From positions 1-21,702 of the IMG/VR virus record IMGVR_UViG_3300027759_000480: a DNA stretch of 21,702 nucleotides; one strand, given 5' to 3'. Positions 1 to 21,702 of the stretch are shown here, piece by piece. How positions within the stretch are numbered: the first letter of the stretch is position 1; the number at the start of each line of letters is the position of its first letter. Below the pieces are notes generated by a model. It searched no databases, was not told where the DNA came from, and saw nothing but the letters and a program-made list of their open reading frames with translations. The stretch is from a virus. The position numbers and the translations under genes are program-made.

Positions 1-22
1 AGATGGTAGGTTTTTTATCCAT
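1..22 (-). CDS. 5' end of a further leftward structural gene (partial)
   Basis: An ATG at 22-20 on the minus strand opens a frame that reads M-D-K-K-P-T-I and runs off the window. It starts 9 nt after the stop of the gene at 32-256, in the same direction as the fibre cluster. No clear Shine-Dalgarno sequence is visible. Only seven residues can be read, so the product is unknown; position suggests another virion protein. Confidence 0.4.
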
Positions 23-31
23 GTGTCTATT

Positions 32-256
32 CTACAGTATATAGTTGCTATATCCAATAACCTGCAAAGGAATTGGGGGTACGTTGTTTGGACCATATCC
101 TTCTACTGTTATGGTAGTGAATCTTATTCTAAAAGGCAGAGTGTAATTTATCTCTACCGTGCCAGGCTTGTAAGATATTTTGGTTTTGTAATAGTCTGAC
201 GTTTCAATACGTTTTAATTTTTGTTTATTATCATCAATAATAATTGCTGTTGCCAT
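32..256 (-). CDS. Small phage structural protein, 74 aa
   Basis: This 74-residue protein has no signal peptide or membrane segment. Its second half is rich in beta-forming residues and has a PFRIRFTTI stretch followed by YGPNNVPPIPLQVIGYSNYIL-like text at the C-terminus. That pattern is familiar from small proteins in phage tail-fibre clusters, but I cannot name a family with certainty. The ATG overlaps the stop of the upstream gene (TAATG at 254-258), so it is probably translationally coupled to the BppU-like protein before it. A role as a fibre accessory or chaperone-like component is inferred from neighbours only. Confidence 0.75.
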   Translation of the reverse strand: MATAIIIDDNKQKLKRIETSDYYKTKISYKPGTVEINYTLPFRIRFTTITVEGYGPNNVPPIPLQVIGYSNYIL

Positions 257-663
257 TAGTCAGTTACATCTTCAAGTATAATCATGCTACCTTGTGCAAC
301 TGTCCAGACTATATCTGGGGTAGATAACTCTATATCAAAGATATCCCCTGTTTCAAGGTTATGTGATTCTTCTGCTGCAAGTCTAACTGTAAATTCTCCA
401 GCCAAATCATCTTCGTCTGCTGCTGGACTTAAAGCCATAATTGTTGTTGCGTCATCTGTGATAACTCCAAGATTTGATGTGTTATTTGGTCTTTTAATTT
501 TCATAGCAATGTTCCAATCTTCTATAATTAAAGGAGATTGTTGATCATCTGTTACATAAACTTTAAATGCTGAAGTGTCTCCACGAACTACTGTCCACTT
601 AACAGTTGGGGGTTTAGCACCTACGTTATATAAATCTTGAGAGGAGTTTCTAAGAATGGCCAT
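256..663 (-). CDS. BppU-like baseplate/fibre N-terminal domain protein (paralog 1)
   Basis: The 135-residue product carries the signature of small phage adhesin-base domains: near residues 22-40 a K-W-x-V-x-RGD-T-x-x-F-x-V strand pair, and near the end D-I-E-L-S-T-P-x-x-x-W-T-V-x-x-G-S-M-I-I. The proteins at 4620-4973 and 5839-6213 share this plan (RGD or KGD near the start; D-x-x-V ... T ... G-x-I ... D-V-T at the end), so the window has three paralogs. In phages this fold links receptor-binding fibres to the baseplate; that role is inferred. Its ATG follows a perfect extended -10 by 6 nt, with no room for a ribosome-binding site, so the mRNA is probably leaderless. Confidence 0.8.
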   Translation of the reverse strand: MAILRNSSQDLYNVGAKPPTVKWTVVRGDTSAFKVYVTDDQQSPLIIEDWNIAMKIKRPNNTSNLGVITDDATTIMALSPAADEDDLAGEFTVRLAAEESHNLETGDIFDIELSTPDIVWTVAQGSMIILEDVTD

Positions 664-669
664 ATTGCA

Positions 670-678
670 ATTATATCA
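670..678 (-). promoter_or_regulatory. Extended -10 promoter TGATATAAT, leaderless start
   Basis: On the minus strand TGATATAAT matches the extended -10 consensus TGnTATAAT. It is followed by six bases (TGCAAT) and then the ATG of the gene ending at 256. Initiation about 7 nt after the -10 would fall on the A of the ATG. Confidence 0.7.
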
Positions 679-693
679 TGTTTGAAGAAATAA

Positions 694-1221
694 TTATGAA
701 AGACCGTTCTTTAATGCTCCCCAAGTACCGTTACCTTTAGCGGTAACTACAAGGACTCCATTAGATGCATCTGCATAAGCACAAACTGCTACTGCACCTG
801 CACCATTGGCTGGTCTAACATTTGTTAACCCTCCACCAGTCTTTACATATAAAATATCACCTGCAGTAAATTCTGATGTATTAACATCTGGCAATACTCC
901 AGACACAACACACACACCTTGTGCATTATTTGCTGTTGTTGATTTTAATAATCCTAATATTGGAGAGGTGGTTGCAGGAATTGCTTTGCCTACAGTTGTT
1001 AAATCTTGTCCTGAATCATGACCATTAATAAATACAGGAGATCCTGCTGATATTGATCCTCCAGATGTATTAATTACATCTAGTTTCATGTAAGACAAAC
1101 CTAGTCCAGCAAGTGTATTGTCTAATGAAGTTGCTAAAGAAGCAATATCTCCATGTACGTTTACGCTATCATCAACTTGTGGATATGGTAAATTATATAT
1201 GCTTGATTGACCTGTTGCCAT
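694..1221 (-). CDS. Virion fibre-like structural protein, 175 aa
   Basis: The 175-residue protein begins with a short helical segment (about 17-45, D-I-A-S-L-A-T-S-L-D-N) followed by a beta-rich body. The body has repeated glycine turns: G-G-S-I-S-A-G-S-P-V-F-I, then I-L-G-L, then G-V-C-V-V-S-G-V-L-P and A-G-D-I-L-Y-V-K-T-G-G-G-L. This layout is typical of phage decoration or fibre domains in which a 'G-x-I-x-A-G-x-P-V' strand opens a beta barrel. It sits alone between its own promoter (1228-1236) and the promoter of the next gene. No enzymatic motif is seen. I call it structural from composition and neighbours, not from a named family. Confidence 0.75.
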   Translation of the reverse strand: MATGQSSIYNLPYPQVDDSVNVHGDIASLATSLDNTLAGLGLSYMKLDVINTSGGSISAGSPVFINGHDSGQDLTTVGKAIPATTSPILGLLKSTTANNAQGVCVVSGVLPDVNTSEFTAGDILYVKTGGGLTNVRPANGAGAVAVCAYADASNGVLVVTAKGNGTWGALKNGLS

Positions 1222-1227
1222 ATAAAT

Positions 1228-1236
1228 ATTATATCA
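1228..1236 (-). promoter_or_regulatory. Extended -10 promoter TGATATAAT, leaderless start
   Basis: The minus strand reads TGATATAAT, then ATTTAT, then ATG at 1221. The 6-nt gap and the absence of any purine-rich ribosome-binding site repeat the arrangement seen before the genes starting at 663 and 6213. Confidence 0.7.
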
Positions 1237-1282
1237 TTTTAAATAATTTTTTGTATTATCTTACTAATATGACATTTTTGAT

Positions 1283-1311
1283 TTGACTTGCTGGCAAATA
1301 GATGTTATACT
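1283..1311 (+). promoter_or_regulatory. Strong sigma-70-type promoter for the lysozyme gene
   Basis: TTGACT (1283-1288) and TATACT (1306-1311) are separated by exactly 17 bases. This points rightward, away from the divergent leaderless promoter at 1228-1236. The predicted start near 1318 coincides with the first base of an 8-bp inverted repeat. Confidence 0.8.
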
Positions 1312-1317
1312 TGATAT

Positions 1318-1340
1318 ATGACACCTACCAATGGTGTCAT
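1318..1340 (+). promoter_or_regulatory. Perfect 8-bp inverted repeat at the 5' end of the lysozyme mRNA
   Basis: ATGACACC (1318-1325) and GGTGTCAT (1333-1340) are exact reverse complements around a 7-base loop. The repeat begins at the predicted transcription start and ends about 9 nt before the ribosome-binding site GGAGA (1350-1354). It could be a protective 5' hairpin or a repressor operator; the sequence does not decide. Confidence 0.6.
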
Positions 1341-1359
1341 GTTTTCTTAGGAGAGAACT

Positions 1360-1935
1360 ATGAAAAAAAATAAAAAATTTTTAATAGGATTGCTCGCAAG
1401 TCTTGGATTGTCTTCAGTATTCTTGAATATTTCTAATGCTCAAGGTGTTGAAACTAACCTGAAAAATGATAAATATGCAACATTTACCGCTGAGGCGGTT
1501 TTTTTGCTTTCTAGGCCAGATCACTTAGATAAACCGTCTAGAGATAATGTAAGGACCCTTGCTGAATATCAGGATAAAGGACAACTTACTGATGTTGAAT
1601 TAAAAACTTTGCTGTCTGCTTGTGGTTTTGAAAATAAACACCTAGTTGAAGCCTGGGCTATTGCTAAAAAAGAATCAATGGGTAATTCTTTGGCTTTTAA
1701 TGGCAATAAAAGCACTGGAGACAAGTCATACGGATTATTTCAAATAAATATGATTGGTGATCTTAATGATGATAGAAAAGAAAAATATAATCTAGATTAC
1801 ACCAGCCAACTTTTAAATCCTTCGATCAATTGTCAAGTTGCTTATATTATGAGTAATGGTGGTAGTGATTGGGGACCTTGGAAAGGTATTACATCAAAAA
1901 CTAGAGAGTTTATGTATCAATTTCCAAAAGATTAA
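1360..1935 (+). CDS. Exported lysozyme-like muralytic enzyme (transglycosylase fold)
   Basis: The 191-residue protein should cleave peptidoglycan glycan strands. Residues 1-28 look like a Sec signal peptide: M-K-K-N-K-K, a hydrophobic core, then S-N-A-Q as a likely cleavage site. The catalytic half shows the lysozyme-like superfamily pattern: W-A-I-A-K-K-E-S with candidate catalytic Glu105, then S-Y-G-L-F-Q-I-N at 123-130, and a W-G-P-W motif near 171-174. The start is supported by GGAGA 5 nt upstream. It is the only rightward gene inside the leftward fibre block and has its own promoter. Its stop overlaps the stop of the facing gene (TTAA at 1932-1935). A signal peptide implies export independent of a holin; the protein could be an endolysin or a virion-associated lysin. 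Confidence 0.85.
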   Translation: MKKNKKFLIGLLASLGLSSVFLNISNAQGVETNLKNDKYATFTAEAVFLLSRPDHLDKPSRDNVRTLAEYQDKGQLTDVELKTLLSACGFENKHLVEAWAIAKKESMGNSLAFNGNKSTGDKSYGLFQINMIGDLNDDRKEKYNLDYTSQLLNPSINCQVAYIMSNGGSDWGPWKGITSKTREFMYQFPKD

Positions 1936-2819
1936 TCTATTGGATAAGCGTTATAGACCAATAAAGAATCTGCAACCATGAGTCCAAATGGTTCTTTTAC
2001 AAAATCATAAACTTTTCTATTTTCTTTAACTATTTCTATAGATCTAACTTGATATAAAGGTCCATCATTTAATGATTCTTCTGGATTTTTTACTATTAGA
2101 TCTCCAGACTTTAATTCTGAAGAAATAACAAAAATCAGTTTATCTCCCCTTAAAATAAGAACATCTTCTTGTATTGAAAATCTTTTATATTTATCTCCAT
2201 TAATAATCACGGTAGACTCTACTTCACTTTCATTTATTTTAATAACTTTAGATTCTACAGTATTATATGTTTTATCTTTATCTGAAGACCATTCTTGTAA
2301 TGCATCATGATTTAAAATTGGCATGTCATCAAAAGTTTTAGTTATTAATATGTCTCCAACTGATATATCTCTAGCCAACATGTAACCATTTTTAGTAAGT
2401 ACTGGTGTTTCTTCATCTATACAGAAGTATGTTGGTGAAAATCCAAATACTCTAAATGGTGAAAATCCAAACACGTTAAAAGGAGAAAATCCAAACACGT
2501 TAAAAGGAGAAAATCCAAACACGTTAAAAGGAGAAAATCCAAATACTCCAAAAGGAGTAAATGTAAATTGTCTAATTGTTAAATTAACTGGGGTTTCATA
2601 GTCTGCTGGTGTTGTTACTGCTGGAATTTGTTCAACAACTTTTCCATCATTTGCAAGTTCTGCTTCTTCTCCAGAAACTGAAGTAATCACATTTCCTAAA
2701 GTAAATCCCTCTGATACAACATCTGTTTGGGCTTGTGCACTTGTTCTTCCAATAAAATTAGGAAGTAGTTTCATTCCTTTTGCTACAACGTATTTAACTA
2801 GTTTTCCAAATAATGCCAT
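1932..2819 (-). CDS. PASTA + octapeptide-repeat + Hint (intein-like) virion protein
   Basis: The 295-residue protein has three parts. Residues about 19-83 form a PASTA domain (L-P-N-F-I-G-R-T-S-A-Q-A ... G-x-V-V-E-Q-I-P-A), a module that in other proteins binds cell-wall fragments or acts as a spacer. Residues about 89-129 are an eight-residue repeat, F-G-F-S-P-F-N-V, encoded by 24-bp DNA repeats. Residues 133-290 resemble a Hint domain. They open with C-I-D-E-E-T-P-V-L-T and D-I-S-V-G-D, and end with V-Y-D-F ... L-L-V-Y-N-A. Cys133 and Asn290 are kept, but the usual penultimate His is Tyr, the +1 residue is Ala, and the TxxH motif is not evident. Splicing is therefore unlikely, but self-cleavage is possible. 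SD AGGGG precedes the ATG by 7 nt. It is the last gene of the 4973-1932 operon. Confidence 0.85.
   Translation of the reverse strand: MALFGKLVKYVVAKGMKLLPNFIGRTSAQAQTDVVSEGFTLGNVITSVSGEEAELANDGKVVEQIPAVTTPADYETPVNLTIRQFTFTPFGVFGFSPFNVFGFSPFNVFGFSPFNVFGFSPFRVFGFSPTYFCIDEETPVLTKNGYMLARDISVGDILITKTFDDMPILNHDALQEWSSDKDKTYNTVESKVIKINESEVESTVIINGDKYKRFSIQEDVLILRGDKLIFVISSELKSGDLIVKNPEESLNDGPLYQVRSIEIVKENRKVYDFVKEPFGLMVADSLLVYNAYPID
2437..2556 (-). repeat. Five tandem 24-bp repeats encoding F-G-F-S-P-F-x-V
   Basis: Five in-frame 24-bp units start at 2437, 2461, 2485, 2509 and 2533. The middle three are identical and the outer two differ at a few bases. They lie inside the PASTA-Hint gene, between its two domains. 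Identical inner units and diverged ends are what recent slippage or unequal exchange would leave. Confidence 0.9.
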
Positions 2820-2828
2820 AGCAAACCC

Positions 2829-3479
2829 CTATGCGATCAAGTCGCCGACTAGAAGCCAGGTATTTGTATCAAACTTAAACAAGGATGCACCTGAGTACCT
2901 TGCTGCAATAGATTTGTTTCCATTTTTGCTGTTTAAAGTAACACCAACACCTTGAACAAATGTAACAGATCCAGTATTCATTCTAAAAACATCTATCTCT
3001 GATCCTATTGGAAAAGCAACTCCAGAGTTAGGAGGAATAGTTACTGTCCATGTTCCTGTAGAGTCAAAAGTTATACTTTGACCAATATCGTTTAATGTTA
3101 AATCATAATTTTGTGTTCCGCTACCAGCCTGTTTATTAAAAGTAACCAAACCACCATAAGATATCCAATTTGTTCCGTTATAAAATTGCAAATCATTAAT
3201 TGCTACAGCACCTGCGGTTTGTCTAACAAAACAAACTGTTCCTCTTACTGGTGAAGCCAATGCTGCGTCTCTTGCTGCAGGATTTAAAAAGTTGTTTATT
3301 CCAGCCTTTGCTGTAATTACCGCATTTGTATCTGAAAATGTAACATTGCTTTGAAATTGTTGTGTTCCAGACCATACATAGTTTGCAGCGGTATTTGTAT
3401 TTGCACCAATTGCATAAAAAGTATCTGTACCTTGATCATATACGTATGCTGTTTTACCAGTAGTATTTAATGATGGCAT
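2829..3479 (-). CDS. Tail-fibre-like structural protein, 216 aa
   Basis: The 216-residue product is rich in Gly, Thr, Asn and Val, with a short N-terminal Y-V-Y-D-Q-G-T-D-T-F-Y-A-I segment. Further on it has R-G-T-V-C-F-V-R-Q ... L-Q-F-Y-N-G-T-N-W-I-S-Y-G-G (about 80-110), a common 'y-n-G-t-x-W' carbohydrate-facing fibre motif. The C-terminal beta region includes G-S-E-I-D-V-F-R-M and Y-S-G-A-S-L-F-K-F, resembling phage fibre head domains. No enzyme motif is present. Its ATG overlaps the stop of a 32-aa microprotein (TAATG at 3477-3481). Its stop is only 9 nt before the PASTA-Hint gene, so they are probably co-expressed. Function as a receptor-binding fibre segment is inferred. Confidence 0.75.
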   Translation of the reverse strand: MPSLNTTGKTAYVYDQGTDTFYAIGANTNTAANYVWSGTQQFQSNVTFSDTNAVITAKAGINNFLNPAARDAALASPVRGTVCFVRQTAGAVAINDLQFYNGTNWISYGGLVTFNKQAGSGTQNYDLTLNDIGQSITFDSTGTWTVTIPPNSGVAFPIGSEIDVFRMNTGSVTFVQGVGVTLNSKNGNKSIAARYSGASLFKFDTNTWLLVGDLIA

Positions 3480-3577
3480 TATTCACCAATCCCTATTGCT
3501 TTAAGTTCTTCTTCTGTTAAACCTAATGCAACTAGTTTTGCAATTGCTATTTCTTTTAAAATTATGTTATCAGCCAT
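3479..3577 (-). CDS. 32-aa microprotein between fibre genes
   Basis: The frame encodes M-A-D-N-I-I-L-K-E-I-A-I-A-K-L-V-A-L-G-L followed by T-E-E-E-L-K-A-I-G-I-G-E. It is joined by TAATG overlaps to both neighbours (start within the stop at 3577, stop within the start at 3479), so a gene here is well supported despite its size. It predicts as one helix plus an 'L-G-L-T-E-E-E-L-K-A-I' turn-helix, a pattern seen in short phage proteins of unknown role. It shares the M-A-D start with the proteins at 3577-4017 and 4036-4620. Confidence 0.75.
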   Translation of the reverse strand: MADNIILKEIAIAKLVALGLTEEELKAIGIGE

Positions 3578-4017
3578 TATGCACCTATAGTATTCCATGT
3601 AGATGTTGCTGAATTATAAATCTTTAATAATAGTGGACTAGAACCTTTAACGCACCAAAGCGTTCCATCTGTTGGTGTTGCTGGCTGTATAGATGTATAA
3701 ATTGCTGTTGGATTTACTGGTGTGCTTCCTGGTGTTGAATCAATATCTAACCATAACAAACCTTCTTGAACAGTGGTTGGTTGTGTATTTGAAACAACTG
3801 AACCTGTTCCTAATTCTTCTAATGCATCAATTGAGTCTTGAATATTTTTTAAATGATAAGCAATTGATGGGTTAACCAACGCTGCGGCATTAGAATTTGT
3901 TTCATCATATGCACTTGATCCGTAATGGTATGTTCTTAAGGCAGACTGAATATCTGCGGCATCTTCATAACCTGGAACTTTAGTGGAATATATATTTCCT
4001 ATGCTAACATCAGCCAT
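3577..4017 (-). CDS. Fibre-like structural protein, 146 aa
   Basis: The 146-residue product has a helical first half (D-A-A-D-I-Q-S-A-L-R-T-Y-H-Y-G and I-A-Y-H-L-K-N-I-Q-D-S-I-D-A-L-E), which may trimerise. Two copies of a 'P-T-x-x-x-G-x-L-W' motif follow: P-T-T-V-Q-E-G-L-L-W-L-D and P-A-T-P-T-D-G-T-L-W-C-V. It ends in Y-N-S-A-T-S-T-W-N-T-I-G-A. The repeated G-x-L-W unit is typical of phage fibre linkers ('tP.dg.lWvd'). AGGAAGGTGATG lies just before the ATG and gives a strong ribosome-binding site. The TATAAT seen upstream overlaps the previous gene's stop codon, so its promoter role is doubtful. Confidence 0.75.
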   Translation of the reverse strand: MADVSIGNIYSTKVPGYEDAADIQSALRTYHYGSSAYDETNSNAAALVNPSIAYHLKNIQDSIDALEELGTGSVVSNTQPTTVQEGLLWLDIDSTPGSTPVNPTAIYTSIQPATPTDGTLWCVKGSSPLLLKIYNSATSTWNTIGA

Positions 4018-4035
4018 TGTTCATCACCTTCCTCA

Positions 4036-4620
4036 TTATACCACGATAGATATTACAAAATGAACTGTTTTTACGCCAGTCAAATTCTGCCAGGTAGAAC
4101 TAGCATACTCAATAGCGTTTACAGTTACTGGTATAACCTGTAATCCACTTATTGGGTCATTAGTAAAAGAACCTATTTCTATGGAAGATGCTAGTGGATT
4201 ACTATTAGGAATACTATAAGTAATATTAAAATTTGCACTAGTTAAGGTTTGAGAAGTTTCTTCATCAACAATGTAATTTACAGGAATGTTAAAGACTTTA
4301 GATCCATCAACAAATGTTCCAGTTAAAATTTTGTTATATTGAAGTGGACTTAATTTAATTATTGGATACCACTGAAATCCGTTAGCACCATCTGAATTAT
4401 ATTGATATACATATGAGTATTCGTTATCTGTTTTTAAAACATTAACACAAAGATCTTTTGCTTTTGGGGTTTGTCCAGTAAGTGCTGTATTTGGATTTCC
4501 CACTGATACATAAAATAAACTTCCACGTTCGCCTTCAGGTCCAAAATCTACTTCTACGTTTACACTACTTGGTCCGCTTAATACTAAAAGTTCATCTGTG
4601 GTCAATACTACGTCAGCCAT
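4036..4620 (-). CDS. Fibre-like structural protein, 194 aa
   Basis: The 194-residue protein opens with a beta segment, L-V-L-S-G-P-S-S-V-N-V-E-V-D-F-G-P-E-G-E-like, reminiscent of the G-P-x-G-x-x-G linkers of tail fibres. It continues with Y-S-Y-V-Y-Q-Y-N-S-D-G-A-N-G-F-Q-W-Y-P-I and a C-terminal beta domain ending V-H-F-V-I-S-I-V-V. Its ATG overlaps the stop of the BppU-like paralog upstream (TAATG at 4618-4622). No catalytic motif is seen. A role as a tail-fibre or baseplate-attached protein is inferred from sequence style and position. Confidence 0.75.
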   Translation of the reverse strand: MADVVLTTDELLVLSGPSSVNVEVDFGPEGERGSLFYVSVGNPNTALTGQTPKAKDLCVNVLKTDNEYSYVYQYNSDGANGFQWYPIIKLSPLQYNKILTGTFVDGSKVFNIPVNYIVDEETSQTLTSANFNITYSIPNSNPLASSIEIGSFTNDPISGLQVIPVTVNAIEYASSTWQNLTGVKTVHFVISIVV

Positions 4621-4973
4621 TATGCACCAGTTACATCTGCTGTTACGCTAATTGTTCCTTTTAGAAGTGTGTAAACAACTTCTACTCCATTTGATACTTG
4701 AACATCGTAATAGTATGTAGTTCCTGCATTTAAAAACATTGATCCTAATTCTGGAAAAATAACACAAGTAATTTTTGTCTTATCGTTACTAATAACTGCA
4801 CTTGCTGCGAATGGACCTTCATCTGGATCTGCTCCAGTTGAGGATGCTATAGAAAAAGCAGAGGTATATCCAGTTAAATCAAAAACGTTGCCTGCAGCAT
4901 CTTTGGGGTATATAACAAATTCATAACGGTCACCCTTGTAATAATTAACGTTGTATGTGCCTGGAAATGCCAT
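4620..4973 (-). CDS. BppU-like baseplate/fibre N-terminal domain protein (paralog 2)
   Basis: The 117-residue protein carries the adhesin-base layout: Y-N-V-N-Y-Y-K-G-D-R-Y-E-F-V-I-Y near residue 7, D-L-T-G-Y-T at about 32-37, and a closing Y-Y-Y-D-V-Q-V ... G-T-I-S-V-T-A-D-V-T. In this paralog KGD replaces the RGD of the other two. It heads a leftward operon that runs to 1932. An AGGAGG ribosome-binding site lies 4 nt before the ATG. An extended -10 (4989-4997) sits further up, so this transcript would have a short leader, unlike its paralogs. Confidence 0.8.
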   Translation of the reverse strand: MAFPGTYNVNYYKGDRYEFVIYPKDAAGNVFDLTGYTSAFSIASSTGADPDEGPFAASAVISNDKTKITCVIFPELGSMFLNAGTTYYYDVQVSNGVEVVYTLLKGTISVTADVTGA

Positions 4974-4988
4974 AAACCCTCCTAGTTC

Positions 4989-4997
4989 ATTATATCA
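4989..4997 (-). promoter_or_regulatory. Extended -10 promoter TGATATAAT for the 4973-1932 operon
   Basis: TGATATAAT on the minus strand is followed by GAACTAGGAGGGTTT and the ATG at 4973. The predicted start leaves a short leader that still contains AGGAGG. It is the same promoter word as at 663, 1221 and 6213 but with a normal ribosome-binding site. Confidence 0.65.
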
Positions 4998-4999
4998 TG

Positions 5000-5728
5000 C
5001 TATGAAACTGATACATATATTTTTTTTAATGTGAGGTTTGTGAGAAAATCTGATTTAGCATAAGGTCTACAAAAATTAAACCACATTGCTTTGTCTTCTA
5101 TGTGCAGGGTTTGATCAACAGTTAAATCAAAAATTCCTTGATATTTAAAAGATCCAACCATAGTTAAAACTGACTTGTTTATTTCGGGGTATACGGTAGC
5201 AAACCAAAACTCAGTGTTATTAATAAAAGTCTCTAAAGAAAAATTATAACTTAATCTAACAGTTGATCCAATTTCTAGACTTCTAAAGGTAAGTGCTCTA
5301 GATTGTTCGTTGTAGAAGGTGTTGCAATTTGCTGGTAGAAATGAATGGTTTTTTAAAATATTTTCTTTAGCAATATATAAATCATGCCAACCATTTTCAC
5401 CTCTAGTTGGCTCTATGCTAAAAATTTTAGAAGAGGTATCTTCGTAACTAGCCCATCCTGGTTGTTGTTTATAAACTGGAAAATAACTTTCTCCGTTTTT
5501 ACCGTTTAAACCATTTTTACCATTCTTACCATCTATTCCAGCATCACCTTTGTCACCCTTGTCGCCTTTAGGGCCTTGTGCACCTTGTGGTCCCATCGCA
5601 CCTTGTGGTCCTGGAGATCCTTGTGGGCCTGGAACTGGTAAAAATTGTAATTGTGGAGTTTCTTGATCAACAGCACTGATCTTTTCTTTTTCTTGTATAG
5701 GAAAACCCATGTTACGTGATATTGCCAT
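5000..5728 (-). CDS. Collagen-like tail-fibre protein
   Basis: The 242-residue protein has 16 uninterrupted Gly-X-Y triplets at residues 34-81. They begin G-P-Q-G-S-P-G-P-Q-G, pass through G-P-K-G-D-K-G-D-K-G-D, and end in K-N-G triplets. This is a collagen-like triple-helical stalk of the sort found in phage fibres; prolines occur mainly in the X position. Residues 82-242 form a beta-rich head (W-H-D-L-Y-I ... F-W-F-A-T-V-Y) that probably contacts the host. AAGGAGA precedes the ATG by 6 nt. It is the distal gene of the operon starting at 6213, after a 33-aa microprotein. The window also encodes three 2OG-Fe(II) oxygenase-like proteins and a glycosyltransferase, so the stalk is a candidate substrate; that link is inference. 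Confidence 0.88.
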   Translation of the reverse strand: MAISRNMGFPIQEKEKISAVDQETPQLQFLPVPGPQGSPGPQGAMGPQGAQGPKGDKGDKGDAGIDGKNGKNGLNGKNGESYFPVYKQQPGWASYEDTSSKIFSIEPTRGENGWHDLYIAKENILKNHSFLPANCNTFYNEQSRALTFRSLEIGSTVRLSYNFSLETFINNTEFWFATVYPEINKSVLTMVGSFKYQGIFDLTVDQTLHIEDKAMWFNFCRPYAKSDFLTNLTLKKIYVSVS

Positions 5729-5737
5729 AGTGTCTCC

Positions 5738-5839
5738 TTATTTTGTTATTTTTACTATTTTCTCTGAGCCTGTTGAGTCTGTTATTTTTATAACGGACGG
5801 TAAATCATTTTTAACATTTGAAATTTTTATTACTGGCAT
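5738..5839 (-). CDS. 33-aa basic microprotein in fibre operon
   Basis: The frame reads M-P-V-I-K-I-S-N-V-K-N-D-L-P-S-V-I-K-I-T then D-S-T-G-S-E-K-I-V-K-I-T-K. The ATG overlaps the stop of the BppU-like gene upstream (TAATG at 5837-5841). The stop lies 9 nt before the collagen-like gene, whose AAGGAGA site directly follows. It alternates hydrophobic and charged residues, as expected for a two-strand beta hairpin. Function is unknown; tight coupling suggests a fibre-assembly part. Confidence 0.65.
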   Translation of the reverse strand: MPVIKISNVKNDLPSVIKITDSTGSEKIVKITK

Positions 5840-6213
5840 TATAAAGTACCACTGATGTCACCAAGAACTGTGATGGTTCCTATAACTGGTGTCCAAACTG
5901 TATCGTCGATAGTTACTTCTAAATCAAACATAAGTTCTGCAACGCTAGAACGGTACGTAGAACCCCAATAAGCAGACAAACTTGGGTCTACCTTTACCTG
6001 GACATACCCTGAGCCTGAAACGACCGTTAGAGGGTCGATTATATCGGTTTTAGGGTCATATGCGGAGGCAAGGTAAGTCCATCCTGTTGTGTCGTAATGA
6101 GTTGTTTCATCGTTTTGTAAAAAGTCAATTCTGATAAGAGAAGAGTCTCCACGAATTATTTGCCATTTAAGGGTGGCGGGGTCAGATCCAAATTTTTCTA
6201 CGGTTGTACACAT
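5839..6213 (-). CDS. BppU-like baseplate/fibre N-terminal domain protein (paralog 3)
   Basis: The 124-residue protein repeats the plan of the products at 256-663 and 4620-4973: L-K-W-Q-I-I-R-G-D-S-S-L-I-R-I-D-F near residues 14-30, T-T-G-W-T-Y-L-A at about 42-49, and L-M-F-D-L-E-V ... G-T-I-T-V-L-G-D-I-S near the end. Three diverged copies interspersed with distinct fibre proteins suggest a shared docking module for several fibres. It is the first gene of the operon leading to the collagen-like fibre and has a predicted leaderless start 6 nt after its -10. Confidence 0.8.
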   Translation of the reverse strand: MCTTVEKFGSDPATLKWQIIRGDSSLIRIDFLQNDETTHYDTTGWTYLASAYDPKTDIIDPLTVVSGSGYVQVKVDPSLSAYWGSTYRSSVAELMFDLEVTIDDTVWTPVIGTITVLGDISGTL

Positions 6214-6219
6214 ATTAGC

Positions 6220-6228
6220 ATTATATCA
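6220..6228 (-). promoter_or_regulatory. Extended -10 promoter TGATATAAT, leaderless start
   Basis: The minus strand reads TGATATAAT, then GCTAAT, then ATG at 6213. This is again exactly six bases with no ribosome-binding site. Confidence 0.7.
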
Positions 6229-6300
6229 TTTTATTAAAATTAAAAGTCCAACACCCAAGAAACGGTGGGTATCGAGATTTACTCAGGTGTCAGATATAAA

Positions 6301-6309
6301 ATTATATCA
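6301..6309 (-). promoter_or_regulatory. Second upstream extended -10 (TGATATAAT)
   Basis: The same nine-base word as the other leftward promoters, but with no ATG 6 nt downstream. It lies about 80 bases behind the 6220 promoter, so it may give a longer leadered transcript of the same operon. Confidence 0.5.
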
Positions 6310-6329
6310 TGCCAGGTATACAGAAGGTT

Positions 6330-6338
6330 TGTGGATAA
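6330..6338 (-). promoter_or_regulatory. DnaA-box-like nonamer TTATCCACA
   Basis: TGTGGATAA on the plus strand is the reverse complement of the perfect consensus DnaA box. Two further exact copies lie at 11949-11957 and 14126-14134. One isolated box is weak evidence for an origin here. Confidence 0.45.
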
Positions 6339-6516
6339 GTTGTTAATAAAGAATTCATCAAATCGTTATAATTGGTTTTTAAGGTTTGTGAGGGAATTTA
6401 TATTAGACCAGGAAAACAATGTGTATAATTAATATATATAAAGAAAAAAACATATCCTAATACCTTAGATATCTTATATATATTATATATAAAGATATAT
6501 TATATATAGGTCGAAA

Positions 6517-6738
6517 TTATTTTTTAGGCTTAGAAGGTTTTTTAGAGTTCGACAATAAGATGTCATAGATGATTTCTACCTTTTGCTCTAAGCGGTTTAC
6601 TTGATCTTTCATGGATGATCCTGAGTTCGGACGAAGTTCGCTGAGATAATGTTTTACCATCCATCTAACGCCTATAGCGAGAGATCCGATTATGGATAAA
6701 ATACTCACAATAAGTTCGGCAGCCATTTTGATTTCCAT
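6517..6738 (-). CDS. Small one-pass membrane protein, possible holin
   Basis: The 73-residue product has one membrane segment (about 8-28, I-V-S-I-L-S-I-I-G-S-L-A-I-G-V). An E-L-R-P-N-S-G-S-S motif follows, then an amphipathic coiled-coil stretch (D-Q-V-N-R-L-E-Q-K-V-E-I-I) and a lysine-rich tail. Small phage membrane proteins with this ELRPN-G-S-S arrangement are common in actinobacterial phages and are often labelled membrane protein or holin; the holin role is unproven. A TATAAT lies 10 nt before the ATG and no ribosome-binding site is evident, so the leader is very short. The M at residue 5 is an alternative start. Confidence 0.75.
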   Translation of the reverse strand: MEIKMAAELIVSILSIIGSLAIGVRWMVKHYLSELRPNSGSSMKDQVNRLEQKVEIIYDILLSNSKKPSKPKK

Positions 6739-6748
6739 CGTAACTAAA

Positions 6749-6754
6749 ATTATA
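6749..6754 (-). promoter_or_regulatory. -10 element of the small membrane protein gene
   Basis: TATAAT on the minus strand, 10 nt before the ATG at 6738. The expected transcript has only three or four untranslated bases, close to the leaderless pattern elsewhere. Confidence 0.5.
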
Positions 6755-6821
6755 ACAGAGTTTTACATTTTTTTAAACGGTAGTTAAGTCGCCCGACAAA
6801 TAGAAGTAACAAACCCTAGCA

Positions 6822-6857
6822 TTGACAAACCTTGCATGACACATGCCCTCATGTCAA
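6822..6857. repeat. Interrupted inverted repeat upstream of the 6918 operon
   Basis: TTGACA near 6822 and TGTCAA near 6852 face each other, with inner ATGACA/CATGTC halves and GCATG/CATGC words between. It lies about 30 bases before the -10 of the rightward operon, so an operator is plausible. Confidence 0.35.
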
Positions 6858-6885
6858 CTTCCTGGTTATTTTCTATAGCATAGGC

Positions 6886-6891
6886 TATAAT
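6886..6891 (+). promoter_or_regulatory. -10 TATAAT of the oxygenase operon
   Basis: TATAAT at 6886-6891 with no good -35 at the standard distance. The 5' leader contains AGAAAGG 7 nt before the ATG at 6918. It is the only obvious promoter before the three oxygenase-like genes. Confidence 0.5.
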
Positions 6892-6917
6892 AGTTATAAG
6901 ACCGAGAAAGGGTATAT

Positions 6918-7103
6918 ATGTACAGAGATGAAGCAGTACAACTAATGTGTGACACTGTAAATAAATATAACAGAAGTCTTGTAGATGCTGGTGCCATGTC
7001 TAGCCAAGAAATGGAACAGTTCATTGAACAAGGGGCTGAACAGTTAAAGTTTATGAATGGTTTGTTATATGATACGTTAAAAGACAATGGTGTTATTAGT
7101 TAA
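6918..7103 (+). CDS. Small helical protein, 61 aa, unknown function
   Basis: The 61-residue product is acidic and mostly helical (E-A-V-Q-L-M-C-D-T-V-N-K-Y-N-R; S-Q-E-M-E-Q-F-I-E-Q-G-A-E-Q-L). I recognise no family. It is the first gene of a four-gene rightward operon, and its stop overlaps the start of the first oxygenase-like gene (TAATG at 7101-7105). That predicts translational coupling and perhaps a partner role. GAGAAAGGG gives a good ribosome-binding site. Confidence 0.75.
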   Translation: MYRDEAVQLMCDTVNKYNRSLVDAGAMSSQEMEQFIEQGAEQLKFMNGLLYDTLKDNGVIS

Positions 7104-7735
7104 TGGTTAAGTGGCCAGATAAAGATAAGCCTTATTTTGATTTGAAGCCAGTTGTTATACCCGATTTTTTTACGCCATCAGAATATGAAGGTTTGTATAA
7201 ACTAGTTGAGGACAGCAGAAAGCACGAACATAGTAACGTACAGTTAAATGAACCTATGGGTTATTTTGCTGAAAACATTTATATTAAAGAACCTTTTTAT
7301 TCTGTCATGTTAGATAAAATTAATAAGCATTACAAAATAGAACAATCAGACCCAGAAAAATGTGCGTTTATATATAACCGTTATACTTGGAAAACTGGTT
7401 TTGCACCAACACTTAAACCACACTTTGATACCATCTTAAATTTTGGAATGATCACATTAACTATAATTTTGAACACATCACTTAAGTGGAACATTGTTGT
7501 TGAAGATGAAGAATTTGAAATTGAACCAAACCAAGCATTGTTGTTTGCTGGAACACACCAAATACATTGGAGACCAAAAATAGAATTTGGCCCTGGTGAT
7601 TACTATGACTTTATGCTTTGCCAATTTGTTAACGATCCTCCACTAATGTTGGATGATGAAGAATACTGGCAAAAAATGGTTTCTAACAGAGCAGAAGCAA
7701 GTACAGATTGGTGGAGAAAATATGAGCATGAATAA
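7103..7735 (+). CDS. 2OG-Fe(II) oxygenase-like protein, paralog 1
   Basis: The 210-residue protein fits the double-stranded beta-helix 2-oxoglutarate/Fe(II) dioxygenases. It has H107-x-D109 (P-H-F-D-T) as the first two iron ligands. The motif F-A-G-T-H-Q-I-H-W-R-P at 148-158 supplies the distal His (152 or 155), with Arg157 as a possible 2OG-carboxylate anchor. A conserved G-D-Y-Y-D closes the core. The N-terminal third (P-D-F-F-T-P-S-E-Y-E-G-L-Y) is the helix typical of prolyl-hydroxylase-like members. It shares this plan with the next two genes: R-Y...G..P.L.P-H-x-D ... W...V-E ... F.G.H..H.R-P ... D-Y-Y-D. The reaction would be hydroxylation with 2OG decarboxylation; the substrate is unknown. 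Confidence 0.8.
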   Translation: MVKWPDKDKPYFDLKPVVIPDFFTPSEYEGLYKLVEDSRKHEHSNVQLNEPMGYFAENIYIKEPFYSVMLDKINKHYKIEQSDPEKCAFIYNRYTWKTGFAPTLKPHFDTILNFGMITLTIILNTSLKWNIVVEDEEFEIEPNQALLFAGTHQIHWRPKIEFGPGDYYDFMLCQFVNDPPLMLDDEEYWQKMVSNRAEASTDWWRKYEHE

Positions 7736-8369
7736 ATATGAAGATCTTAAACCAAAGTTAATCACAAACCTTTTCACCGAAGAAGAATATGCAAACCTTT
7801 ATAGCCAAGTAGCAGTGTTTAATAAAAGACCAGAATATGTTAGAGTTATCGACGAATTAGGATATACCTCAACTTCGCTTTTTCTTAATGAAACAATTAA
7901 AAACGTTTTGTGGAAAAAGATAGGAACAGAACTAGGAATAAAAACAAAAGAAATATTAACTCACTATGCTAGATACTCTTTACAATCAGGTCACAAACCT
8001 TTACTTATGCCACATTATGACAGAGGCTTAACCCATGCCAGGTTCTCTCTTGCTATAGTGTTAGATAGTACCTTTGATTGGGATATATATGTTGAAGGTG
8101 AGAAATTTATACCCCGCAAAAATGATGCAGTCCTATTCTCAGGATCTCACCAAGTTCACTGGAGACCTGACGTTGAATTTAAAGAAAACGACTACTATGA
8201 CATTATGGTATGTCAATTTGAAGAAGACACTGAGGAAAACCTAGTTCTTACATCAGATCATAAAGAACTTATGGATGAAAGAAACGGACAATGGTGTTTG
8301 CAATGGGAGAAGTTGTATGACGTAGAAACATACAATAAAAAAATGAACTATAATGGAACAGAGGAATAG
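7722..8369 (+). CDS. 2OG-Fe(II) oxygenase-like protein, paralog 2
   Basis: The 215-residue protein repeats the family layout: F-T-E-E-E-Y-A-N-L-Y near the N-terminus, P-H98-Y-D100 as iron ligands, F-D-W-D-I-Y-V-E in the core, F-S-G-S-H143-Q-V-H146-W-R148-P, then N-D-Y-Y-D. I place the start at ATG 7722 because GGTGGAG lies 6 nt before it and the N-terminus then aligns with its neighbours. An in-frame ATG further upstream (7653) would add 23 residues overlapping paralog 1 and has no ribosome-binding site. The gene overlaps the end of paralog 1 by 14 bases. All predicted ligands are present, so it should be active. Substrate unknown. Confidence 0.8.
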   Translation: MSMNKYEDLKPKLITNLFTEEEYANLYSQVAVFNKRPEYVRVIDELGYTSTSLFLNETIKNVLWKKIGTELGIKTKEILTHYARYSLQSGHKPLLMPHYDRGLTHARFSLAIVLDSTFDWDIYVEGEKFIPRKNDAVLFSGSHQVHWRPDVEFKENDYYDIMVCQFEEDTEENLVLTSDHKELMDERNGQWCLQWEKLYDVETYNKKMNYNGTEE

Positions 8370-8376
8370 GATAAAT

Positions 8377-9111
8377 ATGTCAAATGTAGAAGTAATAGCA
8401 AAAGAACCATTAGATCCAAAATGGAAAGCACATCACATTGAACCTGCTAAGCCAGATCATTACTTAGAATCAAATTTTTTTACTGCTGAAGAATATGGTC
8501 AAATTTATGACGTTGTTGTAAAAACCATGCAAAGAGGATTAGATGAAGCAGGAGATAGATGGGCTTTCTTTCTAAAGATTTCAAATAACGGATTTTATAT
8601 TTTAAATGAAGATGAAGAAGGAAAAGTTAAATACCCTGTAGCAATTAAAGATAAGATTAAAGCAAAGATGGAACTATTAATGGGTGAACCAGTTAGAGAT
8701 CCAGGAGTATTTTTTGCTAGATATACCAATGAGGCTGGAATGCCAAGTCTAATGCCACATTGCGACAAACATCACGACAGAATGCATGTAACAAATACAA
8801 TTCAATTAAATAAAACAGTTGATTGGGATTTTTATGTAGAAGATACTTTATATCAAACTGATGCTAACGATGCCGTATGGTTCTCAGGATCACATCACGT
8901 ACATTTTAGACCAGACTCTAATTTTCAAGATGAAGATTACTACGATATATTCTTAGTTTCATCTCAAAGAATTAATGATGAAAAGAATCCATTAGATAAA
9001 GAATGGTTTGCTACTCAAGAAAACTTGTGTGGACATTTTTCTAATATGAGATATAAAGATATATTTGAAAAAACTTTAAAGAAACAATACGAAGCAGAAG
9101 GCTGTCAATAA
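8377..9111 (+). CDS. 2OG-Fe(II) oxygenase-like protein, paralog 3
   Basis: The 244-residue protein is the longest of the trio, with about 20 extra N-terminal residues and an acidic C-terminal tail. Ligands are P-H128-C-D130 and F-S-G-S-H173-H-V-H176-F-R178-P, followed by E-D-Y-Y-D; the core has V-D-W-D-F-Y-V-E. I chose ATG 8377 because GAGG and AGGA sit 8-15 nt upstream and the upstream in-frame ATG (8353) lies inside the previous gene. It is the last gene of the operon and ends 4 nt before the stop of the facing leftward microgene. Three full-length, individually intact copies argue for divergent substrates or a heteromeric enzyme rather than decay. Confidence 0.8.
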   Translation: MSNVEVIAKEPLDPKWKAHHIEPAKPDHYLESNFFTAEEYGQIYDVVVKTMQRGLDEAGDRWAFFLKISNNGFYILNEDEEGKVKYPVAIKDKIKAKMELLMGEPVRDPGVFFARYTNEAGMPSLMPHCDKHHDRMHVTNTIQLNKTVDWDFYVEDTLYQTDANDAVWFSGSHHVHFRPDSNFQDEDYYDIFLVSSQRINDEKNPLDKEWFATQENLCGHFSNMRYKDIFEKTLKKQYEAEGCQ

Positions 9112-9115
9112 AGTT

Positions 9116-9235
9116 TTAGTTTGGTCTTTCTTCGTTATCGTCCCATAATTTAAGTTGACCTACACAGTCAGTATCGTACACACAACAATCACAACTAACA
9201 ACCTCAAAAAACTCATTATATAAATAATCAGCCAC
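9116..9235 (-). CDS. 39-aa acidic Cys-containing microprotein (GTG start)
   Basis: The frame starts GTG and reads M-A-D-Y-L-Y-N-E-F-F-E-V-V-S, then C-D-C-C-V-Y-D-T-D-C, ending K-L-W-D-D-N-E-E-R-P-N. Four closely spaced cysteines could bind a metal. The GTG overlaps the stop of the upstream membrane microprotein by 8 bases (9228-9235), which supports coupling. It is not a known family to me. Confidence 0.55.
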   Translation of the reverse strand: MADYLYNEFFEVVSCDCCVYDTDCVGQLKLWDDNEERPN

Positions 9236-9320
9236 GGTCACTCCAGATTATCCAGATATTAGCAATAAACGCTAAACCCATAATTACACTTAAGATAAAA
9301 ATAACTGAAGTCATTTCCAT
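9228..9320 (-). CDS. 30-aa single-pass membrane microprotein
   Basis: The frame reads M-E-M-T-S-V-I-F-I-L-S-V-I-M-G-L-A-F-I-A followed by N-I-W-I-I-W-S-D-R-G. It is one membrane segment with a charged C-terminal end. TATACT lies exactly 6 nt before the ATG, with no ribosome-binding site, so it fits the leaderless pattern. A membrane peptide of this size could modulate a host membrane protein; that is only a guess. Confidence 0.6.
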   Translation of the reverse strand: MEMTSVIFILSVIMGLAFIANIWIIWSDRG

Positions 9321-9326
9321 GCTTAC

Positions 9327-9332
9327 AGTATA
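9327..9332 (-). promoter_or_regulatory. -10 TATACT, leaderless start
   Basis: The minus strand reads TATACT, then GTAAGC, then ATG at 9320, keeping the six-base rule. It lies between the stop of the glycosyltransferase gene and the microgene. Confidence 0.55.
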
Positions 9333-9339
9333 CACCTTA

Positions 9340-10152
9340 TTATTCTTTGATATTATAAACTACTGGGTTACCTTTTTTATTTGCAATAACCTGATCAATA
9401 TATGAGTTCCATTTTTCTATAAAACCTTCAACCTTAATAGCCTCAGACCATTCTTTAATAAACTCTAACTCATCTTTTAAAGTTACCTTTTGTTGCATTT
9501 TTATGCCAGAACGATTAATTTTAATAGTAGTAGAAAATAAAGAACTTTTTCCTTTAAAACCTTCTATGTCCATAAACTTTAACCACATGTGATGATCAGT
9601 GCCTAAGCGATTAGGAGCGGCTGTCCAACCATCTGTCTTATCAAATAATTCTTTGGTATGCATTACGCCAGTAAGAGATATAAAATTATAGGCTTTAATA
9701 TATATTGAATCAACTTTGTTTTGTAAGAACCTGTTAATGTATTCTGAATTATTACCTTTTTGCTTAAGCATGTAAGCAACAGGATGTACAAAATCATAAC
9801 CCTGTATTTCCTCAACCATTTTTTCTATATGATTAGAAATTAATAAATCGTCGTCTCCACAGTATGTTATGTACTTAGGGTTAAAATCTTGTATTGGTTG
9901 ATTTCTATGTACCTCGCCAGTCCTACCAGTAAGTTTAGTTTTTACATTGTCATAAAAAAATATCCTATCATCTGAATCCGCTATTTTCTGAATATTTTTT
10001 TTATATTCATCATCTACCCCATCACCAATAATGGCTAGGTTAAAATTTTTATATGATTGATTTAATATACTTTCAACAGTATAACTAAAAGTATGATCTC
10101 TAGAATGAGTTGGTACTATAACCAGAACATCTTTATTGACAACAGGATGCAT
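9340..10152 (-). CDS. Family 2 (GT-A fold) glycosyltransferase
   Basis: The 270-residue protein should transfer a sugar from a nucleotide donor. The N-terminus has the family 2 signature V-L-V-I-V-P-T-H-S-R-D at about 9-19, then V-E-S-I-L-N-Q-S-Y-K-N-F and I-I-G-D-G. The metal-binding DxD-type motif is Y-C-G-D-D-D-L (D100-D102). The C-terminal half has W-T-A-A-P-N-R-L-G-T-D-H-H-M-W, resembling the acceptor-side E/D-D-x-x-x-W region. I prefer ATG 10152 because it puts the Rossmann strand near the N-terminus; ATG 10182 would add ten hydrophobic residues. It overlaps the RmlC-like gene by 20 bases and has no clear ribosome-binding site, so it may rely on coupling. Acceptor unknown: capsule, fibre protein or DNA. 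Confidence 0.85.
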   Translation of the reverse strand: MHPVVNKDVLVIVPTHSRDHTFSYTVESILNQSYKNFNLAIIGDGVDDEYKKNIQKIADSDDRIFFYDNVKTKLTGRTGEVHRNQPIQDFNPKYITYCGDDDLLISNHIEKMVEEIQGYDFVHPVAYMLKQKGNNSEYINRFLQNKVDSIYIKAYNFISLTGVMHTKELFDKTDGWTAAPNRLGTDHHMWLKFMDIEGFKGKSSLFSTTIKINRSGIKMQQKVTLKDELEFIKEWSEAIKVEGFIEKWNSYIDQVIANKKGNPVVYNIKE

Positions 10153-10696
10153 AATTTTTAGGAAACACACTAGAAACATCAAAAGGAATATCTTTAGTAT
10201 TCCAATTTAACAAATATCTATCTGGTGCCTCATGATGATAAACCTGTGTTGGATGATTAATTAAAAATGTTTCATCTGTAGAAATATTAACATTCATATG
10301 CCACACGCCAGTTGGAATTACTAATTGTCTTATACCTTGAGGAGTCAATGTAATTTTCTGAATCATTCCGTATGTTGGAGAATCTAATCTTGGATCATAT
10401 AAAATTGTTATACACTCGCCACTAATTAAAGTGTATCTATCTTTTTTCTCTAAATGAAGTCCCCAACCTTTTGATGTGTTATGTGCAATAGAAAACATGT
10501 ATGCGTATACAACTGGATCTTTCCAGAAGTCTTCAGTACCGTTCCAAATTTCAAAAAGTCTTCCTCTATGATCAACATGATTTACTGGCTTATTGGTAAG
10601 AACCCCATCAATTGATCCTTCGGTTCTAGTACCATCTTTAACTGTAGTCTGAACATCCTTGATAGCCTTGGCTACCGTCTCGTCAAAATTAATCAT
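10133..10696 (-). CDS. RmlC-like cupin (dTDP-4-dehydrorhamnose 3,5-epimerase fold)
   Basis: The 187-residue protein resembles the RmlC cupin family, which epimerises dTDP-4-keto sugars in deoxysugar synthesis. Matching landmarks are D-H-R-G-R-L-F-E-I-W at about 42-51, G-W-G-L-H81-L-E-K-K-D-R-Y with the catalytic-type His, I-L-Y-D-P-R-L-D-S-P-T-Y-G at 98-110, and L-V-I-P-T-G-V-W-H. Q-V-Y-H-H-E-A-P-D-R-Y near 151-161 corresponds to the catalytic Tyr region. No other nucleotide-sugar enzyme is in the window, so it may act on a host intermediate or be a non-catalytic sugar-binding homolog. TATACT lies 6 nt before the ATG, giving a predicted leaderless mRNA shared with the glycosyltransferase. Confidence 0.8.
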   Translation of the reverse strand: MINFDETVAKAIKDVQTTVKDGTRTEGSIDGVLTNKPVNHVDHRGRLFEIWNGTEDFWKDPVVYAYMFSIAHNTSKGWGLHLEKKDRYTLISGECITILYDPRLDSPTYGMIQKITLTPQGIRQLVIPTGVWHMNVNISTDETFLINHPTQVYHHEAPDRYLLNWNTKDIPFDVSSVFPKNYASCCQ

Positions 10697-10702
10697 AGGT
10701 CA

Positions 10703-10708
10703 AGTATA
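10703..10708 (-). promoter_or_regulatory. -10 TATACT, leaderless start of the RmlC-like/GT operon
   Basis: The minus strand reads TATACT, then TGACCT, then ATG at 10696. No purine-rich ribosome-binding site is present in the six bases. Confidence 0.6.
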
Positions 10709-10884
10709 CCCTATATTTTAGAACCCCCAACACGCTTTAAGCAGATGATGGGGGCTTACGATTCTCAGAGATCATGTCCCTTGATAGAGCCGTGTAAATA
10801 TATTATAAAACCATTTTTATCAAAATCTGAATATTTTGTTCAGATGTACGATGCACGATCTAAAAAAATAATTCAATAAAATAT

Positions 10885-10911
10885 AGTGAGCACTTTTTTA
10901 GAGCACTCACT
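10885..10911 (-). terminator. Intrinsic terminator after the 10950-11228 gene
   Basis: On the minus strand AGTGAG pairs with CTCACT and the stem continues through two G-T wobbles and two more pairs around an A-rich loop. ATATTTTATTG follows as a T-rich tail. It lies 39 bases beyond the stop of the leftward gene. Confidence 0.55.
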
Positions 10912-10949
10912 ACACACCATCAAAACAACTTCACTACACACACGCCAAA

Positions 10950-11228
10950 CTATACCAAACCTTCATTGGCTAAGCATGGGAATATAACAGACACTTCACC
11001 TGTTGTGTCATATTCTTCCCACCCACCTTGATTGTATATAGCCGTGATTGCTCTGTCTACTTCTATACCCTCGCCATAAAGGAAAGTGTTAGATAGTATC
11101 TCTGCTGTGTATTTATCTACGCAATTACTGGTATTGAAATACTTATGCCAAACCAATACAGCCAATATGGTGAACACTATTGTGTATGCCACTAGGCGTA
11201 GGTTCTTACCTCGTTGTGTTAGTGTCAT
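10950..11228 (-). CDS. Single-pass membrane protein, 92 aa, unknown function
   Basis: The 92-residue product has a basic N-terminus (T-Q-R-G-K-N-L-R), one membrane helix at about 12-27 (L-V-A-Y-T-I-V-F-T-I-L-A-V-L-V-W), then a soluble 65-residue domain with two cysteines (C36, C85) that could pair outside the cell. The orientation predicted from the charges is N-in/C-out. Its ATG overlaps the stop of the upstream microgene (ATGA at 11225-11228). It is the last gene of a leftward group of four. Function unknown; superinfection exclusion or lysis control are possibilities that the sequence cannot separate. Confidence 0.7.
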   Translation of the reverse strand: MTLTQRGKNLRLVAYTIVFTILAVLVWHKYFNTSNCVDKYTAEILSNTFLYGEGIEVDRAITAIYNQGGWEEYDTTGEVSVIFPCLANEGLV

Positions 11229-11374
11229 TTGATAACTACCTCGCTTATTTCTGCACCTAGTGCAATAGTGTTTTGGATAATCTCTAAAGCGTGTGCAATA
11301 GAGTGTGTTTCGTAGATGAACGGCACATCTAAGCCGTCACTTAGCACGCTAGTAATGGATATTGAGGATATCAT
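11225..11374 (-). CDS. 49-aa microprotein
   Basis: The frame reads M-I-S-S-I-S-I-T-S-V-L-S-D-G-L-D-V-P-F-I and continues through Y-E-T-H-S-I-A-H-A-L-E-I-I-Q-N-T to E-V-V-I-K. The beta-then-helix pattern suggests a small folded domain. It starts directly after the stop of the zinc-ribbon microgene (TAAATG) and ends in an ATGA overlap with the membrane protein gene, which supports real coding. Confidence 0.6.
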   Translation of the reverse strand: MISSISITSVLSDGLDVPFIYETHSIAHALEIIQNTIALGAEISEVVIK

Positions 11375-11530
11375 TTAACTTACCTTTCTTTTAGTAACTA
11401 ATTTATCTAATTTGCAATCGTAGCACAATAAGGCTACCTCATGCAATCTAGTGCTAAGCACCATTTGAGTAATAGGTGTTTCACACCTCATGCATACACA
11501 TGCAACATCTACTATTTGAGTATTTATCAT
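11375..11530 (-). CDS. 51-aa zinc-ribbon-like microprotein
   Basis: Two Cys pairs, C13-M-R-C16 and C36-Y-D-C39, are set 19 residues apart, a plausible four-Cys zinc site. The second pair (L-L-C-Y-D-C) and the R-C-E-T-P-I text match the rightward microprotein at 12434-12544 (R-C-E-T-D-I ... L-C-Y-D-C), so the two are probably paralogs lying on either side of the divergent hub. AGGA lies 8 nt before the ATG. Confidence 0.65.
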   Translation of the reverse strand: MINTQIVDVACVCMRCETPITQMVLSTRLHEVALLCYDCKLDKLVTKRKVS

Positions 11531-11577
11531 AATTTATATCCTATCTAATCTAATTTAATTTTAATTCTTGGGGGTCT

Positions 11578-11623
11578 TATTTGCTAGGCTCACCCTCTTA
11601 TCGAGGTTTATTTGCTAGGCTCA
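11578..11623. repeat. Direct repeat TTATTTGCTAGGCTCA
   Basis: Two copies of this 16-base word lie about 29 bases apart upstream of the leftward zinc-ribbon gene, separated by CCCTCTTATCGAGGT. They may be a duplicated regulator site; no function can be assigned. Confidence 0.55.
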
Positions 11624-11709
11624 TACCCTTGCACATCTCTATTTAGTTATATTCTAAACCTATCATGCTACCCTGACAAAGTCAAGGCGACACGCCGTAG
11701 GTTAGTCAC

Positions 11710-11796
11710 TTATTTTGTGTGACTTTCCTCACTTAGTCTAGATTCCTCTAGTCTAACAAGGGCTTCCCATATATGGGCTGGTACTTTGTTATCCAT
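11710..11796 (-). CDS. 28-aa microprotein with a strong ribosome-binding site
   Basis: The frame reads M-D-N-K-V-P-A-H-I-W-E-A-L-V-R-L-E-E-S-R then L-S-E-E-S-H-T-K, one amphipathic helix. AAGGAGG precedes the ATG by 6 nt, the best ribosome-binding site in the region, which is the main reason to call it. It is the first leftward gene from the divergent hub. Confidence 0.55.
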   Translation of the reverse strand: MDNKVPAHIWEALVRLEESRLSEESHTK

Positions 11797-12146
11797 TTGT
11801 ACCTCCTTAATTTCTTTCATACTTTAACTCTAGCAGGGGGGTCTGACATTTTTGACCCTTTTAGATGAACGCAAAGTTAATTGTAGATGAACTAATTTAG
11901 GGTTATCAACAGGCAACACGCCGTATATGTTAATAAAGTTATACACATTGTGGATAACCTGTGAATTCGCCCGAGCCCTCGCTGATCATGGCCTACCTTT
12001 TACGTACGACAGTGAGTACCCCCCTCTCAGGGTCGGGCAAAATCGGACATTTTGTTTATTTACGTACGACACGCCGACCCCCCTCCCCCAATTTGTCAGA
12101 CCCCTGTGGTAGGCTGAAAGCATAAGATAAAAGTTAGGATATAAAA
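11797..12146. other. Divergent non-coding hub; candidate replication/regulatory region
   Basis: No credible gene is seen; the 61-codon rightward frame at 11927-12112 is rejected. Contents: inverted TGTCAGACCCC copies (11838-11848 and 12094-12104); DnaA-box-like TTATCAACA (11903-11911) and TTATCCACA (11949-11957, minus); GCCCGAGCC (11969-11977); two TTTACGTACGACA words (11999-12011, 12059-12071), each followed within a few bases by a C-tract; and a CAAAATCGGACATTTTG hairpin at 12038-12054. Transcription leaves in both directions. Confidence 0.6.
11949..11957 (-). promoter_or_regulatory. DnaA-box-like nonamer TTATCCACA
   Basis: An exact consensus nonamer on the minus strand, 38 bases from the near-consensus TTATCAACA at 11903-11911. 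It lies inside the divergent hub. Confidence 0.45.
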
Positions 12147-12275
12147 ATGGGTTTTATAGAAATAGTAGATATAGATAATGACGGCGTGTCCGTTACAGAA
12201 ATGTCAGAGGCTTCTGATATTGTAAGATTAGAAATTACATTAGCAATGATTTCAGAAATGAAAGGAAATAAATAA
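12147..12275 (+). CDS. 42-aa microprotein with EF-hand-like loop
   Basis: The frame reads M-G-F-I-E-I-V-D-I-D-N-D-G-V-S-V-T-E-M-S and ends E-M-K-G-N-K. D-I-D-N-D-G-x-x-V-T-E resembles a calcium-binding EF-hand or dockerin loop, but the closing Glu is at loop position 11 rather than 12, so calcium binding is uncertain. It is the first rightward gene after the hub. AGGA precedes the ATG by 9 nt and the next ATG directly follows its stop. Confidence 0.6.
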   Translation: MGFIEIVDIDNDGVSVTEMSEASDIVRLEITLAMISEMKGNK

Positions 12276-12434
12276 ATGAATAAAATGGATAAGATAGATT
12301 TAATTCATAGTGAATTAAACGCACAATACAATGACAGCATAATGGCTGACTATGCATTACTTGGTACACTAAAAGCAATAGTGACTATTGAACAATTAGA
12401 TAAGTTAATTAAAATGAAAGGTTGGAATAAATAA
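12276..12434 (+). CDS. 52-aa helical microprotein
   Basis: The frame reads M-N-K-M-D-K-I-D-L-I-H-S-E-L-N-A-Q-Y-N-D, then S-I-M-A-D-Y-A-L-L-G, and ends E-Q-L-D-K-L-I-K-M-K-G-W-N-K. It is likely two helices. The start directly abuts the previous stop and its stop overlaps the next start (TAATG at 12432-12436). No family recognised. Confidence 0.6.
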   Translation: MNKMDKIDLIHSELNAQYNDSIMADYALLGTLKAIVTIEQLDKLIKMKGWNK

Positions 12435-12544
12435 TGAGTTTAGTATGCTGGAGATGTGAAACAGATATTCCTATGAATACCCCTGTGCATGATAACAAAT
12501 ATGCCCTTTGCTATGATTGTGCTATGGATAAGGTGGGTGCGTAA
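12434..12544 (+). CDS. 36-aa zinc-ribbon-like microprotein
   Basis: Cys pairs C5-W-R-C8 and C26-Y-D-C29 frame a 17-residue loop. Text around both pairs (R-C-E-T-D-I; A-L-C-Y-D-C) matches the leftward microprotein at 11375-11530. Start and stop both overlap neighbours by TAATG. This is the first of several Cys-pair microproteins in the block. Confidence 0.65.
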   Translation: MSLVCWRCETDIPMNTPVHDNKYALCYDCAMDKVGA

Positions 12545-12693
12545 TGAAAGGTATCAAATGTTTATTCTGTGACGACTATGACACAACAAAAGATATAGAT
12601 AAGGATTGGTTCTTATGTCTGTCCTGTGGTATAGACTATGAATTAAAAGATAACAAAATAAGCGAAATATGGTTAGGAGTAAGAAATGCATAA
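12544..12693 (+). CDS. 49-aa zinc-ribbon-like microprotein
   Basis: C6-L-F-C9 and C25-L-S-C28 make a likely four-Cys zinc site. The C-terminal part (D-Y-E-L-K-D-N-K-I-S-E-I-W-L-G-V) looks like a strand and helix. TAATG joins it to the previous gene, and its end overlaps the next start by 8 bases. No enzyme motif. Confidence 0.65.
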   Translation: MKGIKCLFCDDYDTTKDIDKDWFLCLSCGIDYELKDNKISEIWLGVRNA

Positions 12694-12826
12694 ATGCGAA
12701 ATATGTAATGGAGAAAAGAAATTCTTTCAGACTACTTGTGAGGTGTGTTGGTCAAGACAATCACACCCTGCATACTATAGTAAGATACAAGAAATAATTA
12801 ACAGAAAGGACTATGAAAATGTCTAA
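12686..12826 (+). CDS. 46-aa Cys-rich microprotein
   Basis: C4-E-I-C7 and C18-E-V-C21 suggest a short zinc knuckle, followed by a basic helix (S-K-I-Q-E-I-I-N-R-K-D-Y). Its start lies in the end of the previous gene, preceded by GGAG at 12676-12679. It overlaps the start of the next gene at its 3' end. Possible nucleic-acid-binding adapter, unproven. Confidence 0.6.
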   Translation: MHKCEICNGEKKFFQTTCEVCWSRQSHPAYYSKIQEIINRKDYENV

Positions 12827-13067
12827 CTCAACTCAACTATGGTGGAAAGGTGCTATCACTCAATTTGGTGATATGCAAAAAGTCTATGATGATGAAACAC
12901 TATGGACTCTTGAAAGTAAAGACGGCTCTTATGCTAGTGTTATCGTTAATGGAGAACTGGCAAAAAGTTGGCGTCAAGAGGGTGCATGGAACTTAGCAAG
13001 AAAATATGCTGAGTCTTTACTGTTTAGACGAGAACAACTACTACAAGAGGGATGGGTTACTGACTAA
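12819..13067 (+). CDS. 82-aa protein of unknown function
   Basis: The product begins M-S-N-S-T-Q-L-W-W-K-G-A-I-T-Q-F. I chose ATG 12819 over 12813 because AAAGGA (12805-12810) is 8 nt away, the better spacing. The sequence alternates beta strands (W-T-L-E-S-K-D-G-S-Y-A-S-V-I-V) with a long helix (A-W-N-L-A-R-K-Y-A-E-S-L-L-F), resembling small alpha/beta phage early proteins. No known family recognised. Its stop overlaps the next start by TAATG. Confidence 0.7.
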   Translation: MSNSTQLWWKGAITQFGDMQKVYDDETLWTLESKDGSYASVIVNGELAKSWRQEGAWNLARKYAESLLFRREQLLQEGWVTD

Positions 13068-13174
13068 TGGCTACTTGCGATATTTGTAAAACTAAGATAA
13101 ACTATGACGAAGACGGAGGGCACATATACAATGACGGAAGTGTATTGTGTCCACCTTGCGAGGAGGAACAATAA
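13067..13174 (+). CDS. 35-aa zinc-ribbon-like microprotein
   Basis: C4-D-I-C7 and C28-P-P-C31 bracket a D-E-D-G-G-H-I-Y-N-D-G-S-V-L loop, a classic zinc-ribbon hairpin outline. TAATG overlaps link it to both neighbours. Its terminal codons GAG-GAG-GAA provide the ribosome-binding site of the next gene. Confidence 0.65.
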   Translation: MATCDICKTKINYDEDGGHIYNDGSVLCPPCEEEQ

Positions 13175-13377
13175 TGAAGCCACAATGGTTAGCACACTTA
13201 GAAACAGCAAGAGATAAAATACTAGTAGCACAAAGTTGTTTAGATGAAACAGCGTATTTTGCTGAATTATCTGAAAGCACAAAAGAACAACTATTGCGAT
13301 TGTCAGAGCATTGTAGTAAGATGACAATGCACTTAAACGCACTAACAAAACTAGAAAAGGAGAAAGTAAATGTCTGA
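13174..13377 (+). CDS. 67-aa helical protein
   Basis: The product begins M-K-P-Q-W-L-A-H-L-E-T-A-R-D-K-I. The start at 13174 is chosen because GAGGAGGAAC lies just upstream and the ATG overlaps the previous stop; an upstream GTG would read into the zinc-ribbon gene. It predicts as two or three helices with an H-C-S-K-M-T-M-H segment. Function unknown. Its end overlaps the next start. Confidence 0.65.
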   Translation: MKPQWLAHLETARDKILVAQSCLDETAYFAELSESTKEQLLRLSEHCSKMTMHLNALTKLEKEKVNV

Positions 13378-13528
13378 CCCAAGATTTTTAATGGCAGAGA
13401 CTTATACAATACTAAAAGGAAATTCTAAACTAGAAGACGCTTTTAGTGAAGAAATAAATAAAGTTAATTCACCAGAAGAAGCGATTGAAGTTTGTTTTAA
13501 GTATCAAGAGTTGGTGACAAATGCCTAA
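13370..13528 (+). CDS. 52-aa acidic microprotein
   Basis: The frame reads M-S-D-P-R-F-L-M-A-E-T-Y-T-I-L-K-G-N-S-K and ends Y-Q-E-L-V-T-N-A. AAAGGAG lies 7 nt before the ATG, a strong site. It overlaps the preceding gene by 8 bases and the next by 8 bases. Helical, no family recognised. Confidence 0.65.
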   Translation: MSDPRFLMAETYTILKGNSKLEDAFSEEINKVNSPEEAIEVCFKYQELVTNA

Positions 13529-13787
13529 AAAACTAATTCACACTATGGTTGATGAGTTATTTGATAAAGAACTAGATAGTGATTTAATAGATGAGATTGT
13601 AGAAGAACGCAATTTCATTGTGAACACACTTAGGTCATGGATTGAAACAGACGAAGTTTGGCAACAAATGGTAGATGACAAGGAACAGAGAAAGTCTTTC
13701 CTAAACAATATGCAAATGCTATTCTTGACGGAATTGCAAAATAGCACTCTTATTGAACTAGCCACAACAAGACATGGAGACAAATAA
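13521..13787 (+). CDS. 88-aa acidic helical protein, unknown
   Basis: The 88-residue product starts M-P-K-K-L-I-H-T-M-V-D-E-L-F-D-K and has long amphipathic helices (L-I-D-E-I-V-E-E-R-N-F-I-V-N-T-L; F-L-N-N-M-Q-M-L-F-L-T-E-L-Q). It has no Cys pairs, unlike its neighbours. The stop overlaps the next microgene by TAATG. Function unknown. Confidence 0.7.
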   Translation: MPKKLIHTMVDELFDKELDSDLIDEIVEERNFIVNTLRSWIETDEVWQQMVDDKEQRKSFLNNMQMLFLTELQNSTLIELATTRHGDK

Positions 13788-13864
13788 TGTTAAAGATAGT
13801 GCTAATAGGCATAGCCTTATATATATTTGTTATATATCTTAATAGATATGATAAGGAATTGTAA
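13787..13864 (+). CDS. 25-aa membrane microprotein
   Basis: The frame reads M-L-K-I-V-L-I-G-I-A-L-Y-I-F-V-I-Y-L-N-R then Y-D-K-E-L: one membrane segment with charges on the C-terminal side. It is linked by TAATG to the gene before it, and its end contains the AAGGA site of the gene after it. Confidence 0.5.
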   Translation: MLKIVLIGIALYIFVIYLNRYDKEL

Positions 13865-13865
13865 A

Positions 13866-14099
13866 ATGTCTGCTAAAATAAAAAGCATGGAACTAGTACA
13901 CGCTGATATTTTATACCCTGACCAACTTATGCCTAATGACATAATCAAAGTAGAAAATGATTTACTAACGATTGTGTCAGTAGAAGATACTGAAACAGGT
14001 TACAAGATAACAACACTAAATGAATTTGGTGAACAAGATTTTATTGAAACAGATAACGAAACCAGATTTGATTTATTTGTTTTTGTTGGCAACAACTGA
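13866..14099 (+). CDS. SH3-like small beta protein (paralog of 19746-19973)
   Basis: The 77-residue product begins M-S-A-K-I-K-S-M-E-L-V-H. I start at 13866 because AAGGA lies 8 nt before it. The core P-N-D-I-I-K-V-E-N-D-L-L-T-I-V-S-V-E-D matches V-G-D-L-I-K-I-K-Q-E-V-F-Q-V-I-N-L-V-D in the protein at 19746-19973, and both continue T-x-x-G-[YW]-[KD]-I-x-x-L-[ND]. This gives a five-strand SH3-like barrel prediction. It is the last gene of the first rightward operon. Function unknown; such barrels often bind protein or nucleic acid. Confidence 0.7.
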   Translation: MSAKIKSMELVHADILYPDQLMPNDIIKVENDLLTIVSVEDTETGYKITTLNEFGEQDFIETDNETRFDLFVFVGNN

Positions 14100-14200
14100 G
14101 GATCCACGCCCGAGCCATCCACAACTTATCCACAGGCTTTACGTACGACACACTACCCCCCCTGCTTGACCCTGTCAGTCTAATATGATATATTTATTCT
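14100..14200. promoter_or_regulatory. Regulatory spacer with repeats, DnaA-like box and promoter
   Basis: The spacer holds GCCCGAGCC (14108-14116), TTATCCACA (14126-14134), TTTACGTACGACA (14138-14150), a seven-C tract, and the promoter below. The same ordered parts occur in the 11.95-12.1 kb hub. Confidence 0.6.
14166..14194 (+). promoter_or_regulatory. Promoter TTGACC-17-TATATT, leaderless start
   Basis: TTGACC (14166-14171) and TATATT (14189-14194) with a 17-base spacer are followed by TATTCT and the ATG at 14201. This is a rightward gene obeying the 6-nt leaderless rule of the leftward genes. Confidence 0.7.
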
Positions 14201-14338
14201 ATGTTCAATTATTTCCAAAAACCTAAAGAGCAGATTAGGCGTATCCAAGAATTGCGTAGGTCTGGTGCTAGTACACCTATGCCTAATAAAAAAAAGTATT
14301 CAAGAAAAAACAAATATAAAGGAAAAGAAAATGAATAA
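14201..14338 (+). CDS. 45-aa basic microprotein preceding the GP88-like gene
   Basis: The frame reads M-F-N-Y-F-Q-K-P-K-E-Q-I-R-R-I-Q-E-L-R-R, followed by a Lys/Arg-rich tail with K-K-K-Y-S-R-K-N-K-Y-K-G-K. It probably binds nucleic acid or an acidic partner. No ribosome-binding site fits between the -10 and the ATG. It overlaps the next gene by 8 bases, and its AAAGGA codons serve as the next ribosome-binding site. Confidence 0.65.
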   Translation: MFNYFQKPKEQIRRIQELRRSGASTPMPNKKKYSRKNKYKGKENE

Positions 14339-15053
14339 GTTAAAACGCTCACACGATAGAAAAGTTACTAACCTAGTTAATAATGCAGGCAATGGTAGTC
14401 TTATTCAAAATACTTTTGGCCTACCTGCAGGGAAAAACTATTCCTGTCCTGGTGCTACATCCATATGTGAGAAAGTATGTTATGCAGGAAAACTAGAAAA
14501 ACTATACAAGGCTGTCAAGGCTAACCTATTGCATAATTGGGAATTACTTAAAGACGCTAACTACACTCAAATGTATTTATTGTTAGATGACATGATAAAA
14601 GATTTTGTTAAAGATTGTGATAAACGCAATGCAGAAAAATTATTCCGTATTCACTGGGACGGAGATTTCTTCAATGATACATATACTAATGCCTGGTATT
14701 CAATAATTAAAGATAACCCTACAATAAAATTTTGGGTATATACAAGAGTAATGTCTGCAGCGTTAATTCTAAAAGACTTACCTAATCTATCCTTATACTA
14801 TTCTACAGATAGCGATAATACAGACAATGCTAAAGTGTTATCTGTTGACCATGGAATTAAATTAGCATATCTTGCAGATACATTTGCAATGGGTAAGGAA
14901 CAACTACTTAACTTAGTTAATGCTAAGGGTGTTCCATGTCCTGAGAATAATAAAAAAATTCCTCTTATTGACAAGGGTGGCAGTGCATGTGTAAAATGTA
15001 GTCAATGTGTAGTTGGAAGGAATAATATTTTGTTTAGTGCAACTAAAAAATGA
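14331..15053 (+). CDS. GP88-like phage protein with two Cys clusters
   Basis: The 240-residue protein matches my recollection of the 'gene product 88' family of actinobacteriophages: F-G-L-P-A-G-K-N-Y-S-C-P-G-A near 29-42 and C46-E-K-V-C50-Y-A. Then come F-R-I-H-W-D-G-D-F-F near the middle, F-W-V-Y-T-R, and a C-terminal cluster C203-P ... C220-V-K-C223-S-Q-C226. Seven conserved-looking cysteines suggest a metal or iron-sulphur site. The biochemical role of the family is not established to my knowledge. The start is ATG 14331 (AAAGGA upstream, overlapping the previous gene by 8 bases), not the upstream in-frame ATG at 14265 inside the basic microgene. The H-W-D-G-D-F and V-Y-T-R motifs look like an active site. 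Confidence 0.8.
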   Translation: MNKLKRSHDRKVTNLVNNAGNGSLIQNTFGLPAGKNYSCPGATSICEKVCYAGKLEKLYKAVKANLLHNWELLKDANYTQMYLLLDDMIKDFVKDCDKRNAEKLFRIHWDGDFFNDTYTNAWYSIIKDNPTIKFWVYTRVMSAALILKDLPNLSLYYSTDSDNTDNAKVLSVDHGIKLAYLADTFAMGKEQLLNLVNAKGVPCPENNKKIPLIDKGGSACVKCSQCVVGRNNILFSATKK

Positions 15054-15106
15054 AATTAGTTTATTTTGTTGCCTGGTGTTTATTTTGTTTATTCTTAATT
15101 CAGTGA
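15050..15106 (+). CDS. 18-aa hydrophobic peptide (doubtful)
   Basis: An ATGA overlap with the GP88-like stop opens M-K-L-V-Y-F-V-A-W-C-L-F-C-L-F-L-I-Q. It could be a membrane peptide, but such a short frame can arise by chance. Confidence 0.3.
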   Translation: MKLVYFVAWCLFCLFLIQ

Positions 15107-15174
15107 TCTGCTAAAAGGCCCGAGCCGCAGGCGTATCCTATCACATTATTAAGGTGCTTGTCAACCCCCCCCTG

Positions 15175-15190
15175 TGTGAAATATATCACA
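15175..15190 (+). promoter_or_regulatory. Perfect CRP/GlxR-type operator TGTGA-N6-TCACA
   Basis: TGTGA AATATA TCACA is an exact match to the CRP-family palindrome, and its TA at the centre fits the actinobacterial GlxR consensus TGTGANNTANNTCACA. Its centre (15182.5) is about 62-65 bases before the predicted start of the promoter at 15212-15240, close to the class-I activation position. Confidence 0.65.
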
Positions 15191-15211
15191 GAAAAAATGT
15201 CATAATGTCAC

Positions 15212-15240
15212 TTGTAAATGTCAGATAAAAATGTTAGTAT
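15212..15240 (+). promoter_or_regulatory. Promoter TTGTAA-17-TAGTAT
   Basis: TTGTAA (15212-15217) and TAGTAT (15235-15240) are spaced by 17 bases. The leader has AAGGAG 7 nt before the ATG at 15269. The weak -35 fits an activator-dependent promoter. Confidence 0.6.
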
Positions 15241-15268
15241 TGGATACAACAACAATTAAGGAGAAAAT

Positions 15269-15436
15269 ATGTCAGTAGCAGTTGCAGATTTTAAGGTGGG
15301 CGATAAGTTCGTTACACAAAAGTCAAAAGCAGAAGGAATTATCACAGAGTTAATTCCACAACCAAATGGCAATATCCGTGTAAAACTTGATGTTAATGGT
15401 CAAACACGATATACTACTTGGACAGCAAAGAAATAA
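15269..15436 (+). CDS. 55-aa SH3-like small protein
   Basis: The frame reads M-S-V-A-V-A-D-F-K-V-G-D-K-F-V-T-Q-K-S-K, then A-E-G-I-I-T-E-L-I-P-Q-P-N-G-N-I-R-V-K-L and ends R-Y-T-T-W-T-A-K-K. The V-G-D-x-F-V opening with alternating strands suggests a small SH3/KOW-like barrel. AAGGAG gives a strong ribosome-binding site. Its dedicated, apparently activator-controlled promoter and terminator make it a one-gene unit, so it is likely expressed in quantity. Confidence 0.75.
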   Translation: MSVAVADFKVGDKFVTQKSKAEGIITELIPQPNGNIRVKLDVNGQTRYTTWTAKK

Positions 15437-15444
15437 ATAAGATT

Positions 15445-15470
15445 GAGAGGGGGCAACCCTGTCCCCTTTC
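15445..15470 (+). terminator. Stem-loop after the 55-aa gene
   Basis: GAGAGGGG (15445-15452) pairs with CCCCTTTC (15463-15470) through eight pairs including one G-T. There is no long T-run, so it may be a pausing or mRNA-protecting hairpin rather than a full terminator. Confidence 0.5.
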
Positions 15471-15506
15471 ATTAGCAGTATCCCCCTACAAAACAAAGGA
15501 AATCAA

Positions 15507-15965
15507 ATGGCAGGAAAAGCGATAAATGTAAAGGTAGCCAGAACTAAGGTTATCAAAGCATTAGAAGTAAAAGTTCAAGAAATGCAAAATGCACAAATGA
15601 ACTATGAGTTGTTAGTCAGTAAGCATGAGTCAGACTATGCTGATTGGAAAAGCAAAGTAGCCCAAATTGCTTATGCTCATCTTGACTCAGTAAAAGATAA
15701 GCAAAAGACTATATCTGTTAGAAATGCTTGGCACAATGACGACAATATCAGAGTTGATGTTGAAGTAGAAGTTCCAAAAGATAAAATTCCAGCAGAACCA
15801 GAGTCACCAAAAAATCCTTTCCAAACAAGTGGATATGGTCGCAACTATATTGGTGGCTTTGAGGACAGACTTGCAGAAATAACAAATGCAATTCGTGTTC
15901 TAAGTATGTCAGATGAGGAAGTAGTCTCAACCTCAACTTACCAATCTGTGAGTCGCTACTTATAG
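15507..15965 (+). CDS. Coiled-coil phage protein, 152 aa
   Basis: The product has a long N-terminal coiled coil (about 10-70: V-I-K-A-L-E-V-K-V-Q-E-M-Q-N-A-Q, then Y-E-L-L-V-S-K-H-E-S-D-Y-A-D-W). A beta strand pair rich in V-D-V-E-V-E-V-P follows, then a Pro-rich linker (P-A-E-P-E-S-P-K-N-P-F), and a C-terminal helix with an L-S-M-S-D-E-E-V-V tail. AAAGGA is 6 nt upstream. I know similar phage proteins of unknown function; none has an assigned activity. The gene is followed by a structured 3' region. Confidence 0.7.
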   Translation: MAGKAINVKVARTKVIKALEVKVQEMQNAQMNYELLVSKHESDYADWKSKVAQIAYAHLDSVKDKQKTISVRNAWHNDDNIRVDVEVEVPKDKIPAEPESPKNPFQTSGYGRNYIGGFEDRLAEITNAIRVLSMSDEEVVSTSTYQSVSRYL

Positions 15966-15966
15966 A

Positions 15967-16050
15967 TTTTGGCAAGAACCAAATACATGGATATTAGTTC
16001 CATACACTTGGTAGCCAAAACAACCTGAGCATGTTGCTAAACTGCTCACC
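15967..16050 (+). ncRNA. Structured 3' UTR element, copy 1
   Basis: Three nested stems form one long hairpin: TTTTGGC/GCCAAAA (15967-15973 with 16014-16020), ACCAA/TTGGT (15978-15982 with 16008-16012) and ATGGA/TCCAT (15987-15991 with 15999-16003). It is followed at 16023-16050 by ACCTGAGCATGT...AAACTGCTCACC, with stem GAGCA/TGCTC. The second hairpin recurs almost unchanged at 17732-17761. It may be a structured RNA, RNase-processing site or leader of the 16075 gene. Confidence 0.55.
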
Positions 16051-16074
16051 AACCCTACTACTTAAGGAAACTAA

Positions 16075-16512
16075 ATGGGATTAGATATGTATCTATACGC
16101 AAGACAATTTGCTTTCAATGGTTTTAAAAATCAAGACCTATATGATAAATTAGTTCAAGAGGCACCGTTTGCACTTGATACTGCAACGCTACAAGTACAG
16201 GTGGCCTATTGGAGAAAAGCAAATCAGATTCATAAATGGTTTGTTGACCACGTACAGGACGGTAACGATAACTGCGAAGAGTATCGTGTAACACGAGACC
16301 AACTGCAATTATTATTAGATAATTGTAAACTAGTATTAATGCATAAAGAAGAGGCAAAGACTTTATTGCCAAGGCAAGAGGGGTTCTTCTTTGGTTCATA
16401 TGAATACGATGAATTCTATTGGTATGACATTCAAGATACTATAGAACAAATAGAAAAGATTTTAAATGAATACCCCGAAGAATGGGATTTTCAATATCAG
16501 TCTAGTTGGTAG
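16075..16512 (+). CDS. MGLDMYLY-type conserved phage protein
   Basis: The 145-residue product starts M-G-L-D-M-Y-L-Y-A-R, an N-terminus I recognise from a widespread phage/prophage family of unknown function. Typical later motifs are present: V-A-Y-W-R-K-A-N-Q-I-H-K-W-F-V-D near 43-58, D-N-C-E-E-Y in the middle, and G-F-F-F-G-S-Y-E-Y-D-E-F-Y near 113-126. The conserved W, H and acidic residues suggest a ligand-binding pocket, but no reaction is known. AAGGA lies 8 nt before the ATG. Confidence 0.75.
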   Translation: MGLDMYLYARQFAFNGFKNQDLYDKLVQEAPFALDTATLQVQVAYWRKANQIHKWFVDHVQDGNDNCEEYRVTRDQLQLLLDNCKLVLMHKEEAKTLLPRQEGFFFGSYEYDEFYWYDIQDTIEQIEKILNEYPEEWDFQYQSSW

Positions 16513-16574
16513 GGGATGAATGCTGCAGGCCGCTCCGCTTGCAGCAGGATCCACTGGACCGCATTCGTAGGGTG

Positions 16575-16596
16575 TGCGGGATCCAGGGCGCCCGCA
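16575..16596 (+). terminator. GC-rich hairpin, likely terminator
   Basis: TGCGGG and CCCGCA form a 6-bp stem that encloses GGGCGCCC; AAAATG follows with no T-run. It lies after the 16075-16512 gene and is probably a terminator for it. Confidence 0.45.
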
Positions 16597-16646
16597 AAAT
16601 GTCCGATTTAGACCTTTAAGAAGCAAGAAAAATTATCCCGAAATGC

Positions 16647-16675
16647 TTGACATTGTCATAGGCTTAATATAAGAT
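16647..16675 (+). promoter_or_regulatory. Promoter TTGACA-17-TAAGAT for the DUF932 gene
   Basis: TTGACA (16647-16652) is a perfect -35 and TAAGAT (16670-16675) sits at 17 bases. The gene begins at 16704 with AAAGGA in its leader. Confidence 0.65.
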
Positions 16676-16703
16676 AAATATATCTACAACGAAAGGAAAT
16701 ACT

Positions 16704-17708
16704 ATGGCACATGCCTTAGAAGAAAAAGACGGACAAGTTGCTTTTGCCTTGAGAGGCAAACCTGCTTGGCATGGTCTAGCAAATGTGTTGTTCGATAAGG
16801 ACGAACACATTAACACTAGCACAATGTTAGATAGTGCAAAATTATCTAATTGGAATATACAGTTAGAGGAAATTCAAAATCCCGACAACTATCGTAGTCA
16901 CAAATCATCATACTATGTGACACGCACTAACCCTTTTGATTCTGGCACAGATATTTTAGGTGTCGTTGGCGAAAGATACAAAGTTGTTCAAAATGAACAA
17001 TTATTTGAATTTGGAGATAACCTATTGCATGGTGGTGCAAGTTGGGAATCTGCTGGTTCAATTAAAGATGGCACAGTCGTGTTCGGTTCTTTAACTATTC
17101 CAAAAGAGTTCACATTAGACCCACAAGGTGCTAATGATAAGACAACAACTTATCTCCTAGTGCATACTTCACATGACGGCTCAGTTGCTGTTCAAGCAAG
17201 TATCACACCTGTTAGAGTTGTGTGTCAAAATACTCTTAACCTTGCTCTAGGTAGCGTGAAGCAATCTTTCAAACTACGCCACACAGCAACTGTTGAGGGC
17301 AAGATTCAAGTTGCTCGCGAGGCTCTTGGATTAACAATCAGATATATGGACGACTTCGAAGCAGAAGCCAAAGCCTTATTTGAAACAAAAATCAACGACA
17401 AACAAGTCTACGATATAATCACTTCAATTTATCCAAAGCCCGACAAGGATAAAAAAGCAAGTGTTACTAAATGGGACAATAAAATAAGTTTAGTTAATGA
17501 CTTATATTTTGACTCACCTACTAATGCAAACATCAAAGGCACAGCGTGGGGCATGTTCAATGCTTTAACTGAGCGCTTAGATTACTTCAAGTCACGCAAG
17601 ACCGACTCTGAAAATACTCTTGCCTCTGCCTCTGGCTTTGACGCTATGCAAAATGCAGAAAAGAATAAATTATTTAGAGCCGTTAAAGAGTTGTCTGGCG
17701 TTAAATAA
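16704..17708 (+). CDS. DUF932 / TIGR03299-like phage-plasmid protein
   Basis: The 334-residue protein resembles the DUF932 (phage/plasmid-like TIGR03299) family. It has G-K-P-A-W-H-G-L near 18-25, R-T-N-P-F-D-S-G-T-D-I-L-G-V-V-G near 73-88, V-Q-N-E-Q-L-F-E-F, G-G-A-S-W-E-S-A-G, and T-P-V-R-V-V-C-Q-N-T-L-N-L-A near 166-179. The later part is helical with W-G-M-F-N-A-L-T-E-R-L-D-Y. Members occur on phages and plasmids, and the function is unsettled; a role in DNA metabolism is sometimes proposed. The length is close to the usual 300-350 residues. AAAGGAAAT precedes the ATG. Confidence 0.85.
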   Translation: MAHALEEKDGQVAFALRGKPAWHGLANVLFDKDEHINTSTMLDSAKLSNWNIQLEEIQNPDNYRSHKSSYYVTRTNPFDSGTDILGVVGERYKVVQNEQLFEFGDNLLHGGASWESAGSIKDGTVVFGSLTIPKEFTLDPQGANDKTTTYLLVHTSHDGSVAVQASITPVRVVCQNTLNLALGSVKQSFKLRHTATVEGKIQVAREALGLTIRYMDDFEAEAKALFETKINDKQVYDIITSIYPKPDKDKKASVTKWDNKISLVNDLYFDSPTNANIKGTAWGMFNALTERLDYFKSRKTDSENTLASASGFDAMQNAEKNKLFRAVKELSGVK

Positions 17709-17711
17709 GAA

Positions 17712-17761
17712 TTACCAATAAAAGGTAACTGACCTGAGCATGTCTGAGGAAACTGCTCACC
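17712..17761 (+). ncRNA. Structured 3' UTR element, copy 2
   Basis: A short TTACC/GGTAA stem (17712-17716 with 17724-17728) precedes ACCTGAGCATGT...AAACTGCTCACC (17732-17761), with the same GAGCA/TGCTC stem as copy 1. In this copy the loop contains CTGAGG. The intrinsic terminator follows directly, one base away. Confidence 0.55.
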
Positions 17762-17792
17762 TAGCCCTCACTTAATCTGTGGGGGCTATTTT
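17762..17792 (+). terminator. Intrinsic terminator of the DUF932 gene
   Basis: TAGCCCTC (17762-17769) pairs with GGGGGCTA (17781-17788) with one G-T wobble, followed by TTTTAATT. This is a clear Rho-independent terminator. Confidence 0.75.
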
Positions 17793-17859
17793 AATTCCAG
17801 GATCTCGCGGGCGCCCTGTGTCCGTTTTGTGTGTATTAAGAACACCTTTAAGAAACCCC

Positions 17860-17888
17860 TTGACCTATCCCCATTAAGATGATAGTAT
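17860..17888 (+). promoter_or_regulatory. Promoter TTGACC-17-TAGTAT
   Basis: TTGACC (17860-17865) and TAGTAT (17883-17888) are spaced by 17 bases. TTAAGAA copies lie immediately upstream. The leader has AAGGTGG before the ATG at 17921. Confidence 0.65.
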
Positions 17889-17920
17889 TTTTAATGGTGG
17901 AACTATATTAAGGTGGATAT

Positions 17921-18202
17921 ATGGATAAGAAGTATAAAAGTATATATAGTAAAAATGGATTAGAAGTTTTTGTCAACCCCGAAGATTTTTGGGCTGACTA
18001 TAAAGTAAAGTTACATGGACATAATATTGTTGGGCTTGGTCGTAATGGTTTTAAGGGTGAAACAGCATGGATGAATGTTACTAGATTTGTTCATGACCAA
18101 GCAATGGAATTTTGGGACTTTAATTTAGATGAGATTAATGATAGATTAACTAATGACATAGTAAAAGAAATTGAAAAGAGGTTTACAGATGCAGGAATAT
18201 AA
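17921..18202 (+). CDS. 93-aa small protein, unknown
   Basis: The product begins M-D-K-K-Y-K-S-I-Y-S-K-N-G and contains F-W-A-D-Y-K-V-K-L-H-G-H-N, G-R-N-G-F-K-G, and a C-terminal helix (V-K-E-I-E-K-R-F-T-D-A-G-I). It looks like a compact alpha/beta protein with possible DNA contact through its basic loops. No family recognised. AAGGTGG upstream supports the start. It overlaps the next gene by 14 bases. Confidence 0.7.
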   Translation: MDKKYKSIYSKNGLEVFVNPEDFWADYKVKLHGHNIVGLGRNGFKGETAWMNVTRFVHDQAMEFWDFNLDEINDRLTNDIVKEIEKRFTDAGI

Positions 18203-18305
18203 ATGTTTAGACTGTGATTTAGATTTGGGTAGAATAAAAGCATATATGAGATGTAACGCATGTTATGTTCAATGGTATATGAGAACAGGAACACAATCAT
18301 GGTAA
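18189..18305 (+). CDS. 38-aa zinc-ribbon-like microprotein
   Basis: C6-L-D-C9 and C24-N-A-C27 with a basic R-I-K-A-Y-M-R loop between make a small zinc-binding domain. GAGG (18179-18182) precedes the ATG. It overlaps the previous gene by 14 bases and the next by 7. Confidence 0.65.
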   Translation: MQEYKCLDCDLDLGRIKAYMRCNACYVQWYMRTGTQSW

Positions 18306-18469
18306 ATGATCTTTGTTGGTATGATACAAAACAAGGTGACAATTGTCAATGGGAATGCTCAGATATTCCAGGATCATTTTATTGTAAAAATTGTGATGGA
18401 TTAAGAGTATGGAATAGATTTGCCCAGGCTTATTCATTTTATGTTAGAGAGGGTCATTATGGATTTTGA
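18299..18469 (+). CDS. 56-aa Cys/Trp-rich microprotein
   Basis: The product begins M-V-N-D-L-C-W-Y-D-T and contains C6, C16, C20 and C29-K-N-C32, followed by the aromatic segment V-W-N-R-F-A-Q-A-Y-S-F-Y-V. It may bind zinc. I start at ATG 18299, inside the end of the previous gene, with AGGA upstream; an upstream in-frame ATG (18260) is inside that gene. Confidence 0.6.
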   Translation: MVNDLCWYDTKQGDNCQWECSDIPGSFYCKNCDGLRVWNRFAQAYSFYVREGHYGF

Positions 18470-18599
18470 TCTAGATACACCCATCTCAAAAATACTTACG
18501 GATATGCTTGACAAAGTAGAGGGTCATATGCCAGACTGTGATTGTGTTAATTGTAATAGTCTAGAGGTACTAGCCTATATGATTAAGGTGGAGGAATAA
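18459..18599 (+). CDS. 46-aa Cys-containing microprotein
   Basis: The frame reads M-D-F-D-L-D-T-P-I-S-K-I-L-T-D-M-L-D-K-V, then a C27-D-C29-V-N-C32 cluster and a C-terminal helix ending K-V-E-E. GAGAGGG precedes the ATG. The last codons include GGTGGAGGAA, which serves as the ribosome-binding site of the next gene. Confidence 0.6.
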   Translation: MDFDLDTPISKILTDMLDKVEGHMPDCDCVNCNSLEVLAYMIKVEE

Positions 18600-18845
18600 A
18601 TGCCCAAATTTAATGTCCTATCGGGTACGTGGTATCACATAGAAGCACCAGATGAAGCAACAGCAGAGAAAGTCTATGACGCCTACTGGGGTTCAGAAGA
18701 TATGCCAGAGGGTTGCACAATAGAAGAAGGTGAAGTAGACTCACATTGGGATGAATATGTTTACGTTCCAAATGAAACTACTATCAAAGCAATGCAAGAA
18801 GAAGCAACACCAGAACCTCCGAAAGGGTGGACACCAGCATGGTAG
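18600..18845 (+). CDS. 81-aa acidic protein, unknown
   Basis: The product starts M-P-K-F-N-V-L-S-G-T-W-Y-H-I-E-A and continues with an A-T-A-E-K-V-Y-D-A-Y-W helix, an acidic middle, and a Pro-rich C-terminus (P-E-P-P-K-G-W-T-P-A-W). The beta-helix-beta start resembles small phage proteins with a 'f-x-V-x-G-x-x-x-v-e-A-x-s-e-e-e-A' domain. Unknown function. GGTGGAGG gives a strong ribosome-binding site. Confidence 0.7.
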   Translation: MPKFNVLSGTWYHIEAPDEATAEKVYDAYWGSEDMPEGCTIEEGEVDSHWDEYVYVPNETTIKAMQEEATPEPPKGWTPAW

Positions 18846-19102
18846 AAGAAACACAAGATAAAGATAAAGACTTAGCACAGTTAGAAGCATTCTTTAAATA
18901 TAATATATCTACTGATGAAATACTATCAGGTAGATTAAAGATACTTATGGCTGACCTATCATGGCGAATGGACTTGCCTACTTGGACAAAAGAAGAATTG
19001 GATATCATGTGTGCAAGAATGGACGCACTTGTAGAAGTGTCTAACTTGTTATATGATATTCAGTGGCACCGACTAAACTGGGAGAAGAGAACAAATGGCT
19101 AA
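18839..19102 (+). CDS. 87-aa acidic helical protein
   Basis: The product begins M-V-E-E-T-Q-D-K-D-K-D-L-A-Q-L-E-A-F-F and is mostly helical, with W-R-M-D-L-P-T-W-T-K-E-E-L-D-I-M. ATG 18839 is preferred over the in-frame GTG at 18827, which has GAAAGG directly against it; from 18839 the same site is 11 bases away. It overlaps the previous gene by 7 bases and the next by 8. No family recognised. Confidence 0.65.
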   Translation: MVEETQDKDKDLAQLEAFFKYNISTDEILSGRLKILMADLSWRMDLPTWTKEELDIMCARMDALVEVSNLLYDIQWHRLNWEKRTNG

Positions 19103-19343
19103 AGTAATAGATAGCGTAGAACTACATCTTCAAATGTGGTCAACTGTAGTTTTATCTGCTGAAGAGATTCAGGATATTTATCCAGAGTTTGCAGATATGG
19201 TTGACTTCGATGACACTGATGAATTGGAGCAAGCAATTCAGGACCACATGGATATGAATTACTTGGACCACATTCAATATGCTGACGGAGCACTTGATGA
19301 ATGCAGAATCGACTTCCAATACGAGGATGATGGCAGTGAGTGA
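19095..19343 (+). CDS. 82-aa acidic protein, unknown
   Basis: The product is highly acidic (D-F-D-D-T-D-E-L-E-Q-A-I-Q-D-H), begins M-A-K-V-I-D-S-V-E-L-H-L-Q-M-W-S, and ends F-Q-Y-E-D-D-G-S-E. An all-acidic surface is typical of DNA mimics or binding inhibitors, but nothing specific identifies it. GGGAGAAG precedes the ATG. It overlaps both neighbours. Confidence 0.65.
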   Translation: MAKVIDSVELHLQMWSTVVLSAEEIQDIYPEFADMVDFDDTDELEQAIQDHMDMNYLDHIQYADGALDECRIDFQYEDDGSE

Positions 19344-19737
19344 TACATTCGTAGACTGCTGTGAATTCTGTGGCAACGAGTTGTGTAGTTGTTTGGACCC
19401 AGATCTTAATCCAGACTCACCTAACTATAACAAAGTAATACTAACTATAGAAGAATGGGAACACCATTTTAAACCAATGGTAAACCATCTAGATAGTAAT
19501 GCTTCCTTTAACGATGGTTCAGGTGGTCTTATGTTTGAGACCTATGGTGCTGAGTATGACCATGTGGCTGCTATTGGCCAGCAAGACCCAAACCGTATAT
19601 GGACGTATTTAGACGGTGATGATGGAGAACCCACAATCACTAACAGTTGGTCCTTTGTAAATAGAATCGGGTATTTTATTACAGAAAAACCATATGATGA
19701 TAATTATTTCGTAGAAGTACAACTAGATAAAGAATAG
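19330..19737 (+). CDS. 135-aa protein with N-terminal Cys cluster
   Basis: An N-terminal cluster (C-C-E-F-C-G-N-E-L-C-S-C, residues 10-21) looks like a zinc-binding knuckle. It is followed by a soluble domain with aromatic and acidic segments (F-E-T-Y-G-A-E-Y-D-H; W-T-Y-L-D-G-D-D-G-E) and a V-E-V-Q-L-D-K-E tail. The start is uncertain: ATG at 19327 or 19330, or GTG 19336, which has GAGG at a better distance. The track frame begins at 19279 but lies within the previous gene. Function unknown. Confidence 0.6.
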   Translation: MAVSDTFVDCCEFCGNELCSCLDPDLNPDSPNYNKVILTIEEWEHHFKPMVNHLDSNASFNDGSGGLMFETYGAEYDHVAAIGQQDPNRIWTYLDGDDGEPTITNSWSFVNRIGYFITEKPYDDNYFVEVQLDKE

Positions 19738-19745
19738 GAGATATA

Positions 19746-19973
19746 ATGATAACGATGGAAGAGTATAAAGTAATAGATCGAATTCTAGTTAACTACCTAG
19801 AAGTCGGGGATCTAATAAAAATCAAGCAAGAAGTATTTCAAGTTATTAATTTAGTAGATACCCCCGATGGTTGGGATATTATAGTTTTAGATAACTATGA
19901 TGAGACCAAGACCATATCGGTGGCCGATGGCAGTTATCTTAAGATAGTAATGATCGAAGAATATGACGGCTAA
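19746..19973 (+). CDS. SH3-like small beta protein (paralog of 13866-14099)
   Basis: The 75-residue product begins M-I-T-M-E-E-Y-K-V-I-D-R-I-L. The V-G-D-L-I-K-I-K-Q-E-V-F-Q-V-I-N-L-V-D segment and D-G-W-D-I-I-V-L-D-N-Y-D-E match the paralog. AGGAG lies 5 nt before the ATG. It ends the first segment of the rightward block; the promoter for the next gene follows. Confidence 0.7.
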   Translation: MITMEEYKVIDRILVNYLEVGDLIKIKQEVFQVINLVDTPDGWDIIVLDNYDETKTISVADGSYLKIVMIEEYDG

Positions 19974-19977
19974 GGTC

Positions 19978-20006
19978 TTGACAGGCTTTGCCAAAAATGC
20001 TAAACT
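19978..20006 (+). promoter_or_regulatory. Promoter TTGACA-17-TAAACT
   Basis: A perfect -35 TTGACA (19978-19983) and TAAACT (20001-20006) at 17 bases, ahead of the TTG-start gene at 20031. Confidence 0.65.
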
Positions 20007-20030
20007 ACTAAAGAGAAAAGGTGTGGACAA

Positions 20031-20306
20031 TTGTTTATTTCAGGAGAAAAAATTGCAAGGCTTATCATTAATGTTCTATCTGATAGTCGGATATCACTTA
20101 ATCAATGGAAGTACGATATTCCTGACCATTTGACGAACCAGCACTTGGGGATTGTGGCAAATGCAAAGAATCTGGCAGACGGCATAAATTACCAGATTGA
20201 AAGAAAAGGACTTGACTTATCAGATGAAATTCTGGTAGTATCAAGAGATAAGAAAGAATATGCGACTAGAGACGGAAAGGTAGTCAGAAATGAATACATT
20301 AACTAA
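20031..20306 (+). CDS. 91-aa protein with TTG start
   Basis: The product begins M-F-I-S-G-E-K-I-A-R-L-I-I-N-V-L. TTG at 20031 is the only plausible start: AAAAGGTG lies about 7 nt upstream and no in-frame ATG precedes it. It has an N-terminal helix (I-I-N-V-L-S-D-S-R), an A-N-A-K-N-L-A-D-G-I-N-Y-Q-I helix, and a basic C-terminus. Function unknown. Confidence 0.65.
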   Translation: MFISGEKIARLIINVLSDSRISLNQWKYDIPDHLTNQHLGIVANAKNLADGINYQIERKGLDLSDEILVVSRDKKEYATRDGKVVRNEYIN

Positions 20307-20571
20307 ATGTCAAATTATAGAAGAGTTTGCCAAAAAGTGTATGGACGAAAAAATACACGCTGATTTTATTACCTATAACGATTTAGGTATCCCTTTGGCT
20401 ATATCTGTAAATTCTGAAATGGCTGAGTTAAAGAATAGTGGTCAAGAGGTTGTTGACGAGACTTATTCGTTAATGTGTGAACTGCTAGAGGTAGACACAA
20501 ATAAAGACTACGCTAACCTTGACGACCTATGGTCTGAGTCAGTTTATCGGGATGAGGACACAGAGGACTAA
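20290..20571 (+). CDS. 93-aa acidic helical protein, unknown
   Basis: The product begins M-N-T-L-T-K-C-Q-I-I-E-E-F-A-K-K and is helical and acidic, ending S-V-Y-R-D-E-D-T-E-D. Its Y-N-D-L-G-I-P-L-A segment appears in small phage proteins around host-takeover genes, but I cannot identify it. It overlaps the previous gene by 17 bases and has AAAGG upstream. It is the last gene before the GC-rich terminator. Confidence 0.7.
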   Translation: MNTLTKCQIIEEFAKKCMDEKIHADFITYNDLGIPLAISVNSEMAELKNSGQEVVDETYSLMCELLEVDTNKDYANLDDLWSESVYRDEDTED

Positions 20572-20580
20572 CGATCCTCT

Positions 20581-20607
20581 CCTCCCCTCAAGGGGGGCGG
20601 GCGCCCG
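20581..20607 (+). terminator. GC-rich terminator hairpins
   Basis: CCTCCCC/GGGGGG form a strong stem with a short TCAA loop, followed at once by the perfect palindrome CGGGCGCCCG. No U-run follows; probable terminator of the rightward block. Confidence 0.5.
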
Positions 20608-20720
20608 ACATCCTACCATAAAAGCATTAAGAAGTCAATAGATAAATCCCCAAAAGTATTAAGAAGGGGTATATATAATTCCCACAATAGTATTAAGAAC
20701 TATAGATATATATCCATATA

Positions 20721-20749
20721 TTGACTATAAGTCATATAGATGGTATTAT
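20721..20749 (+). promoter_or_regulatory. Promoter TTGACT-17-TATTAT for the Ntn-hydrolase gene
   Basis: TTGACT (20721-20726) and TATTAT (20744-20749) are 17 bases apart. The leader has AAGGTG before the ATG at 20787. Confidence 0.65.
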
Positions 20750-20786
20750 TAATATAAATATATTTTAATCAAAAGGTGTATATATT

Positions 20787-21338
20787 ATGACTTGTATAGT
20801 AGGAATAGTAGATTCTCTTTCTACCCCGCGTAAAGTTTTTATGGCGGCAGATAGCGGGGCATCTGATGAAAGTATTATGATATCTATTATAGATCCTAAG
20901 ATACAAAAAAATGGAAAATATTTAATAGGATATGCAGGAGAAACTGGATTAGGACAATTATTACATTCTATAGATCTTCCAGATCCTTCTGGATATAATG
21001 GAAAAGAATTAACTAGATTTTTAAGAACTAAATTTTGTCAAGTATTTAAAAATGCTATGGGTATATATTCTCCTTCTACTTCCCCCGCCGATGATAAGGA
21101 TGGCGGCATCCTGGCTCTGATCGCAGTACGCGGCCGCCTCTTTGAATTTGATTCCTCTGACTTTCAACTTAATGAGATCACTGAAGGCGCCATTGGATCA
21201 GGCGGCACCATAGCCTTTGGATCCCTATACACAACCCGCGGGTATAAAGATATAAACAAAAGATTAAGAATAGCAGTAGAAAGTGCAATTGAATATAGTC
21301 CTTCTTGTAAAGGACCTATATATTATGATCATATATAA
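20787..21338 (+). CDS. Proteasome-beta/HslV-like Ntn hydrolase
   Basis: The 183-residue protein has the landmarks of the proteasome-beta/HslV Ntn-hydrolase family, whose N-terminal Thr is nucleophile after Met removal. These are M-T2-C-I-V-G-I-V, D22 in M-A-A-D-S-G-A, K38 in I-D-P-K-I-Q-K-N-G-K-Y-L-I-G-Y-A-G, G-S-G-G-T-I-A-F-G-S-L near 137-147, and A-V-E-S-A-I-E-Y-S near 163-171. Thr2, Asp22 and Lys38 match the Thr1/Asp17/Lys33 triad of peptidases. The length is close to HslV. Because Thr is already at position 2, no propeptide is needed. No ATPase partner is in the window, so it may use a host unfoldase or act alone. Middle codons are unusually GC-rich. AAGGTG lies 9 nt upstream. Confidence 0.8.
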   Translation: MTCIVGIVDSLSTPRKVFMAADSGASDESIMISIIDPKIQKNGKYLIGYAGETGLGQLLHSIDLPDPSGYNGKELTRFLRTKFCQVFKNAMGIYSPSTSPADDKDGGILALIAVRGRLFEFDSSDFQLNEITEGAIGSGGTIAFGSLYTTRGYKDINKRLRIAVESAIEYSPSCKGPIYYDHI

Positions 21339-21702
21339 AATGTAATATTATTTGCATATTATCTGGAAGAATCATATAACTATCTATTAAAAAGTATTAA
21401 GAATCTATTAAAATATACCCAGAATTATGCAAAATAAATGGGCATATTTCTTAATATATTAATATAAAAAAACATTACGAATATATAAATATATGCCCAA
21501 AACTATTGACATATTATAAATATTATGATAGGGGGCATGTATTATAAGATTACGATAAGGGCCTCAGATCCCCAATCTCCCATTTCCCTCCATTTTATTC
21601 CATATCCTTCTAATATTAATAATCTTATATCATAATATATAGATATTCGGGTATCAATAAAGGCTTATATAATCATAAATAACGTAAGTTATATATCAAA
21701 TA
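21339..21702. other. AT-rich terminal spacer
   Basis: The sequence is nearly all A/T, with one TTAAGAA (21397-21403), an inverted TTCTTAA, and an 8-bp inverted repeat GGGCATAT/ATATGCCC roughly 50 bases apart (about 21440-21497). A TTGACA at 21506-21511 lacks a good -10. A 32-codon rightward frame at 21537-21635 (M-Y-Y-K-I-T-I-R-A-S-D-P-Q-S) is possible, but its GGGGG site is too close to the ATG. No convincing gene seen. Confidence 0.5.

Follow-up and report, generated by a model that had tools for sequence, protein, structure and literature searches.

A divergent branch of the phage HslV-like peptidase family in an actinophage

Introduction

Among proteasome homologues of group I, AAH and PPH were described by Fuchs, Alva and Lupas in 2021, AAH as proteins of about 180 residues that begin with MTCIV and lack a propeptide, and PPH as phage-borne proteins of about 140 residues without helix H2 (PMC8665760). 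That study reported no AAH gene in a phage specific to Actinobacteria, found that AAA+ genes do not co-occur, and gives Actinobacteria no HslV mark in Table 1; a further relative, connectase, has a proteasome-like fold yet is a protein ligase (PMC8665760). BPH, the beta-proteobacterial proteasome homologue (PDB 5ovs, 5ovt and 5ovu), is a cellular enzyme and has no known unfoldase. In addition, the lake-water phage DSL-LC01 (Actinomycetia phage, OQ999401), a freshwater actinophage, carries a homologue of the same fold family labelled 'ATP-dependent protease subunit HslV'. Our literature search brought up no paper in which the function of a phage member of the family had been studied.

We analysed 21,702 nucleotides of viral DNA (IMG/VR record IMGVR_UViG_3300027759_000480, positions 1 to 21,702; hereafter the window), in which a preliminary description made from the letters alone had proposed a proteasome-beta/HslV-like peptidase gene at positions 20787-21338 (+). 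The gene is a divergent new branch of an already known phage family and not a new type of system; we found no earlier description of its clade, of its promoter or of the codon band reported below.

Results

The peptidase gene and its active site

The open reading frame at 20787-21338 (+) encodes a product of 183 residues with the N-terminus M-T-C-I-V. Its sole possible start is ATG, an in-frame TAA lying 7 codons upstream with no ATG, GTG or TTG in between, so that Thr is residue 2. A Met that precedes Thr is normally cut off by methionine aminopeptidase, which makes a propeptide unnecessary, as the preliminary description had claimed. The Thr2 codon (20790..20792, +) specifies the expected N-terminal nucleophile once Met is gone; it aligns with residue 1 of BPH, HslV and 20S beta and is Thr in 148 and Ser in 2 of 150 aligned family members. 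The codons of Asp22 (20850..20852, +; proteasome Asp17) and Lys38 (20898..20900, +; proteasome Lys33) specify residues that are invariant in all 150, as are Gly137 and Gly139. Thus T2, D22 and K38 are the conserved equivalents of Thr1/Ser1, Asp17 and Lys33 of proteasome-like Ntn hydrolases, and both the reading frame and the three residues had been correctly named beforehand, with their conservation in homologues given as a point on which the claim would turn.

The homology of the protein to known families is far above chance. It matches the PHROG_1040 'peptidase HslV family' profile over its full length (63.5 bits, E 4.5e-17), as do 49 of the 49 members of the family alignment, and shares their catalytic set. 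A Pfam scan of the window protein alone returned no match, and PF00227 was weakly matched by just 2 of the 49 members; among NCBIfam models, the HslV model TIGR03692 gave no match to the window protein and the PrcB model TIGR03690 gave 11.6 bits, below its cut-off of 191.9. Comparison between members of the window clade yielded dN/dS values of 0.07-0.27, indicating purifying selection on the gene.

In two relatives, the peptidase gene (L019:2822-3367 and L020:2007-2552) apparently has an ATT start replacing ATG, with the promoter retained; a GTG lies 9 bases upstream of the ATT, and a start there would bury the Thr.

Predicted fold

The AlphaFold2 model, built from an alignment of 49 sequences (pLDDT 91.4, pTM 0.88), displays the four-layer proteasome-beta-type Ntn fold, so the fold claimed in the preliminary description is present in the structure prediction that it had suggested as a check. 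Foldseek against the PDB gave 835 chains at E<=0.001, all proteasome-like among the matches listed, with BPH (E 9e-10) and then HslV (E 4e-9) as best matches, and a profile search against the PDB likewise placed BPH at the top (5.5e-8), followed by HslV (5e-5) and 20S beta (7e-5). Alignment to epoxomicin-bound BPH with VIA-align (Z 20.0, rmsd 2.7 over 166 residues) set residues 2..183 of the model on residues 1..186 of the BPH chain, with model residue 2 meeting chain residue 1. Sequence identity is 18-22% to BPH and about 15-22% to 20S beta.

The model contains a 23-residue helix at 72-94, which, together with its length of 183 residues, distinguishes the window protein from PPH. Its sole poorly predicted part is the loop that follows the second long helix (pLDDT <50 at residues 98-104), which corresponds to the position of the proteasome pore loop; this loop is longer than that of HslV, as in BPH, but shorter than that of BPH. 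The window clade has the canonical Gly51 and Ser138 of HslV, PrcB and BPH in place of the Ser and Cys found in most of the family. The FRM of the family motif FRMGQ, elsewhere near-invariant, is missing from the clade, with AGETGLGQ standing for TSSFRMGQ; this clade-specific change beside the active site (SSFRMGQ to GETGLGQ) includes Glu52.

Relatives and position within group I

IMG/VR yielded 23 close relatives (79-97% identity) together with many that are more distant (28-36%); the clade that includes L037 and L038 spans 74-97%. Identity to PHROG_1040 members outside this clade is 26-35%. INPHARED contains 20 phage records at 26-34% identity to the window protein, including those of Ochrobactrum phage OC, Psychrobacter phage D'Alembert, Geobacillus phage E3, Moorella phage MTATph1 and Vibrio phages; with a more typical family member as query the number was 177, among them 96 Salmonella and 31 Escherichia records, of which the T5-like Epseptimavirus Eps7 was the one that we examined. 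Bacterial relatives of the core family occur in Azospirillum, Rhizobium, Streptomyces, Frankia, Paenibacillus and others; the search profile was built from core-family sequences and may therefore have overlooked relatives that the window clade itself has in bacteria. The occurrence in Azospirillum, Rhizobium, Streptomyces, Frankia and phages agrees with that described for AAH (PMC8665760), which the window protein also resembles in its length, its MTCIV start and its lack of a propeptide.

The window clade nevertheless stands apart from both the AAH core and the PPH-like phages in a tree of 47 rows (support 87/99; PPH-like clade 99/99), and differs from the AAH core in the canonical Gly51 and Ser138. 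Grouping the window with actinobacterial AAH was rejected by the AU test (p-AU 0.010), and with it the idea that an actinobacterial AAH gene was captured recently, while a joint clade with the presumed PPH rows, likewise phage-borne group I homologues, was not rejected (p-AU 0.09). A quick tree of 123 rows gave the window clade a support of 100 and placed the window protein outside the PrcB branch; it contained a single BPH sequence with an end branch of 4.8, and the DSL-LC01 homologue (229 residues) is very divergent and lies on a long separate branch. In the 47-row tree HslV, as the root, joins the long branch of the window at its base (87/99, not starred, with a long-branch warning), and because it joins there the unity of the window rows is just 38/64. 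We accordingly treat the window clade as a branch that diverges within group I, the assemblage of BPH, HslV, AAH and PPH, and assign it no AAH, PPH or CPH label because long branches meet at the HslV root, as the tool warned.

Phage type and host

The contig of relative L002 (61.5 kb) is collinear with the window, gene by gene, from about 15.5 kb to the window end. WhiB, which is confined to Actinobacteria and their phages (PMC10611076), is encoded in the contigs of relatives L002 and L016. Furthermore, the DNA polymerase III alpha of L002 is 57% identical to that of Streptomyces phages, and within the window GP88 shows 56-59% identity to Mycobacterium phages and DUF932 52% to Streptomyces phages. 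By these marker genes and the WhiB of its relatives the window phage is an actinophage, in line with the phage origin and actinobacterial host proposed beforehand. A freshwater habitat is suggested by the relative DSL-LC01 and by literature on WhiB-bearing lake phages, as distinct from sample records of the window.

Several other genes were noted in these phages. In DSL-LC01 (L178:8001-8954) a WhiB gene directly follows the HslV-like gene. The L002 contig encodes a complete FtsZ (L176:6464-7393, contig positions 44464-45393; Tubulin and FtsZ_C domains) with 49-59% identity to FtsZ of gut-phage and other phage-labelled contigs, as well as an Hsp20 small heat-shock protein and a thioredoxin (L176:12063-12491 and L177:842-1144), which lie some 2.5-6 kb away from the peptidase gene. 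Within the window, positions 1932-2819 (-) encode a PASTA-domain protein with repeated FGFSPFNV units, whose C-terminal segment appears Hint/intein-like by eye (CIDEETPVLTKNG...VYDFVKEPFGLMVADSLLVYN), and positions 7103-9111 (+) hold three genes in tandem that resemble one another and carry HxD...H-like motifs; by eye they look like 2-oxoglutarate oxygenases, and their PHROG match is weak.

Promoter, neighbourhood and search for an unfoldase

Upstream of the peptidase start lies a sigma70-type promoter sequence (TTGACT-17-TATTAT, with TGG before it; 20721..20749, +), whose TTGAC and TATxAT-like, near-invariant -10 region are retained in 16 of 16 aligned relatives although the flanks diverge. 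A likely ribosome binding site, AAAGG, follows at 20772..20776 (+), with AAGG/AGGG-like sequences in most relatives. The gene is isolated: most relatives have about 200 bp between it and the upstream gene, and the genes that recur downstream of it are encoded on the opposite strand. In unrelated phages, family members often adjoin genes for RNR, thymidylate synthase, DHFR, PhoH, MazG, dCMP deaminase or NAD, that is, nucleotide-metabolism and takeover genes and not capsid genes. The conserved promoter, the isolation of the gene and its neighbours elsewhere together fit a role in early takeover or recycling and not in capsid maturation.

The preliminary description had seen no ATPase nearby and had proposed a search of related phages for an unfoldase; none was detected in the window or in the incomplete contigs of its clade. 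Specifically, PF07724 (Clp/HslU type) had no match in the window-clade contigs of 20-62 kb and scored above cut-off in just 2 of 37 family-bearing records, neither of them in the window clade, and PF00004 had no match in the 7 window-clade contigs searched, both sets being incomplete contigs. Three actinobacterial genomes that we examined contain PrcB and PrcA and gave no HslV match. PADLOC gave the peptidase gene no defence label.

Two further candidate elements were discarded: a GTATTAAGAA motif that recurs around the gene and whose 7 matches are not significant, since 17 of 100 shuffles reach as many, and an intrinsic terminator at 21298-21315, which was no better than chance.

A conserved band of GC-ending codons

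Within this AT-rich gene, codons 98-152 (21078..21242, +) form a band of GC-ending codons, and a shorter band surrounds Asp22 (codons 12-24; 20820..20858, +); both employ GGC, GCC, CTG and CGC, which are rare in the window phage, and codons 30-97 and 153-183 are mostly A- or T-ending. Measured against synonymous shuffles, the longer band (z 4.9) surpasses the GC3 swing of every other ORF of at least 120 residues in the window, and likewise in the L002 contig (z 4.5). It recurs in 13 relatives, L002, L009 and L016 among them, and has sharp edges at about the same codons in each, except that in L038 GC-ending codons run into the last segment. The fraction of identical synonymous codons is 0.57 inside the band versus 0.81-0.82 in codons 2-97, indicating that the codons vary at a preserved base composition. 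Neither conserved RNA structure (fold z -0.34; no Rfam match) nor an overlapping reading frame (no long frame spans the band) accounts for it.

Discussion

On balance we favour the view that the gene encodes an early-expressed group I Thr peptidase that is active in the absence of a dedicated unfoldase in a freshwater actinobacterial host. A host-type promoter of its own would drive this gene alone, probably early in infection, a timing suggested by the promoter consensus. The host methionine aminopeptidase may then remove Met1 and expose Thr2 as the nucleophile, with Lys38 and Asp22 as its partners; the subunits would probably assemble into a BPH-like homo-oligomeric ring or double ring, in which peptides or unfolded proteins could be cut without a dedicated ATPase. 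A proteasome-like fold does not by itself prove proteolysis, as the ligase connectase illustrates.

The connectase example bears on a narrower activity, namely a highly specific peptidase or connectase-like ligase directed at one host or phage target, for instance to disarm a defence or a regulator. The isolated gene with its own promoter, the clade contigs in which no unfoldase was found, the frequent location of homologues within host-takeover and nucleotide modules and the SSFRMGQ to GETGLGQ change with Glu52 beside the active site all favour such a specialist; however, no target is known, PADLOC found no match, and helices H1 and H2, absent from connectase, are present in the model and favour ring contacts, leaving this reading rather unlikely. 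In its most elaborate form the window clade would be a third branch of group I homologues, peculiar to actinophages, that early on and unaided by an unfoldase serves as a specific peptidase or ligase for a host target, with its synthesis paced by the conserved rare-codon block running from the pore loop to between helices H3 and H4; this strikes us as a long shot. If the protein were instead the proteolytic chamber of an ATPase, paired in HslUV fashion with a phage unfoldase or a host Clp/Mpa-type ring, its HslV-like fold would be accounted for, and the missing unfoldase is no proof to the contrary because the contigs are fragments. Against this, the rarity of PF07724 in family-bearing records (2 of 37, 0 in the window clade), the published lack of AAA+ co-occurrence, and the absence of HslV both from the entry for Actinobacteria in Table 1 of Fuchs et al. 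(PMC8665760) and from the three genomes examined make such a pairing distinctly improbable.

The preliminary description had also considered use within the proteasome-like machinery of the host, and the PrcA and PrcB genes of the actinobacterial genomes examined would provide a 20S particle for an extra beta subunit to join. The window protein is not PrcB by score or by tree, it shares little identity with 20S beta, its best match is BPH, which lacks alpha rings, and relatives of it are carried by phages whose hosts (Salmonella, Escherichia, Vibrio and Geobacillus) have, to our knowledge, no 20S proteasome; such a use is thus very hard to credit. Proteases for capsid maturation are common in phages, which would make a prohead or other morphogenetic protease a natural thought. 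We know of no prohead protease fold related to that of the window protein, and the gene has its own promoter and in other phages sits beside RNR, thymidylate synthase, DHFR and PhoH genes, so we regard a morphogenetic role as extremely doubtful.

Proteasome homologues carried by phages form a widespread group, given that one query alone recovered 177 INPHARED records, none found with a known function. The window clade and DSL-LC01 indicate that actinophages do carry proteasome homologues of the group I assemblage, which does not imply that the clade belongs to AAH. Because the protein is compact, lacks a propeptide and has no detected unfoldase, and because relatives exist in easily grown T5-like phages, its function is directly testable. 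Elsewhere in the family, Aeromonas phage 2L372X carries two adjacent HslV-family genes (L197:1001-1552 and the next gene), whose products could form a mixed ring.
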